This document shows, in pieces, positions 1 to 64,000 of a stretch of 64,000 bases of DNA. The notes below the pieces were generated by a model. That model had not been told where the DNA came from. It did not search any database and was given only the letters and a program-made list of their open reading frames with translations. The translations under genes were made by a program, and so were the position numbers. Source of the DNA: Bacteroidota bacterium (GTDB lineage: Bacteria; Bacteroidota; Bacteroidia; JACCXN01); assembly GCA_013696965.1 (NCBI GenBank), contig JACCXN010000094.1:37434-101433 (forward strand). The letters run 5' to 3'. The first letter of the stretch is position 1, and each line of letters starts with the position of its first letter.

Positions 1-1191
1 TTCCGACTTTGTGCTTAAGCTTTGTTTCACAGAATCCTTTCTGTTGTATAAAAGCATTTTATGCAATTCTATTTTAACAGGGCACACTTCAGTGCATTTT
101 CCGCATAATGAGGAGGCAAAGCTAAGGTGCTTATTCTTTTCCATTCCTTCAAGATGAGGCATAATAACCGCACCAATTGGGCCACTGTAAGTAGTTCCAT
201 AGGAATGTCCGCCAATGTTTTTATATACAGGGCATGCATTCAGGCAAGCTCCACAACGAATACAAGACAAGGCCCTGCGCTGTTCGGGTTGGGCAAGTAA
301 GTTTGTTCTTCCATTATCAAGTAAAATAACATACATTTCCTCAGGCCCGTCTGTTTCTCCTGCTTGGCGTGGACCATTAATAATGGTATTATAAACGGTG
401 AGATTTTGTCCCGTTCCATGCGTGGCTAAAAGAGGCCAGAAAAGGTCAAGGTCTTTGGTTGAGGGAATTAATTTTTCAATACCGGCAATGGCAATATGAA
501 CTTTTGGAAAAGCCATTGACATCAAAGCATTTCCTTCGTTTTCTGTTATGGCTATGGCGCCAGAATCAGCAATTAAAAAATTTGCACCGGTTATGCCTGC
601 TTGGGCAGTTCTGAATTTATCCCTTAGCTTTTCTCTCACATAAGCTGTTATATCAGCCGGGGAACTGTCTAATGGTAAATTGAATTTTTCATGAAACAAC
701 TTTGCCACATCCTCCTTTGATTTATGCATGGCAGGGGTAACAATATGATAGGGTGGCTCGCCATCCAATTGTTGAATGTATTCGCCCAAATCTGTTTCCA
801 CTGTTTCTATTTGCCTTTTTTCTAAAGCTTTATTCAAACCGATTTCCTCGGTAACCATTGATTTTGACTTAACCACAATCTTTGTGTTGTGTTTCTCCAG
901 TATCTGAAATACTTCTTTTAGTGCCTCCTCTGTATCTTGTGCCCAAATTACTTTTCCGCCCTTTTTGGTAAAATTGGCTTCAAATTCAATAAGGTACTTT
1001 TCCAGGTTATCAATTACTTTGTTTTTTAAATGGGCAGCCCTGGTCTTGGCCAGGTCCAGGTTGCTGTATTGTTCTTTTCCAAGAACTACTGAATGATCGT
1101 ATTTGGAAATGTTGAAATTTAATTTTTTCCTGTGATCCAGGTCAAATGCCTTTTTTGAAGCAATTAAAAACGAATCTAAATGTGGAGCCAT
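1..1191 (-). CDS. lutB: LutB/LldF-like iron-sulfur protein (lactate utilisation), 3' end outside window
   Basis: The frame is open from an ATG at 1191 to the window edge (397 codons, no stop), so the protein is partial at its C-terminus. LutB/LldF proteins are cytoplasmic subunits of the LutABC L-lactate oxidation complex and pass electrons through two 4Fe-4S clusters. Both cluster motifs are visible: CIRCGACLNACPVYKNIGG and, further on, LCGKCTEVCPV. The preceding region (THGTGQNLTVYNTIINGPRQ) is typical of the LUD domain. The family is normally about 460-480 residues, so some 70-80 residues are missing. Partner genes lutA and lutC would be expected nearby, probably outside the window. It is divergent from rnr. 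An alternative is a related LUD-domain ferredoxin-like protein of another 2-hydroxyacid oxidase. Confidence 0.9.
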   Translation of the reverse strand, partial: MAPHLDSFLIASKKAFDLDHRKKLNFNISKYDHSVVLGKEQYSNLDLAKTRAAHLKNKVIDNLEKYLIEFEANFTKKGGKVIWAQDTEEALKEVFQILEKHNTKIVVKSKSMVTEEIGLNKALEKRQIETVETDLGEYIQQLDGEPPYHIVTPAMHKSKEDVAKLFHEKFNLPLDSSPADITAYVREKLRDKFRTAQAGITGANFLIADSGAIAITENEGNALMSMAFPKVHIAIAGIEKLIPSTKDLDLFWPLLATHGTGQNLTVYNTIINGPRQAGETDGPEEMYVILLDNGRTNLLAQPEQRRALSCIRCGACLNACPVYKNIGGHSYGTTYSGPIGAVIMPHLEGMEKNKHLSFASSLCGKCTEVCPVKIELHKMLLYNRKDSVKQSLSTKSE

Positions 1192-1590
1192 AGCTTGATT
1201 ATTGCAGTATCATTACTGGAAAGACAAATTTAAGTTAAATTATATGCTAATTAATAGGAATTTACAGTTTTAATGAACTTAAAATTGTTAATTGAGGAAA
1301 ATGATTGTCTAAAAATTATTTTTTGGTCTTTTGGATGGGTAAAATGTAGACTAAACGGGGCCTAAATATTGCATTAATGGTGAAATTTAATCCTGCGGGA
1401 TCATTTTATATGCAGATTTAATTTTACTATTTTAATAGCCATAAATTTATTTCCCTCCATGATTCCCCTAAAAAGTAAATTTATAATTTCTATCTTTATA
1501 TAATTAAATGGAAAAGTTCATTTTCCGATGCGCAGTGCTACAAAAAGGTGAATTGCCAAAACCCATTTGAACGGATATCAAATTACAGCA
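1192..1590. other. Divergent intergenic region between lutB and rnr
   Basis: About 400 bp of AT-rich DNA without a credible gene. Apart from the TAAATTTG box for lutB, a small ATCC-TGCG-GGAT hairpin lies near 1390-1402. It has no T-run and is unlikely to be a terminator. No exact TAnnTTTG box was found for rnr; the nearest is TATCTTTA about 100 bp before its ATG. Confidence 0.5.
1225..1232 (-). promoter_or_regulatory. Putative promoter -7 element of lutB
   Basis: On the minus strand this reads TAAATTTG, an exact match to the Bacteroidota sigma-A -7 consensus TAnnTTTG, 33 bp before the lutB ATG. No clear TTG -33 element is seen at the usual 17-23 bp spacing, so the call rests on one box. Confidence 0.4.
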
Positions 1591-3837
1591 ATGAAAAAAA
1601 AACACAAATCCAAAGATCCTATAAAGTCTATATTAACAAAAGATATTACTTCTATTCTTGAAAAGAATCCTAAAAAAGCATTTAATTACAAGCAAATTGC
1701 CGGAATTCTTCGCATGGATGATCCTGCGACAAGAACACTGATAAATGAAATTTTAGTTGAATTAAAGGATAGGAATGTGTTGGAAGAAGCGCAAAGAGGA
1801 TGCTTTAAAATGAATGTTTCCAATCCCTACATTACAGGTGTTGTAGATTTAAAGGGAAATGGAGCTGCCTATGTAATTACAGATGATTTGGAAGAAGATG
1901 TATATGTAGCCCCAAAATTCGTAAGAACGGCCATGCATGGAGACACTGTAAAGGTGTATATAATCAGTAACAAGAAAACGGGTTCAACAGATGGTGAAAT
2001 AGTTGAAATTATAAAAAGAGCACGAACTGAATTCGTTGGAAGAGTTCAACTTTCTGCACGTTTTGCTTTCCTTATTCCGGATAGCACAAAAATGAATGTT
2101 GATTTGTTTATTCCCCTGGAACATTTAAAAGGCGCAAAGGATGGACAAAAAGCAATTGGAAGAATTACAGAATGGCCCAGAGGAGGTAAAAACCCGGTAG
2201 GTGAAATAATTGATGTATTAGGTGAACCGGGCGATAACGATGTAGAAATGCATGCAATTTTAGCAGAATTTGGTTTGCCTTATTCATTTCCCAGAGATGT
2301 GGAAATACTGGCGGATAAAATTCCTATAGAAATTTCACAACAAGAAATTGAGAAAAGAAGGGATTTTCGCAAAATCACAACCTTTACCATTGACCCGGTT
2401 GATGCTAAAGATTTTGATGATGCTTTATCCATTCGTAAACTTGAAAATGGCAATTGGGAAATAGGAGTACACATTGCCGATGTTTCACATTATGTGAAGG
2501 AAGGCTCAGGGATTGACAAAGAAGCTTTTAACAGGGCTACTTCTATTTACCTTGTTGACAGGGTAGTGCCAATGCTCCCGGAGGTTTTGTCTAACAACGT
2601 TTGTTCCTTAAGGCCAAACGAAGAAAAGCTTTGCTTTTCTGCAGTTTTTGAAATGGATGATGATGCAAGGCTAATTAAAGAATGGTTCGGAAGAACCATA
2701 ATAAATTCCGATAGAAGGTTTACATACGAAGAGGCCCAGGAAGTAATTGAAACAGGTAAAGGAGATTTTCAAGATGAAGTGCTGACACTTGACCGACTGG
2801 CAAAAATTTTAAGGGCCGATCGTTTTAAAATAGGCTCTATCGATTTCCATACCATTGAAGTTAAGTTCAAAATGGATGAAAAAGGAAACCCAATAGGTGT
2901 TTATATTAAGGAGCAAAAGGATTCTAATGAATTAGTGGAGGACTTTATGCTCTTAGCAAACAGAAGAGTTGCCACATTTGTTGGAATGAAGCATACAGAT
3001 AATTCTGATGGCAAAGAGAAAGAAGAATCAGCAAATGGTAAGCAAGGCAAGCTTAACCATAAAAACATAAAGGATAAAAACAAGGACGAACAGTTAACTG
3101 AAATTAAACTTGATCCTTTAAGGCCCTTTGTTTACCGCATTCATCCCACACCTAATGAGGATAAACTGAGAACCTTTGTGCAGTTTGTAAATAAGATAGG
3201 ATTTAAAATGACGCTAAAATCAAATGCGGATGCATCCTTTGCATTAAATAAGTTGATTAAGGAGGTAGAAGGAAAAAAAGAAGAAAACATGATTAGCCAG
3301 CTTGCCATTCGCACTATGGCAAAGGCAATTTATACCACAAAAAACATTGGCCATTATGGATTAGGCTTTAAATACTATTCTCATTTTACCTCACCCATTC
3401 GTAGATATCCTGATTTAATGGTTCACCGCTTGCTGGCTCAATACCTGGAAGGAAAAACAGTTAAAGCAGAAGGCCTGGAAGAGCAATGCAAACACTCCTC
3501 AGATATGGAAAAACTTGCTTCTGAAGCAGAAAGAGCATCTATAAAATACAAGCAAGCCCAGTATCTTGAAGAAAGAATAGGGGAAGCATTTGATGGCGTT
3601 ATTTCTGGAGTTACAGAATGGGGCTTGTATGTTGAGATAATTGAAAATAAATGCGAGGGAATGATCCGTATAAAAGACATTGAAGGTGATTTTTATATTT
3701 ACGATGAGGAGTCATATTGCCTTATCGGGAAAAAACACGGAAAAAAGTATCAAATAGGGGATAAATTAAAAATAGAAGTAAAAAAGGTTGATTTGATGAA
3801 AAAACAAATCGATTTTATGCTTGCCGAAGAGGATTGA
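1591..3837 (+). CDS. rnr: Ribonuclease R
   Basis: RNase R is a cytoplasmic processive 3'-to-5' exoribonuclease that degrades structured RNA in mRNA decay and rRNA quality control. The order of domains is an N-terminal winged-helix region, cold-shock OB folds, the RNB catalytic domain with TIDPVDAKDFDDALSI at about residues 266-281 (the Mg-binding aspartates are present), and a C-terminal S1 domain. A TTG 24 bp upstream is also in frame, but the ATG at 1591 (MKKKHKSKD) gives the usual basic start and 748 residues. A charged Lys/Glu/Asn-rich segment at about residues 468-508 interrupts the RNB domain and looks like an extra surface loop. It precedes an SDR gene by 57 bp. Confidence 0.95.
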   Translation: MKKKHKSKDPIKSILTKDITSILEKNPKKAFNYKQIAGILRMDDPATRTLINEILVELKDRNVLEEAQRGCFKMNVSNPYITGVVDLKGNGAAYVITDDLEEDVYVAPKFVRTAMHGDTVKVYIISNKKTGSTDGEIVEIIKRARTEFVGRVQLSARFAFLIPDSTKMNVDLFIPLEHLKGAKDGQKAIGRITEWPRGGKNPVGEIIDVLGEPGDNDVEMHAILAEFGLPYSFPRDVEILADKIPIEISQQEIEKRRDFRKITTFTIDPVDAKDFDDALSIRKLENGNWEIGVHIADVSHYVKEGSGIDKEAFNRATSIYLVDRVVPMLPEVLSNNVCSLRPNEEKLCFSAVFEMDDDARLIKEWFGRTIINSDRRFTYEEAQEVIETGKGDFQDEVLTLDRLAKILRADRFKIGSIDFHTIEVKFKMDEKGNPIGVYIKEQKDSNELVEDFMLLANRRVATFVGMKHTDNSDGKEKEESANGKQGKLNHKNIKDKNKDEQLTEIKLDPLRPFVYRIHPTPNEDKLRTFVQFVNKIGFKMTLKSNADASFALNKLIKEVEGKKEENMISQLAIRTMAKAIYTTKNIGHYGLGFKYYSHFTSPIRRYPDLMVHRLLAQYLEGKTVKAEGLEEQCKHSSDMEKLASEAERASIKYKQAQYLEERIGEAFDGVISGVTEWGLYVEIIENKCEGMIRIKDIEGDFYIYDEESYCLIGKKHGKKYQIGDKLKIEVKKVDLMKKQIDFMLAEED

Positions 3838-3894
3838 ATTCAATTTAAAACCCACCATTTTCAATTATAAAAAGCGAAACAAAGCACAGAAGAA

Positions 3895-4626
3895 ATGATA
3901 AAAGTAGCAATTGTTACAGGAGGCAGTAAGGGCATTGGCAAGGCATTGGTTAAAACATATTCAGAAAATGGATATACAGTTTATTCCATAGCAAGAACAA
4001 AAAACACTGAACTGAAAAATAAAAACATAAAGCATATTCTCTTTGATCTTAGCAATACCATTGAATTGGAAGAAATGGTTGCTAAAATGTTTAAAAAAAT
4101 TAAATTGAAAGAACTTGATTCCATTACACTTATTAACAATGCAGGGAGTCTTGGTAAAATTAAAAGTATTGAAAAAGTGGATGTAGAAACAGTTCAAAAA
4201 ACCATTGCATTAAATACAACAGCTCCAATGGTTTTAAGTGCCTTATTTATACGAAACACTTCCAAATTATCCTGCATTAAAAAAATTATAAATATTTCTT
4301 CCGGGGCAGCTAAAAATCCTTATGCCGGATGGACCATGTACTGCTCAACAAAAGCAGCTTTGGACATGATGACAAAAACAATAGCACTTGAGCAGCAGGA
4401 ACTTCCATTGGGAGTGAAAATCATATCGCTTTATCCTGGAGTTGTGGAAACAGCAATGCAGGAAAAAATAAGGAAAACTCCGATAAAAGATTTTAAGAGT
4501 GTTGGAAAATTCATTGACCTAAAAGAACAAAATCTTTTGGCGGACCCTATTGATGTTGCATCTGCTATTTTTTCACTGGATGAAAAAAATCAATTTGCCA
4601 ATGGGGAGGTTGTTAGTTTGAAATAA
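3895..4626 (+). CDS. Short-chain dehydrogenase/reductase (benzil/sepiapterin reductase-like)
   Basis: A 243-residue classical SDR. It has the NAD(P)-binding TGGSKGIGKA motif at the N-terminus, NNAG in the central strand, catalytic Ser in NISSGA and the YxxxK pair in YCSTKAA. The motif AGWTMYCSTKAALDMM resembles bacterial (S)-benzoin-forming benzil reductases (YueD) and sepiapterin reductase-like SDRs, which are NADPH-dependent carbonyl reductases. The physiological substrate cannot be told from sequence. It lies 57 bp after rnr in the same direction and may be co-transcribed, and is convergent with dxs with only 27 bp between the stops. The soluble protein has no signal peptide. Confidence 0.85.
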   Translation: MIKVAIVTGGSKGIGKALVKTYSENGYTVYSIARTKNTELKNKNIKHILFDLSNTIELEEMVAKMFKKIKLKELDSITLINNAGSLGKIKSIEKVDVETVQKTIALNTTAPMVLSALFIRNTSKLSCIKKIINISSGAAKNPYAGWTMYCSTKAALDMMTKTIALEQQELPLGVKIISLYPGVVETAMQEKIRKTPIKDFKSVGKFIDLKEQNLLADPIDVASAIFSLDEKNQFANGEVVSLK

Positions 4627-4653
4627 AAAAGGCCTAAAAGAAGAATGAACTAA

Positions 4654-6585
4654 TTATTTAATATTCATTACAACTTTTTGCTTTCCGGCCATTTTTCTTG
4701 CTGCAGCAGCTATATTCTCGGCACTGTAACCACATTCTTCATGAAGCTCAGCTTGTTCTCCATGTTCAATAATAACATCGGGAATTCCAAGGCGGATTAC
4801 TCTTGATGAATAATTGTTATCAGCCATAAACTCAAGAATTGCACTTCCCATTCCACCCATAATACAACCGTCTTCAACAGTAATTACTTTTTCAAACTTT
4901 TGAAAAACTTCATGCAATAGCATTTCATCCAGGGGTTTTGCAAAACGCATATCATAATGCGCTACTGATATTCCTTCATTCTCCAAAACATTACAAGCAT
5001 TTACAGCATAATTCCCAATATGGCCAATAGTTAAAATAGCAATTTCTTCACCTGTTTTTATCCTGCGTCCGGTTCCAGGAATTATTTTTTTGAATTGGGT
5101 TTTCCAATCGGTCATTACTCCGTTTCCCCGAGGATAACGGATTACAAAAGGCCCCATGTCTTCCAGTTGGGCAGTATACATAAGGTTGCGTAATTCTTCC
5201 TCATTCATTGGAGCAGACACAATTAAATTGGGAATACACCGCATAAAAGCAATATCATAAGCACCATGATGAGTTGAACCATCTGCACCAGCAATGCCTG
5301 CCCTGTCAAGACACAAAACTACATTGAGGTTTTGAAGGGCCACATCATGAATAACCTGGTCATAAGCCCTTTGCATAAAGGAGGAATAAATATTGCAAAA
5401 AGGAACCATTCCCTGTGAAGCCAAACCTGCTGAAAAAGTTACAGCATGTTGCTCAGCAATGCCTACATCAAATGCCCTGTCTGGCATTGCTTTCATCATA
5501 ATATTCAAGGAACAGCCCGAGGGCATGGCTGGCGTAATTCCCATTATTCTGGAATTTTTTTCTGCAAGCTCAACAATAGTATGTCCAAATACATCCTGGT
5601 ATTTTGGGGGCTGGGGTGATTTTGGTGATATTTTTATTATCTCTCCCGTTTCCTTATTGAAAAAGCCGGGGGCATGCCATACAGTTTGATTTCCCTCTTC
5701 GGAATATTTGTAACCCTTGCCTTTTTTAGTTACACAATGTAAAATTTTAGGCCCTGGAATATCTTTCAAATCACGCAACACTTTTTCCAGATGCAAAACA
5801 TCATGCCCATCAATAGGACCAAAATACCTGAAGTTAAGAGACTCAAACATATTGCTTTTATTTAAAACAGCTGTTTTAATAGAGTTCTCGATTTTTTGTG
5901 CAATTACCTGAGCATTCGGACCAAATTTGCTGATTTTACCCAGCAAGTTCCATACCTCGTCCTTTACCTTGTTGTATGTATGGGAAGTGGTGATATCAGT
6001 TAAATAATGTTTCAATGCCCCTACATTGGGATCAATGGACATGCAATTATCATTTAAAATTACAAGAAGGTTTGTGTTTTCAACACCTCCATGATTTAAA
6101 CCTTCAAAAGCAAGTCCTGCTGTCATTGCCCCGTCTCCTATTACTGCAATGTGCTGCTTGTCTTTTTCTTTCTTGTAGTGAGATGCTACGGCCATTCCAA
6201 GGGCAGCAGAAATGGAAGTGGATGAATGTCCTACTCCAAAGGTATCAAAAGGACTTTCTGATCTTTTTGGAAATCCACTTATACCTTTATAAATTCTGTT
6301 TGTTGGAAAAGATTCTCTTCTGCCAGTTAAAATTTTGTGACCATAAGCCTGATGGCCAACATCCCATACCAATTGGTCAAAAGGAGTGTTAAAAACATAA
6401 TGAAGTGCAACAGTAAGTTCAACCACTCCAAGGCTTGCCCCGAAATGACCTCCTTTTACTGAAACAACATCTATAATATACTGCCTCAACTCCATGCACA
6501 ATTGAGGGAGTTGTTCGGTTTTTATTTTTCTTAAATCAGCCGGATCTTCTATTTGCTTTAGAAGAGGCCCTGCAGCATTTTTCAT
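4654..6585 (-). CDS. dxs: 1-deoxy-D-xylulose-5-phosphate synthase
   Basis: Dxs condenses pyruvate and glyceraldehyde-3-phosphate with thiamine diphosphate to DXP, the first step of the MEP isoprenoid pathway (also a source of DXP for thiamine and, in some bacteria, PLP). At 643 residues it is full length. Visible signatures are the TPP-binding GDGAMTAGLAFEGLNHGG with its partner NDNCMSIDPNVG, the second-domain FDVGIAEQHAVTFSAG (catalytic Glu), and DRAGIAGADGSTHHGAYD in the transketolase pyrimidine-binding domain. The ATG at 6585 follows a TATCTTTG promoter box by 25 bp. It appears to be monocistronic. Confidence 0.97.
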   Translation of the reverse strand: MKNAAGPLLKQIEDPADLRKIKTEQLPQLCMELRQYIIDVVSVKGGHFGASLGVVELTVALHYVFNTPFDQLVWDVGHQAYGHKILTGRRESFPTNRIYKGISGFPKRSESPFDTFGVGHSSTSISAALGMAVASHYKKEKDKQHIAVIGDGAMTAGLAFEGLNHGGVENTNLLVILNDNCMSIDPNVGALKHYLTDITTSHTYNKVKDEVWNLLGKISKFGPNAQVIAQKIENSIKTAVLNKSNMFESLNFRYFGPIDGHDVLHLEKVLRDLKDIPGPKILHCVTKKGKGYKYSEEGNQTVWHAPGFFNKETGEIIKISPKSPQPPKYQDVFGHTIVELAEKNSRIMGITPAMPSGCSLNIMMKAMPDRAFDVGIAEQHAVTFSAGLASQGMVPFCNIYSSFMQRAYDQVIHDVALQNLNVVLCLDRAGIAGADGSTHHGAYDIAFMRCIPNLIVSAPMNEEELRNLMYTAQLEDMGPFVIRYPRGNGVMTDWKTQFKKIIPGTGRRIKTGEEIAILTIGHIGNYAVNACNVLENEGISVAHYDMRFAKPLDEMLLHEVFQKFEKVITVEDGCIMGGMGSAILEFMADNNYSSRVIRLGIPDVIIEHGEQAELHEECGYSAENIAAAARKMAGKQKVVMNIK

Positions 6586-6610
6586 GGCTTCAATTTATTT
6601 TTTAAAAAAA

Positions 6611-6618
6611 CAAAGATA
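6611..6618 (-). promoter_or_regulatory. Putative promoter -7 element of dxs
   Basis: Minus-strand TATCTTTG is an exact TAnnTTTG box 25 bp before the dxs start. No TTG -33 element is clear. Confidence 0.5.
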
Positions 6619-6848
6619 TAAAGAAAATCTTTGAATAGATTTTTGATGTACTAATTACTGTCCGCCACGGGTTATTGGGTAATTTAATACAATTTAAATT
6701 ATCGATTAGTCTGATTTTAATTTTCTTGTTTTTTCCTAATTATAGATGATTAGGTTCCAATATATAGTAAACGCATTAAATAAAATTAATTGTCCCTAAA
6801 ACCGACATCCTTGTTTATTAAAAAACGGAAATATTTCTAATTTAATTC

Positions 6849-6887
6849 AAAAAAAACACACTAAAAGTAAAGCTCTTTTAGTGTGTT
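6849..6887 (-). terminator. Rho-independent terminator of the RND efflux operon
   Basis: A perfect 13-bp stem (6855-6867 with 6875-6887, arm AACACACTAAAAG) with a 7-nt loop is followed on the minus strand by a run of six T. It lies 57 bp past the stop of the RND permease gene and separates that operon from dxs. Confidence 0.85.
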
Positions 6888-6943
6888 TGCCCATTTAGTT
6901 TTGTGTTACCAGAATTTACTTTAAATCTTCAGCAAATTCAAAT

Positions 6944-9900
6944 TTAATTTTTTCTGCCATAAACTCTCTCTTTAAGAGCGTTCATCAAGTAATACATTCC
7001 TGGAACGATAATCAATGTTAGAAAAGTTGCGAAAAACAAACCAAAAATCACTGTAGATGACATTGGGCCCCAAAAAAGCGCATTGTCTCCGCCAAAATAT
7101 ATTTGTGGATCAAAATCGGACAAAAGGGTGAAAAAATTAATATTCATTCCTAAAGCAAGCGGCAATAATCCCAGTATGGTGGTAATGGCAGTAAGCAACA
7201 CCGGGCGTAATCTTTTTTGCCCGGCCTCCACGATAATGTTTTTAATTTCATCTATTGGTAACATTTCACCCATGGGCATATCAAGCTCCTGTTTGCGCCG
7301 GTCCATAAGTAAGTTGCTGTAATCAATTAGTACAATGGCATTGTTTACTACAATCCCTGCCAATGAAATAATTCCAATCATAGTCATGATTACAATAAAG
7401 TCCATTTGGAAAATAACCAATCCTAACAATACTCCAATTAAACTGAATACTACAGAAGCAACAATGATAAAGGGTGTTCCTGAGGAGTTAAATTGTGCTA
7501 CCAAAATTAAAAAGATAAGAAAAACGGCCATAAGCAAAGCCTTGCTCAAAAAGCTCATTTCTTTTGCTTGTTCCTCCTGCTCTCCGGTAAACTTAACCTG
7601 GTATCCCTCCGGAAGATTAAAGTCCTTCATCGCATTTTTAATTTCCTGAACAGTTTCATTGGGATTAACACCTTCCTTTACGTTGGAGGTAATAGTAATA
7701 ACCCGGTTTTGATTTTTTCGCTTCACAGCACTAAAGGTGGTGCTTTTTACAGGAGTTGCAATGGATGAAATGGGTACTTGTCTCATCTTTCCGCTAACCA
7801 TATCCCTGAAGGTAATGCGTTGGTTTAACAAGCTTTCGGTATTGTATCTGTACTCGTCTTTAAAGCGAATATTAATTGGATAATCATCCTTTCCCTGTTT
7901 AAACCTGGAAATCTCTTTACCAAACAAAGCCGTTCTTATGGCCGAACCAACCTGGCCTGTTGAAATTCCAAACCTTCGGGATTTATCTCTGTCTATTTCT
8001 ACTAGTAATTCAGGTTTGCCAAGTTCCACATCAGGCTTTAGTTCCTCAATGCCATTTACATTTAAATCATTAATATACGCCCGTATATTCTCTGCATAAA
8101 TCACCAGTGAATCATAATCTTCGCCACTTATTTCTATGTTTATCGGCTTTCCACGCGGTGGCCCTGCCTGGTTTTTATCTACTGTAACCTGTACACCCGG
8201 AATTGCTTTTATATTATTCCTTATTTTCTCCATTACCTCAGCCGTACTAACTCCCCTGCGGTGTTGGAATTCTACAAAATTTACAGTTATTCTCCCTTTA
8301 TGCGGAGTGTTACCCATAACAGGACCTTGAGAGGGATCACTTGTTCCATCTCCAACTTGTGCAATAACAGATTCCACAAGGAAGTTTTTTCTAGCTAACA
8401 TGCTTCCTTCTTCTACAGGCTCTTCAAATTCAGCTAAAGTGTTTACAAGAATGTTTTCAACTCTAGAGGTTGCTGCATTCGTAGCCTCTATATCTGTTCC
8501 AATAGGTTTTTCAATAAAAATATTTACATAATTCGGTTGGTTTACCGGGAAAAATTCAACCTTTGGAGTAAAAAGAATCAATAAAACGAAAGATAAAATT
8601 AGCAGTACAAAGGTTCCAAAAAAGAACACGAGTGGGTTTTTCTTTTTTAATGTAAAGGTTAAAAAACGACTGTATTTTGATTCGATTTTTGGAAGAAATA
8701 CATTCTGAAATCGTGCCGTTGCCGGCCCTAAAATATACAAGTTCAGCACCAGAAGAAAACCGGCAATAATTAACAGGTTTCCAAAAGTATTAAACTTTAA
8801 AAATAAGGAAATAAGCCCCAAAACAGTAACGATTGAAAAGGCAATTAAAACTTTCTTTTTACTAGGGATGGTTTCCCCCGATTTCATAAATGCTGCTGTT
8901 AAAACCGGATTAATTACCAAGGCCACAAACAGTGAGGAGCCAAGTACAATAATCAGAGTAATTGGTAAGTATTTCATGAATTCCCCCATCATTCCCGGCC
9001 AAAAGGCAAGAGGAAGAAAAGCAGCCAGTGTTGTTGCAGTAGATGTAATAATTGGAATTGCAACCTCACCAACACCTTGTTTTGCAGCCTGTACTGCATT
9101 CAGGCCTTCATCCATTAAGCGATAAATGTTTTCAACAACCACAATGCCATTGTCAACCAACATGCCTAATGCTAGAATCAGGGCAAACAACACCATAAGA
9201 TTTAAAGTAACACCCATAGCACCTAAAATCATAAAGGCCATGAACATGGAAAGAGGAATGGCTACACCAACAAATAATGCGTTGCGAAGCCCAAGGAAAA
9301 AAAGAAGTACCAAAACTACTAGGATAATACCTGAAATAATACTGTTTTCAAGATTGTCAACCTGGTTACGGGTCATATTTGATTGATCGTTCGTAACTGA
9401 AATTTGCAGGCTTTTCGGAAATTTTTCACTTTTTGCAGAGGCAATAATCTCATTGATTCGTCTGGAAGCCTCCAATAAATTTTGACCAGAGCGTTTTACA
9501 ACATCAAGCATTACCACAGGTTTTCCAAATTCCCTGGCATAGCTTCTGCTTTCCTCATCCTTAAAGGAAACAGTTGCAATATCCACCAAATGAACAATGT
9601 TATATTTCTCATCCTTTACTATAATGCTTTTAATTTCATTCAGGGTAACAAATTCACCTACAATCCTAACAGATCTGCGTAAATCACCATTCAATAAATC
9701 TCCGCCAGAAATAGTTACATTTTCCCTTTGAATGGCCTCCTCAATGTTTTGAAAATTAATTTGTAAGGCATCCATTTTATGCATATCCAGAGCTATTTCA
9801 ACTTCTTTTTGTTGCACACCTCTAATGTCAACCTTTGATATTTCCGTTAGGCTTTCTATACGATCTTCAAGATATTCAGCATAAGCACTTAATTGTTCGA

Positions 9901-10372
9901 TTGAAAAATCCCCGGAAAGATTAATATTCATAATTGGGAATTCAGAAAAATTCATTTCAAATACATTGGGTTCTGCAGGAAGATCTTTTGGAAAGTCGTT
10001 GCCGCTTTTTGTCCTGTCAACAGCATCTTTCACTTTACGTAATGCCTCTGAAGGATCGGTTTCAAAATTAAATTCCACCAATACAGTTGAAAATCCCTGG
10101 ATTGAAGTTGAGGTAACTTTTTCCACCCCGCTAATTGATTTTATTTCTTTCTCCAGTGGCCTGCTTACCATTTTTTCAATATCCAGGGCTGAATTTCCAG
10201 GGTAAGCCGTCCCAATAAAAATTTGGGGTATCACCAGTTCTGGAAAATTCTCTTTTGGCATATTGGAATAGGATATTATGCCTGCAAAAAATATAATGAT
10301 GGTTAAAACAAATATTGTGGTTTTATTATCAACCGCAAAGGAGGAAAGTTTGAACTCCCTGGTAATTTTCAT
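6944..10372 (-). CDS. RND efflux transporter permease (HAE1/AcrB-type)
   Basis: The 1142-residue inner-membrane, proton-driven pump subunit of a tripartite efflux system. It starts with one transmembrane segment (FVLTIIIFFAGIISYSN), then a large periplasmic porter loop containing IYPG-like AYPGNS, the mid TM bundle with ALGMLVDNGIVVVENI (relay Asp; the second Asp of AcrB is Asn here), a second porter loop, and the last TM bundle with SLAGIVVNNAIVLIDY. It is about 100 residues longer than AcrB: two extra hydrophobic segments lie at about residues 502-560 (ILGPATARF between them and the second half). It is the last gene of the tetR-tolC-adaptor-RND operon, 47 bp after the adaptor. The substrate is unknown; the sequence fits multidrug efflux better than the heavy-metal CusA type, because the CusA methionine signature was not seen. 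Confidence 0.93.
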   Translation of the reverse strand: MKITREFKLSSFAVDNKTTIFVLTIIIFFAGIISYSNMPKENFPELVIPQIFIGTAYPGNSALDIEKMVSRPLEKEIKSISGVEKVTSTSIQGFSTVLVEFNFETDPSEALRKVKDAVDRTKSGNDFPKDLPAEPNVFEMNFSEFPIMNINLSGDFSIEQLSAYAEYLEDRIESLTEISKVDIRGVQQKEVEIALDMHKMDALQINFQNIEEAIQRENVTISGGDLLNGDLRRSVRIVGEFVTLNEIKSIIVKDEKYNIVHLVDIATVSFKDEESRSYAREFGKPVVMLDVVKRSGQNLLEASRRINEIIASAKSEKFPKSLQISVTNDQSNMTRNQVDNLENSIISGIILVVLVLLFFLGLRNALFVGVAIPLSMFMAFMILGAMGVTLNLMVLFALILALGMLVDNGIVVVENIYRLMDEGLNAVQAAKQGVGEVAIPIITSTATTLAAFLPLAFWPGMMGEFMKYLPITLIIVLGSSLFVALVINPVLTAAFMKSGETIPSKKKVLIAFSIVTVLGLISLFLKFNTFGNLLIIAGFLLVLNLYILGPATARFQNVFLPKIESKYSRFLTFTLKKKNPLVFFFGTFVLLILSFVLLILFTPKVEFFPVNQPNYVNIFIEKPIGTDIEATNAATSRVENILVNTLAEFEEPVEEGSMLARKNFLVESVIAQVGDGTSDPSQGPVMGNTPHKGRITVNFVEFQHRRGVSTAEVMEKIRNNIKAIPGVQVTVDKNQAGPPRGKPINIEISGEDYDSLVIYAENIRAYINDLNVNGIEELKPDVELGKPELLVEIDRDKSRRFGISTGQVGSAIRTALFGKEISRFKQGKDDYPINIRFKDEYRYNTESLLNQRITFRDMVSGKMRQVPISSIATPVKSTTFSAVKRKNQNRVITITSNVKEGVNPNETVQEIKNAMKDFNLPEGYQVKFTGEQEEQAKEMSFLSKALLMAVFLIFLILVAQFNSSGTPFIIVASVVFSLIGVLLGLVIFQMDFIVIMTMIGIISLAGIVVNNAIVLIDYSNLLMDRRKQELDMPMGEMLPIDEIKNIIVEAGQKRLRPVLLTAITTILGLLPLALGMNINFFTLLSDFDPQIYFGGDNALFWGPMSSTVIFGLFFATFLTLIIVPGMYYLMNALKERVYGRKN

Positions 10373-10419
10373 AAGTGAATATTTTGAATTGTTTTTTTTG
10401 TGGAAACCCCTCTTAATAA

Positions 10420-11574
10420 TTATTGGCTCACGTTTATTTTATCGTTTTCCTTAAGTCCTCTGGCCCCTTCTATAATTATTTGCTCATTCCCGGAGAGTCC
10501 CTCGAAAATAAAGGTCTTATTGTTATAGGATTGTCCGCTTTTAATATCTGATCTTTTGGCAAAGTACCCCAAACCATCTTTCTGCACTACAAAAACAAAC
10601 TCTTTCCCTTTTGCATCATATTGAATAGCAGCAGAAGAAACTACTGCGGCAGAATCCTTTTCGAATGTTTTTATCAACATAATAGCGAGTAGATTTGGCT
10701 TTAATACTTCATTTGATTTATCTAAATTTATCTGAACCTTGAATGTTCTGTTGGCAGGATTAATAAATTGTCCCACGCGGCCTATTTTGCTTGCCATTTC
10801 TATGTCAAGAGAAGGAAATTTTATCATTACCTGGTTGCCTTCCTTAATTGTTTTAAGATAGTTTTCAGGTAAATCTGCAGTTATGTACATCTCATCAAGG
10901 TTCATTAATCTAATTAGTGGGGCCATTGGGCTTGCCATTTCTCCTTCTTTTGGAAATATCTCATCAACTATTCCACTAAATGGAGCTTTAACAATAGTCA
11001 TTTCTCGCTGAGACTTTAATGTTTTAAGTTTTTGTTCCATGGATTCTTTCCTGTTTTTTGCCTCCAGGTACTGCATTTCAGAACCTATGTTTTGCTTCCA
11101 GAGTTTTTCTTGACGCTGAAAAACAGTGTTTGCATATTCAAAAGCAGTTTCCACTTCATTTATATTCTTTTGAATAATTTCCTGATCAAGTACAACAAGC
11201 ACTTGTCCCTTTGTTACTTTCTCCCCTTCAAAAACTTTAATGGTTCGTATAACACTGTTGATCTCCGCATTTAGTGTTATGTTTTTCCTTGTTTCCACAA
11301 TACCATGAACTTCAAGATAATGTTCGAATTTTTCAGGTTTAAGTACAACAGTTGACACAAGCACTGATTTTATTTGAATGGTAGTGTCTTTTAAATTAAT
11401 TTGTTTCTTTACCTCATTCAATTGTTGGGATACCTTTGAAATCAATTCCTGCATAGAATCCCTTTGGTGTAATAAGTTTCCCAATTCCTTGTCAACTTCT
11501 TCTGGTTGGCCACAGGAGGCAATAAAAACAGTTGCCAATGCAACAACAATAATTCTTTTCATATTTCTAATCAT
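10420..11574 (-). CDS. RND efflux periplasmic adaptor lipoprotein (membrane fusion protein)
   Basis: The adaptor links the inner-membrane RND pump to the TolC-type channel in the periplasm. The N-terminus MKRIIVVALATVFIASC carries a lipobox, followed by a short coiled coil (about residues 25-60), the lipoyl/biotinyl half-motif GIVETRKNITLNAEINSVI, a helical hairpin, and the second half-motif VKAPFSGIVDEIFPKEGEM. The beta-barrel and membrane-proximal domain follow. A GTG at 11586 is also in frame, but ATG codons at 11574 or 11562 give a better lipoprotein signal. It sits between tolC and the pump gene, with 44-56 bp gaps, and is certainly part of their operon. Confidence 0.92.
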   Translation of the reverse strand: MIRNMKRIIVVALATVFIASCGQPEEVDKELGNLLHQRDSMQELISKVSQQLNEVKKQINLKDTTIQIKSVLVSTVVLKPEKFEHYLEVHGIVETRKNITLNAEINSVIRTIKVFEGEKVTKGQVLVVLDQEIIQKNINEVETAFEYANTVFQRQEKLWKQNIGSEMQYLEAKNRKESMEQKLKTLKSQREMTIVKAPFSGIVDEIFPKEGEMASPMAPLIRLMNLDEMYITADLPENYLKTIKEGNQVMIKFPSLDIEMASKIGRVGQFINPANRTFKVQINLDKSNEVLKPNLLAIMLIKTFEKDSAAVVSSAAIQYDAKGKEFVFVVQKDGLGYFAKRSDIKSGQSYNNKTFIFEGLSGNEQIIIEGARGLKENDKINVSQ

Positions 11575-11630
11575 TTTATTGATCACTTATTTTATTGGTT
11601 TATTTTTTGTTGTAATCATTTTTTTGAAAA

Positions 11631-13037
11631 TCAATTGGTTGATTGGTTGAAATTCATTGCCTTATCAAACCTGGATTTTGCATTAAGCAGGTCAAATACA
11701 GTGTTAATGTAATTTCCTTGTGTAGATAAAAGTTGATTTTGTACCTGGTTCAGGTCAAGGCTAGATGCAAGCCCTTCCTGATATTTAATGAGTGTTTTGT
11801 TTTGAATTTTTTCAGCAAGTAACAGATTTTGTTTTTCTGTTAAAAGCCTCTCATAGGAACTAATTAAATCTGCTTTTGATGTTTGTGCCTGAAGTTTCAG
11901 ACTTTGTTCTACCTGGGTCGTAGAAATTATTGTTTTCTCATATTCCATTTTAGCCTGTTTTATTTTTGCATACTTCATACCACTGTCAAAAATTGGAACC
12001 TTTATACTCACTCCCCATACTGTTGTTGGATACCAGGGACCATTTTCAAAAAAAGTAAATTCATTGCGCAATGCATTTTCCTGGTGACTTAAAAAGGCTC
12101 CAATAGAAGGTAAATAAGCATACTTTTCTTTTTTCAGGTTTAATTGCATCAGGTTTTGCTGGTTGAGCATAAGTTGATAATCAATGTGTTTACTGGATTG
12201 AAAATCCGTGTTGTATAGATTTTCTATGTTCAATGAAAGTAAAATTTCATCCAGGTTTTCGGTTAATTCAATTTGATTATCAATATCAAGCCCTATTTGA
12301 AATTTAAGCAGTTGCAGGGCTAAATCCGCTTGCCTTTCACTTCGCTTTAAAGAATTTTGCAGGTTTTGCACCAGCAGGTTTAATTGATCAACATCATTTT
12401 CCTCAATAAATCCACTTTTGTATACTTCATTGGTTTCAGATAAAAGCTTTTTGCTGTTTTCAATGCTTTGCCCCAGAATACGAATATTTTCTTTTGCTAC
12501 CAGTGCAGAATAATAGGCCTGTGCTACATTTGCTTTTAAATCATTTTGGGTTTTCCCCAGTTGATTTTTGGAAAGTTTTCCATAGGTTTTAGAAGCCTGT
12601 AGTCCAACTATATAAGCTCCGTCAAAAATCAATTGTGTTGCTGTTAGGCCAACAGCAGCGGTATAATTTGTTCCGAATTGTACTGCAACTAGTTCTCCAT
12701 ACTCTGCCATAGGGTTAAACGCTTTTGCAGGAAGAACCTGGGTAGGAATGTTTAGCATGTTCTGGAAATTAATTTCCCCGTTAACCTGGGGTAGTCCTAT
12801 AGTGGTGGTTTCCAGAATTTTTTTCTTGGCTATTTCTACTTCTAGCCTGGCATTAATTACACTGTAATTATGCGTTAATGCATAATTTGTTGCTTGTTCA
12901 AGACTTAACCTTAATGTTTCACTATTTTTTGAACTTGTATTTTGAACACCTCCACTACTTTGTCCATGGACAGCTAGTTTAGAAAGGCAAAGTAAAAAAA
13001 AACAAAAAAAGAAAGTTTTTGCGTGGAAATACCTCAT
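11631..13037 (-). CDS. TolC-family outer-membrane efflux channel
   Basis: A 468-residue outer-membrane channel of the TolC/OprM type. It begins with a signal peptide (FFFCFFLLCLSKLAVHGQ), then two outer-membrane-factor repeats rich in long helices, for example LEQATNYALTHNYSVINARL at the first repeat and KLQAQTSKADLISSYERLL late in the second. Its ATG overlaps the TGA of the tetR gene by 4 bp (ATGA), so translation is probably coupled to the regulator. It forms the exit duct for the adaptor and RND pump encoded just downstream. Confidence 0.92.
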   Translation of the reverse strand: MRYFHAKTFFFCFFLLCLSKLAVHGQSSGGVQNTSSKNSETLRLSLEQATNYALTHNYSVINARLEVEIAKKKILETTTIGLPQVNGEINFQNMLNIPTQVLPAKAFNPMAEYGELVAVQFGTNYTAAVGLTATQLIFDGAYIVGLQASKTYGKLSKNQLGKTQNDLKANVAQAYYSALVAKENIRILGQSIENSKKLLSETNEVYKSGFIEENDVDQLNLLVQNLQNSLKRSERQADLALQLLKFQIGLDIDNQIELTENLDEILLSLNIENLYNTDFQSSKHIDYQLMLNQQNLMQLNLKKEKYAYLPSIGAFLSHQENALRNEFTFFENGPWYPTTVWGVSIKVPIFDSGMKYAKIKQAKMEYEKTIISTTQVEQSLKLQAQTSKADLISSYERLLTEKQNLLLAEKIQNKTLIKYQEGLASSLDLNQVQNQLLSTQGNYINTVFDLLNAKSRFDKAMNFNQSTN

Positions 13038-13657
13038 ATTAAATCAAGATTGGTGTTTTTATATTTTTTGATCATGTATTTTAATCCTTTTTCACTTGCA
13101 ATTCCACGAATATGATAGCGCATCACTTGATTATGCACATCGGTGAATCTAAATTCAGAAACTGGAAATATATTTGAATCGAAAATTGCTTCAATTCTGG
13201 AAATATGGATTTTGGCAATGATGGCTGCATTAAGATTTTCACGATACAATTGCTCTTCTATTCCTTTTTCCAAATTCGCTTTTACACAGGAGAAAATAAA
13301 GTTTAATTTATAATTAATAAATATTTGCCAGGCTTGGGGATAATATTTTTCCAGGTCAAAATGTATGGATGGATGGATATCTTTAATTTGTTCACCAACA
13401 TGTTTAGTAATGGCATACATTTCATCAATTGCATTGTATTTTAATAAACAAATGCTATTCAGCGCTTTTTTATCTTCCTCCAGGTAATTTTCCAGAACCT
13501 TGTAAACCAAATCAGCCTTGTCTTTAAATGATTTATAAAGGGTTTTTTTAGAAAGTCCAAGATTTCTGGCAATATCATCCATTGTCATGCTTTTTATGCC
13601 GTTACGCATAAGCAATTTGTAAATTGATTCTAATAACTGAATGTTGAGGTTTTCCAT
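13034..13657 (-). CDS. TetR/AcrR-family transcriptional regulator of the efflux operon
   Basis: A 207-residue TetR-type repressor. The N-terminal helix-turn-helix (IKSMTMDDIARNLGLSKKTL at about residues 19-38) is canonical, and the C-terminal two thirds form the ligand-binding helical domain. The frame extends upstream to 13750, but the ATG at 13657 is the right start: a consensus promoter (TTG-N21-TAACTTTG) ends only 8 bp before it. The mRNA is therefore nearly leaderless, and the upstream codons would not be transcribed. It is the first gene of the tetR-tolC-adaptor-RND operon and probably autoregulates it, as is usual for first-gene TetR regulators in such operons (inference). Confidence 0.9.
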   Translation of the reverse strand: MENLNIQLLESIYKLLMRNGIKSMTMDDIARNLGLSKKTLYKSFKDKADLVYKVLENYLEEDKKALNSICLLKYNAIDEMYAITKHVGEQIKDIHPSIHFDLEKYYPQAWQIFINYKLNFIFSCVKANLEKGIEEQLYRENLNAAIIAKIHISRIEAIFDSNIFPVSEFRFTDVHNQVMRYHIRGIASEKGLKYMIKKYKNTNLDLI

Positions 13658-13665
13658 TTGGGATG

Positions 13666-13697
13666 CAAAGTTAATTTTTTTTACACACGGGAAACAA
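13666..13697 (-). promoter_or_regulatory. Promoter of the tetR-efflux operon
   Basis: The minus strand has TTG (13697-13695), 21 bp of spacer, then TAACTTTG (13673-13666). This is a full match to the Bacteroidota TTG-N17-23-TAnnTTTG promoter. The predicted start of transcription is within a few bases of the ATG at 13657. Confidence 0.65.
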
Positions 13698-13933
13698 AAA
13701 ACGTAAAAAATGTTTCCATAGTGTTGTTTTGTTTTTAAATCCCCCCACAAAATCTTTTTATGTAAGTTGCCAAAAGTATTTAATTGGAGAATAATTCAGG
13801 GAAGACTTAAAACAACAATTTCAAAAAGAGGCTTTTGCCAGTTTAAATTAAAAGAATAAAATTATTTATGGCATAACACTCACTAAAATACCGTAAAAAA
13901 TCGTTTTTTTGTATAAAATTTAAGATATTTAAG

Positions 13934-15340
13934 GTGAAGACAAAAAGTAGAATTAAAATAATTGATTTGTTAAAGGAAGGCAGTTCAGGACTTTTAAACA
14001 ATGAAGTAACAGTAAAAGGTTGGGTAAGGACCAAAAGGGGCAACAAAAATATTGCTTTTATTGCCTTAAATGACGGTTCAGTTATCCATAATATACAGGT
14101 AGTTGCTGATCCTTTGGAATTCAGTGAAGAAATACTTGATAAAATAACTACAGGTTCGTGCCTTAGCGTTACTGGTATTTTGGTGCAATCACAGGGTCAG
14201 AGCCAAAGTGTGGAAATACAGGCCAAAACCATAGAAATATATGGAACAGCCGATGCTGAGGTTTTTCCACTCCAGAAAAAGGGACATTCTATGGAATTTT
14301 TGCGTGAAATTGCCCATTTGCGTCCTAGAACCAACACTTTTGGGGCCGTTTTAAGAATAAGGCATGCAATGGCTTATGGTATTCATAAGTATTTTAATGA
14401 TAATGGCTTTTTTTATGTCCATACTCCTATTATTACTGGTTCCGATGCTGAAGGTGCGGGTGCAATGTTTAGAGTTACAACTCTGGATGGCCTAAATCCT
14501 CCTAAAAAGGAAGATGGAAGCGTGAATTATAAAGAAGATTTTTTCGGAAAAGAAACTAATTTAACTGTTTCCGGCCAACTGGAAGCCGAATTGGCTGCAC
14601 TTGCTTTGTCTCAGGTTTATACCTTTGGGCCAACATTTAGAGCAGAAAACTCAAATACAACAAGGCATTTGGCTGAATTCTGGATGATAGAACCTGAGGT
14701 TGCATTCAATGATTTGGATGACAACATGGATCTGGCTGAAGATTTTTTGAAATATATGGTGCGCTATGCTCTGGATAATTGTAAAGATGACCTGGAGTTT
14801 TTAACCAAGATGTATGATAAAGACTTGTTGGAGCGTTTATATAGTGTTACTCAAAATGATTTTATTCGATTAAGTTATACAGATGCAGTTGAAATTTTGA
14901 TTCAAAGCAAACAAAAATTTGAGTTTAAAGTAGAATGGGGTACTGATTTACAATCAGAGCACGAGCGGTTTTTAGTAGAGAATCATTTTAAAAAGCCGGT
15001 GATAATTATTGATTATCCAAAAGGAATAAAGTCTTTTTACATGCGGCAGAATGAGGATGGAAAAACAGTTAGGGCAATGGATGTTTTATTTCCAGGCATA
15101 GGCGAAATAATAGGAGGTTCTCAAAGAGAAGAAAGGTATGAAAAATTAAAAGAAAGAATTAGTGAATGCAATATTGCACAGGATGATATTTGGTGGTACC
15201 TTGAAACCAGGAAATTCGGAACTGCTCCACATTCAGGATTTGGCCTTGGTTTTGAACGCTTAATGCTTTTTATTACAGGTATGGCAAATATCAGAGACGT
15301 AATACCTTTTCCGCGAACCCCTAAAAATGCAGCATTTTAA
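13934..15340 (+). CDS. asnS: Asparaginyl-tRNA synthetase
   Basis: A class IIb aminoacyl-tRNA synthetase that charges tRNA-Asn. It is 468 residues long, standard for AsnRS. The N-terminal OB-fold anticodon-binding domain ([19 protein letters not shown]) leads to the catalytic domain with motif 2 in [20 protein letters not shown] and motif 3 in [16 protein letters not shown]. The start is GTG at 13934 (MKTKSRIKI), because no in-frame ATG exists upstream or close by. It is transcribed divergently from the tetR-efflux operon. Confidence 0.97.
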
Positions 15341-15357
15341 GCGTTTGCTTTAGACAA

Positions 15358-15365
15358 TAGATTTG
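15358..15365 (+). promoter_or_regulatory. Possible -7 element for rpoN
   Basis: TAGATTTG matches TAnnTTTG, 58 bp before the rpoN ATG. No correctly spaced TTG is seen, so support is weak. Confidence 0.35.
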
Positions 15366-15423
15366 ATTAGTTTTATATGTGTTTTCAGAAATCAGGTTAG
15401 AAGTTTAAGAAACAACAGAAAAT

Positions 15424-16890
15424 ATGTTAAAACAAAGTTTACAACAAAGACTCTTACAAAAATTATCACCTCAGCAGATTCAGTTAATGAAATTGCTGCA
15501 GATTCCTACTATATCTCTTGAACAAAGGATTAAGGAAGAGCTCGAATTAAATCCTGCCCTTGAAGAGGGGCGTGAAGAGGAGGAAGCTGGAGAATTTGAT
15601 GAGGAATTTCAAGCAGATAATACTGCTGAGGAGCCTGTAAAGGAAAATACCCGCGAGGATTTTGATTTCGAACAATATTTTGATGATGACGAAACCCCCG
15701 GATATAAACTCTCTGCAAAAAATACGGGTCCGGATGATGAGCGCAAAGAAATACCTTTTTCAGGCGGAACAAGCTTTCAGGATTTCCTATTAGCCCAGCT
15801 TGGATTGCGCGTTTTGGATGAACACCAGCACACTGTTGCCGAAAACATTATTGGCAATATTGATGACGATGGTTATTTAAGAAGAGAAATAGAATCTTTG
15901 GTAAATGATCTTGCTTTTTCCCAAAATATTATGACCTCCGAGCAGGAAGTACTCTCAATGCTTAAAATAATTCAGGAATTTGATCCATCTGGAATAGGTG
16001 CCCGAAGTTTACAGGAATGTCTTGCACTGCAGCTGCAAAGAAAGGACAGTAAAAATCCATATATAAAGATTGCCCTTAGCATTATAATCAAACATTTTGA
16101 GGAGTTTACAAAAAAACATTACGATAAAATATCAAGGAAAATTGGGATCAATGATGAAACACTTAAATCTGCAATTAATGAAATATTAAGGCTTAATCCA
16201 AAGCCAGGAAGCTCCTCCCAATCAAGTGAATCATCAAAACTCTCCTTGCAAATAGTTCCCGATTTTGTTGTTAACAACAATGAAGGAGGACTTGAGCTTA
16301 GTTTAAATTCAAGAAATGCACCTGAACTTAAAATTAGCAGGCCTTATATGGAAATGCTTGAAAATTATCAGAATAATAAAACAAGGGAAACAAAGGATGC
16401 ATTAATGTTTGTAAAGCAGAAACTTGATGGAGCCAGGTGGTTTATTGATGCCATAAAACAAAGGCAACAAACACTTTCCCTTACCATGCAAGCCATAATG
16501 GAATACCAGTATGATTATTTCCTCACAGGAGATGAAACAAGGCTTAAGCCAATGATTTTAAAAGATATTGCCGAAATGGTAAGTCTTGATATTTCCACTA
16601 TTTCCAGAGTGGCAAACAGCAAATACGTGCAAACTGAATTCGGAACCTTTTCCCTGAAATCGTTTTTTTCAGAATCACTCTCCACAGATACAGGAGAAGA
16701 GGTTTCTACCCGAGAGGTTAAAAAAATATTACAGGACTGCATTGATGCAGAAAATAAAAGCAAGCCTTTAACCGATGACAGGCTTACCAAAATTTTAAAG
16801 GACAAAGGATACAATATAGCACGCAGGACAATTGCCAAATACCGCGAGCAATTAAATATACCCGTGGCAAGAATGAGGAAAGAACTCTAA
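15424..16890 (+). CDS. rpoN: RNA polymerase sigma-54 factor
   Basis: Sigma-54 directs RNA polymerase to -24/-12 promoters activated by bacterial enhancer-binding proteins. At 488 residues it has all three regions: the Gln-rich activator-interacting region I (MLKQSLQQRLLQKLSPQQIQ), an acidic region II (residues about 45-110), the core-binding and DNA-binding region III with its helix-turn-helix, and the RpoN box ARRTIAKYREQLNIP near the C-terminus. The stop overlaps the start of the next gene (TAATG), which couples translation of a conserved membrane protein to it. Confidence 0.97.
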   Translation: MLKQSLQQRLLQKLSPQQIQLMKLLQIPTISLEQRIKEELELNPALEEGREEEEAGEFDEEFQADNTAEEPVKENTREDFDFEQYFDDDETPGYKLSAKNTGPDDERKEIPFSGGTSFQDFLLAQLGLRVLDEHQHTVAENIIGNIDDDGYLRREIESLVNDLAFSQNIMTSEQEVLSMLKIIQEFDPSGIGARSLQECLALQLQRKDSKNPYIKIALSIIIKHFEEFTKKHYDKISRKIGINDETLKSAINEILRLNPKPGSSSQSSESSKLSLQIVPDFVVNNNEGGLELSLNSRNAPELKISRPYMEMLENYQNNKTRETKDALMFVKQKLDGARWFIDAIKQRQQTLSLTMQAIMEYQYDYFLTGDETRLKPMILKDIAEMVSLDISTISRVANSKYVQTEFGTFSLKSFFSESLSTDTGEEVSTREVKKILQDCIDAENKSKPLTDDRLTKILKDKGYNIARRTIAKYREQLNIPVARMRKEL

Positions 16891-17504
16891 TGATTCAAAC
16901 AAGGTTAGCCACAGTTATTTCGTATTTGTTTCATCCCCTTTTAATGCCTACAATAGGCACTTTTCTTATTTTTAACATTGGTGGATATATTGCTTTTACC
17001 GTTACTCCAACCGTGAAATATATGGTATATGGAATAGTTTTTTTGAACACTTTTATTTTTCCCTCCATGGCCAGTTATTATCTTTTGAAAAAAGGATACA
17101 TAAACAGCACAGGAATGGCTACTATTCAGGAAAGGAGAATACCAATGGCACTTACTGCTGTTTTTTATTTCTTTACCTATTATATTTTAAGAAAAGCTAC
17201 TTTGCCTCCGGTTCTCTTTCTTGTAATATTGGGCGCTACATTATCTGTTCTTTTAACTCTCATTATTACTCTTGTTTGGAAAATAAGTGCGCACATGGTT
17301 GGTGTGGGTGGAATAGTTGGAGCAGTAATTGGTTTATCTGTAATGTTTTCAGTGAATCTCCAGTTGTTAATAATGGCATTGATTTTAGTTGCCGGACTAG
17401 TTGGTTATTCCCGTTTAAAACTTAATGCCCACTCACATTTACAGGTTTATGTAGGCTTTTTGTTGGGATTGTCCTCCATGCTCCTGCTAATTTTAGGAGT
17501 TTAA
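16890..17504 (+). CDS. Conserved integral membrane protein coupled to rpoN
   Basis: A 204-residue protein made almost entirely of hydrophobic helices (about six transmembrane segments; first around residues 20-40). I do not recognise a characterised family with certainty. The conserved-looking SAHMVGVGGIVGAVIG faintly resembles the catalytic His segment of PAP2 phosphatases, but the other PAP2 motifs are not evident. Its ATG shares a base with the rpoN stop (TAATG), so the two are co-translated. No function can be assigned. It is convergent with the azurin-like gene. Confidence 0.8.
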   Translation: MIQTRLATVISYLFHPLLMPTIGTFLIFNIGGYIAFTVTPTVKYMVYGIVFLNTFIFPSMASYYLLKKGYINSTGMATIQERRIPMALTAVFYFFTYYILRKATLPPVLFLVILGATLSVLLTLIITLVWKISAHMVGVGGIVGAVIGLSVMFSVNLQLLIMALILVAGLVGYSRLKLNAHSHLQVYVGFLLGLSSMLLLILGV

Positions 17505-17610
17505 AACCCCGGATTTTTCGTTTCTTATACTAATTAACCAATCAAGGATGTTTTGAATCGCTAGGAAAACCTGGCTTTCTCTGAAGTTAAAATAGTGCCA
17601 GGTAAATTAT

Positions 17611-18126
17611 TTATTGAGTCATTTGAACAACATTCATTCTGCCAATCATTTGTGGATAATGGCCAGGATAGGTGCAAATGAAATGATAAGAACCTGCTTT
17701 TGGTGCACTGAAATGCATTTGAATGGTTTCTCCAGGAAGCGCAACTTTAGATCCTGCTATTACTTTTGGATTGTTGGGAATATATTCTTTCTCTGGCCCA
17801 ATGGCTAAGCCCTCGGCTGAAACTTCTGCCCCGGATCCTAATTCAACAAAAACGATATTGTGATTCATTCCTTCTACAGTACTTTCATTTATTAAAGTAA
17901 TTTCTATTATCGAATTTACATGCACCTCTATTTCCTTTGGTTCAAAGGCAATAGCAGTCATATTGTTCCCTATGGCTTTAATAGTCAAACTAACAGTTTG
18001 TAACTGCCCATTGTTTTGAGAATCCAAAGGTTGGGGCATGTTAAAGGTTTTTTCAGGCGGCACTTTGCCCTCTTCACATGAAGTTAATAATAATGATGTT
18101 GATAAAACGAATATTATTTTTTTCAT
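17611..18126 (-). CDS. Azurin-like cupredoxin lipoprotein
   Basis: A small blue-copper electron carrier predicted to be lipid-anchored. The N-terminus (IIFVLSTSLLLTSC) is a signal peptide with a lipobox Cys at residue 17. The copper site can be read: His in GMNHNIVF, then Cys, His and Met in CTYPGHYPQMIGRM, as in azurin. The 171-residue length is azurin (about 130) plus the anchor and a linker. Azurins pass electrons between periplasmic respiratory partners such as cytochromes or nitrite reductase; the partner here is unknown. It lies alone, divergent from the Lys/Ser-rich lipoprotein gene, with a 9-bp inverted repeat between them. Confidence 0.88.
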   Translation of the reverse strand: MKKIIFVLSTSLLLTSCEEGKVPPEKTFNMPQPLDSQNNGQLQTVSLTIKAIGNNMTAIAFEPKEIEVHVNSIIEITLINESTVEGMNHNIVFVELGSGAEVSAEGLAIGPEKEYIPNNPKVIAGSKVALPGETIQMHFSAPKAGSYHFICTYPGHYPQMIGRMNVVQMTQ

Positions 18127-18198
18127 CCTTCCGATTTATTTTGATATGTTTAAAGATAATTATAAAAAAGAATTTTTAACAACGAGAATTAATTTTAA

Positions 18199-18236
18199 AA
18201 AATCAGCCGTAAAACCAGCTGATTTTATTACTTTTG
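18199..18236 (+). promoter_or_regulatory. Inverted repeat and -7 box before the Lys/Ser-rich lipoprotein
   Basis: AAAATCAGC (18199-18207) and GCTGATTTT (18218-18226) form a perfect 9-bp inverted repeat with a 10-nt spacer. It directly abuts TACTTTTG (18229-18236), a TAnnTTTG match for the gene at 18283. Both neighbouring genes point away, so a terminator is not needed here; an operator or leader hairpin is more likely (inference). Confidence 0.4.
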
Positions 18237-18282
18237 TTATCCTAGATCATTAAATGCCGGACAGGTTTAATTATAAAAATAA

Positions 18283-18729
18283 ATGAATAAAGTATTTCTC
18301 CTGATTTTTGTTTTGGTTTTCTTTTCGCTTTTTTCTTGCCATCCTGTTTCTTCTCCCTCGGGAAAAGCAAATAAAAATTATAATTCTGATCCTTCAAGCG
18401 GAGGCTTTAGTAAAAGCTCAACTAAAAAAAGCCGCAAAGCTCCTCAAATGGGCTTTTATGAGAAAAAAAACAAAACAAATATTTTTGTAGCTGTTAAACA
18501 TAAAGTAACTTATGTTTTTGCCGGAAATGATAAAAAACATAAACTCAATAATGATCAACGCTCTTCATCCCAAAGCTACTCAAATAAAAAACAGGGGGAA
18601 CAAACGGCAAAAATGAATAAAAGCTTTGTTAAGGGCAAGAAAAGCAAAGGCAGAAAAAAGAACAAGTCCTCAGATTCTAATTCCGATTCATTTTCTTCAA
18701 GTCCAAAAAAGAAAAAATCGAAAAAATAA
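18283..18729 (+). CDS. Small Lys/Ser-rich lipoprotein of unknown function
   Basis: A 148-residue protein with a clear lipoprotein signal (FVLVFFSLFSC, Cys at about residue 19). The mature part is low in complexity, very basic and rich in Lys, Ser and Asn, ending in a Lys/Ser tail (SSSPKKKKSKK). A short more ordered stretch, KTNIFVAVKHKVTYVFAG, lies in the middle. No known domain is recognised. The lipobox, the length of the frame and a promoter box upstream argue that it is real. It ends 4 bp before the stop of the convergent endonuclease gene. Confidence 0.65.
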   Translation: MNKVFLLIFVLVFFSLFSCHPVSSPSGKANKNYNSDPSSGGFSKSSTKKSRKAPQMGFYEKKNKTNIFVAVKHKVTYVFAGNDKKHKLNNDQRSSSQSYSNKKQGEQTAKMNKSFVKGKKSKGRKKNKSSDSNSDSFSSSPKKKKSKK

Positions 18730-18733
18730 AGAG

Positions 18734-19534
18734 CTAATCAAACCATTTTTCAAACTCATTTGAAGATTCAATCCTGTTTTCAAGTTTATCATCCATTGCT
18801 GGAAAAAAATCAATGCCTGTTAAAGCTTCAACAGAATCTATTGTAACAGCAAAATAATTAAGTTCTTTGTTTTGGGCTTTGTTTTCCATAACAAATCCTA
18901 TGGCTTTTATTTCAGGCTCCTTAAAATCTAAAATCACTTTGTAATAATAAAGAGGTACGGTTATTTTGTTTTTTGTTCCTATTGCTGGCAAATCCTCTGT
19001 TAATACTCCTGCCGTTACAACATAAATTTCTCCATTTTCTCTTGCCCACTGCCTTGCCTTTTCTTCTAGTTTTTTCCATATTCCACGGTTAAATGCAGGC
19101 ATTTGAGGTGAAATATTGCTCATGTAAAAAGATTCGCTCATCGCTTTTTCCGACCACGTGAAATCTCCTGCGGGAGCCAAATGCCCACGGTCATAACCAC
19201 TCTGTTTATATTCCACCGGGAAAACAGAATTACTTAATATATTGGGGTCAGCATAAAAGTTGTTCTTTCTTTTAAAATCACCAGTATGTGCAGAATCCAG
19301 TTTATAAGCTACCCAGTTTGCCTGTTTATGATTTGGATTATAGCTAATCTTAATTTGTGAATGAATTATTAATTGTTCCCCTTTAATTGGCAAAGGATAA
19401 AAATTGCTTGCAAAATCAGGTTTTGATTGTGCCTTATTTACTAAATGGCATTGCTGAAGAAAAAAAGTGAAAAAGAAAATAAAAAGCAAAAGGAGGAATA
19501 CTGTTTTGCCGGAATGTTTTTTTTTGTTTCTCAT
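18734..19534 (-). CDS. DNA/RNA non-specific endonuclease (NUC1/EndoG family), membrane-anchored or exported
   Basis: A 266-residue beta-beta-alpha-Me nuclease. The active-site motif DRGHLAPAGDF (general-base His) and the metal-binding Asn region FNRGIWKKLEEKARQWA are both present. A strong hydrophobic segment at residues 12-28 (VFLLLLFIFFFTFFL) acts as a signal peptide or anchor, so the enzyme probably works outside the cytoplasm, for instance in nutrient scavenging of nucleic acids. No immunity protein is visible next to it, which argues against a toxin role. Convergent with the Lys/Ser-rich lipoprotein gene. Confidence 0.9.
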   Translation of the reverse strand: MRNKKKHSGKTVFLLLLFIFFFTFFLQQCHLVNKAQSKPDFASNFYPLPIKGEQLIIHSQIKISYNPNHKQANWVAYKLDSAHTGDFKRKNNFYADPNILSNSVFPVEYKQSGYDRGHLAPAGDFTWSEKAMSESFYMSNISPQMPAFNRGIWKKLEEKARQWARENGEIYVVTAGVLTEDLPAIGTKNKITVPLYYYKVILDFKEPEIKAIGFVMENKAQNKELNYFAVTIDSVEALTGIDFFPAMDDKLENRIESSNEFEKWFD

Positions 19535-19743
19535 TGAATTAAAGGTAATGTAAAAATTTCATCCATTACTTTTTGTGCAAATATTTTCCTATATTAACAG
19601 CAAAGTTTTCAAAATTAACAAAGTTTGCAAACTTTATTTAAAGATGGATTTATCCTAAACCATAAGTCACCTAAATTCACAATTTCATTAATTTATTAAT
19701 TCTAAAATATACTAAAACAAAAGTATTAAAGGTTAGAAAACAA

Positions 19744-20250
19744 ATGAAAAAACTTTTTCTCGTACGGCATGCAAAGTCAAGCTGGGAGGATTTCTCCATT
19801 AACGACAAAGATCGTCCGTTAAAGGCATCGGGAGTGCAGGACGCCTACCTGATGTCTGCTTTCCTTCAAAGCATTAATGTATCTCCAGAATTAATTATAA
19901 CCAGCCCAGCGGCAAGGACCTTGAGTACAGCAATAATATTTTCCCAAGGATTATTGGTACCCCTCGAAAACATTAAAATGTTTTCCAATTTGTATGAATC
20001 GAGTCCTCAAAAAATACTTGATGTGATTTTAATGACAGACAATGCATTAAGTTCTTTGATGGTTTTCGGGCATGATCCTTCTTTGACTGCTTTGTACACT
20101 ATTCTTACAGGAATTAATATAGAAAAAATACCTACTTCTGCTGTAGCTTCAATTTCCTTAAACATTAACCATTGGAAGGATTTAGCTCAAGGTACTGGAA
20201 TTTTAGAATTCTTTCATAAACCAAAAGAAGTAAAATCCATTTCAAATTAA
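19744..20250 (+). CDS. sixA: SixA-type histidine phosphatase
   Basis: A 168-residue histidine-phosphatase-superfamily protein. The catalytic N-terminus LFLVRHAKSSW (phosphorylated His) and the second catalytic His in VFGHDPSLT are intact. E. coli SixA removes phosphate from His in phosphocarrier and phosphorelay proteins. In Bacteroidota, SixA-like genes often sit with ppk, as here: ppk1 begins 149 bp downstream and ppx follows. The substrate in this context is unknown; it could be a small phosphate ester or phospho-His. Soluble, no signal peptide. Confidence 0.88.
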   Translation: MKKLFLVRHAKSSWEDFSINDKDRPLKASGVQDAYLMSAFLQSINVSPELIITSPAARTLSTAIIFSQGLLVPLENIKMFSNLYESSPQKILDVILMTDNALSSLMVFGHDPSLTALYTILTGINIEKIPTSAVASISLNINHWKDLAQGTGILEFFHKPKEVKSISN

Positions 20251-20399
20251 GCCTTCGTTTTTTCTTTTTTAGAATGGCAGAAAATAAAAATTCACCCCGG
20301 AATAAGCTATTCCCACAATACAAAGGGCTAATTTATTTTTGACAATAAGCTGTTTCATAAAAACAAATTTTTATCTTCCCCATAAATTACACTAAAATT

Positions 20400-22466
20400 A
20401 TGTCAACTAAAAAAGTTGAAGTCATTAACAGAGAAATTAGCTGGTTATCATTTAATGAACGGGTATTGCAGGAAGCATGTGATCCTACAGTTCCATTGAT
20501 TGAAAGAATTAAATTTTTGGGCATATTCTCTAATAACCGTGATGAGTTTTTTCAGGTAAGGGTTGCAACGATAAAAAGAATGGCCAAAATTGGGAAAAAA
20601 GCACAGGAAATTATTGGCGAAAACCCTTCAAAAGTTTTAAAAGAGATACAGGAAATTGTAATTAAGCAGCAAAAGCTCTTTGAGAGTACTTACAAAAATT
20701 TATTAAAGGAGTTCGAAAAGCAAAATATCTTTATCATAAATGAAAGTCAACTTTCAAAGAAACAAGGCGAATTTGTAAAGAATTATTTTCACCAGGTTGT
20801 AAGGCCAACACTTGTTCCAATTATGTTGGATGATTCCCTTGCATTTCCTTATCTTAAGGAAAAAGCAACACATTTATTGGTAAAGTTAAACAGCCATAAA
20901 AAATCAATAAAAGCAAAGCATGCAGTACTCGAAGTACCTTCTTCTGCACTATCTAGATTCGTGGTTTTGCCAAGTGAACAGAACAAGCATTACATCATTA
21001 TTCTTGATGATGTAATACGGTATTGCCTGAATGATATTTTCTTGATTTTTGATTTTAAAAGTATTGAGGCACATACCATAAAACTGACCCGTGATGCGGA
21101 ACTTGATATTGACAATGACATTAACAAAAGCCTGATAGAGAAAATCACAAAGAGTCTTAAGAAAAGAAAAACGGGAGCCCCGGTAAGGTTGGTTTATGAT
21201 GGAGAAATGGCACCCGATCTTTTAAATTTATTGACTACAAAATTGAAACTAAATGAAAATGATAATTTAATACCAGGGGGGAGATACCATAATTTTAAGG
21301 ACTTTATGAATTTCCCGGATATTGGCCTTGCAGAATTAAGATACCAGGCTATGCCCTGTTTTGCTCATCCGGATTTTGCTAAAAAACATAAAAACATGTT
21401 TGAAGTAATTAGGAAAAAAGATGTATTGCTAACCTACCCATACCAATCTTTTGGACATGTAATTGATTTGCTGCGCGAAGCGGCAATTGACCCTGATGTT
21501 TTAGCCATAAAAATTTCACTCTACAGGGTGGCTAAGAATTCAAATATCATTAATACCTTGGTTAATGCCCAAAAAAACGGAAAAAGCGTAACTGTTATCC
21601 TGGAATTGCAAGCCAGATTTGATGAAGAGGCAAATATATATTGGGCAAACAAACTCCAGGATGAAGGAGTAAAGGTAATTTTTGGCGTTCCCGGTCTTAA
21701 AATTCATGCAAAATTATTTCTCATCACTCGAAAAAATGGAAGCAAAACAGAAGAATATGCTCACATAGGAACCGGGAATTTCAACGAAAACACCTCCGGG
21801 ATTTATTCTGATCATAGCCTGTTAACAGCAGATAAAAGAATTACTATGGAAGTAATAAAGCTGTTTAACTTTTTTACAAATAATTTCAAAACCAATACTT
21901 ACCGACATCTGATTGTTTCTCCATTTTCAATGCGAAAAAGGTTTATACAACTAATTAACAATGAAATTAAGAATGCAAATGCAGGTAAAAAAGCATTTAT
22001 TCATATCAAACTAAATAATATTACTGATGCAGTGCTTATTGAAAAATTATATGAAGCAAGCAAAGCGGGAGTTAAAATTAAGATGATGATAAGGGGTGTA
22101 TGTTCTCTTATTCCCGGAATTAAAAAATTTAGTCAGAACATTGAAGTAATAAGTATTGTTGACCGATTTTTGGAACATTCCCGGATTTTTGCTTTTTGTA
22201 ATGAGGGTGAAGAGCTGTATTTTTTATCCTCAGCAGATTGGATGGTAAGGAGCATGGATCACAGGGTTGAGGTTGCCTGTCCAATTTATGATAAACAAAT
22301 ACAAAAGGAGATTAAGGATTTTATGAATATACAATTCAAAGGAAACATTAAATCACGTGTAATTAATGGGGAAAGAAACAATTCCTACCGCAAAATTGAT
22401 TCAGATAAACCAGTGAGGGCTCAATATGAGCTATATGAGTATTTTAGAAACAAGCTGCAAAATTAA
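20400..22466 (+). CDS. ppk1: Polyphosphate kinase 1
   Basis: PPK1 reversibly polymerises the gamma-phosphate of ATP into inorganic polyphosphate. The 688 residues cover the N-terminal domain (EISWLSFNERVLQEA), the head domain, and two phospholipase-D-like catalytic domains. The autophosphorylated His is in GLKIHAKLFLITRK and the second active-site His in LEHSRIFAF; the Arg/Asn-rich HIGTGNFNENT motif is also intact. It is followed 29 bp later by ppx, giving a synthesis/degradation pair, with sixA upstream. Confidence 0.97.
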   Translation: MSTKKVEVINREISWLSFNERVLQEACDPTVPLIERIKFLGIFSNNRDEFFQVRVATIKRMAKIGKKAQEIIGENPSKVLKEIQEIVIKQQKLFESTYKNLLKEFEKQNIFIINESQLSKKQGEFVKNYFHQVVRPTLVPIMLDDSLAFPYLKEKATHLLVKLNSHKKSIKAKHAVLEVPSSALSRFVVLPSEQNKHYIIILDDVIRYCLNDIFLIFDFKSIEAHTIKLTRDAELDIDNDINKSLIEKITKSLKKRKTGAPVRLVYDGEMAPDLLNLLTTKLKLNENDNLIPGGRYHNFKDFMNFPDIGLAELRYQAMPCFAHPDFAKKHKNMFEVIRKKDVLLTYPYQSFGHVIDLLREAAIDPDVLAIKISLYRVAKNSNIINTLVNAQKNGKSVTVILELQARFDEEANIYWANKLQDEGVKVIFGVPGLKIHAKLFLITRKNGSKTEEYAHIGTGNFNENTSGIYSDHSLLTADKRITMEVIKLFNFFTNNFKTNTYRHLIVSPFSMRKRFIQLINNEIKNANAGKKAFIHIKLNNITDAVLIEKLYEASKAGVKIKMMIRGVCSLIPGIKKFSQNIEVISIVDRFLEHSRIFAFCNEGEELYFLSSADWMVRSMDHRVEVACPIYDKQIQKEIKDFMNIQFKGNIKSRVINGERNNSYRKIDSDKPVRAQYELYEYFRNKLQN

Positions 22467-22495
22467 TTTCATTCATTTATTTAATCCTTTTTAAT

Positions 22496-23380
22496 TTGGT
22501 ATTTGCCGCAATAGATATTGGTTCAAATGCAGTTCGATTGCTTTTTTGTAATGTATATGAAAAAGAACCAGCTCCAATAATTAAAAAATCATCACTTATT
22601 AGAGTTCCCATACGCCTGGGAGAGGATGTTTTTAAAAATGGGCTGATATCTGATGAAAAGGCAGACAGATTGGTGCTTGCCATGCAGGCGTTTAAAAAAC
22701 TTATGCTGGTATATAATGTTGTGACTTTTAGGGCATGTGCAACATCAGCGATGCGTGAGGCAGTAAATGGGCCACAGGTTGTAAAAAGAATAAAAAAGGA
22801 GGCAGAAATAGATATTGAAATTATTAAGGGAGATGTGGAAGCTGAAATAATATTTTCAACCCACCTTTCTGATAAATTTAACGATAAAAAATCCTATTTG
22901 TATATTGACGTTGGAGGAGGAAGCAGTGAAATTACTCTTTTTTCTAAAAACAAAAAAACAGCCTCCCGGTCTTTTAATATTGGAACAATTCGAATGCTTC
23001 AGCAAAAGGATAACAAAGATGAATTCAACCGGATGAAAAAATGGATTAAAGTGCATACCAAAGATATCAAAAACACTATTGCCATTGGAACAGGAGGGAA
23101 TATCAACAAGCTTTCCAAATTGGCAAATAAAAAGGATATAAAAAACATCAGTATTGAAAAACTCATGGAATTGGATGCATACCTTAACAAATTCACTTAC
23201 CAGGAAAGGATTGAAACACTTGGATTAAATCCAGACAGGGCTGATGTGATAGTACAAGCAACCGCTATTTTTATTGCCATAATGAAAACTGCAGGAACTA
23301 AGAAAATATTTATTCCCCAAACTGGGCTTTCTGATGGCATTATAAACTTGCTTTATAAGGATTTTCAAAAGAAGAAATGA
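22496..23380 (+). CDS. ppx: Exopolyphosphatase / Ppx-GppA phosphatase
   Basis: A 294-residue Ppx/GppA enzyme of the actin-like ATPase fold. It carries AAIDIGSNAVRLL (phosphate 1 loop) at the very N-terminus, YIDVGGGSSEITLF (phosphate 2) near residue 135 and a third AIGTGGNINKLSKLA. It has only the N-terminal catalytic module; the C-terminal HD-like domains of the 500-residue E. coli Ppx are missing, as is common in this phylum. No ATG is available, and the TTG at 22496 is the only start that keeps the first beta strand. It removes terminal phosphates from polyphosphate (or pppGpp), opposing ppk1 just upstream. Confidence 0.92.
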   Translation: MVFAAIDIGSNAVRLLFCNVYEKEPAPIIKKSSLIRVPIRLGEDVFKNGLISDEKADRLVLAMQAFKKLMLVYNVVTFRACATSAMREAVNGPQVVKRIKKEAEIDIEIIKGDVEAEIIFSTHLSDKFNDKKSYLYIDVGGGSSEITLFSKNKKTASRSFNIGTIRMLQQKDNKDEFNRMKKWIKVHTKDIKNTIAIGTGGNINKLSKLANKKDIKNISIEKLMELDAYLNKFTYQERIETLGLNPDRADVIVQATAIFIAIMKTAGTKKIFIPQTGLSDGIINLLYKDFQKKK

Positions 23381-23606
23381 TTTTTTTAGCAAGATTGTTT
23401 TTTAATAATCTTTAATACATTTTTTCCTTGCTAACCCAAATTCCGGGTGCAATAACAGGGGCAAATTTGTTTGATACCACTAGGGAAGCAATTAAGCGAT
23501 AATAACAGAACAAGGTTTTTTTTAAAACAAGCCCTAATACATAATAATACGGCTTGTTTCAATTGTTTCCTTATGGCAACCCACATTAATCAAGAAGAAA
23601 CTCTCC
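23381..23606. other. Intergenic DNA after ppx with weak inverted repeats
   Basis: No gene is visible. TTAGCAAG near 23388 recurs inverted as CTTGCTAA about 45 bp later, and AAACAAGCC (23525-23533) pairs with GGCTTGTTT (23551-23559) across 17 nt. Neither is followed by a convincing T-run. Confidence 0.35.
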
Positions 23607-23766
23607 CTGATTAATTAGAGGCCACTGAAAAAGCTAATCCCGAAGGGATGATGCAATTATAGATTAATATTTTTAATTCCGTCCAACCCTGGAGGGGTGA
23701 AATTATTGATTGTTTATTTTTATGCCACCCCTTCGGGCTTAGCTTTTTAAGTGGCCTGATTAATTA
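23607..23766. mobile_element. MITE-like inverted-repeat element with flanking direct repeat
   Basis: The element is about 137 bp (23620-23756). Its ends form terminal inverted repeats of 31 bp with 28 matches: from the left GGCCACTGAAAAAGCTAATC and onward, from the right (reverse strand) GGCCACTTAAAAAGCTAAGC and onward, both running into CCCGAAGGG. An 11-bp direct repeat CTGATTAATTA flanks it at 23607-23617 and 23756-23766, as expected for a target-site duplication (the last C may belong to the element). There is no coding capacity. The right copy of the duplication contains the stop codon of the DUF6973 gene. No second copy was seen in the window. Confidence 0.65.
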
Positions 23767-24413
23767 CCCCCGGCTTTTCGAAAATCTGACCAAGTGTGAC
23801 ATTTTGGATTGTCCCATTTATTTAACAACTCCTTTTCTATAACAACTCCTTTGCAATCAAGATAATTTCCGGATTTATCCTTCTTTATAATTTTCATTTC
23901 CCCTTTTAAAAGGTATTCAATTACTTTAATTTTTAATTCCTCCTCGTTTAGCTGCTTATACTGTTTACCTAAGTAAATTCCTACCTTGTTGTTCCAGATA
24001 TCCATTTCAAAAGAAGCCTTATCAGGTAATGAACCATCTTCTAGTATCCCTTTTTGATATTGAATGTAATTTGCCTTTTCATGGGCTTCTCCTAATTGGC
24101 GTGCCTTTTTAGCAGAAATGGATTGGGCTAAAAGCGCCATCCAATAGGAGTGTTTAAACGCATCTGCCTGGCCACCCATTAAATCATTATCAATTGGAAA
24201 TTCAGAAGCAATTGTTTCTACACTCCTTAACGCTTTGTGGGTGATACGGCTGGTTTTTTTGGCAATAAAGGGATGTTTAATAACCCAGAATTTTTCAGGA
24301 CTGCTCAACTTAAAATACATACTCATTAAGGACTCCTGGGCCTTAATTACCACGGGAAATAGGAGTAAGCCAAATAAAAAAACTATTGTTTTCGTTTGTA
24401 TTGTCAATGTCAA
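23760..24413 (-). CDS. DUF6973-domain secreted protein
   Basis: A 217-residue protein with a signal peptide (TIVFLFGLLLFPVVIKAQ) and a DUF6973-type core: DNDLMGGQADAFKHSYWMAL followed by GEAHEKANY, with conserved Asp/His residues that could bind metal or act catalytically. The function of the family is not known to me. The start is TTG at 24413, since no ATG precedes the signal peptide. Its stop codon lies inside the direct repeat at the right edge of the MITE-like element. The last codons are thus at the insertion junction, yet the frame is not broken. Divergent from the NtrY-like kinase. Confidence 0.75.
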   Translation of the reverse strand: MTLTIQTKTIVFLFGLLLFPVVIKAQESLMSMYFKLSSPEKFWVIKHPFIAKKTSRITHKALRSVETIASEFPIDNDLMGGQADAFKHSYWMALLAQSISAKKARQLGEAHEKANYIQYQKGILEDGSLPDKASFEMDIWNNKVGIYLGKQYKQLNEEELKIKVIEYLLKGEMKIIKKDKSGNYLDCKGVVIEKELLNKWDNPKCHTWSDFRKAGGN

Positions 24414-24465
24414 GGGTTTTTAGAACTATAATATCTTGCATTCATTATTCAGGCAAGTGTTTTTT

Positions 24466-24473
24466 TATATTTG
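24466..24473 (+). promoter_or_regulatory. Putative -7 element of the NtrY-like kinase
   Basis: TATATTTG is an exact TAnnTTTG match 28 bp before the TTG start at 24501. No well-spaced TTG is present. Confidence 0.4.
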
Positions 24474-24500
24474 TAAAATTAATTAATCACTCAATTTAAG

Positions 24501-27500
24501 TTGAAAATACTTTTATTCCGTTATCGCTTTTTGCTCCTTGCATTGATTTCTTTAATAATAGCTATTGTTGTAAATAACAGTGCCCTGCCTTTTTATTCAA
24601 AAGAATTATGCACAAGTAAATTTAACAAGGAACTTCAGAATAAAGATATTGAACTTGAAAAAACGGTATCTTATTTTGCCAATTTCATTAAAAACGCTAA
24701 GCCCCAAAAGCTTTTTATTCAAGAAAAGGATCAACTCGAGAAATTATACAATGAACAAGGAATCTCCATTTTTGTTTTTGAAGATGATTCAATGGCATTT
24801 TGGTCTCATAATGCTGTTCCGGTACTTAATTCTTTTAACCTATCTGAGCTGAGCGCAACAATTGTTCGATTACAAACAGGTTGGTACAGGGTAAATATCC
24901 AAAAAGAAAAGAATTTAACAGTTGCCGGCCTGGCATTAATTAAAAGCGAATATACGCACCAAAACCAATATTTGCAGGATCATTTTCAGAAGGATTTTTC
25001 ATTGCCAGAGAATACACAGTTGAATTTTAACCAGCGCGCCTCAGAAAATCATGTATTTGATTCAAAAGGAAAATTTCTTTTTACCTTAATATATGACAGT
25101 GCAATACATTTTAATCAACTAAAAAATTACTTTGTAATAACTCTTGTATTACTTGTTGTGCTGTTTCTTATATTGTTTTTTCAGAATGAAATTGTAAGGC
25201 GACTTAAACAAAATCAAGGATTTTACTTCCTGCTTTTTTCAATTACACTGATTGTTGGGCGTGTTTTAACCATTCAAACCCAGTTTCCTGGAATCATTTA
25301 TTCCCTTGATTTGTTTTCTCCTGTGCATTATGCAACTTCCTGGGCATTCCCCTCAATGGGCGATTTTTTAGTTAATGCTCTTTTACTGTGCTATTTGTTT
25401 TATTTTATAAATCAAAAAATGCCCTTAAAAAGCGCTTTTGTCGATAGGTTAAGCATTGCTAAAAAAGATTACCTTGGCTTGCTTGTTGTATTGCTAGTTC
25501 TTGCCTTTGCTTTGTTAATTACAATGTGGCTTTCCGGCCTTGTCTTGCATTCTGATGTATTGTTTAACCTAAGCAATATTTTTGAACTGAATTATTTGAG
25601 TTTAACCGGGTATTTTATTGCTTCACTCTTGTTGTTTGCCTTTTACCTGCTTTGCGATAAGGCCATGGGAGTTTTATTACTTTTGAAGATTAAAAACACA
25701 AGAATTGCGCAACTTGTTTTATTTGCCTTTTTGCCATTTGCTCTGCTTTCATACCAGGAGTCAGGTTCCTTTGATTTGATATTGTTAATTTGGCCGCTTC
25801 CTGTGTTATTCACTATCTGGTGGATTAAGACAAAACAAAATAAAATTTATAACTTTTCAACTGTATTAATCATTGTTCTAGTATTTTCAATTTATGCCTC
25901 CCATGTATTTAATTCTTTTTCATCTTTTAAGGAAATAGAAAACAGGCGAGTATTAGTTCAAAAACTTGCACGGGAGAAGGATCCAATTGCAGAATATCTA
26001 TTCAAGGAAATAGAAGAGAAAATAAGTGTGGATAAAAAAGCAAAGTCACTTTCTTCTGAATATTGGAAAAACAGGGAGGAATTGGACACTTACTTAAAAG
26101 AAAATTATTTTAATGGTTTTTGGGACAGATATGACCTGCAAGTAACAGTATGTAGGGAACAGGATTCATTGTTTGTTGCACCAATGGAGCAACGGGTTAA
26201 TTGTGCCGCCTTTTTTGAAAACCTGATTAATGTAACAGGAGAAAAGGTAAATGGTTCCAATTTGTATTTTCTTGATAACAACTCTGGCAGGGTTAGCTAT
26301 CTTGCTAAACTTACAATTCATTCTCATTATCCCAATAAAAACACCCAATATCTTTTCCTTGAAATAGATTCAAAATTCAAGCCCGAAGGAACAGGATATC
26401 CCGAACTTTTATTGGATGCATCTGAAATTGTTCAAAGCGCGGATATTTTAAATTATTCTTTTGCTAAGTATAAGGATGGTAAATTGGTAAGTAAATCAGG
26501 GCCTTACCAGTATACTATTTTTTCCTCTCCCTATTTAAAAACGGAGAATGATTTGCACTTTTTTAAGAAGGAAGGTTTCGATCATCTTGTGTACTCTCCC
26601 GAATCTTCCACATCCATTATTTTAAGCCTCCCCTCGAGAAATGGCATGCACAGGCTTACTGCCTTCTCTTATATTTTTGCCTTTTTTAGTCTTCTTTTGC
26701 TTTTGGTGCTTTTTTTCAAGAACTCTCCATCAGATTATACCCTGTTTTGGTTTGATTTTAAAACAAGGATTCAAAGTGTTTTAATTGGAACTGTTATCCT
26801 TTCAATACTTCTTTTTGGAGCTGGAACGGTATATTACATCCAAAAACAATACAATCAGAAAAACAGTAATTTAATTAGTGAGAAAATAAGTTCTATAATT
26901 AATGAATTGGAGGATAAAATTGGCCTGGAACCTAAGCTAAATAACGAAATGGAGCATTATTTAAGCCTGCACCTTGTTAAGCTATCCCATGTTTTTTATA
27001 CTGATATTAATTTGTACAGCCCCAATGGAGATTTATTAGCCTCTTCTCAAAATGAAATTTTTAATCTTGGCCTAAGTGGCAGGAAAATGAATACAAATGC
27101 CTTTTTCAGGATGGCGATTGAAAACAATACAGAGTTTATACAGGAGGAAAACCTTGGTAAATTGAACTATATTTCTGCCTATATGCCCTTATTTAACACT
27201 AATGGGGAGCTGATTGCATACTTGAATTTGCCTTATTTTGCAAAACAGAATGAATTGGAAAAGGAAATATCCTTTTTTCTTGTAACATTAATAAACATAT
27301 ATGTTCTGTTGTTTGTGATGTCCGTTGTAATTGCTGTTTTTTTATCTGGATTCATAACAGGGCCTCTTCAATTGATTCGGACCAAGCTCCGGGATGTTAA
27401 GCTTGGTAAATCAAATGAATTGATTGCCTGGAAAGGCAATGATGAAATTGGCAGCCTGGTAAATGAATACAATCAAATGATAGTAAAAATAGCAGAAAGC

Positions 27501-28202
27501 GCAGAAAGACTTGCGCAATCTGAACGGGAATCTGCCTGGAGGGAAATGGCAAAGCAAGTGGCCCATGAAATCAAAAACCCATTAACACCAATGAAACTTA
27601 GTGTGCAGCACCTAGAAAGGGCCAGAAAAGACAAAGCCCCGGATTTTGATAAAAAACTGGAAAGATTTACACAAACTTTAGTTGAACAAATAGATACACT
27701 TGCAAATATTGCCAATGAATTTTCCAGTTTTGCCAAAATGCCTGGTCAAATTCCAGAACCACTGGATATTAGCGAGCTTGTGCAAGGTTCGGTTAATTTA
27801 TTTAAAGGCTCAGAAGAGGCCATAATTGAATTGGAAATATTAACGGAAATTGAATTGACTGTAAAAGCCGATAAAAATCAATTGTTAAGAGTATTTAATA
27901 ATCTAATAAAGAATGCAATTCAATCTATTCCTTATGAACGGCAGGGTAAAATTGAAATCAAAATAGATTTGGAATCAAAAGCAAACAAGGTTTTGATTTC
28001 TATTAAGGATAATGGCTCAGGAATAAGTGCCGAGCAGAAAGAAAAAATATTCACTCCGAATTTTACAACAAAAACAAATGGAACAGGACTTGGACTTGCA
28101 ATAGTAAAGAATATTGTGGAGGATTCAGGTGGTGAAATATGGTTTGAAACAAAAGAGATGATTGGAACAGTTTTTTATATCAAGCTACCTTTGTTGAATT
28201 AA
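24501..28202 (+). CDS. Large NtrY-like membrane sensor histidine kinase
   Basis: A 1233-residue sensor kinase. It begins with a TM segment and a periplasmic region, then a bundle of about seven or more TM helices (residues about 210-480), a second periplasmic sensor region (about 480-740), another TM, a further extracytoplasmic region, and a final TM leading into HAMP. The kinase core is intact: VAHEIKNPLTPMKLSVQHLE (phospho-acceptor His1022, strongly NtrY-like), N box NNLIKNAIQS, DNGSGI and GTGLGLAIVKN. The start is a TTG (MKILLFRYRF) after a TATATTTG box. No response regulator gene is adjacent, so it is an orphan here; NtrC-type, sigma-54-dependent partners would be the expected class (inference). 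Confidence 0.9.
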   Translation: MKILLFRYRFLLLALISLIIAIVVNNSALPFYSKELCTSKFNKELQNKDIELEKTVSYFANFIKNAKPQKLFIQEKDQLEKLYNEQGISIFVFEDDSMAFWSHNAVPVLNSFNLSELSATIVRLQTGWYRVNIQKEKNLTVAGLALIKSEYTHQNQYLQDHFQKDFSLPENTQLNFNQRASENHVFDSKGKFLFTLIYDSAIHFNQLKNYFVITLVLLVVLFLILFFQNEIVRRLKQNQGFYFLLFSITLIVGRVLTIQTQFPGIIYSLDLFSPVHYATSWAFPSMGDFLVNALLLCYLFYFINQKMPLKSAFVDRLSIAKKDYLGLLVVLLVLAFALLITMWLSGLVLHSDVLFNLSNIFELNYLSLTGYFIASLLLFAFYLLCDKAMGVLLLLKIKNTRIAQLVLFAFLPFALLSYQESGSFDLILLIWPLPVLFTIWWIKTKQNKIYNFSTVLIIVLVFSIYASHVFNSFSSFKEIENRRVLVQKLAREKDPIAEYLFKEIEEKISVDKKAKSLSSEYWKNREELDTYLKENYFNGFWDRYDLQVTVCREQDSLFVAPMEQRVNCAAFFENLINVTGEKVNGSNLYFLDNNSGRVSYLAKLTIHSHYPNKNTQYLFLEIDSKFKPEGTGYPELLLDASEIVQSADILNYSFAKYKDGKLVSKSGPYQYTIFSSPYLKTENDLHFFKKEGFDHLVYSPESSTSIILSLPSRNGMHRLTAFSYIFAFFSLLLLLVLFFKNSPSDYTLFWFDFKTRIQSVLIGTVILSILLFGAGTVYYIQKQYNQKNSNLISEKISSIINELEDKIGLEPKLNNEMEHYLSLHLVKLSHVFYTDINLYSPNGDLLASSQNEIFNLGLSGRKMNTNAFFRMAIENNTEFIQEENLGKLNYISAYMPLFNTNGELIAYLNLPYFAKQNELEKEISFFLVTLINIYVLLFVMSVVIAVFLSGFITGPLQLIRTKLRDVKLGKSNELIAWKGNDEIGSLVNEYNQMIVKIAESAERLAQSERESAWREMAKQVAHEIKNPLTPMKLSVQHLERARKDKAPDFDKKLERFTQTLVEQIDTLANIANEFSSFAKMPGQIPEPLDISELVQGSVNLFKGSEEAIIELEILTEIELTVKADKNQLLRVFNNLIKNAIQSIPYERQGKIEIKIDLESKANKVLISIKDNGSGISAEQKEKIFTPNFTTKTNGTGLGLAIVKNIVEDSGGEIWFETKEMIGTVFYIKLPLLN

Positions 28203-28217
28203 AAATTATCATGGGAT

Positions 28218-28667
28218 TTACTCCATATCTATCCACATGAAATACTTAGAGTTGTTTTCAAACTTCCCCAAATCTTTGGTAGCTAGTATCATTATTGCGT
28301 CAATTAAAGGAATAAATCCGAATCCACCACCCATTGTTAGAACGTATGTGATTGGAACGATTGGCTTAGTTCCTAAATAAAGCCTGTGAACCCCAAAATG
28401 ACCTAGGAAAATGGCAAGTCCAAAAGCTGTTATTCTTTTATTTTCCTGGGTTTTTAAGCGGAACATTTCTATGTGTTCCGGATTATTAAAATCAAAACGG
28501 AAAAGCTTTATTTTCTTTTCGGAATTTACCAGGGAATTTATTTCTGGTATGCTATCTGAAAGAATAAAAAAGACGGGCTCATTAGCAAGTTTTGCCATTG
28601 AGTCCGTCTTTAAAAAAACAAGCTGGATTAAAAGAACTGCAAAAAATTTCAAAAAATAATTTTGCAT
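28218..28667 (-). CDS. TM2-domain protein
   Basis: A 149-residue protein with an N-terminal signal or anchor (FLKFFAVLLIQLVFLK), about 60 residues of linker, and a C-terminal TM2 domain: two helices around AIFLGHFGVHRLYLG and GFGFIPLIDAIMIL, with the polar turn typical of the family. TM2 proteins are small membrane proteins of unknown biochemical role. It lies 8 bp after the superoxide dismutase gene and is probably co-transcribed with it. Convergent with the NtrY-like kinase. Confidence 0.82.
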   Translation of the reverse strand: MQNYFLKFFAVLLIQLVFLKTDSMAKLANEPVFFILSDSIPEINSLVNSEKKIKLFRFDFNNPEHIEMFRLKTQENKRITAFGLAIFLGHFGVHRLYLGTKPIVPITYVLTMGGGFGFIPLIDAIMILATKDLGKFENNSKYFMWIDME

Positions 28668-28675
28668 AATTTTAA

Positions 28676-29278
28676 TTAAGCGCTTTTAAATCTTCTGTTT
28701 ACTTCATTCCAATTTACTACATTCCAAAAAGCTCCTATATAATCAGGTCTTCTATTCTGGTAATTAAGGTAATATGCATGTTCCCATACATCCAGGCATA
28801 AAACAGGAGTGCCTTTTACATCAGCCACATCCATTAAAGGATTATCCTGGTTAGGAGTTGAACTAATAACTAGTTTTCCATTTTGCACTACAAGCCATGC
28901 CCAACCTGAACCGAAACGTGTGGTAGCAGCCTTAGCAAATTCATCCTTAAACTCTTGAAAAGAACCAAAGCTTTCATTGATTGCCTTGGCAATTTCTCCC
29001 ATTGGTTGGCCACCTGCATTAGGTGCCAAAATTTCCCAAAAAAGATTGTGGTTGTAAAATCCACCCCCGTTATTTCTTACTGCAGCACTTTGAGTCGAAA
29101 TATTTTTCAAGATTTCTTCTATAGATTTTGATTCCACAGGCGTACCTGCAATAGCGTTATTTAGATTGGTTGTATATGCCTGATGATGCTTGCTGTGATG
29201 TATTTCCATTGTACGCGCATCAATATGCGGTTCAAGAGCATCATAAGCATAAGGCAGTTTTGGTAATTCAAAAGCCAT
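28676..29278 (-). CDS. sodB: Superoxide dismutase (Fe/Mn)
   Basis: A 200-residue cytoplasmic Fe/Mn superoxide dismutase, converting superoxide to oxygen and peroxide. The four metal ligands are visible: His in [10 protein letters not shown], His in FYNHNLFWE, and Asp and His in [23 protein letters not shown] and [11 protein letters not shown] sit in the expected places. Sequence alone does not settle iron, manganese or cambialistic use. Expressed from a TACTTTTG box about 34 bp upstream and probably co-transcribed with the TM2 gene. Confidence 0.96.
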
Positions 29279-29311
29279 TATATATAATATTTAAAGGTTA
29301 AACAATGGTTT

Positions 29312-29319
29312 CAAAAGTA
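29312..29319 (-). promoter_or_regulatory. Putative -7 element of sodB
   Basis: Minus-strand TACTTTTG matches TAnnTTTG, 33 bp before the sod ATG; the -33 box is unclear. Confidence 0.45.
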
Positions 29320-29443
29320 AGAAAAAATTACATGTATAACCTGAGTAATCCAAATTAGCTTACATTACATTAGGGAATAATAGGTAGAACTGCTAAATAT
29401 TAGTTGGAAAATACGGAAATAAGAAGCAGGCAGTACTTGCAAA

Positions 29444-29818
29444 TTAACAGCAATGCTGTTTGTTGTAACGGATATTTAATACATGGCTAATTATTAATCC
29501 TGCTGAGCCAATGTACATGATATATTGAATAAAAGGGGAATAATCATGGAATATTATTGCGAACGTGCAAATAAGAAGGAATATCCATAATGAGAATTTA
29601 ATGAAAGTAGAACTGGTTTTTTTAGTAGTAAAAAAAACGGCTACAATGGCAATGGACAAAAACAGGTAATCATAATTAAATCCGCCATGGCCATGGCTAT
29701 GGCCCGCACTACTATCGCCTATATATAGAAATGCTGCAGGCAAAGCCAAACAATGAACCAGACACAAACCCGAACTTAATATTCCTATGATGTCAGAATT
29801 AGGAGTTTTTTTCAACAT
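29444..29818 (-). CDS. MerC-domain membrane protein
   Basis: A 124-residue protein with four predicted TM helices. A CxxHC motif lies in the first helix (GLCLVHCLALPAAFL), a His-rich loop follows (AGHSHGHGG), and the protein ends in HCC. These are good metal-ligand sites. MerC proteins were first described as mercury transporters, but the chromosomal versions in Bacteroidota are often linked to Zur-type regulation and zinc. Here a perfect 15-bp palindrome overlaps the promoter, and a Fur/Zur-family gene lies 2.8 kb away in the next operon. A role in zinc or related metal transport is inferred. Confidence 0.85.
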   Translation of the reverse strand: MLKKTPNSDIIGILSSGLCLVHCLALPAAFLYIGDSSAGHSHGHGGFNYDYLFLSIAIVAVFFTTKKTSSTFIKFSLWIFLLICTFAIIFHDYSPFIQYIMYIGSAGLIISHVLNIRYNKQHCC

Positions 29819-29822
29819 GAAG

Positions 29823-29859
29823 CAAAGATAGAAAAAATATGCAACATTGTTGCAAGAAA
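29823..29859 (-). promoter_or_regulatory. merC promoter with 15-bp palindromic operator (Zur-like)
   Basis: The minus strand has TATCTTTG (29830-29823), a TAnnTTTG box 5 bp before the merC ATG. Just upstream is TGCAACATTGTTGCA (29840-29854 on the plus strand), a perfect palindrome about a central T. A TTG at its distal edge lies 22 bp from the -7 box and may be the -33 element, so a bound repressor would block RNA polymerase. The shape and position fit a Fur-family operator; assignment to Zur is inference. Confidence 0.6.
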
Positions 29860-30290
29860 TATTATTCTGCTTTTATTTCTGATTTTTTTCAAATTAAGCT
29901 CAAAAAAATTCCGGCATTTTTTTTGTAACAACATCGTTTTTAATTATTTAAGCAGAATAATAGAATTTAAGGAGCAAAGAACAAAAATATTTTTCTTTTA
30001 TTGAAGTTCTATTTCAAGAGTTAAATTCAAAGGTCCTGAAGAATAAACGGAGAACAATTTTAAAACCGGAATTTGTATTAGTAATTTCAAATCAACTATT
30101 ACTCCTTGCGAAAAAACCCTGCATTCTTTGGATTAAATTTCAATTCTGCTTTTTTCCCTCACAAAGAAAGAATAATTAGAAAAGACGCAAAGAAAAAAAT
30201 GACTTAATATGAATCCAAATTGAATTAATCGGATAATATCAACAAAGCCTTTTTTGTATTTGTTATATTTGTCACCTTAAGTAAAAATAA
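29860..30290. other. Intergenic region between merC and the ABC ATPase gene
   Basis: About 430 bp without a confident gene. On the minus strand there is a 42-codon stop-free stretch ending with TAA at 29998 (peptide segment VLKLFSVYSSGPLNLTLEI). A second open stretch in another frame ends near 30105 (AELKFNPKNAGFFRKE). Both lack credible starts and may be remnants or chance. TATATTTG at 30264-30271 is a plausible -7 box for the ATPase gene at 30291. No palindrome like that before merC was found here. Confidence 0.4.
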
Positions 30291-30935
30291 ATGATTGAAT
30301 TCCGCTCTCTTAAGCATCAATACGCTAATTCAGCAAGCATTGAATTTAGTGATACCCGAATTGATTCTGGAGACCAGGTTTTAATAACTGGGAAATCAGG
30401 CAGTGGAAAAACTTCTTTGCTTCATATAACCGGAGGATTATTAAAACCAACCTTTGGAGAGGTAATAATGGAAACTACATCTATTTACAAACTTAGTCCC
30501 AGAAAACTTGACTCATATAGGGGAAAAAACATTGGAATAGTTTTTCAAAGACCTTACCTAATCAAAAGCCTAACAGTAATAGAAAACATTTTAGCGGCAT
30601 TGTATTTCTCAGGTAAAAAAGTAGATAATGCAAAAGCCTTACTTCAATTAAGAGCTTTAAATATAGAAGAATTAAAAGATAAAAGACCTTTTGAATTAAG
30701 CCATGGACAAGCTCAAAGGGTTTCTGTTGCCCGTGCAGTAATTAACTGTCCAGAAATAATTCTTGCAGATGAACCAACCTCCAGCCTTGATGATGAAAAC
30801 TGCTTTTCTGTTATAAAGCTGCTTCAGCAAACGGCAAAAGGAATCAATGCTTCCCTTTTGGTAACAAGTCATGATAACAGGTTGAAAGCTTGCTTTGAAA
30901 AAGGAATCCATTTGGAAATGCAAAAAACGCTATGA
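30291..30935 (+). CDS. ABC transporter ATP-binding protein (LolD/MacB type; Zrg-like locus)
   Basis: A 214-residue ATPase with Walker A ITGKSGSGKTSLL, a Q-loop in IGIVFQRPYL, a signature with His in place of the first Gly (LSHGQAQRVSVARAV) and Walker B IILADEPTSSLD. It belongs to the LolD/MacB group that pairs with FtsX-fold permeases. The permease gene overlaps by 4 bp (ATGA). Together with the downstream DUF3299 gene and Fur-family regulator, the set resembles the zinc-regulated Zrg ABC systems rather than lipoprotein export. The substrate is inferred, not shown. Confidence 0.9.
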   Translation: MIEFRSLKHQYANSASIEFSDTRIDSGDQVLITGKSGSGKTSLLHITGGLLKPTFGEVIMETTSIYKLSPRKLDSYRGKNIGIVFQRPYLIKSLTVIENILAALYFSGKKVDNAKALLQLRALNIEELKDKRPFELSHGQAQRVSVARAVINCPEIILADEPTSSLDDENCFSVIKLLQQTAKGINASLLVTSHDNRLKACFEKGIHLEMQKTL

Positions 30936-32116
30936 ACCTTATTTCAATTGCCTGGAAGAATATAGTTTCCCAAGGAGGAAAAAAAACGTTAAATGTTATT
31001 TTATTGGCAAGTGGTTTGGCAATAATCAATATAATACTGCTTGTAGATTTTCAAATAAAAGAAAAGCTTGAAAATCATGCAGGAAAAGTTGATTTGGTAA
31101 TAGGGGCAAAAGGAAGTCCCTTACAATTAATATTATCAGGAATTTACCACATTGATTTTCCAACCGGAAATATTAATTTAAAAGAAGTACAGCAACTTAT
31201 TGAGCACCCCTACGTGCAAAATTCAGTGCCTCTTGCAATGGGAGATAGTTACAATGGATTCAGAATTATTGGTACAAATCACAATTACCTGAAATTTTAT
31301 GATCTACCCTTAGCGGAGGGAGTAATATGGAAAAAAGAATTTGAAGCAATTGCGGGATCAAATGCTGCAAGGGTTTTGAATTTGAAAACGGGTGATGTTT
31401 TTTATTCCTCACATGGGTTAACACCCGGGGGAAATGTACATGCAGATAAATTCAAATTAACCGGAGTTTTAAAACCAAGTGGTACGGCATCTGATAATAT
31501 AATTCTAACCGCTCTGGAAACAATATGGCATTTGCATGAGCATTCGGATCAACAAAACATTCAATCCACTGAAGAAAGAGAAATAACAGCATTGCTGATT
31601 AAATATAAAACACCCCTTGCGGTTGCCATTTTCCCGCAAACAGTAAATAATATTGGTGCTTTGCAGGCTGCATCCCCTGCTCTTGAAACCGCACGATTGT
31701 ATGCATTAATTGGATCAGGTTTTGATCTTATTAAGGCTTTTGGCGTTTTAATTATACTGCTTGCCGGTTTTAGTGTATTTATTGTTCTTTATTCTTCGTT
31801 ATCTGAAAGAAAGACTGAAATCGCAATATTAAGAACAATGGGAGCAAGCGCTTCCAAAATATTTTTATTAATTCTTTCAGAAGGAATTATAATTACATCA
31901 ATTGGCACTAGCTTAGGTTTACTTTTATCACATTTAATATTACAGGGGGCCGGAATTTTCCTGTCGCTTAGTAGTATTTCATTAACAGGAATTGTTTTTA
32001 TTCCTCAAGAATTAATGGTTTTAGCATTTGGAATAATTGTTGGAATTGCCGCCTCTGTAATACCTGCAATGCAGGCATACCGTACAAATATTTCAACAAT
32101 ATTGGCTAAAGTTTAA
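30932..32116 (+). CDS. FtsX-type ABC permease (Zrg-like locus)
   Basis: A 394-residue permease of the MacB/FtsX family. One TM lies at the N-terminus (TLNVILLASGLAIINIILLV), a periplasmic domain spans about residues 45-255, and three TMs at the C-terminus surround SSLSERKTEIAILRTMGASA, the coupling region typical of FtsX permeases. Translation is coupled to the ATPase gene by an ATGA overlap. In the Vibrio Zrg system the same ATPase/permease/DUF3299 combination acts in zinc uptake; the same role is inferred here. Confidence 0.88.
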   Translation: MNLISIAWKNIVSQGGKKTLNVILLASGLAIINIILLVDFQIKEKLENHAGKVDLVIGAKGSPLQLILSGIYHIDFPTGNINLKEVQQLIEHPYVQNSVPLAMGDSYNGFRIIGTNHNYLKFYDLPLAEGVIWKKEFEAIAGSNAARVLNLKTGDVFYSSHGLTPGGNVHADKFKLTGVLKPSGTASDNIILTALETIWHLHEHSDQQNIQSTEEREITALLIKYKTPLAVAIFPQTVNNIGALQAASPALETARLYALIGSGFDLIKAFGVLIILLAGFSVFIVLYSSLSERKTEIAILRTMGASASKIFLLILSEGIIITSIGTSLGLLLSHLILQGAGIFLSLSSISLTGIVFIPQELMVLAFGIIVGIAASVIPAMQAYRTNISTILAKV

Positions 32117-32193
32117 GGCTTTTTGGAATAATTGCTAATGCATGGTAATTAGAAATTAATAGATTTAATTAAATTCAGGATTTGAGTAGAGAA

Positions 32194-32643
32194 ATGAAAA
32201 AAATACTTTGGACTGTTATCTTTTTATCGTTTTTCTCGCTTGTTCAAGCACAGGAACATGAAATAATTCACAATCGAATTACTTCAGAAGTATGGGATAA
32301 AATAGCAGGTATTAAACACAGGGTAGTGGATGATTATGAATATTATCCGATATTTGAAGAAAAGTTAAAAGCTTTGGATGGAAAGGTAGTAACACTTAAA
32401 GGTTACATTGTTCCTATAAAGGAAGGAGTTGAACATTCCTCTTTTTTGCTTTCGGTACTCCCAATTAATCAATGTTTTTATTGTGGGAAGAATGGCATAC
32501 CAATGATGGTTGAGGTAAATACAAAAAAACCAGTTCGTTATACTGAAAACATAGTAAACGTAAAAGGCACATTGAAGCTTTACAATGTAAATGCTGCTTT
32601 TGCCTGTCCGGTTGTTTTACAACAAGCTTTAGTATCAGAATAA
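32194..32643 (+). CDS. DUF3299-type exported protein, putative metal-system component
   Basis: A 149-residue protein with a signal peptide (ILWTVIFLSFFSLVQAQ) and a DUF3299-like core. That core has KALDGKVVTLKGYIVPIKEG, then SVLPINQCFYCGKNGIP with a CxxC pair, and a last Cys in FACPVVLQQ. These cysteines could bind metal. The frame can begin at a TTG 12 bp earlier, but the ATG at 32194 fits the signal peptide. DUF3299 genes accompany LolD/FtsX-like ABC systems in zinc-regulated loci of proteobacteria, which supports a shared role here; the biochemical activity is unknown. It is 77 bp after the permease and 17 bp before the fur/zur gene. Confidence 0.8.
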   Translation: MKKILWTVIFLSFFSLVQAQEHEIIHNRITSEVWDKIAGIKHRVVDDYEYYPIFEEKLKALDGKVVTLKGYIVPIKEGVEHSSFLLSVLPINQCFYCGKNGIPMMVEVNTKKPVRYTENIVNVKGTLKLYNVNAAFACPVVLQQALVSE

Positions 32644-32660
32644 ATTCAAGTTATAAATTA

Positions 32661-33086
32661 ATGGAAAAAACAATAGAAATTACAAAGCTTTTAGAAAAAT
32701 ACAAATTGCAAAAAACTCCTTGTAGAAAGAGTATATTAAATTTATTTCTTAACACGGCCCATGCACTTTCTCACCAGGACATTGTAAATGGGTTAAAAAC
32801 TGAATTTGATAGAGTAACCATTTACCGCACCTTTAACTCTTTTGAGGGAAAAGGAATGATTCATAAAGTTATTGATAGTGAAGGCACTGCAAAATATGCT
32901 TTATGTGCACATGATTGCACTTCCGAAATTCATAATGACAGTCATTTACACTTTAGTTGCTCGAAATGTCAAAAAACCATATGTATTGAAAATTGCAAAA
33001 TACCTGAAATAAAAATTCCGGAAGGTTTTCAATTGCAAAAACTTAGTTTATTGGCCGAAGGCATATGTAAAAGCTGTAAAAAATAA
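32661..33086 (+). CDS. zur: Fur-family transcriptional regulator, probably Zur
   Basis: A 141-residue Fur-family protein. An N-terminal winged helix (ALSHQDIVNGLKTEFDRVTI) is followed by the dimer domain with the metal site HNDSHLHFSCSKCQKTICIE and a second Cys pair, GICKSC, at the C-terminus, giving the structural zinc site. It is the last gene of a putative metal-transport operon (17 bp after the DUF3299 gene). The best candidate target is the palindrome before merC. Zur is preferred over Fur or PerR from this context alone, so the symbol is provisional. Confidence 0.85.
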   Translation: MEKTIEITKLLEKYKLQKTPCRKSILNLFLNTAHALSHQDIVNGLKTEFDRVTIYRTFNSFEGKGMIHKVIDSEGTAKYALCAHDCTSEIHNDSHLHFSCSKCQKTICIENCKIPEIKIPEGFQLQKLSLLAEGICKSCKK

Positions 33087-33089
33087 AAA

Positions 33090-33134
33090 AATACAATATT
33101 GTATTGATTATTAGGATGATTAATTGTACCTTTG
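33090..33134 (+). promoter_or_regulatory. Consensus promoter with 16-bp palindrome before a small lipoprotein gene
   Basis: AATACAATATTGTATT (33090-33105) is a perfect palindrome. Its right edge overlaps TTG (33104-33106), which is 20 bp from TACCTTTG (33127-33134), a full match to TTG-N20-TAnnTTTG. The palindrome could be an operator on this strong promoter. It lies 4 bp after the fur/zur stop, so a weak terminator hairpin is an alternative, though it has no loop or T-run. Confidence 0.6.
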
Positions 33135-33174
33135 TTTCCTTTAAAATAATATTAACCAATAAAATCACACAAAA

Positions 33175-33387
33175 ATGAAAAAGTTTTTAACATTATTTGC
33201 AGCTGCTGCTATGTTTTCTTTAGTAGCTTGCGGACCATCTGCAGAAGAAAAAGCAAAAGCAGAAGCTGAAGCACAAGCTGAAGTTGATGCTTTATTTCAG
33301 GAATTAGAAACTGAAATGGAAGAAGTTGTTGAAGAAGTTGCTGAAGAGCCAGCTGTTGAAGCAACTGAAGAAACAAAAGCTAATTAA
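33175..33387 (+). CDS. Small Glu/Ala-rich lipoprotein
   Basis: A 70-residue lipoprotein: signal peptide FLTLFAAAAMFSLVAC with the lipobox Cys at residue 19, then an acidic, Ala/Glu/Val-rich mature part predicted to be helical. Small acidic lipoproteins of this kind are common and abundant in Bacteroidota, but no function is known to me. The strong consensus promoter and an excellent terminator just after the stop mark it as a separate, probably highly expressed, single-gene unit. Confidence 0.8.
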   Translation: MKKFLTLFAAAAMFSLVACGPSAEEKAKAEAEAQAEVDALFQELETEMEEVVEEVAEEPAVEATEETKAN

Positions 33388-33407
33388 TTCTTTTTAATCA
33401 GTATTTT

Positions 33408-33446
33408 ATAAAGGAAGCCCAAAAGGCTTCCTTTATTTTTTTATAG
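33408..33446 (+). terminator. Rho-independent terminator of the Glu/Ala-rich lipoprotein gene
   Basis: A 12-bp stem (AAAGGAAGCC core at 33410-33419 pairing with 33425-33434, plus two flanking A-T pairs) with a 5-nt loop, followed by ATTTTTTTATA. It is 20 bp past the stop codon. Confidence 0.85.
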
Positions 33447-33582
33447 CATTTACTCTTAAAATCAGGGTTTGATTAGCTGAAGAATTCAACTAATAATTTA
33501 GCATTAAAGGTTTGACAAAAGAGAATTTATTGCTGTTTTTGTAAAAATTCACAAGCTGTTTTTTGAAACCCCAAAAAGGATA

Positions 33583-35214
33583 TTATTTTGGCTGTTCAGC
33601 CAATACTCCTTTATTTGAGAGAACGGATAAAGCTTTTTGGAATGTATGGTCTAAATCATTAATAATAGGATAAAAGCCTTCGTTTTTCCATTGCTGCCTG
33701 GCAATATGTGCTTTTAATCTTGTCCGAATTAATTTTCCTGATTTTTTCAAACCTGTGAAATCAGTTTTAACTCCATTTTTTTCGGTAAAATCCAAAAACT
33801 CATTAAAAAGCTTTTCAGATATACTAAAGGTTTTGTTGAAGTGTTCAAAATTTCTGTACTGCTTCATTCTTTCCCTGTTAGAATCAACATATTCAAAAGC
33901 AAACTGACTCACCAGGCTTAGCTGAAATAATTCAGTTAAAAACAAAGAAGCCTCTGTTGTATCAAGAGGTATGAAATAATCAGGCATAATGCCACCACCC
34001 CCGTATACTATTCGTCCTGCGGAGGTGTAGTACTTTAGTGAGTCAGGGAAGTGAATACTATCTTTTTCCATTAATTCACCTCTTTCAAACCTGCCATAAG
34101 TTTCCTTATAATAATCTTGCTTTCCATTGCTATAGGTTTTCTGTATGCTTCTGCCGGTGGGAGTATAATATCTTGCAATAGTAAGTCGGATAGCGGACTT
34201 ATCAGGCCATAAAACCTGTTCTTGAACTAATCCTTTTCCAAAGGTTCTTCTGCCAATGATAACTCCTTTGTCATTATCCTGAATTGCTCCTGCTAAAATT
34301 TCACTGGCAGATGCAGAATTTTCATCTACCAATATTGCCAATCCAGTGTTTTTGAAGTTCCCTTCTTTTGTAGCATAATAAGTGGTTCTTGGGCGCGCTT
34401 TCCCTTCGGTATAAACGATTAACTGTTCTTTTTCAAGAAATTCATCTGCCAGTTTTATTGCTGAATTTAAGTATCCACCACCATTTGCTCTCAAATCCAT
34501 AATTAAATTTTCCATTCCCATACTCTTTAATTTTAGTGCATGATCTAAAAATTCCGAGTGTGTGTTTTTAGAAAATCTGCTGATTTTTACATACCCTGTG
34601 GTTTTGTTTACCATATAAGAAACTTCAACACTTTTAATTGGAATGGTTGCTCTTTTAACATTAAAATCGATGAGCTTTTCACTTGATCTTCTTAAAACAC
34701 TTATGGTAACCATTGTTCCTTTCCTGCCTTTTAATTTGGAAACAATATCTTCATTTGCAATATTTATTCCGGCAATTGTTACTCCATCAACTTTAATAAA
34801 ACGGTCTCCTGCAATAATTCCTGCAGCTTCGGAAGGCCCTCCGGCAATGGGAGTAATTACGGTAACGGTATCCTTTTGCACACTGAATTCTATACCAATA
34901 CCTTCAAAGTTGCCCTCCAGAGGATCATTGTGTGCAGCTAATTCTTTTGGTGAAATGTAATTGGAGTGGGGGTCAAGACCTTCAAGTAAACTGTTAATTG
35001 CTTTTTCAACCAACTCCTCCTTACTCACTTCGTCCACATATTCTTGTTCAATAAAATTTATGAGTTCATTTAGTTTATTGAAATTTTTGGATGGCATAGC
35101 AAAAAGTTGCCTTCCTTCTGTAACATAATCCAATTTCAAACCAATCCAAATCCCTAGTATTACAAGCAATGCAAATATCAATGGCAAAAATGCCGGCAAT
35201 CCCCTTTTCTCCAT
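33583..35214 (-). CDS. S41 family C-terminal processing peptidase (tail-specific protease)
   Basis: A 543-residue CtpA-type serine protease, anchored by an N-terminal TM (FLPLIFALLVILGIWIGL) and active in the periplasm. The N-terminal helical region is followed by a PDZ domain at about residues 85-175 (NFEGIGIEFSVQKDTVTVI). The S41 domain follows, with the Ser in DENSASASEILAGA and the Lys in RRTFGKGLVQEQ forming the catalytic dyad. A C-terminal extension of about 120 residues follows. It lies 9 bp downstream of the dCMP deaminase gene and shares its transcript. Confidence 0.93.
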   Translation of the reverse strand: MEKRGLPAFLPLIFALLVILGIWIGLKLDYVTEGRQLFAMPSKNFNKLNELINFIEQEYVDEVSKEELVEKAINSLLEGLDPHSNYISPKELAAHNDPLEGNFEGIGIEFSVQKDTVTVITPIAGGPSEAAGIIAGDRFIKVDGVTIAGINIANEDIVSKLKGRKGTMVTISVLRRSSEKLIDFNVKRATIPIKSVEVSYMVNKTTGYVKISRFSKNTHSEFLDHALKLKSMGMENLIMDLRANGGGYLNSAIKLADEFLEKEQLIVYTEGKARPRTTYYATKEGNFKNTGLAILVDENSASASEILAGAIQDNDKGVIIGRRTFGKGLVQEQVLWPDKSAIRLTIARYYTPTGRSIQKTYSNGKQDYYKETYGRFERGELMEKDSIHFPDSLKYYTSAGRIVYGGGGIMPDYFIPLDTTEASLFLTELFQLSLVSQFAFEYVDSNRERMKQYRNFEHFNKTFSISEKLFNEFLDFTEKNGVKTDFTGLKKSGKLIRTRLKAHIARQQWKNEGFYPIINDLDHTFQKALSVLSNKGVLAEQPK

Positions 35215-35223
35215 AATAAAATC

Positions 35224-35709
35224 TCAAACGTTTTTAATTCTGCAATATTTTGCTATTTCAACTCCAAATTTCTGAAGGAATACTAATCCCTCATCAATTT
35301 CTATTCCTTTATAAGCAGCATAGGAATTCAGATAAAAAACTTTTTTAATACCCATAGTAAAGATAATCCTGGCACAAGCAAGACAAGGAGAAAGTGTTAC
35401 GTACAATGTTCCTCCCTCAAGTGAAACCTTGTTTTTTGCGGCATACAATATGGCATTTTCTTCCGCATGAAGGGCAAGTGAGCAACCTCCTCTTTCACTT
35501 CTTGGACATCCCACTCCAGGCCATACTTCATCGCAATTATGAGTTCCTGCAGGCGGACCATTATATCCTAGGGAAACTATACGTGTATCTTTAGTTATTA
35601 CTGCCCCAACTTTCATTTTTACACAATGTGATCTTCGGGCAAGGTTTTCTGCCAGATCCATGTAAATGTCATCAAAACTTGGTTTTATATCTTTTTTTAT
35701 GGAATGCAT
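35224..35709 (-). CDS. dCMP deaminase (ComEB-like)
   Basis: A 161-residue zinc-dependent deaminase converting dCMP to dUMP for thymidylate synthesis. The catalytic zinc site is intact: HAEENAI (His, catalytic Glu) and SPCLACARI (two Cys). A second Cys-rich stretch (HNCDEVWPGVGCPRSERGGC) matches the extra zinc loop of ComEB-type dCMP deaminases. It is the first gene of a two-gene unit with the S41 protease. A near-consensus GATCTTTG box lies about 20 bp upstream. Confidence 0.92.
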   Translation of the reverse strand: MHSIKKDIKPSFDDIYMDLAENLARRSHCVKMKVGAVITKDTRIVSLGYNGPPAGTHNCDEVWPGVGCPRSERGGCSLALHAEENAILYAAKNKVSLEGGTLYVTLSPCLACARIIFTMGIKKVFYLNSYAAYKGIEIDEGLVFLQKFGVEIAKYCRIKNV

Positions 35710-35910
35710 TTTAAATGTGTTAATTCACAAAGATCGAAAAACATTGCAACTCATGGCCAGTATTCACAAGAAAATAATAACCAATTGTTTGTTATTAACA
35801 TCCATGTAAAGAATGAAAATTCATGCCTTAGCAAAAATTGTTCTGAAAAGAAAACAGTTTGTATATAACTTGCCTATAAACAGTAAATTCTCCTGTATTT
35901 AAATTGAATA

Positions 35911-36498
35911 CTATTTATTTTCAATTAATTTGGCAATGTATTTACCAATAATGTCAAACTCAATGTTAACATAATCACCTGCTTTAAGCGTATGAAAGTT
36001 GGTGTGTTCAAAGGTATAAGGGATTATTGCAACTGAAAACAATCCTTTTTCTGAATTAACAACAGTTAAGCTTACCCCATTTACACATACAGAACCTTTG
36101 GTTACAGTAATATTTCCTTTTTCAGGATCATATTCAAAAAAGAACATCCAACTTCCGTTTTCTTCTTTTATTTGAGTACATCTGGCAGTTAAATCAACAT
36201 GTCCTTGTACAATATGTCCATCAAGCCTATCATTTAGTTTAAGACACCTTTCCAGGTTAACAAAATCACCTTTTTTTAAATGCCCCAAATTTGTTTTTGA
36301 TAAAGTCTCTTTTATAGCAGTAACTGTATACGTATCCTTGTGTATTTCAACAACAGTAAGACAAACGCCATTGTGGGCAATGCTTTGGTCGATCTCCAGT
36401 TCATTTGTGAATGGAGCATTAAAAGTTAAATGAAGATTTGACCCGGCTTGTTCTAAATTTGCAACTTTGGCTAATTGCTCAATAATTCCTGTAAACAT
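35911..36498 (-). CDS. ribE: Riboflavin synthase, alpha subunit
   Basis: RibE dismutates two molecules of 6,7-dimethyl-8-ribityllumazine to riboflavin. The 195-residue protein has the typical twofold-repeated barrel: MFTGIIEQ at the start, SIAHNGVCLTVVEI and GHIVQGHVD in the first half, and KGSVCVNGVSLTVV with IPYTFEHTNF in the second. Its ATG shares one base with the stop of the large T9SS protein gene (TAATG), an unexpected pairing that couples a housekeeping enzyme to a surface protein transcript. Confidence 0.96.
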   Translation of the reverse strand: MFTGIIEQLAKVANLEQAGSNLHLTFNAPFTNELEIDQSIAHNGVCLTVVEIHKDTYTVTAIKETLSKTNLGHLKKGDFVNLERCLKLNDRLDGHIVQGHVDLTARCTQIKEENGSWMFFFEYDPEKGNITVTKGSVCVNGVSLTVVNSEKGLFSVAIIPYTFEHTNFHTLKAGDYVNIEFDIIGKYIAKLIENK

Positions 36499-39125
36499 TA
36501 ATCTTGTGTTTGTGGGATGACATTGGCATTCCTGAAAAGATGAAAAAAGCCTTTTAATACACGGGGTTCAATGCCGCTTAACCTAATTTCGTTAACTGTG
36601 CAAATGTAATAATATACGCCCTCAGAACAAGGCTTATTGGTAGTAACGTTTACTCCGTTCCAGTTAATTCCTGGTTTATTGGTTTCAAACATCAACTGCC
36701 CCCAACGGTTCATGATTTTTAAATCGATTGATTCCACAAATCGATAAGGAAAGGGCTGAAAATAATCGTTTATATTATCACCGTCCGGGGAGAAAACATT
36801 CGGAAGTTCATACACAGGGCAATTGTCTACACAAATTGAATCGATATACTGGCTTTCATTGTTGTACTCATCTGTGGCAGTAATAAAATAACAACCAGCA
36901 ATACTGTTTGACCTTTCATGAATAAATTCAACGGGAATATTTCCTTCTATTGTTTTTATTTTCTCAAAAGGTCCCTCTAAAAAGGGCTTAAAATAAACTG
37001 TATAGGAAACAGCGTCATTTAAACAATCTCCTTCAATTAATTTCCAATTCAATGTGTTTTTTATAAGATCACAATCACCAATAACTGTGTATGCGGGAGA
37101 ACAAGGAGGTTCAGTGTCCTTGGGTTGTCCGCAATTTTCCTGAGATAAATTTATTAAGGGCTTATTTATGCCATCAATAGAATATTCACCCCTTGATTTG
37201 ATATAATAACAATATGATCTATTGTTAATTAAACCAGTATCGATATAACTTGTTGCGGTAGTTGTGCCAATAGAATCAAAAGACAAAGAGCTTTCATTGT
37301 ATTTAAATATATCATAGCTATAATTTAGCCAGGGAACATTAACTTGCCAACTTAAATTTAAGGCATTTCCTGTAGAAACTGGAGTAACCTCAAGCCAAAC
37401 ACTTGCAGCAGGATGAGTGTAGCCAATTTGGTAAAACCCATTAGGCGATAAATTCCTGTTTACAAGCTCCACTTTATAGTTATTTGGATTTGCAAAAGTG
37501 TTTACTTTTATGTCCGTATAAATGGTGTCATAAAAATTTGTGCTAAGGGCTGTGGAATCAATTAATTGATAGTTAGAACCAGACATCCCTTCTGATCGGT
37601 GAATCAAATAGCGGTAGGGTCCGGGATGTTGGATTGTATCAACTTCATCAGGAGCAGACCAGGCAGTATAAATACGACCATTTAATGCAGTTTGCTCCAC
37701 ACTAACATTAGTCATAATTGGAACATTCTTTTTGAGTTCCGAACAAACTTCTTCAGATGCATAACTTTCAGCACCATCAGGAAATACGGCTACTATCATA
37801 TAGCAGTATTGCTGTCCATGAACAAGGTTAGGGTCAAGATAGGAGTTATTAGCATGACCCTGTACTGTTGCAACGAGTGAAAATCCGGTATAAAAAGGAA
37901 CACCTAATTCGCAATGACTTGGAATAAACCCATAACTTCCTGTCCTCCTATATATTTTATAGCTTGTTACTTCACTACAAATACTCACATCCCAATTTAC
38001 AAGAATGTTATTTCCTGAAGGCCCGGCAGAAGGGTTTTTTGGTGAGGGGCCAACTACTTTGATATTAAATGATTTATAATCGGATAAGCTCGGTACTCCA
38101 TTATCAAAGGCCTTAACCAATACTGTATATGGAGCATTTCTGACATGGCTGCACTTTACCTGCCAGGTTAGGTTAGCAGAAACATTGCCTGTATTTGTAA
38201 CCCCCTGTTGAAATTGGGCTGGGTTTTGAACTATAAAAGGTCCTCCAGTAGCCTCTAAGGTTACGGTATTTCCATCAGAATCAGTTGCTGAGATATTGTA
38301 TTCCAAAAAAGTATTGGCATTAACACAAGTGTCTATTAAAGAAGAAATTACAGGTGGATTGTTATTGCATGGGCTAACATTTACCTGAAGATCCCTTACA
38401 ACCGAACCGATTAACTTGACACTGTTGCCATTTTTCCTCCATTCCTTTATTATAAAAGCAAAGTTAAATTCACCGATTACACCAGGAACATTCCAGACAA
38501 GATCACCGGTAACTGCATTAATGGATACGTTTGGAGGAATATAATAACCTGTTACCACTACTCCCGCATCTTGCCTTACGTCTATTAATTCATAAGACAA
38601 ACTGTCTCCATCGGGGTCAGTTGCCCCTGCATTATGAATAAAAAAACGATTCAAACAAGCATTGTCAACAGGAGGATTTAATAGCAGCGGGGAGTTGTTG
38701 TAGGATCCTGAACCGAAAGGGCTTATAATTAAAGTTGATTCTATGTAAAAAGCAAGGTTTACAGAACCAATCATATTAACAATTTCACTGTTCCTGTTTG
38801 GATCCAACATGGAAATAATGTATTGTCCGGGACCTGGATATACATGAGTGCCAATGTATTTGTTCATTTTTATGTCATTGCCAAGGAGAACTCCATTGCC
38901 ATTGTCCCTTTGCAGAATATCTGTTAGTCCATCACCCCAGGCAATTTCCAGTTCCGTACGATCTGCAGCCGTAGAAGATTCTTTAGTATAAGTTGTTATG
39001 GTAACCTCGTAATTTAATCCTGAAATGTGTTTATAGGTAATTTCTCCGGCTCTATTATGCGTTGCAAAAGCCGAATAAACAGATAAGGTAAATAAGAAAA
39101 GAAAAGTTAAAACCTTTTTCATCAC
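36498..39125 (-). CDS. Large T9SS-exported surface protein with gliding-motility-type C-terminal domain
   Basis: An 875-residue secreted protein. A signal peptide (VLTFLFLFTLSVYSAFA) leads to ATHNRAGEITYKHISG, the start of an N-terminal module common in Bacteroidota surface proteins. Immunoglobulin/cadherin-like and fibronectin type III-like regions follow (about residues 160-760), then a CHU_C/gliding-motility-associated C-terminal domain with NVFSPDGDNINDYFQPFP and EGVYYYICTVNE, a type B T9SS sorting signal. It is expected to be exported by T9SS and placed on the surface as an adhesin or structural protein. The gene ends in a TAATG overlap with ribE. Confidence 0.88.
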   Translation of the reverse strand: MMKKVLTFLFLFTLSVYSAFATHNRAGEITYKHISGLNYEVTITTYTKESSTAADRTELEIAWGDGLTDILQRDNGNGVLLGNDIKMNKYIGTHVYPGPGQYIISMLDPNRNSEIVNMIGSVNLAFYIESTLIISPFGSGSYNNSPLLLNPPVDNACLNRFFIHNAGATDPDGDSLSYELIDVRQDAGVVVTGYYIPPNVSINAVTGDLVWNVPGVIGEFNFAFIIKEWRKNGNSVKLIGSVVRDLQVNVSPCNNNPPVISSLIDTCVNANTFLEYNISATDSDGNTVTLEATGGPFIVQNPAQFQQGVTNTGNVSANLTWQVKCSHVRNAPYTVLVKAFDNGVPSLSDYKSFNIKVVGPSPKNPSAGPSGNNILVNWDVSICSEVTSYKIYRRTGSYGFIPSHCELGVPFYTGFSLVATVQGHANNSYLDPNLVHGQQYCYMIVAVFPDGAESYASEEVCSELKKNVPIMTNVSVEQTALNGRIYTAWSAPDEVDTIQHPGPYRYLIHRSEGMSGSNYQLIDSTALSTNFYDTIYTDIKVNTFANPNNYKVELVNRNLSPNGFYQIGYTHPAASVWLEVTPVSTGNALNLSWQVNVPWLNYSYDIFKYNESSLSFDSIGTTTATSYIDTGLINNRSYCYYIKSRGEYSIDGINKPLINLSQENCGQPKDTEPPCSPAYTVIGDCDLIKNTLNWKLIEGDCLNDAVSYTVYFKPFLEGPFEKIKTIEGNIPVEFIHERSNSIAGCYFITATDEYNNESQYIDSICVDNCPVYELPNVFSPDGDNINDYFQPFPYRFVESIDLKIMNRWGQLMFETNKPGINWNGVNVTTNKPCSEGVYYYICTVNEIRLSGIEPRVLKGFFHLFRNANVIPQTQD

Positions 39126-39288
39126 AATATTGTTGAAACATTAACTCTAATATACGAAAAATATTTGATTTTTTTTATTAATTTAATGATGAAGTACAAA
39201 TTGATAAATAAAGAATCCCTTACACTTCTTTTTTAACTCATCCCCTTTAGTGATCCAAGCGATTTTTAACTAATTGACTTCCTTTTTG

Positions 39289-40413
39289 TTAATAATTAAT
39301 TGTTTGTTGTTCCATTGTTTGTGGGATTAGCCTGTTTTTATATTGTTGATCACGTAATTGAGGCTCAAATCCAGCCTCCCTTATGGCCTGTTGAATTGCA
39401 TTGGAGGTAAAACGATGAGGTGCACCAGCTGCTGAAACTACATTTTCCTCAATCATAATTGATCCGAAATCGTTTGCTCCAGCATGTAAACAAGCCTGAG
39501 CAACTTTTTTACCTACAGTTAGCCAGGAAGCCTGAATATTTATAATGTTTGGAAGCATTATCCTGCTTATTGCCACAGTACGAATATATTCATCTGCAGT
39601 TACATTGTTTGTAACACCTTTTACTCTTTTTAATAGTGTTCCGTCATCCATAAAAGGCCAGGGGATAAAAGCCAGAAAACCATTTGCCCCCTCAGGCTTT
39701 TCACTCTGAACCTGCCTTAGCCATACAAGGTGCTCAAACCTCTCCTCAAGGGTTTCCACATGGCCAAACATCATTGTGGCTGAGGTTGTGATATTTAGTT
39801 GATGGGCAGCCCGCATTACATCCAGCCATTCTCTTCCCGTACATTTTCCTTTAGAGATTAATCTTCTTACCCGGTCATTTAAAATTTCGGCACCTGCACC
39901 TGGCAATGAATCTAAACCAGCCTGCTTTAGCGCAGATAATACTTCAGTATGAGATTTTCCTTCCAATTTGCTAATGTGTGCAATTTCGGGAGGCCCAAGG
40001 GCATGTAGTTTTAGGGTTGGGTAGAGCCGTTTTAATTCACTAAAAGTATCGGTATAAAATTTCAATCCGAGTTCCGGATGGTGCCCTCCTTGTAGCAATA
40101 ATTGCTCCCCTCCTAACCTAAAAGTTTCTTCTATTTTTGGTATATATTGTTCAATTGTTGTGGTATATGCCTCTTTATGCCCTGGTATTCTGAAAAAGTT
40201 ACAAAATTTGCAATTTGCAATGCACACATTTGTAGTATTTACATTTCTGTCAATGATCCAGGTTACTTTGTTTTCGGGTTTTTGAATTTTTCTTAATTCA
40301 TTTGCCACATAAATTAATTCAGTAAGGGGAGCAGTGGTAAATAAAAATCGTCCTTGTTCTGCTGTAAGGAACTCAAAATCAAGGGCTTTTTGGAAAAGTT
40401 TTGCTGCATTCAT
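39289..40413 (-). CDS. mqnC: Cyclic dehypoxanthinyl futalosine synthase
   Basis: MqnC is a radical-SAM enzyme that cyclises dehypoxanthine futalosine in the futalosine route to menaquinone. The 374-residue protein has the 4Fe-4S motif CIANCKFC (CxxxCxxC), preceded by VTWIIDRNVNTTNV and followed by RIPGHKEAYTT, as in MqnC rather than MqnE. GLDSLPGAGAEIL and RLISKGKCTGREWLDVM are further family signatures. It indicates that this organism makes menaquinone by the futalosine pathway; the other mqn genes are not in the window. Confidence 0.93.
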   Translation of the reverse strand: MNAAKLFQKALDFEFLTAEQGRFLFTTAPLTELIYVANELRKIQKPENKVTWIIDRNVNTTNVCIANCKFCNFFRIPGHKEAYTTTIEQYIPKIEETFRLGGEQLLLQGGHHPELGLKFYTDTFSELKRLYPTLKLHALGPPEIAHISKLEGKSHTEVLSALKQAGLDSLPGAGAEILNDRVRRLISKGKCTGREWLDVMRAAHQLNITTSATMMFGHVETLEERFEHLVWLRQVQSEKPEGANGFLAFIPWPFMDDGTLLKRVKGVTNNVTADEYIRTVAISRIMLPNIINIQASWLTVGKKVAQACLHAGANDFGSIMIEENVVSAAGAPHRFTSNAIQQAIREAGFEPQLRDQQYKNRLIPQTMEQQTINY

Positions 40414-40475
40414 AAAAATCGGACTATGTTCAATAAACAGGCGTGATTCAAATGGAATAAGTGTTTCTATTTCAT

Positions 40476-40483
40476 TAACTTTG
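40476..40483 (+). promoter_or_regulatory. Putative -7 element of the leucyl aminopeptidase gene
   Basis: TAACTTTG is an exact TAnnTTTG match 23 bp before the ATG; the -33 element is not clear. Confidence 0.45.
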
Positions 40484-40506
40484 CCGCTTTCAAATATATG
40501 AATTAA

Positions 40507-41952
40507 ATGAATACCACAATTAAAAAAACGATAAAGGACGAGGTTAAAAACTATACTGTTTTTATATGTTCTGCAGCTACTAAACCAGAAGATTTGGGTT
40601 TAAATGAAACCGAAATTACAGCGTTAAAAAAAGAAATGGCTAAGGATAAAAAACTCCTTCCTCTTAGTATTGAAAATATTAAAACCTTTGTTTATTTTAT
40701 TCCCGAGAACAAGGATGTTTTTAAAACCTTAGAAGCCTGTAGGGTACAAGGAAATTCCTTGCTAAAAATATTGAATGAGGAGAAAACCAGCGAAGTAACT
40801 CTAATCGATTTTTCCGGGTTTCCAGAAGAGGTAATTGCCTTTGCAGAGGGAATAGTTTTGGGTAATTATCAATTCCTGAAATATTTTTCTGACTCTAAAA
40901 AGAGAAAAAACAGCCTGAATAAAATTTTAGTTTTTGGTGAAATGATCACCGATGAAAAAATTAGGGAGCTACAGAATTGTACTGATGCCGTATGTTTTGC
41001 AAGAGATTTGGTAAATGAGCCTGTATGTTTTTTAACAGCCGAGAAATTTTCGGAAGAAATCAAAAAAGCAGGTAAGGCAACTGGATTTAAAGTGGAAGTT
41101 TTTAATCATACCAAGATAAAAGCATTGAGAATGGGCGGATTACTAGCGGTTAATAAAGGCAGTATTGATCCTCCTACTTTTACAATTATGGAATACAAGC
41201 CAGCAAATGCAAAAAACAAAAAGCCTTATGTTTTAGTAGGAAAAGGTGTTGTTTATGATACTGGGGGTGTAAATATTAAAGTTCAGGGAATGGAATTGAT
41301 GAAGTGCGACATGGGAGGTGCTGCTGCAGTAGTTGGAGCCATCACAGCCATTGCGTCAGAAAAAATACCTATTCATGTAATAGCCCTTGTGCCAGCAACA
41401 GATAACCGGCCAGGTGGTAATGCATATGTTCCGGGAGATATAATTACTATGTTTGACGGTTCAACAGTAGAGGTTTTAAACACAGATGCTGAGGGAAGAA
41501 TGATTCTTGCTGATGCCTTGAGTTATGCAAAAAAGTTTAAGCCGGAATTGGTTATTGATGTGGCAACACTAACAGGGGCTGCATTAAGAGCAATTGGTAT
41601 GCATGGGATGGTGGCAATGGGAAATACTCATGAAACCATGGATCAATTAAAAGAAAGTGGAGAAAAAGTATACGAAAGATTGGTTGAATTTCCATTGTGG
41701 GATGAATATGCCGATGATATTAAATCAGCAATTGCAGATATCAAAAACCTTGGAAACTCAGGATATGCAGGAGCCAGTTCGGCAGGTAAATTTCTTGAGC
41801 ATTTTACAGATTATCCATGGATGCATTTGGACATTGCCGGTCCTGCATTTTTTCCAAAAGATGATCATTACAGGGTTTCAGGAGGTACGGGTTATGGAGT
41901 TAGGCTTCTTTATGATTTCTTGAAAAAACAGGTTACAGAAGAGGAAAAGTAA
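40507..41952 (+). CDS. Leucyl aminopeptidase (M17)
   Basis: A 481-residue cytosolic, two-metal aminopeptidase. The N-terminal domain (about residues 1-165) is variable. The catalytic domain holds LVGKGVVYDTGGVNIK (metal-binding Lys and Asp), KCDMGGAAAVVGA, DNRPGGNAYVPGD and NTDAEGRMILADAL (metal ligands and catalytic Arg). The protein probably forms hexamers like other M17 enzymes. It trims N-terminal residues during peptide turnover. It is monocistronic or runs into pdxA 78 bp downstream. Confidence 0.95.
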   Translation: MNTTIKKTIKDEVKNYTVFICSAATKPEDLGLNETEITALKKEMAKDKKLLPLSIENIKTFVYFIPENKDVFKTLEACRVQGNSLLKILNEEKTSEVTLIDFSGFPEEVIAFAEGIVLGNYQFLKYFSDSKKRKNSLNKILVFGEMITDEKIRELQNCTDAVCFARDLVNEPVCFLTAEKFSEEIKKAGKATGFKVEVFNHTKIKALRMGGLLAVNKGSIDPPTFTIMEYKPANAKNKKPYVLVGKGVVYDTGGVNIKVQGMELMKCDMGGAAAVVGAITAIASEKIPIHVIALVPATDNRPGGNAYVPGDIITMFDGSTVEVLNTDAEGRMILADALSYAKKFKPELVIDVATLTGAALRAIGMHGMVAMGNTHETMDQLKESGEKVYERLVEFPLWDEYADDIKSAIADIKNLGNSGYAGASSAGKFLEHFTDYPWMHLDIAGPAFFPKDDHYRVSGGTGYGVRLLYDFLKKQVTEEEK

Positions 41953-42030
41953 GCTTATCAATAAGTGCAAAATTAGTTGTGTTTTGTAAAACAGTATTGG
42001 TGCAAAAATCAATAACATTAAAAAAAAACC

Positions 42031-43086
42031 ATGTCAGACATTAAACTTAAGGTTGGGATTACAGTCGGGGATATTAACGGTATAGGAATAGAAGTAATAA
42101 TAAAAACTTTTATGGATCCCCGTATGTTGCAGGTTTGTAATCCAATTATTTATGGTTCTGCCAAAGTAATTGCCGAACATAAAAAAATGTTAGGAGCAAC
42201 GGATTTCAATTATTCCATTATTAATAATCCCGAACAAGCTAATGGCAAACAAGTTCAGGTAATTAATTGCTGGGAAGAGGATGTTTTTTTAGAGATCGGT
42301 AAATCCACTGCAACAGGTGGAAAATATGCCTTGCTTTCTCTTGAAGCTGCAACTTCCGACATTAAAAATGGAAAAATTGATTTACTTGTTACTGCCCCAA
42401 TTGATAAAAACAATATTCAGTCCGATCAATTTAAATTTCCTGGTCATACTGAATATTTGGCTCAACAATTTGAAGCAAAAGATTGTTTAATGCTTCTAGT
42501 AAGTGATAATTTAAGGGTAGGAGTTGTAACAGGGCATATTGCCCTAAGCAAAATCTCTTCCCTATTAAGTTCTGAACTAATATTAAAGAAATTAAAAATC
42601 CTTTCTAAAAGTTTACAGGAAGATTTTGGGATCAGAAAACCCCAGATTGCAGTTTTGGGTTTGAATCCGCATGCAGGGGATAACGGGCTTTTAGGCAATG
42701 AGGAGGAAAGAATTATTATACCTGCACTTAGAAAGGCTAAGGAAAACAGTATAATGGCAATTGGCCCATATTCTGCTGATGGTTTTTTTGGCTCTGGGAA
42801 TTTTAAAAAATTTGATGCAGTTCTTGCCATGTATCATGATCAGGGATTAATACCTTTTAAAACCATATCCTTTGGCAGCGGAGTAAACTTTACTGCCGGA
42901 CTGCCTATTATCCGCACATCTCCTGACCATGGCACTGGTTTCGATATTGCAGGAAAAAACCAGGCTTCAGAGGATTCCTTCCGTAATGCTATTTATGCGG
43001 CTTGTGATATTTATGAGAGAAAGAAAAACTATAAAGAAGTTTATATTAACCCCCTTAAAATATCTCATTTAAAAAAAGAAAATTAA
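42031..43086 (+). CDS. pdxA: 4-hydroxythreonine-4-phosphate dehydrogenase
   Basis: PdxA oxidises 4-phosphohydroxy-L-threonine in the DXP-dependent pathway to pyridoxal 5'-phosphate. The 351-residue protein begins with KVGITVGDINGIGIEV and has PIDKNNI, FPGHTEYLA, LNPHAGDNGLLGNEE and MYHDQGLIPFK, with the zinc-binding His residues in place. DXP, its partner substrate further on in the pathway, is supplied by Dxs (encoded 36 kb upstream). A 12-bp stem terminator follows. Confidence 0.96.
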   Translation: MSDIKLKVGITVGDINGIGIEVIIKTFMDPRMLQVCNPIIYGSAKVIAEHKKMLGATDFNYSIINNPEQANGKQVQVINCWEEDVFLEIGKSTATGGKYALLSLEAATSDIKNGKIDLLVTAPIDKNNIQSDQFKFPGHTEYLAQQFEAKDCLMLLVSDNLRVGVVTGHIALSKISSLLSSELILKKLKILSKSLQEDFGIRKPQIAVLGLNPHAGDNGLLGNEEERIIIPALRKAKENSIMAIGPYSADGFFGSGNFKKFDAVLAMYHDQGLIPFKTISFGSGVNFTAGLPIIRTSPDHGTGFDIAGKNQASEDSFRNAIYAACDIYERKKNYKEVYINPLKISHLKKEN

Positions 43087-43202
43087 TTTGCTTTGAATTC
43101 TTGGATGAATTTTTCCGCTGGAAAACCTTTTTTTAATTGCAGTCATAAACGTTTTTTGTTTTCCGGTTTTTAAATAAATAAATCTATATCTATATTTACT
43201 TA

Positions 43203-43245
43203 AAAGTCTATAAATAGTGGTTTTTATAGACTTTCCTTTTTACTT
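43203..43245 (+). terminator. Putative terminator downstream of pdxA
   Basis: AAAGTCTATAAA (43203-43214) pairs perfectly with TTTATAGACTTT (43223-43234) over an 8-nt loop and is followed by T-rich DNA. The stem is AT-rich. A shorter hairpin (TTTTCC-GCT-GGAAAA, 43111-43125) followed by CCTTTTTTT lies nearer the stop and may act first. Confidence 0.55.
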
Positions 43246-43365
43246 CTTTTTTTATTGAAAAGGAATTTAAAAAATGCAAGGAATGCTAATTGTATTATTT
43301 ACTGAATAAACTAGAATTAGTTGTAATGGAAAATGGTTTTTTATAATAACGCCAATATTTATTAG

Positions 43366-45222
43366 ATGAGAAAATTAATAATGCTGTTTTATTTGTTTGT
43401 TCTTGCTAACACAATTTTGATTCCCGCTTGTTTTGCCCAGGAAAATTCCAAAATGAAAGCAGCCTTCATTTATAATTTCCCTAAATATATAAATTGGCCC
43501 AATGAGGAAAATTTTAAAGAATTTAGTATAGGTATTCTTGGCAAAAAAAACATAAAACTTCAGTTAGAATTAGAGCGTATTTCTGCCTCAAGATTAATTA
43601 ATAATCTTCCAATTAAAATAAAAGTATTCAACAGCATTGAAGAGATTATTCCAACCCAAATGTTATATGCAAATGGGGCAGATGGATTTGACCAGGAAAA
43701 AATCTTTAATAAAATAACAGGAAAAGAAATATTATTGGTTGCAGAAAATCTGGAGGATTTTAATTTATCGATGATAAATTTTATTGAACAAAATGGCAAG
43801 CAGGTAATTTCAATCAATCAAAAATCAGTTGAAGGAGAAAACATTAAGATTAGCCCTAAATTAATTTCACTTTCCATATTAAATGAAAAGGAATGGAATG
43901 ATGTTTATTCCAAATTCAACGATTTGCTAAAAACAGATAAGAAAAAAATAGAAGTCACAAAAAAGGACATTGAAAATGCAGTGTTAACAAATGAGATACA
44001 GAAAAAAGAGAATGAAGAATTGTTAAAAAATGTTCAAGCAAAAATACAGGCACTTGTAAAGCAAGAATCGGAAATAGGAAAACAGTCAAAAAATCTTACT
44101 TTACAAGAGTTGGAAATTGAGAATCAGTCACAAAAACTCGTACAACAAGAATTAGAAATTCAAAAACAGACAGAAAAAATAGAATCGCAACTTATATATG
44201 TTAATCAACAAAAAGAAGACATACTTAAACAAAATATTGAAATAGAGGATCAAAAAAACACATTAAAAATTCAATTATCCCAAATAGAGGCTCAAAAAGT
44301 TATGCTTTATCAGTTTGTAGGAGTATTGGTGCTTTTTTTATTGTTGGTGTTTTTTATATACAGAAGTTACAGACAAAAGAAAAAAGCAAATTCTGATATA
44401 CTTGAACAAAAATTATTGGTGGATGAAAAGAATAAAATTGTTGAAGAAAAGAACAAAGAAATAACAGACAGCATTAATTATGCAAAGCGAATACAACAGG
44501 CAAAATTACCCAAGCGTGATGAAATATATTCTTCCTTTCCACAAAGTTTTATTCTCTTTAAACCAAAGGACATTGTAAGTGGGGATTTTTATTTTTATCA
44601 CAAAAACGAAAATTCGGCTATTATTGCTGCCGTTGATTGTACCGGCCATGGTGTTCCCGGAGCATTTATGAGTATAATTGGTTCGGAAAAATTAGATGAT
44701 GCTGTTTCATCAACTACGGACACTTCAGAAATATTAAAACTTCTAAATAAAGGAATCAAAACATCCTTAAGGCAATCAGAGAATATAGAATCAACCCGTG
44801 ATGGAATGGATATTGCCTTATGCTGCATGGAACTACCAACGGCTGAAGGAAAAGTAGGATTAAAATTTGCCGGGGCAAACCGTCCAATTTGGATTGTTCG
44901 CAAAGAGAAAAATGAAATTGAAGAAATAAGAGCAACTAAAAAAGCCATTGGTGGCTTTACCGATTACAACCAGAATTTTAATACGCATGAATTGCAGTTA
45001 GAAGGTGGCGATACTTTTTACATTTTTTCGGATGGTTACGCAGACACTTTTGGGGGAAAAAAAGATAAAAAGCTAACTACAAGAAAATTTAAACACATGC
45101 TGCTTGAAATACAACATAAAACTATGTATGAACAAGAACAACATCTAAATAATTTTATTGAAAACTGGAAAGGGGAAACTGAGCAAATTGACGATATTTT
45201 AGTTATCGGTGTGAGGGTTTAA
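43366..45222 (+). CDS. YfiR-like sensor fused to a SpoIIE/PP2C phosphatase
   Basis: A 618-residue signalling protein of unusual build. A signal peptide (residues 1-24) precedes a periplasmic YfiR-like (DUF4154) domain at about 25-190 (MKAAFIYNFPKYINWP). A long Gln/Glu/Lys coiled coil follows (about 200-315), then one TM (FVGVLVLFLLLVFFIYR), a second short coiled coil, and a cytoplasmic SpoIIE-type PP2C domain (about 395-618). PP2C motifs are complete: DIVSGDFYFY, AAVDCTGHGVPGAFMS, IFSDGYADTFGG and QIDDILVIGV. It should dephosphorylate a Ser/Thr-phosphoprotein, such as an anti-sigma-factor antagonist, in response to a periplasmic cue. No partner gene is adjacent. Confidence 0.87.
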   Translation: MRKLIMLFYLFVLANTILIPACFAQENSKMKAAFIYNFPKYINWPNEENFKEFSIGILGKKNIKLQLELERISASRLINNLPIKIKVFNSIEEIIPTQMLYANGADGFDQEKIFNKITGKEILLVAENLEDFNLSMINFIEQNGKQVISINQKSVEGENIKISPKLISLSILNEKEWNDVYSKFNDLLKTDKKKIEVTKKDIENAVLTNEIQKKENEELLKNVQAKIQALVKQESEIGKQSKNLTLQELEIENQSQKLVQQELEIQKQTEKIESQLIYVNQQKEDILKQNIEIEDQKNTLKIQLSQIEAQKVMLYQFVGVLVLFLLLVFFIYRSYRQKKKANSDILEQKLLVDEKNKIVEEKNKEITDSINYAKRIQQAKLPKRDEIYSSFPQSFILFKPKDIVSGDFYFYHKNENSAIIAAVDCTGHGVPGAFMSIIGSEKLDDAVSSTTDTSEILKLLNKGIKTSLRQSENIESTRDGMDIALCCMELPTAEGKVGLKFAGANRPIWIVRKEKNEIEEIRATKKAIGGFTDYNQNFNTHELQLEGGDTFYIFSDGYADTFGGKKDKKLTTRKFKHMLLEIQHKTMYEQEQHLNNFIENWKGETEQIDDILVIGVRV

Positions 45223-45274
45223 TTGTTTTTTGCCAATTGAATGCTATTTGTATTTATAAAAACACAAGAAAGAG

Positions 45275-46483
45275 CTATTGATTATTCCTGGTAATTTGTC
45301 TTGCAGGGAACCAGGCGGCAAATGCCCCAATAACTAATACAGTTAGAAACACAGCAACAAAATCCTCTATTTTCATTGATATGGGATAAGCCTCCATTAC
45401 AAATGTTCCTTCAAGCTTTATAAGTTCGAAGTTAATTTGCAGAATGCACAGCAGAAAACCTGTTAACAAACCAATTACTGCTCCAATCATAGAAATAAGT
45501 ATACCTTCAATAAAAAATATTTTACGAATTTCACTTATGCCCGCTCCCATATTAGATAATATGCCAATATCCTTTTTCTTATCAATAATGAGCATGGTAA
45601 TGGATCCTATAACATTAAAGGTAGCAATAATCAAAATAAATGTTAGTATGAGGTAAATAGCCCATTTCTCTGATTTCATAATACGATAAAGCATATCGTG
45701 TTGCTGGAAACGATCTTTAACATAAAATTCATTTCCTAATATTTCCTGTATTTGCTTTTGTACCTGGCTTACTTTATATCCTTTTGCAATACCAATTTCA
45801 ACCCCTGTTATCCTGTTTTTATAATCCAATAATTCACTTGCCATTTTAATGGGAACAATGATGTATTTTGTGTCAAAATCATGTTGAATTGAAAAAACAC
45901 CGGCAGGATAAACAACACCAGTTTTAAAAGCCTTGTCAGGGGTTAATCCAATTTCCTTTGTTCTGCGAGGCACGTATATTTGAACAGGGTTTACAATGCT
46001 TAACAAGTTTATGCCAAGTTGAACAGCAACACCCTGGCCTAAAACTGCATAATCTGTTCCCTTTTTTTCAAGTAGAAATTCACCATCAATTAACATTGTA
46101 TCAAGCCTACTCATGGAAACAAAATTTTCTCCAACTCCCTTTATTTTGGCAATATATTGCTTTTCCTTGTATTTAAGCAGGGCATTTTCTTCAATTACTT
46201 CAGTATAAAAAGCAACTCCGGGAAGAGCTTTTATTTTTTTCATTGCGTTGTTATCCCTGTTAAAGGTTTTTCCTTCAACTGCAGTGATTTTAATATCAGG
46301 ATCAAAAGCGTTAAAAAGGGAAACAACAAGATTTTCTATACCATTGAATGCAGACAACACCACAATAAGGGCCATTGTGCCAACAGCAACACCAGTAATC
46401 GCAATTTTTGTAATAATATTAATTACATTTTGCGATTTCTTACTTATTAGGTAACGTTTTGCTATGAAAAAGGGAAAATTCAA
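45275..46483 (-). CDS. LolC/LolE-like ABC transporter permease
   Basis: A 402-residue FtsX-fold permease, related to the LolCE subunits that extract lipoproteins from the inner membrane. An N-terminal TM (IAITGVAVGTMALIVVLSAF) is followed by a periplasmic domain at about residues 45-265 and three C-terminal TMs around IIDKKKDIGILSNMGAGI. The start FPFFIAKRYLISKKSQNVIN is characteristic of the family. No ATPase gene is adjacent, so LolD must lie elsewhere. It is the last gene of the glycosyltransferase-rbfA-methyltransferase run, 93 bp after the methyltransferase. Confidence 0.88.
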   Translation of the reverse strand: MNFPFFIAKRYLISKKSQNVINIITKIAITGVAVGTMALIVVLSAFNGIENLVVSLFNAFDPDIKITAVEGKTFNRDNNAMKKIKALPGVAFYTEVIEENALLKYKEKQYIAKIKGVGENFVSMSRLDTMLIDGEFLLEKKGTDYAVLGQGVAVQLGINLLSIVNPVQIYVPRRTKEIGLTPDKAFKTGVVYPAGVFSIQHDFDTKYIIVPIKMASELLDYKNRITGVEIGIAKGYKVSQVQKQIQEILGNEFYVKDRFQQHDMLYRIMKSEKWAIYLILTFILIIATFNVIGSITMLIIDKKKDIGILSNMGAGISEIRKIFFIEGILISMIGAVIGLLTGFLLCILQINFELIKLEGTFVMEAYPISMKIEDFVAVFLTVLVIGAFAAWFPARQITRNNQ

Positions 46484-46576
46484 TTCTTGTTTAAATTGAT
46501 TCAGTAAATGTTTTTTGTAATTCAGTTGTTTTCTGACAACTATTTTAATAAAGATTGTGTTTTATAAGCAATTAAA

Positions 46577-47383
46577 TTATTTCCAAGCCCTTACAATAAG
46601 ACCTGTCCCCGTTTTATGGATCATATTTGTGTCCATATAATTAAGCAGATAGGCAACAGGAAAGGTTACAAAGTAATAAAAAGGCAGAACGATAAAAAAC
46701 AATTTAGAAATTCCAAGCATTTGAATAGGATATTTCATTGAAAGCTTCCAGGAAATTTTCCCTGGATTTCCGTAAGAATATCTTGCCGAAACTCTTGTGA
46801 ATCCTACGCTTTTTAGTTTTTGTTCTATCTCGCCAATATTATAACCGTCTCTAACATGTTCTTCTATAAAAGAGGATTCTCCATCCTCTGAAACGTCTGA
46901 GCCACCTTGATCTGATGGAGTGGAAATTAACAGCATACCCCCTTCTTTTAAAGAGGCATGAAAATTTTTAAAAACCAATACATCTTCCAGTATATGTTCC
47001 ATTACATCCACGGATAAAATAAGATCAAAAGAACCAGGTTTTTGAAATGTAGTCAGGTCTTCAATTTTAAATAAAACATTATCCTTTTTAATGGTTCGGA
47101 AAAATGTATTGCAATCGCATACTTGCTCTTCCTTTACATCAACCGCAAGTATGTTCCATTTTGGATTAATTTCAGATAAAAAGTAGGAATACTGTCCAAA
47201 TCCAGCACCGGCATCAAGAATGGTAGCATTGTCTGGAATTTTTAAAGCCCATCTTTTTATTTCCTTTTGAATGTGCCATGAGCGTAGTAGCAATAAGCCC
47301 AGAAGCTTGTAAAAAACTATTCTTAAATTCGAGGAACGGTTAAAAACATTTCCCAAAACTCGTTTAATTGGATCGTAATGCAT
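46577..47383 (-). CDS. Class I SAM-dependent methyltransferase
   Basis: A 268-residue methyltransferase. Motif I (ATILDAGAGFGQYSYFL) at about residues 53-70 binds S-adenosylmethionine, followed by the acidic loop in ILAVDVKEE and motif post II in DLILSVDVMEHI. A hydrophobic segment near the C-terminus (LFFIVLPFYYFVTFPVAYLL) suggests membrane association, so a lipid, quinone or glycan substrate is plausible, but it cannot be named. It starts 3 bp after the rbfA stop. Confidence 0.85.
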   Translation of the reverse strand: MHYDPIKRVLGNVFNRSSNLRIVFYKLLGLLLLRSWHIQKEIKRWALKIPDNATILDAGAGFGQYSYFLSEINPKWNILAVDVKEEQVCDCNTFFRTIKKDNVLFKIEDLTTFQKPGSFDLILSVDVMEHILEDVLVFKNFHASLKEGGMLLISTPSDQGGSDVSEDGESSFIEEHVRDGYNIGEIEQKLKSVGFTRVSARYSYGNPGKISWKLSMKYPIQMLGISKLFFIVLPFYYFVTFPVAYLLNYMDTNMIHKTGTGLIVRAWK

Positions 47384-47386
47384 TTT

Positions 47387-47725
47387 TTATTTTTTCAGTA
47401 AGTTATCAATTTTTTCAGCATAGTCAAGAGAATCATCAATGTGAAAATCAAGATTTGGAACTATACGTAATTGTTGTTTTATTCTTTCCCCAAGTTTTGT
47501 ACGTATTTCTTTGGTCTGTTTTTTTACATTTTTCATCACAAGATCTCTGTCTTTAACAACAAAAATGCTTAAATAAGTTTTTGCAACAGATAAATCAGGG
47601 CTAATTCTCACCCCGGTAACAGTAATAAATGCGCCACCAAACATGGTATTGCTTTCACGCTGGAAAATTTCGCCCAACTCTTTTTGCAGTAATCGTGCAA
47701 CTTTTTTTTGTCTTGTAGTTTCCAT
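47387..47725 (-). CDS. rbfA: 30S ribosome-binding factor A
   Basis: RbfA is a KH-fold factor for maturation of the 16S rRNA 5' end and cold adaptation. The 112 residues show the family pattern: TTRQKKVARLLQKELGEIFQ at the N-terminus and FITVTGVRISPDLSVAKTYL (the AxG/ISPDL region), ending in IDDSLDYAEKIDNLLKK. It lies between the glycosyltransferase (9 bp) and the methyltransferase (3 bp), which points to one operon. Confidence 0.94.
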   Translation of the reverse strand: METTRQKKVARLLQKELGEIFQRESNTMFGGAFITVTGVRISPDLSVAKTYLSIFVVKDRDLVMKNVKKQTKEIRTKLGERIKQQLRIVPNLDFHIDDSLDYAEKIDNLLKK

Positions 47726-47733
47726 CTCTTCTC

Positions 47734-48552
47734 TTACAATATTATTTGCTGTAAATATAACGTTCTTTCTTTTTCACTCCACTTTTCATCAAATGTGATC
47801 AAATTGGCCGAATCCTTAAAAACAGGAGGTTTTGATTTAGCTGTAATTCTGATAAAATGATGGTTAAAAACCCCAAGGGAAATATGCATAGGCTTTATAT
47901 CCCCCTTTTCAAGGCTTCTTTTTTTACTACGCATAAACAGATCAAAATCTCCAGCCTGTATCTTTTCATCCCATAAACCGAGCAATTCGATGGCCTTACG
48001 TGACATTACCACAGTATTTCCAACAAATCCCTCAATCACATCCCTGCCAAATTTCTTTTGCCTTTGATCTGAAAACTTTTCCCAATTGCCATACATTAAC
48101 CGATGCATAATGGAAAAAGAAAGCTCATTACGAGCTATAACGCCAATTCCATATTTGATCTTATGCCAGCGCTTTCTGAATTTTTTTGTCGTCACAGGAT
48201 TTTCAGCCTGTTCAATACCACAACAGGTTATTATATCCAATTGGTGGTGTTTCATGGTATCCAGTAAATTCAAATCCCAATTAGGAGCAACAATAATATC
48301 ATTGTTCAAAAAGGCAAGAATTTCACCTCTGGCAATATTAATTCCTTGGTTTTGACAATAAGGATAAGAATAATTTCCGTCATTTTCAATAACAACTGCA
48401 CCTACACTTTTAAAAAACTCCCTGCTGCCATCATTGGAATTATTATCAATGATAATAAGCTCAAAAGGGCCATGTGTGTAGTTGACAAGGTTTTTATAAA
48501 AAAGCCTGTTGAGTCCAATTTGATTGTATATGGCGGTAATAATGCTGATCAT
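47734..48552 (-). CDS. Family 2 glycosyltransferase
   Basis: A 272-residue GT-A fold enzyme. SIITAIYNQIGLN opens the fold, IIIDNNSNDGSREFF is the nucleotide-sugar binding segment, and FLNNDIIVAPNWD carries the DxD-like metal motif (NDI). It probably adds a sugar to a surface glycan or glycolipid. The frame also begins at 48564 (TTG) and 48561 (ATG). A TAnnTTTG promoter box occupies 48562-48569, so the ATG at 48552 (MISIITAIYN) is the likely start, with almost no leader. First gene of the rbfA operon. Confidence 0.85.
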   Translation of the reverse strand: MISIITAIYNQIGLNRLFYKNLVNYTHGPFELIIIDNNSNDGSREFFKSVGAVVIENDGNYSYPYCQNQGINIARGEILAFLNNDIIVAPNWDLNLLDTMKHHQLDIITCCGIEQAENPVTTKKFRKRWHKIKYGIGVIARNELSFSIMHRLMYGNWEKFSDQRQKKFGRDVIEGFVGNTVVMSRKAIELLGLWDEKIQAGDFDLFMRSKKRSLEKGDIKPMHISLGVFNHHFIRITAKSKPPVFKDSANLITFDEKWSEKERTLYLQQIIL

Positions 48553-48561
48553 AACGGACAT

Positions 48562-48589
48562 CAAATGTACATACTTTATTTTTATTCAA
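48562..48589 (-). promoter_or_regulatory. Promoter of the glycosyltransferase-rbfA operon
   Basis: On the minus strand TTG (48589-48587), a 17-bp spacer and TACATTTG (48569-48562) match the Bacteroidota promoter. It places the transcription start within a few bases of the ATG at 48552. Confidence 0.55.
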
Positions 48590-48798
48590 TACCAGTTGCA
48601 GGTATATTGTAACACGCATTACAAAATATAAAACTTAAATTTTTAAAAAAAAAAGCATATTTATTCTGTTTTTTCTTTCCAACGCTTGTATCAAATGCTA
48701 AAATAGGAGTTTTAATAAAAAGCAAGTTTTAAGGAATCTTAGTTTTAATAACAGAAGAAAGCGTAAAAAAATATAACTTGCAACGATTTTATCCAACA

Positions 48799-50625
48799 AT
48801 GAAGACCTATTTCAGAATACTGTCATATGCAAGGCCTTTAAATAGGTTTGTTCCGGCCTATGCCATCCTGGCTATTTTTGCTGTTGTATTTGGATTGATA
48901 AATTTCACCTTGTTGATTCCTCTGCTCAATGTGCTTTTTGATACAGCACCAGTAAATATTGAATTAGTAAAACCAGAATTTCACTTCAATATTCTTTATT
49001 TCAGGGATCTTTTTAATTACTATTTTGGAAAAATACTTCTAGATCATGGAAGAGTAGGGGCTCTGCAGTTTGTTTGTGTAGTATTGGTTTTTTCTGTTTT
49101 TGCGGCAAATGTATTTAAATATACCTCTCAAAGGGTTATGAGTTCCATGCGCACTACCACTGTATATAATATTCGTAGAAATTTGTTTGACAAGATTACT
49201 GATTTGCATTTGGGATATTTCAATAAACATCAAAAAGGCCAGTTGATTTCCAGGCTTACTAATGATGTAAATGAAATTGAAAATTCAGTGGTTAGTTCCG
49301 TACAGGTGGTTTTTAAAGAACCCCTTATGATTATAGGGTACCTTGTGCTCTTGTTTATTATGTCGGTAGAGTTGACCATATTTACCTTAATGGTTTTGCC
49401 TTTATCCGGGTTTTTTATTTCAGTTATATTAAAAAAACTTAAGCGGGAATCAAGACAAATTCAGGAATTGCTTGGAACTATTTTAAGTGTTATTGAAGAA
49501 ACAATTTCAGGAGTCAGGATTATTAAAGCATTTAATGCCCAACCCTTTGTTCGAAAACAATTTAAAAAGCAAAATATCAAGCACAGAACAGTACTTAAAT
49601 CCATGTGGAATAAAAGGGAACTTGCTTCACCTGTTTCGGAATTTGCGGGGGTTCTTGTAGTTGCCCTTGTGTTGCTTTATGGGGGAACCTTAGTTTTGGA
49701 GAACAATTCCGAACTTTCTGCAAGTGAATTTATTACCTATATTATTCTTTATTCTCAAATCCTTGTTCCTGCAAAAAGCATATCCACCGCAATAAGCAAT
49801 ATACAAAGAGGGATAGCTTCTGGAGAAAGGATTTTTGAAATAATGGATACGGATATTTCTATAAAAGATCATCCCAGGGCTAAGTCTTTTGAAAAGTTCA
49901 ACAATAAAATTGAGTATAAAAATGTCACTTTTGGCTATGAAAGTGAAATGGTATTAAAAGATATAAGTTTTACGATTCCAGAAGGAAAAATTACTGCTCT
50001 TGTAGGTTCATCCGGATCAGGGAAATCAACTATTGCAGATTTATTGCCGCGCTTTTATGATTCTAAATCAGGTGAAATATTAATGGATGGCATTCCAGTT
50101 CAGGAAATAAAGCTTAAGGATTTAAGAAAGCAATTGGGAATAGTAACACAGGAATCGATTTTATTCAATGATACGGTTTTTAACAATATTGCTTTTGGAG
50201 TGGAATCTGCAAGCGAGGATGCTGTGATTAAAGCGGCCAAAATTGCAAATGCACATGAATTTATTATTGCCATGCCCGAGGGTTATCAAACCAATATTGG
50301 GGATCGAGGCAGCAAGTTATCAGGAGGGCAAAGGCAGCGAATGAGTATTGCAAGGGCAATATTTAAAAATCCACCTATCCTGATTCTTGATGAGGCCACC
50401 TCTGCATTAGATACCGAATCAGAACGTTTGGTTCAGGAGGCTTTACAAAACCTGATGAAAAACCGCACTACACTTGTGATTGCACATCGCCTTTCCACAA
50501 TTCAACATGCAAATGAAATATTGGTGATTGATAAGGGGGAAATTGTTGAAAGAGGCACCCATGATCATTTATTAGAGAAAAAGGGAATTTATAAAAAACT
50601 ATACGATTTGCAGAGTTTCATTTAA
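48799..50625 (+). CDS. MsbA-like ABC exporter (TM domain fused to ATPase)
   Basis: A 608-residue half-transporter. Six TM helices (about residues 15-330) are followed by the nucleotide-binding domain with Walker A ALVGSSGSGKSTIADL, signature KLSGGQRQRMSIARAI and Walker B ILILDEATSALD, and the H-loop in VIAHRLSTI. The type is close to MsbA and other lipid or drug exporters; lipid A-core flipping is plausible, but the substrate cannot be proven. A TTG 21 bp earlier is in frame; the ATG at 48799 (MKTYFRILSYARPL) is preferred. Confidence 0.92.
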   Translation: MKTYFRILSYARPLNRFVPAYAILAIFAVVFGLINFTLLIPLLNVLFDTAPVNIELVKPEFHFNILYFRDLFNYYFGKILLDHGRVGALQFVCVVLVFSVFAANVFKYTSQRVMSSMRTTTVYNIRRNLFDKITDLHLGYFNKHQKGQLISRLTNDVNEIENSVVSSVQVVFKEPLMIIGYLVLLFIMSVELTIFTLMVLPLSGFFISVILKKLKRESRQIQELLGTILSVIEETISGVRIIKAFNAQPFVRKQFKKQNIKHRTVLKSMWNKRELASPVSEFAGVLVVALVLLYGGTLVLENNSELSASEFITYIILYSQILVPAKSISTAISNIQRGIASGERIFEIMDTDISIKDHPRAKSFEKFNNKIEYKNVTFGYESEMVLKDISFTIPEGKITALVGSSGSGKSTIADLLPRFYDSKSGEILMDGIPVQEIKLKDLRKQLGIVTQESILFNDTVFNNIAFGVESASEDAVIKAAKIANAHEFIIAMPEGYQTNIGDRGSKLSGGQRQRMSIARAIFKNPPILILDEATSALDTESERLVQEALQNLMKNRTTLVIAHRLSTIQHANEILVIDKGEIVERGTHDHLLEKKGIYKKLYDLQSFI

Positions 50626-50769
50626 GAAAAACCCCTATTGTATTTTTTCCTTAAAAAAAGGCTAAAAAATAAAAAAACCACCGCTATTCATATTTGGGCC
50701 ATATAAGGCAAAGAACCTTCAAGAATTTTTAATAAGCAATGAAGATAAAGAATTTTTTTAGTTGAATTT

Positions 50770-51282
50770 TTAGGCAAACAAGGCTTTTAATTCATTTGCA
50801 TCCTGAGGTTTCATTTTCCCAGCCAATATAAGGCTAAGCTGCTTTCTTCTTAATGCGCTTTCATATCTTGCTTTTTCTTCCTCAGTTTCAGGAATTAGAT
50901 CAGGCACCGAAATAGGATTTCCTAACTGGTCAACGGCAACAAAGGTGTAGATAGCTTCATTGCATTTTGTTTTTAATCCTGTAGAATGATTCTCAACATA
51001 CACATCAATAAAAACCTCCATTGAAGTGCTGTAAGCCCTTGAAACTTTAGCTTCCAAAGTTACAATATCAGCAAGCCTGATTGGGAAATTAAAGGAAACA
51101 TTATTTACTGCTGCTGTAACAACTACTCTTTTACAATGCCTGTGAGCAGAAATGGCAGCGGTAATATCCATTAAATGTAAAAGACGCCCTCCCATTAAAT
51201 TGCCAATTGTGTTGGTATCATTTGGAAGTACAATTTCAGTGGATATTGTATGGGATTCTTTTGCGGTTTTTGACTTAGCCAT
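50770..51282 (-). CDS. Acyl-CoA thioesterase (hotdog fold)
   Basis: A 170-residue YciA/ACOT-type hotdog thioesterase that hydrolyses acyl-CoA to free acid and CoA. The fold's signature LPNDTNTIGNLMGGRLLHLMD (catalytic Asn and Asp region) is at about residues 22-42, with VVVTAAVNNVSFNFPI and GDIVTLEAKV-like strands after it. The frame extends to 51303 with a TTG, but a TATCTTTG promoter box at 51301-51308 shows that only the ATG at 51282 can be used. Divergent from hemJ. Confidence 0.9.
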   Translation of the reverse strand: MAKSKTAKESHTISTEIVLPNDTNTIGNLMGGRLLHLMDITAAISAHRHCKRVVVTAAVNNVSFNFPIRLADIVTLEAKVSRAYSTSMEVFIDVYVENHSTGLKTKCNEAIYTFVAVDQLGNPISVPDLIPETEEEKARYESALRRKQLSLILAGKMKPQDANELKALFA

Positions 51283-51300
51283 TGGTTTATTTTTAAAAAA

Positions 51301-51355
51301 CAAAGATATTAATAGTTCCCGGTTCTCTTAAATATGTTTCTATTTCTTAATTTTG
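51301..51355. promoter_or_regulatory. Divergent promoter boxes for the thioesterase and hemJ
   Basis: TATCTTTG on the minus strand (51308-51301) faces the thioesterase gene, 18 bp before its ATG. TAATTTTG on the plus strand (51348-51355) faces hemJ, 16 bp before its ATG. Both match TAnnTTTG; -33 elements are not distinct. Confidence 0.5.
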
Positions 51356-51371
51356 GCCCTTATTTATTCCT

Positions 51372-51914
51372 ATGCTTTATTTAAAGGCCTTACATATTAT
51401 TTTTATTGTTACCTGGTTTGCAGGCCTGTTTTATATTGTCAGGTTATTCATCTACCATACTGAGGCGCAAGAAAAACCGGAACCTGAAAAATCAATATTG
51501 CAAAAACAGTTTAAATTAATGGAAAAAAGACTCTGGTTTGGCATTACCTGGCCATCTATGATTTTAACCTGGATTTTTGGTTTGTGGCTAGCTTTTACAA
51601 TGTACGGATTCAATGTTTTTAATTTTCCTGCCTGGTTAACCATCAAACTTGGTTTTGTTTTAGGACTCACCATTTACCACTTAACTTGCGGAATTGTTTT
51701 TAACAGACTTAAAAACGACAAAATTAAATTAAGTTCGTCTGCATTAAGAATATGGAATGAAGTTGCTACTTTATTTCTGGTGGCAATTGTATTTTTAGTG
51801 GTATTAAAAAGCTTTTTTGATTTGTTTTGGGGATTGGCTGGATTTATTGTTTTTTCACTCTTGCTTTTCCTTGCAATTGCAATGTATAAAAAGAATAGAA
51901 TAAAAAATCAATAG
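51372..51914 (+). CDS. hemJ: HemJ-type protoporphyrinogen IX oxidase
   Basis: A 180-residue membrane protein of the UPF0093/HemJ family, which oxidises protoporphyrinogen IX to protoporphyrin IX in haem synthesis and binds haem itself. The conserved His is in YLKALHIIFIVTWFAGLFYI, with a second in RLFIYHTE. Four TM segments are predicted, the usual HemJ arrangement. CopD-like membrane proteins are the nearest alternative, but the N-terminal motif favours HemJ. Confidence 0.9.
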   Translation: MLYLKALHIIFIVTWFAGLFYIVRLFIYHTEAQEKPEPEKSILQKQFKLMEKRLWFGITWPSMILTWIFGLWLAFTMYGFNVFNFPAWLTIKLGFVLGLTIYHLTCGIVFNRLKNDKIKLSSSALRIWNEVATLFLVAIVFLVVLKSFFDLFWGLAGFIVFSLLLFLAIAMYKKNRIKNQ

Positions 51915-51943
51915 TTATCTCAGTTAAACCAGATTAAAACAAG

Positions 51944-52984
51944 TCATTCTAAAAAATAAAAATCACCTGGAATAATGCCGGCATTAAAGGAATTAATTAA
52001 ATTACCTTCTTTGCTGTACCTCATTATTTTCCCCTTTTGAACATAATCAATTGCATCAGCAATATATATTATTCCTGTTTTTGGTTCAACTCCCAATCCA
52101 TAAAAATTTAAATTGTTTTGGACAATGAAAGGCTGCGTGTCCAGCTCAATATTATTGATGCTTGCCCTACAAATACCATTGTTTAAGAAATACAGCATAT
52201 CCCCCTCGCTGTTTATTCTTAATTTAAAGGGATTTTGATTTGCATTGGGAAAATGGACAGAATATTCAACGAGATTTGTTTCAGGATTTACTCTATGAAT
52301 GCTTCCCGGTATGCCCCCGGTGTTCTCTCCACTGCAAAGTATCCATAGTTTTCCGTTTTTATCTTTTCGTATAGAGTTTGAAGCATAACCAGTTTTAATG
52401 CTATCAGTTAAAAGGTCTGTTATTGGGTTAAAAACATAGAGGTATTCACTTTTTAAATTAGTCACGAAAACCTTTCCACTTGAAAAAATCAACTCTTCTG
52501 TAAAACCTCTGCATGGAATTGTTTTAATTACCGTATTGTTGGTTAAATCAAGCACCGAAATTACATTAGAAGCATAATCTGTGACATAAGCCTTGGTTTC
52601 GCTTACAGCCTTAATATATCTTGGAGAAGTTAAGCCATTTATACTTGCAAGTGATTTAAAATCAGAAAGATTTACTACCTCAATTTTACCAGAATTATTT
52701 ACTACCAAATAAGCCTTGCTGCCAATTATTTCCATGGATTGAAATACATCCCCAAGGGGACGGTCATTGGCTGTTTTAAAAACATTAGTTGAATATGAAC
52801 TATCGGCATTGTTGTAAAAATCAATTGAAGCATTGCCCCACTGGTAATTGCCTTCATTAAGAATGAAAACACCTCCTTGTGGAGTAATTTGAATTGGTTT
52901 TTCAGGATCAGGCTTAATAGGCTTGTCCTTTTTACAGGATAAACAAACAAGAATAATAACCAATGTAAATAATCTGTACATCAT
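51944..52984 (-). CDS. btuG: BtuG-like DUF5074/YncE-type beta-propeller lipoprotein
   Basis: A 346-residue lipoprotein: signal peptide LFTLVIILVCLSC with lipobox Cys at residue 17, followed by CKKDK, a basic/acidic start that fits surface export of Bacteroidota lipoproteins. The mature part is a seven-bladed propeller of the DUF5074 type (FILNEGNYQWGNASIDFYN, SKAYLVVNNSGKIEVVNL). DUF5074 proteins of Bacteroides (BtuG) bind cobalamin tightly on the cell surface and work with a BtuB receptor. The gene overlaps its neighbour by 4 bp and is the last of the riboswitch-controlled operon. The symbol is by family and context; binding is not shown. Confidence 0.82.
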   Translation of the reverse strand: MMYRLFTLVIILVCLSCKKDKPIKPDPEKPIQITPQGGVFILNEGNYQWGNASIDFYNNADSSYSTNVFKTANDRPLGDVFQSMEIIGSKAYLVVNNSGKIEVVNLSDFKSLASINGLTSPRYIKAVSETKAYVTDYASNVISVLDLTNNTVIKTIPCRGFTEELIFSSGKVFVTNLKSEYLYVFNPITDLLTDSIKTGYASNSIRKDKNGKLWILCSGENTGGIPGSIHRVNPETNLVEYSVHFPNANQNPFKLRINSEGDMLYFLNNGICRASINNIELDTQPFIVQNNLNFYGLGVEPKTGIIYIADAIDYVQKGKIMRYSKEGNLINSFNAGIIPGDFYFLE

Positions 52985-54006
52985 TTTAAAAGTATAACTT
53001 TTTGATTTTCCATGTTTTTTTCACCCCTAAAATTCAGGATATAAAGACCATTTTGTAATGCTTCAATATTTACCGAAATACTATAATCGCCAATTTCTTT
53101 ATATGCATCTTCAAAAATACGAACCTCAATGTTATCAGTTCTCCTAAGACTTATTTTTATATTCCCTGGTTCTTTTATGCTATATTTTATTGTTATATTA
53201 TCTTTTACGGGATTGGGAAAAGAATTTATACTAAAAAGACTGTTTTTTTGCTTTTTAACACTTGTTCCCGGCACTTGATTAATAACTCCCACTGCATCTA
53301 AATCAAAACCACCTTGGGGAAATGGAGTTGGAAAAGGATCATTAATTTTATTGTTCTGTGCATCCCTAGTGGCATATTGATCGTTTAAAGAACCTACTAC
53401 ATCAATAATTTTAACATGGGTGATATGGTTTACATCAAGACCGGGGATATTTGTCATCTCCTCCAAATCAAAGGGTGTTCCATAAAAAAGCTTGTATTTT
53501 CCCGCCAGGTTGTTAAGTTTGCTAGCTTCTGATAAATCAAATGTGCCTAATTGAGTGTTAGTGTCGGTAAGGCAAGTAGCAGGGAAACGGAAAAAAGTTT
53601 GTCCATTGGAACTTACTTCCACAAATGCCAGTTCCAAAAAGGAACCATCAAATGAATTTTCAAAAACTGCAAAATCATAACCGGGGCCATTGATAATAGG
53701 CCCTTCAAAAGTAAGTACAGCCGTTCCCCCATCCCCAAGACTAACAGTTCCACTTGTTCCTGATTTTCCAATTGCCATCTGAGCTTCTCCCGCTGATGCA
53801 TATCCTATTGAAGCATTGGAAATATCTTGTAATCCTCTTGTTACCTGGCAAGCTATTGCCCAATTAATAAAGATGATGCTATCCTTATGAATTGCTGCTG
53901 ATCCTGGTTGCCCAGCCCCAGGAGAAAACTGCGCAAAAACGCCAGGTAAAAAAAGACAAAAGCCAGGCAAAAAAGCAAATATTATTTTTTTCATACATTT
54001 GATCAT
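52981..54006 (-). CDS. T9SS-sorted surface protein of the cobalamin operon
   Basis: A 341-residue exported protein: signal peptide (IIFAFLPGFCLFLPGVFAQ), a jelly-roll-like domain with GPGYDFAVFENSFDGSFLELA and AFVEVSSNGQTFFRFPA, then a type A T9SS sorting domain (SINSFPNPVKDNITIKYSI ending in NQKVILLK). I recognise the FAVFENS family as one often found beside TonB receptors for cobalamin, but its biochemical role is not known to me. The ATG at 53994 (MKKIIFAF) may be the true start. Between the DUF4465 gene and the BtuG-like gene, in the same riboswitch operon. Confidence 0.8.
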   Translation of the reverse strand: MIKCMKKIIFAFLPGFCLFLPGVFAQFSPGAGQPGSAAIHKDSIIFINWAIACQVTRGLQDISNASIGYASAGEAQMAIGKSGTSGTVSLGDGGTAVLTFEGPIINGPGYDFAVFENSFDGSFLELAFVEVSSNGQTFFRFPATCLTDTNTQLGTFDLSEASKLNNLAGKYKLFYGTPFDLEEMTNIPGLDVNHITHVKIIDVVGSLNDQYATRDAQNNKINDPFPTPFPQGGFDLDAVGVINQVPGTSVKKQKNSLFSINSFPNPVKDNITIKYSIKEPGNIKISLRRTDNIEVRIFEDAYKEIGDYSISVNIEALQNGLYILNFRGEKNMENQKVILLK

Positions 54007-54051
54007 AAAATCAATAAAACCTGGAATTCTGTAAGGTTTTATTCACTGCAA

Positions 54052-55065
54052 TTAATTTTTAATAAAAATAGTTCGTTCAATAAAATGATCAGAATTAGAT
54101 ACCTCAATAATGTAAGCTCCTGAAGGGTATCCCGAAACATTAATTTTATATTTATCGGTGTTTTCAATGTTCTCTTTAAAAAGTTCTCTTCCTGCAAGAT
54201 CCCTTATGCTGATAAAGGTATAATTTGAGCTTGTAAATGAAACATTTAATTGATCACCTGCAGGATTTGGGTAAAAGGCAAACAGATTTTTTTTGAAGTG
54301 GTTTTCTACCAATAGAGGCGAATCCATTGTAGTGAAATCATCTACGCAAAAATATCCTGGAGTATTCATTCCCCAATCTCCATTGTCAGAAGAGGAAAGA
54401 TGAAAGATAAGGCTGTCTAAATTGCCTAATGATTCCAAATTAACCCACTCCCAGGTGGTAACTATATAATTTTGCGATGCATTGGAAAAACGATAATCTG
54501 CAAGATAAAAATCAACGGTGTCATTGATGGGAGCATTGTTGTAAAAACCAGTTATGCTTAATTTGTACCAATCTTTGCCTTGAGTGCCATCAATATCGCC
54601 ATTTGCTCCATAAATTGAACCGAATTGCTTACCTATGGCATCTCCTTGAAGCATACTGATAGCCGCATAGGTTGAATTTGTAACGTACATTCCATTTACA
54701 ATTCCTCCTTTTGCAGCATTTTTCAGATGGATAACAGCGGCATCCATACCAATAGCATAATTAGCAGAATTGTAGTATCCGCTTGCAGTTCTGGCGCTGT
54801 ATAAATTTGTAAATCCTGCCGTTGTGCTGTCCTTCATGTTGGAATATGCAAAGCCTTCACTCCAATAACCTCCCCAGGTTAAATCAAAAGTATTGGTAAA
54901 AAAGGCATTTCCGCTATTAAATCCCTGCGATAAATCGCTTCCTTCCCAATAAGAATCTGCATTAAGCGAAAGGTTTTCATAATCCGAAACTGTTTGTGCA
55001 TTGGAATACACAGTAATTGACATTAAGATTTTAAACAGAATTAATTGAGTTGCTCTTGTTTTCAT
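54052..55065 (-). CDS. DUF4465 protein with T9SS sorting domain
   Basis: A 337-residue secreted protein: signal peptide (LILFKILMSITVYSNAQ), a DUF4465 domain at about residues 28-255 (YENLSLNADSYWEGSDLSQ, then FDLTWGGYWSEGFAYSNMKD, GYFCVDDF), and a type A T9SS tail (FAFYPNPAGDQLNVSF, ending TIFIKN). DUF4465 proteins occur in cobalamin loci of Bacteroidota. A surface cobalamin- or ligand-binding role is inferred from the riboswitch and receptor, not shown. It follows the receptor gene by 10 bp. Confidence 0.85.
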   Translation of the reverse strand: MKTRATQLILFKILMSITVYSNAQTVSDYENLSLNADSYWEGSDLSQGFNSGNAFFTNTFDLTWGGYWSEGFAYSNMKDSTTAGFTNLYSARTASGYYNSANYAIGMDAAVIHLKNAAKGGIVNGMYVTNSTYAAISMLQGDAIGKQFGSIYGANGDIDGTQGKDWYKLSITGFYNNAPINDTVDFYLADYRFSNASQNYIVTTWEWVNLESLGNLDSLIFHLSSSDNGDWGMNTPGYFCVDDFTTMDSPLLVENHFKKNLFAFYPNPAGDQLNVSFTSSNYTFISIRDLAGRELFKENIENTDKYKINVSGYPSGAYIIEVSNSDHFIERTIFIKN

Positions 55066-55075
55066 AAAATTTAAG

Positions 55076-56992
55076 TTAATTGAATTTAATTGTTAACCCG
55101 GCTTGATAATTCCTTCCGGGCATAGGTCTCCAGGCCATTACCTGGTAATTGGAATTAAAAAGATTGTTTGCACGAATAAAAAGTTCCGCCTTGTATTTAT
55201 TGATTTCCATAATTCTTTTTAAAAAAAGTCCGGAAAGGTAAAAAGGAGGTAGGAATTCTGAATTATCGGAAGTTGTATATCTATAACCAGTATAGGCTTG
55301 ACTAAAATTAAAATGCCATTTTTTATGAGAAATGGCAAAAATTCCTGTCCCACTATAAAGTGGAATATATATCAATTGCTTTCCAAGTGAGGCATCATTG
55401 GCATTTTTGGCCCTTTCATTTGTTGAAATAGTGTAATTTCCAAGGACGGATACTTCAATATTCCAATTTCCACCTTTGTATTTGACTTTGGCGCTCGTTT
55501 CTGTACCACGACTCCATACTTCCATAATATTTTGTGGGACCCAATAATTTTCCTGGGGCAACCATATTATCCAGTTTTTAATGTTTCTGTTAAATAGCGT
55601 AAACTCGGCATTGCCAACATATTTATCTCCATCTTTATTAAATACAATTCCCGCTTCCTGATTCCATCCTGTTTCAGGTAAAAGGGAAGGATTTCCTCCC
55701 GGATACCAATATAAATCATTCAAAGTAGGAATTCTATAGCTTCTGGAAAAATTGGCTTTTATTTTTACATTTTGCCACAAATTGCTTTCAACTCCTGCAG
55801 CTGGGATAAAAGGAAAAAATTTATTTTCCGATACCTCCTGCCTTGCACTAAACAAAACATTCCATTTTTGTTTTTTATTCCAATGTTTAAGAGATGCAAA
55901 AAGGGCTGTTCTGTTTCTATCAGGATTAAATTGATATCCATCAGAAAAGGCTTTGTTGTAAGTATTATTCACTCCCACATTAAGCAATTGCCTATCCCTT
56001 AGTATTAAATTAACTTCAGCTTCGGATATAAGGCTTATTACTTTAGTTTCAGAAAATAGTGCAGTTGCCTGATCACTATATTCAATAGTTTCATTAAACC
56101 ATGCAGAACGGATAAAATAGGAAGCCAACTTATTTTTTTTGGACCATTCCGAACTAGCCCTGATTGAATTGTCCAGCTGGCTGGAAAGGGAAAGCTGCTG
56201 TGACATAACTGGGGGAATATTTCTGTTGGTTTGCTGATACCAAAACCTAAAGTTAATGTGTTGATTTCGTGAAAGTTTAATGTAATTTTCCTGAAGAAAT
56301 CCTTTTTGTACAAGTTCCGAATTGCTTTGTTTTTGTATAGGACTTCCTTCAAGGGTTGAATTAACGAAACTAAAATCATTCAATGCTGAACGATATTGAA
56401 GGCGTGCCGTAGTGGTATATTTTTCACTGGTTTTTACGGTAAAATTTATTTGCTGCTGCCTTTCTCCAAAACTTCCTGCAACTGAAGTTGAGCTTAGTGC
56501 AAATCCTTTAGCCAAAGAAGGTGTGTTTTTTAAATGGATTGCTCCTCCAATAGCTCCGCTTCCCCAAAGGGTTCCATTGCTACCGGACTGAAGTGAAACA
56601 GCATCAATAAAATTCACAGGGATCAGTGAAAGATCAACAATGCCATGGGATGGGCTTTGCAGGTTAAATCCATTCCATAAAACTGCGGTGTGAGCTGCTC
56701 CTGCTCCCCTAATGGAACTACTTGCTAGGCTGCCTGCTCCATATGATTTTACAATTACTCTGCTTTGGGTACTTAGAAGTTCATCAAGTGAAACTGTTTT
56801 ATTAATCATTAAGCCAAATGAATCAACATCTTCAGTTTTTCCACCAGTTGAAAATTTAACTTCTCTTGAATCCTTTATAATAAATGTTTGCAAGGTTATA
56901 ATGGAGTCAATAGCTGGTACCTGCCCACTACACTGGTTTATAACCAGTGTAGTGAACACAATTAAAACAACCAACGGTTTCAAATAATTCAT
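55076..56992 (-). CDS. btuB: TonB-dependent outer-membrane receptor (BtuB-like)
   Basis: A 638-residue receptor: signal peptide (LVVLIVFTTLVINQCSGQ), a plug domain (about residues 45-155; RVIVKSYGAGSLASSSIRGA, GSNGTLWGSGAIGGAIHLKN) and a 22-stranded barrel ending GLTIKFN. The size and the lack of the N-terminal carboxypeptidase-like domain of SusC proteins fit a small-molecule receptor such as BtuB. The cobalamin riboswitch ends 115 nt before its ATG, which identifies the substrate as a corrinoid with good confidence. Transport needs TonB, and BtuFCD genes must be elsewhere. First gene of a four-gene operon. Confidence 0.88.
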   Translation of the reverse strand: MNYLKPLVVLIVFTTLVINQCSGQVPAIDSIITLQTFIIKDSREVKFSTGGKTEDVDSFGLMINKTVSLDELLSTQSRVIVKSYGAGSLASSSIRGAGAAHTAVLWNGFNLQSPSHGIVDLSLIPVNFIDAVSLQSGSNGTLWGSGAIGGAIHLKNTPSLAKGFALSSTSVAGSFGERQQQINFTVKTSEKYTTTARLQYRSALNDFSFVNSTLEGSPIQKQSNSELVQKGFLQENYIKLSRNQHINFRFWYQQTNRNIPPVMSQQLSLSSQLDNSIRASSEWSKKNKLASYFIRSAWFNETIEYSDQATALFSETKVISLISEAEVNLILRDRQLLNVGVNNTYNKAFSDGYQFNPDRNRTALFASLKHWNKKQKWNVLFSARQEVSENKFFPFIPAAGVESNLWQNVKIKANFSRSYRIPTLNDLYWYPGGNPSLLPETGWNQEAGIVFNKDGDKYVGNAEFTLFNRNIKNWIIWLPQENYWVPQNIMEVWSRGTETSAKVKYKGGNWNIEVSVLGNYTISTNERAKNANDASLGKQLIYIPLYSGTGIFAISHKKWHFNFSQAYTGYRYTTSDNSEFLPPFYLSGLFLKRIMEINKYKAELFIRANNLFNSNYQVMAWRPMPGRNYQAGLTIKFN

Positions 56993-57107
56993 TACAAACG
57001 ATTAAAGCATTAGCTAAAATCATCTATAACAAACGGCAAAAATAAAGAGATAGAAATACAGGTTCTATTCTTCGCTTTTTCTCCGAAAGCTACAAATGTC
57101 TATTATT

Positions 57108-57268
57108 GGCAGGTCTTCTGACTTTGCTCGTTCTCCGAGGCCTTCCCGTTGATTTTAATTCTACAGTGGCAATAATCCGAAAAACATTAATAAGCATTAC
57201 AGCAGCGGGAACTGTTAAGGATTTTCACCTTATTCCCTTTTCATTCCTTATAAAAGGAAACCGATAAT
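57108..57268 (-). ncRNA. Cobalamin (AdoCbl/B12) riboswitch
   Basis: The minus strand holds the conserved core in order: GGGAATAAGGTGAAAATCC, CAGTTCCCGCTGCTGTAA (the C-CCGC-ACTGT core), GCCACTG, ACGGGAAGGC, and the B12 box AGTCAGAAGACCTGCC. These match the cobalamin riboswitch aptamer (Rfam RF00174 class). It sits in the leader of the BtuB-like receptor operon, 115 nt before the ATG. In this class, binding of adenosyl- or other cobalamins normally lowers expression. The P2-type hairpin is visible in TTTCCTTTTATAAGGAA upstream. Confidence 0.95.
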
Positions 57269-57495
57269 CCGGTAAAAGTACTAAATTTTTATATTTTACC
57301 AGAAAGATTGTGTTGAATTTTTAAGGCCATGTTTGTTTTTATAAAATTATTTTGTGAAAGTGGCGTAATTATTTTCATTTCAATTGAAAAGTTCAGGTTT
57401 ATTTGTTAAATTTAATTTAATAATTAATTTTACCTTAGAAATAACAAGAGGAATCTGCCTTTAGGTTTTGTATTTTAAAAGTTGATAAAGAGAAA

Positions 57496-59514
57496 ATGCC
57501 TACATTTATGAAAGTAGAAAAAGGACAACTTTTTCAGAACAAAAAAAACAACAACCCCGTTGATCCTGTTTTTTCAGATACGCACTATATTGCTGAAAAC
57601 AATAGATTAAATAATTTATTAATGGCAGTAATAAATTCATCTGAGGGCAGTGTATTTATTTTTAATTCTGTTAGAAATAATTCAGGCGAAATAGTTGATT
57701 TTAAAGGTGTGGTTTCAAATCTGAAATCAAAAGAAATTATTAATATTGATTCAAAGGATTTCCCTGGAAAGTATTTAAAGAAAAACAAACTCATTCGCAT
57801 ATTTTTTCCTGAAGATTTTATTAATGTTGTTGAAACATCGAATGATTTTTCTATTGAGTTCCAGGAGGCGCATGACAATTCCATTAAGTGGTACAGGCTA
57901 TTAGCTGTTAAGGAAAGCGATGGAATTGTTGTTACACTTACCGATATTACAGAAAAAACATTTTATTTAAAGAAAAAACAGAGTGATTTTGATGATCTTG
58001 TTGAAATAAACGGGAAGATTGTTAAAATGAATTCAAAGCTTGAAAACAGGATCAGGAGAAGAACAAAGGAATTATATTTGAGTGAGGAGCGGGTTAAATT
58101 GTTGTCAAAAGCAACAAATGATGCTGTTTGGGATTGGGATCTTTCAAGAGGCAGAACATGGTGGAATGAAGGGTATTATGCCCTTTTTGGATATAGTGAT
58201 CAATATGTTCAACTTGGAAACAATTCATGGTTTAGTCTTGTTCATCCTGATGATTATCATCGTATAACAGGTGGGATTAAAGCTGTGCTAGAGTCCTCGG
58301 CAGATCAATGGAATGGTGATTTCAGATTTTTGAAGGCGGATGGAAATTACGCTTTTGTGTTGGGCAGAGCCTATGTTCTACACGATAAAAATGAAAAACC
58401 AATCAGGATTGTAGGTTCTATGATCGATGTTTCAGAAATAAAGCAGGCGCAGGATGAAATCATTCAAAGTGCTGAACGAACAAGGCTTATTGCAGAATTA
58501 ATGCCTCAAAAAGTTTGGACTGCTGATAGCAAGGGAAACATGAATTATTTAAATCCGCGCTGGATGGAATATACAGGACTTGGATTCGATGAGTTAAAAA
58601 ACTGGGGCTGGCAAAAGGTAATTCATCGCGAGGATTTGTTTGAAACAACCCGACTATGGAAACATTCAATTGAAACTGGACAGGATTTTCAAATAGAACA
58701 CAAAATGGCAGCTCAAAATGGCAAGTTTTACTGGCATTTGACAAGGGGGGTGGCATGCAGAGATGTAAATGGTAAAATCATCAACTGGGTAGGAACAAAT
58801 ACGGATATTCATGATAAAATTGTTTCAGAGGAAAGGAAAGATGAATTTATTGGGGTGGCAAGTCATGAATTGAAAACTCCTCTAACCAGTTTAAAGGCAT
58901 ATACGCAGTTGCTTGAAATAACCATTGATGAGGAAAACATTAAAGATTCTAAAACTTACATTAAGAAAACCAATACTTTTATTAACAGATTGGATGAATT
59001 AATTTCTGATCTTTTGGATATTTCTAAAATGCAAGCAGGAAAGCTTCAATACAATATGTCAGAATTTAAGTTTGATGATCTGATAAAAGAAAGTATAGAA
59101 TGCATTAAGCAGACACATAAAACCCATAAAATCATTGTTAATGGAAAATCACGAAAAATTATAAATGCAGATAAAACAAGGTTAGAGCAGGTATTTGTTA
59201 ATTTTTTATCCAATGCGATTAAATATTCACCTAAATCAAACAAGGTGAACGTGGATATTTTAGCCAACAAGGATGGAATAACAGTAGGTGTAAAAGATTA
59301 TGGAATTGGGATTGATAATGAAAAGGCAAAAAATGTTTTTCAACGATTTTACAGAGTAGAGGGTATGTCGCATAAATTTCAGGGACTTGGACTTGGGCTT
59401 TATATTTCTGCCCAGATAATTGAAAGGCATGGTGGAAAGTATTGGGTGGAAAGCGAAGAAGGAGTAGGATCAACGTTTTGGTTTTCTCTGCCATATACCT
59501 GTTTATGCAATTAA
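57496..59514 (+). CDS. Cytoplasmic PAS-domain sensor histidine kinase
   Basis: A 672-residue soluble kinase (no TM seen). A degenerate PAS-like region at about 30-155 and a short coiled coil are followed by two PAS domains (about 198-320, KATNDAVWDWDLSRGRTWWN; about 325-445, PQKVWTADSKGNMNYLNPRW). HisKA comes next with ASHELKTPLTSLKAYTQLLE (His457), then an HATPase domain with NFLSNAIKYSP, KDYGIGI and GLGLGLYISAQIIERHGG. A Met five codons in (MKVEKGQLF) is an alternative start. The receiver gene starts 24 bp downstream, so they form a pair; the signal is unknown, perhaps a redox or ligand cue through PAS. Confidence 0.92.
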   Translation: MPTFMKVEKGQLFQNKKNNNPVDPVFSDTHYIAENNRLNNLLMAVINSSEGSVFIFNSVRNNSGEIVDFKGVVSNLKSKEIINIDSKDFPGKYLKKNKLIRIFFPEDFINVVETSNDFSIEFQEAHDNSIKWYRLLAVKESDGIVVTLTDITEKTFYLKKKQSDFDDLVEINGKIVKMNSKLENRIRRRTKELYLSEERVKLLSKATNDAVWDWDLSRGRTWWNEGYYALFGYSDQYVQLGNNSWFSLVHPDDYHRITGGIKAVLESSADQWNGDFRFLKADGNYAFVLGRAYVLHDKNEKPIRIVGSMIDVSEIKQAQDEIIQSAERTRLIAELMPQKVWTADSKGNMNYLNPRWMEYTGLGFDELKNWGWQKVIHREDLFETTRLWKHSIETGQDFQIEHKMAAQNGKFYWHLTRGVACRDVNGKIINWVGTNTDIHDKIVSEERKDEFIGVASHELKTPLTSLKAYTQLLEITIDEENIKDSKTYIKKTNTFINRLDELISDLLDISKMQAGKLQYNMSEFKFDDLIKESIECIKQTHKTHKIIVNGKSRKIINADKTRLEQVFVNFLSNAIKYSPKSNKVNVDILANKDGITVGVKDYGIGIDNEKAKNVFQRFYRVEGMSHKFQGLGLGLYISAQIIERHGGKYWVESEEGVGSTFWFSLPYTCLCN

Positions 59515-59538
59515 GGAATAGTTAACAAATTCAAAAAC

Positions 59539-59898
59539 ATGAAAAAATGTATACTCATTTGTGATGATGATATTGACATATTAGAGGTTACAAAAATTGT
59601 TCTTCAAAAGAGCTTTAAAGTTGAAACACTTACGCATTGCAATGACATTTTCAAAAATTACGAGAAGTATAAGCCTGACCTTATACTAATGGATTTGTGG
59701 ATACCTGATATGGGTGGAGAAGCAATTACAAGATTGTTAAAAAGCAGCAGTAAAACTAAAAAGACTCCGGTTATTATTTTTTCGGCAAACAACGACATAG
59801 AAAAAGTTTCTTTTAATGCTGGTGCAGATGGCTTTTTAAGAAAGCCTTTCGATATTAAAACCTTAAATCAGGCAATAAATGATTTTTTAACTATTTAA
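59539..59898 (+). CDS. Single-domain response regulator (CheY-like)
   Basis: A 119-residue receiver without an output domain. The acidic pair is in ILICDDDIDILEV, the phospho-acceptor Asp52 in LILMDLWIPDMGG, the switch residue in VIIFSAN (Ser in place of Thr) and the conserved Lys in FLRKPFD. It is the natural partner of the kinase just upstream (24 bp). With no DNA-binding domain it must act by protein contact or pass phosphate on in a relay. Confidence 0.93.
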   Translation: MKKCILICDDDIDILEVTKIVLQKSFKVETLTHCNDIFKNYEKYKPDLILMDLWIPDMGGEAITRLLKSSSKTKKTPVIIFSANNDIEKVSFNAGADGFLRKPFDIKTLNQAINDFLTI

Positions 59899-60167
59899 AA
59901 ATCACTCCTTTTTTTGCGTGTAATTTTACCACAAGTACGGGAAAAAAAATACGCTCTTTTTCCCTAAATTCTTTTTCTTTTTTTTTCAAAACCTTGCCTC
60001 CACTTATAATAGAATAACTTGGAAGGGGAAATGCAATATTGGCAGGGTATTTTCTTTAATTAGGATTGTAGTTATTCACAATCTATGGTATTCCTTTTTC
60101 CATTATTATTAGATGCTTTTTACCCAAGTTATGGATCTAAAGTGGGAGGAAATAAAGAGCTCTATAA

Positions 60168-62396
60168 ATGAAAAGATTAATTATTGTGGCAAATCGTTTG
60201 CCAGTTACTGTTAAATCAAATAAATCAGGAATAGAATATTCCCCCAGTGGAGGTGGGTTGGCCACTGGAATGGCTTCACTGCAAGGCAAATATGAAAAAC
60301 ATTGGTTAGGTTGGCCTGGCATGTATCCCAAAAACGATCAAATTCGGAAAGAAATCAACCAAAAACTCGAAAAAGACAACATTCACCCAGTTTTTCTTTC
60401 AGAAAAAGAAATCCTATTGTATTATGAAGGATTCAGCAATAAAACAATATGGCCTTTGTTTCATTACTTCACAGAATTTGCCGTTTATGATCAAAAGTTC
60501 TGGGAGGTTTACCAGAAAGTAAATTTGAAGTTTTTCAACAAAATAAAATCCATCATCGAACCCGATGACATTATATGGGTACAGGATTATCACCTCATGT
60601 TGCTTCCTGCATTGTTAAAAAAAGAGTTTCCCAATATTCGAATAGGTTTTTTTCTTCATATTCCTTTTCCTTCCTATGAATTATTTAGAACTCTTCCCTG
60701 GAGAGAAGAAATTCTGGATGGATTAATGAGTTCTGATCTAATAGGTTTTCATACCTATGAATATATGCGCCATTTTTTAGTTGCAGTTCATAATATAAAA
60801 AATCTGGAACCCAGGCTTGGAGAATTTTTTTACAAAAATCATCTTTCCTATGTTGATGCATTTCCAATGGGCATAGATTATATTAAATACAACAAAGCAG
60901 TTAAAAGTAAAAAGGTGCAGCAAAAAATCAAGTTGTTTAAAGAAAATTACGGCAGCAAAAAACTTATTTTATCGGTTGATCGTCTTGATTATTCAAAAGG
61001 AATACTGCAAAGATTAAAGGCTTTTGATGAATTACTTACTCAATATCCTCAATACAAGGAACAAATTTCATTGATGATTGTTGTAGTGCCTTCAAGATCT
61101 GAAGTTGATAAATACAGTACTTTAAAAGTTGAAATTGATGAAGCAGTAGGTTATATAAATGGAAAGTATGCCAGTATGGAATGGAATCCTGTTCATTATT
61201 TTTACCGCAACTTTCTATTTAATGAACTCATTGCCCTTTATCATATTTGTGATATTGCATTAATTACCCCTTTTAGGGACGGAATGAATTTAGTGGCCAA
61301 AGAATTCCTAGCCACGAAAACAGAAGGCCAGGGGGTACTGATTTTAAGTGAAATGGCAGGAGCGGCTATTGTTTTGAAAAATGCATTGATGATAAATCCA
61401 AACGATATTAATGATATAGTTAAGGCAATTGTTAAAGCTTTGAATATGCCTATAATAGAACAAAAGAAAAGACTTGATCAAATGCAAAAGCAACTTCAGG
61501 AAAACACTGTGCAAAAATGGGCAAGTTCTTATATCGAAGAATTGGAGCGAATTCATCGATATAAAAAGAGCATGGAAAGCAAAGAGTTCACTCAGGAAAA
61601 GCAAGCTTGTTTTATTAATGCCTTTAAAAAAGCTGGAAAAAAATTGCTTTTTTTAAATCATGACAACTCCATATTTCCATTTATTGATAATGCTGATTAT
61701 GATTTTCTGGATAATGAATTTTTCAGATTAATTAAGGAACTCTCTGAACTGGAGGGACTCACAATAGTTGTTATGAGCAATATGAACCATGTAAACCTTA
61801 ACAAATGGTATGGATTATTAAAAGTGGATATTATTGCAGAATACGGAACCTGGGTAAGAGAAAACAATCAATGGAACCAATCACAAATATTACGGGAGGA
61901 ATGGAAGGAAGAAATTTATCCTGTATTAAATGAATTCATGATAAAAACTCCTGGTTCTTTTATTGAAGAAAAGCCCTATGCCCTTGCCTGGCACTTTCAC
62001 TCCTCCGATACATTCTTGGCCGATATGCGGTTAAAGGACATGATTAATAGCCTTATTTATCCTTGCACAAAACATAAGTTAGAAATCATTGATGGAAATA
62101 AAAAGATAGAAATAAAGCCTGTGGGTGTAGATAAAAAATCGGTTACCAGACATTGGCTTAATAAACAAAACTGGGATTTAATTCTGGCAATAGGAAATGA
62201 CAGAAATGACGAAGATGTTTTCGAAATATTGCCCGATGAGGCTTTTAGTTTAAGAGTTGGAATAATGAAAACAAATGCAAAATTCACCCTTAAAACTCCC
62301 GATGAAGTTATAACTTTTCTAAACAACTTGAAGAATAAGTCGAAAATGGATAAAAAGAAAAAGTCTTTTTTGGTTGGTTCTATAGATACGCCTTAA
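60168..62396 (+). CDS. otsA: Trehalose-6-phosphate synthase fused to a degenerate trehalose-phosphatase domain
   Basis: A 742-residue fusion. The GT20 synthase part (residues 1-470) is intact: VANRLPVTVK, SGGGLATGM, WLGWPGM, WVQDYHLMLLP, LSVDRLDYSKGI (sugar-nucleotide Arg/Lys) and PFRDGMNLVAKEFLA. It should make trehalose-6-phosphate from UDP-glucose and glucose-6-phosphate. The C-terminal HAD phosphatase part (about 485-725) is degenerate. Motif I, normally DxDGT, reads NHDNS at 497-501 (nucleophile Asp to Asn). Motif II SGR reads SNM (537-539), and GDDxTDE reads GNDRNDE (676-682). It probably cannot hydrolyse trehalose-6-phosphate. mscS follows after 4 bp. Confidence 0.93.
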   Translation: MKRLIIVANRLPVTVKSNKSGIEYSPSGGGLATGMASLQGKYEKHWLGWPGMYPKNDQIRKEINQKLEKDNIHPVFLSEKEILLYYEGFSNKTIWPLFHYFTEFAVYDQKFWEVYQKVNLKFFNKIKSIIEPDDIIWVQDYHLMLLPALLKKEFPNIRIGFFLHIPFPSYELFRTLPWREEILDGLMSSDLIGFHTYEYMRHFLVAVHNIKNLEPRLGEFFYKNHLSYVDAFPMGIDYIKYNKAVKSKKVQQKIKLFKENYGSKKLILSVDRLDYSKGILQRLKAFDELLTQYPQYKEQISLMIVVVPSRSEVDKYSTLKVEIDEAVGYINGKYASMEWNPVHYFYRNFLFNELIALYHICDIALITPFRDGMNLVAKEFLATKTEGQGVLILSEMAGAAIVLKNALMINPNDINDIVKAIVKALNMPIIEQKKRLDQMQKQLQENTVQKWASSYIEELERIHRYKKSMESKEFTQEKQACFINAFKKAGKKLLFLNHDNSIFPFIDNADYDFLDNEFFRLIKELSELEGLTIVVMSNMNHVNLNKWYGLLKVDIIAEYGTWVRENNQWNQSQILREEWKEEIYPVLNEFMIKTPGSFIEEKPYALAWHFHSSDTFLADMRLKDMINSLIYPCTKHKLEIIDGNKKIEIKPVGVDKKSVTRHWLNKQNWDLILAIGNDRNDEDVFEILPDEAFSLRVGIMKTNAKFTLKTPDEVITFLNNLKNKSKMDKKKKSFLVGSIDTP

Positions 62397-62400
62397 AAAC

Positions 62401-63480
62401 ATGTCTTTAGCTGATTATTTTCGTGATCTACTCAAGGATAATGATCCCCTAAACACAATTGGAGTTTGGCTGGGTGTATTAGTTCTTGCCTTAATATTCC
62501 ATTTCATTTTATTTCGTGTTTTCAGATATATTGCAGATAAATACAATTCAAGGTTTTTCTTCATGATAACTGAGAAATTAAAAATCCCTGTGCTGCTATT
62601 ATTTATGATCATTGCCACTAATTTGTTGGTTCCATTCCTTGGGTTTTTCTCTCCAATGGAGCGAATTATAAGGCAAACACTATCAATATTGGCAATTGCA
62701 TTTGTAGCATGGCTTTTTATTTTATCAGTTTCTGTAATAAGGAAGTTTGCTTTACGAAAGTATAAAATTACGGAAAAGGATAATTTACGAGCAAGGGTAA
62801 TAATTACCCAATTTAATATGATGGAGAAAATCCTTGAATTTATTATAATAATAATTGCCATTGGAATTGCTTTAATGACTTTTGAACAAATAAGGAAGAT
62901 TGGAATGAGTTTGTTAGCCTCTGCTGGTATTGCTGGTCTAATTATTGGTTTTGCTGCTCAACGAATTATTGCAACCATGCTTGCAGGTTTTCAAATAGCC
63001 ATTACACAACCAATCCGAATAGATGATGTTGTAATTGTAGAAGGTGAATGGGGATGGATTGAAGAGATTCATCTGACTTTTGTTGTAATAAAAATATGGG
63101 ATAAAAGAAGGCTAATTGTTCCAACAACTTACTTTATTGAAAAACCTTTTCAAAATTGGACCAGGACTTCGGCATCAATAATGGGAACAGTGTTTATACA
63201 CACAGATTATAACATGCCCATAGATAAATTAAGAGAAGAATTAACACTAATTTTACAAAGTACGCCTCTTTGGGACGGGCAAATTAATGTATTGCAGGTA
63301 ACAGATGCCAAAGAGAAAACAATTGAATTAAGGGCATTAATGAGCGCTGTTGATTCCCCCTCTTCCTGGGATTTAAGAGTATATGTTAGGGAAAAGCTTG
63401 TTGAATATGTTCAAAAAAACAACCCTGAATCATTTCCACGATACAGGGTTGAAATTACAAATAAATCAAATGTCATTTAA
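62401..63480 (+). CDS. MscS-family mechanosensitive channel
   Basis: A 359-residue small-conductance mechanosensitive channel. The N-terminus carries about four TM helices; the pore helix SLLASAGIAGLIIGFAAQ and the beta domain IDDVVIVEGEWGWIEEIHLT are typical, with the C-terminal vestibule domain after TTYFIEKPFQNW. It opens under membrane tension at osmotic downshock. It starts 4 bp after the trehalose synthase gene, so osmolyte synthesis and osmotic release are placed on one transcript. Confidence 0.92.
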   Translation: MSLADYFRDLLKDNDPLNTIGVWLGVLVLALIFHFILFRVFRYIADKYNSRFFFMITEKLKIPVLLLFMIIATNLLVPFLGFFSPMERIIRQTLSILAIAFVAWLFILSVSVIRKFALRKYKITEKDNLRARVIITQFNMMEKILEFIIIIIAIGIALMTFEQIRKIGMSLLASAGIAGLIIGFAAQRIIATMLAGFQIAITQPIRIDDVVIVEGEWGWIEEIHLTFVVIKIWDKRRLIVPTTYFIEKPFQNWTRTSASIMGTVFIHTDYNMPIDKLREELTLILQSTPLWDGQINVLQVTDAKEKTIELRALMSAVDSPSSWDLRVYVREKLVEYVQKNNPESFPRYRVEITNKSNVI

Positions 63481-63825
63481 TTGCAAAAACGCTTATTGTT
63501 TAATATATTGTTCTAACGCAGTATGATAATATGTTTTATTCTTAAAAATCTCTGCGTTTATCAATGGAAGTACCGAATGAATTTAAATTATATTTTCTTT
63601 TTTGATTGCATCATTTATTAATAAAAAAGAAAAGAAAAAAAGAATTTAAAAATAATCGTTTTCCTACTTATAATGTTTTTAATGTAAGATTAGAACAAAT
63701 GGAACTTTTAGATTGCGAGTAAATACTAATTTTAATCTGTGAAAATAAAATCGATATAAATAGTTTAAATAAGAGAATGTTTGAGATAGTTATTTTAATT
63801 GGGTTTATTAATTTTAAATAGTTAA
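63481..63825. other. AT-rich intergenic region
   Basis: About 345 bp between mscS and the terminator of the convergent gene. I see no gene, promoter consensus or repeat in it. Confidence 0.5.
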
Positions 63826-63864
63826 AAACAAAAAACCCTGAATCTCTTTTGGAAATTCAGGGTT
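63824..63864 (-). terminator. Terminator of the partial T9SS cargo gene
   Basis: AACCCTGAAT (63834-63843) pairs perfectly with ATTCAGGGTT (63855-63864) over an 11-nt loop and is followed on the minus strand by TTTTTGTTTTT. It lies 21 bp past the stop of the gene at 63886. Confidence 0.8.
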
Positions 63865-63885
63865 AAATAAACAAAAAAAAGGAGA

Positions 63886-64000
63886 TTAATAAAGCAAAGT
63901 TATATTTCCTTTGTACTCATATTTTTTACCTTTTAGGTCTTTCAATTTAATTACATAAATGTAAACACCATTTTGTGCTAATACTGCGTTTTTAGATTTT
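63886..64000 (-). CDS. C-terminal end of a T9SS gliding-motility-type (CHU_C) protein, partial
   Basis: A minus-strand frame runs from the window edge to a TAA at 63886-63888. The 37 residues, AQNGVYIYVIKLKDLKGKKY then EYKGNITLLY, match the end of CHU_C/gliding-motility-associated C-terminal domains (the GVYxYxI...GxxxxYKGxITL pattern). The start and most of the gene lie beyond 64000. A good terminator follows the stop. Confidence 0.75.
   Translation of the reverse strand, partial: KSKNAVLAQNGVYIYVIKLKDLKGKKYEYKGNITLLY

Follow-up and report, generated by a model that had tools for sequence, protein, structure and literature searches.

The analysed window is a 64,000-nt stretch of DNA in which a cobalamin riboswitch and four genes form an operon on the minus strand, transcribed in the order riboswitch, BtuB-like receptor, DUF4465 protein, FAV (FAVFENS) and BtuG-like protein (Table 1). 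The riboswitch is separated from the BtuB-like gene by 98 bp, the latter from the DUF4465 gene by 10 bp and this from the FAV gene by 45 bp, while the FAV and BtuG-like genes overlap by 4 bp; the close, co-directional packing described in the original prediction is borne out. The aptamer is the sole Rfam match in the window (gathering score 31.5) and the single RF00174 match in the whole genome; it lies upstream of the uptake genes in the same direction. It had been predicted to be complete, and the match indeed spans the full model. The operon was placed correctly at 51944–57268, except for its upper end, since the aptamer reaches 57280. The same set of genes recurs across the class Bacteroidia, so the grouping is not a chance one. 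The operon contains no btuFCD genes. Promoter scans returned fewer sites than scans of shuffled sequences and were not used; terminator-like sites, which are mere consensus matches, were somewhat more numerous than in the shuffles (9 versus 4.8). Just past the riboswitch and divergent from the operon, two genes (57496–59898, plus strand) encode a histidine kinase with a PAS domain and a response regulator of the single-domain type.

Table 1. Features of the cobalamin uptake operon in the window
Feature	Position	Strand	Basis
Cobalamin riboswitch aptamer (RF00174), 5′ leader of the operon	57091–57280	−	108.2 bits, E 3.7e-26, full length (1–189)
BtuB-like TonB-dependent cobalamin transporter, 638 aa	55076–56992	−	PF00593 and PF07715; BtuB chains 8p98/8p97
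BtuJ-family (DUF4465) predicted B12-binding protein with C-terminal T9SS sorting tail, 337 aa	54052–55065	−	PF14717, PF18962
FAV (FAVFENS), 341 aa: BtuH-like domain (residues ~25–247) and T9SS sorting tail (263–338); candidate corrinoid binder	52981–54006	−	PF18962, AF2 model, family context
BtuG-like DUF5074 propeller protein with lipoprotein signal LVCLSC, 346 aa	51944–52984	−	PF16819; 8p97_B

The two outer genes encode the proteins that were expected. The BtuB-like receptor comprises a barrel and a plug and is nearest in sequence to the Bacteroides BtuB chains 8p98 and 8p97 (E 7e-63). The BtuG-like protein matches PF16819 with 91 bits (E 7.9e-26) and the BtuG chain 8p97_B with an E-value of 1e-57; its lipobox was read by eye. 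B12-binding domains occur in four proteins of the genome, which is listed as 100% complete; of the two synthesis families searched for, neither CbiD, a marker of B12 synthesis, nor CobT, an enzyme of nucleotide-loop assembly, was found in it. This gene content fits a B12-using cell that must import the vitamin. Many microbes are limited by B12, whose uptake by Bacteroidota is known mostly from gut Bacteroides.

Compared with the operons of Bacteroides thetaiotaomicron, in which BtuB–BtuG occur with BtuH, BtuJ, BtuK and BtuL, the operon in the window has the same cobalamin riboswitch, BtuB, BtuG lipoprotein lid and DUF4465 (BtuJ) protein. In B. thetaiotaomicron operon 2, the genes of BtuJ2 and BtuH2 are side by side, as are those of the DUF4465 protein and FAV here. 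However, FAV occupies the place of a recognisable BtuH, and the BtuJ and BtuH proteins of B. thetaiotaomicron are lipoproteins, whereas the BtuJ relative and FAV bear T9SS tails.

The DUF4465 protein matches PF14717 over the full domain with 167 bits (E 5e-49, cut-off 25) and is similar to BtuJ1 (9qpm/9fct; E about 1e-20). Five of the six B12-contact residues are identical: W64, Y133, N234, T235 and Y238 correspond to Trp78, Tyr146, Asn241, Thr242 and Tyr245 of BtuJ1, and Tyr97 is replaced by F85. Crystal structures with B12 are available for BtuJ1 and BtuJ2 (PMC12751083); a second paper adds six divergent members of the family, one of them from Fluviicola taffensis, and has eight divergent DUF4465 members binding B12 (PMC13398666). 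T9SS-type C-terminal targeting motifs (IPR026444) have also been published, for 229 of the 824 DUF4465/IPR027828 members, and the term T9SS is absent from both DUF4465 papers (PMC12751083, PMC13398666). Judging by its domain, contact residues and tail, in which nothing essential differs from the family, the protein falls within the T9SS-tailed BtuJ group as a typical member and is a predicted B12 binder. As BtuJ binding and T9SS-type tails are both published, this half of the finding was already known. The two tailed proteins had been put forward as untested candidates for corrinoid binding, a description that still applies to FAV but not to the DUF4465 protein, whose family has B12-bound crystal structures. 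The two papers (PMC13398666 and PMC12751083) conflict on the targeting of DUF4465 proteins: in one, more than 70% are lipoproteins and the rest periplasmic; in the other, 38% have C-terminal extracellular motifs. At locus L108 (8291–9904, minus strand), a single gene encodes DUF4465 domains in tandem that share one T9SS tail, and DUF4465 genes of similar length occur in L101, L104, L113, L115 and L117.

Both middle proteins end in T9SS type A sorting domains (PF18962/TIGR04183) that score above the Pfam cut-off of 27 bits, with 49 bits (E 7e-13) for the DUF4465 protein and 32.2 bits (E 1.3e-7) for FAV, in agreement with the tails originally predicted. The translocon protein SprA (2698 bits) and the sortase PorU (1420 bits) were found in the genome above their curated cut-offs, so a T9SS is present. 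The reading of these genes as a cobalamin uptake operon under riboswitch control, with two T9SS-tailed accessory proteins, is well supported by RF00174, the BtuB and BtuG relatives and the PF18962 tails. The tail model is matched by 52 of the 59 aligned FAV proteins and by 43 of the 45 neighbouring DUF4465 proteins, while the BtuG neighbours with a well-called start have lipoprotein signals (read by eye). From these counts and signals, the arrangement seen in the window, with a lipoprotein lid and T9SS targeting of the other predicted binders, is the rule in this group. The better-known cargo of the T9SS consists of enzymes, adhesins and proteases, in contrast to the predicted vitamin binders encoded here. 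Some T9SS cargo of Flavobacterium is released; other cargo, for example that of Porphyromonas, is attached to lipopolysaccharide. A type A tail points to secretion without distinguishing attached from released cargo, and the term 'anchored', as used in the original prediction, is unproven. It is quite conceivable, at a little under an even chance, that the cells release BtuJ and FAV as soluble proteins that scavenge B12, much like hemophores or vesicle-borne BtuJ, rather than holding them at the surface. The type A (TIGR04183) tails and the released cargo of Flavobacterium agree with this, as does the BtuJ of B. thetaiotaomicron, which works on vesicles in a siderophore-like manner (PMC12751083); the lipopolysaccharide-attached cargo speaks against it. 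Release would be compatible with the main explanation given below, and whether the B12 binders are held by the cell or released is a testable question raised by the finding.

The distribution of FAV was analysed in 295 sampled genomes of the class Bacteroidia. Full-length relatives occur at 87 loci in 86 of these genomes, representing 25 families. A BtuB homologue is located within the fetched region at 59 of the 87 loci; BtuG and DUF4465 genes are also frequent nearby, and in most loci BtuB, BtuG or DUF4465 is adjacent. An RF00174 riboswitch lies upstream on the same strand of 61 of the 87 FAV genes (52 with BtuB and 9 without), including that of L083, whose called start overlaps the aptamer. 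One further gene is preceded by an AdoCbl riboswitch, bringing the total for cobalamin-type riboswitches to 62 of 87. Among the remaining 25 loci, there are 15 in which the contig extends no more than about 3 kb upstream, where absence means little; the ten solo FAV genes with enough upstream sequence have no riboswitch above the cut-off. Since the background is one or two riboswitches per ~3 Mb genome, the association is not due to chance. A scan of public genomes found at least 513 FAV relatives; 80 of these loci, mainly from uncultured Bacteroidota, were fetched, and in 55 of the 80, one or more of BtuB, DUF4465 and BtuG are encoded nearby on the same strand. The N-terminal domain of FAV has no Pfam match, and a literature search, mostly without subscription journals and preprints, found no paper describing FAV and none coupling BtuG or BtuH with the T9SS. 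FAV is a widely conserved but undescribed component of loci for cobalamin.

Membership of such an operon is no proof of binding, since BtuL, encoded in a B12 operon of B. thetaiotaomicron, does not bind cobalamin (PMC12751083). By analogy with BtuL, FAV could be a non-binding structural or docking partner that joins BtuJ, BtuG and BtuB or helps to deliver the complex, with B12 bound by BtuJ and BtuG only. However, there are FAV genes under their own riboswitch with no BtuB, BtuJ or BtuG nearby (L042, L064, L069, L079 and L083), and in L086 (4985–6793, minus strand) CobT and CobS come after a FAV gene that stands alone; in these arrangements, such a protein would have no partner to dock. Homologous gene pairs are found in L032 and L083. 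The arrangement in L086 links FAV, through gene order, to the assembly of the corrinoid nucleotide loop independently of BtuB. The same pairs would suit a role of FAV in handling incomplete corrinoids, such as cobinamide, for salvage, instead of complete cobalamin. Such a specialisation is nevertheless improbable: the usual neighbours of FAV genes are BtuB and BtuG, and the genome of the window, having no detectable CobT, could not finish cobinamide by the CobT route.

FAV and DUF4465 domains also occur fused in single proteins, in the order DUF4465–FAV–T9SS tail in L047 (6335–7939, plus strand) and FAV–DUF4465–T9SS tail in L116 (5760–7685, minus strand); the opposite domain orders suggest two independent fusion events. 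In L132 (1255–3060, plus strand), a BtuH domain is fused to a DUF4465 domain, which parallels the fusions of FAV. The profiles of DUF4465 and FAV themselves have no detectable relation (0.6% probability).

The structure of FAV was modelled confidently with AF2 from an alignment (pLDDT 91.9); a single-sequence prediction of the domain alone reached a pLDDT of 31 and was discarded. Among solved structures, the N-terminal domain is matched best by the BtuH domain of BtuG1/BtuGH (8blw_B, residues 392–660), with a Z-score of 11.4 and an RMSD of 3.8 over 166 residues at 18% identity. Other β-sandwiches have similar structural scores, including PAPP-A (Z 10.5) and the CBM 2jda (Z 9.5). Foldseek by itself placed β-glucuronidases, PAPP-A and similar proteins first, with TM-scores of about 0.3 or less, and a second aligner and profiles were used instead. 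BtuH2 itself (7biz) was missing from the rows of the second aligner, which counts neither for nor against the match. A phmmer search of the PDB with FAV yielded no useful match, and the FAV profile matched 8blw_B with an E-value of 6e-4. In a profile–profile comparison, FAV and BtuH scored 38.6 at 61% probability, versus a maximum of 22.6 among 40 column shuffles; the match is local, comprising 37 columns at 52–61% probability. A remote FAV branch matches BtuH over 105 columns (88% probability, E 3e-6) and FAV with a probability of 99.5%.

The segment shared with BtuH can be written as VSLGxGG...DFxVxxNxF. Within it, Asn399 and Phe401 of BtuH2, which contact the B12 phosphate and the lower base, respectively, align with N117 (conserved in 59 of 59 FAV proteins) and F119 (56 of 59). 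The other BtuH2 contacts (Gln333, His476, Tyr510, Trp511, Trp577 and Leu578) are outside the aligned segment, and no counterpart of the region with the corrin contacts His476, Tyr510 and Trp511 was detected in FAV. Because the remote branch, whose surroundings show no link to B12, keeps the N-x-F pair as well, these two residues may be conserved for structural reasons. The BtuH domain differs from that of FAV in length (~290 versus ~225 residues) and, having a lipoprotein anchor, in targeting; FAV has a T9SS tail and neither PKD nor propeller domains. On the grounds of a weak and partial homology, the nearest N-terminal domain structure and the fused or adjacent DUF4465 in both cases, FAV is probably related to the B12-binding domain of BtuH, from which it has diverged. 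Because the homology is local and the other contacts fall outside it, FAV is likened to BtuH in function, with moderate confidence, but is not classed as BtuH. The corrin-contact region that is not detectably conserved, and the presence of a FAV-like fold outside B12 loci as well, would both suit a docking protein, but the nearest solved fold to FAV is a B12-binding domain; a docking role is unlikely.

FAV is probably a secreted, BtuH-like corrinoid binder, and the operon as a whole can with reasonable confidence be regarded as a corrinoid scavenging operon in which secreted BtuJ and FAV feed BtuG–BtuB. Low cellular cobalamin would allow the riboswitch to permit expression of BtuB, BtuJ, FAV and BtuG. 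BtuJ and FAV would be exported by Sec and cross the outer membrane by the T9SS, PorU cutting off their tails; outside the cell, attached to the surface or released, they would bind corrinoids and hand them to the BtuG–BtuB complex for TonB-driven import. FAV would thereby take the place that BtuH has in Bacteroides. For this organism, we infer B12 binding by FAV, the order of hand-off, secretion and repression.

The existence of the operon is confirmed and what it serves for is clear; the DUF4465 part was already known, and the FAV family is the most useful outcome. Corrinoid binding by FAV, if confirmed, would give a function to a so far undescribed family present in about 30% of the sampled genomes of the class, and would tie the T9SS to vitamin scavenging in addition to enzymes and adhesins. 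The chances are about equal for and against the broader view that FAV represents a new kind of secreted corrinoid-binding protein extending across the class, related to BtuH but diverged from it and using the T9SS, which together with T9SS-tailed BtuJ would give many Bacteroidia other than gut Bacteroides an extracellular, possibly released, layer of B12 capture distinct from the lipoprotein layer. The remote FAV-like branch (L119–L125) is situated outside B12 loci, beside unrelated genes; two of its copies lie directly behind an arabinono-lactone oxidase-like gene.
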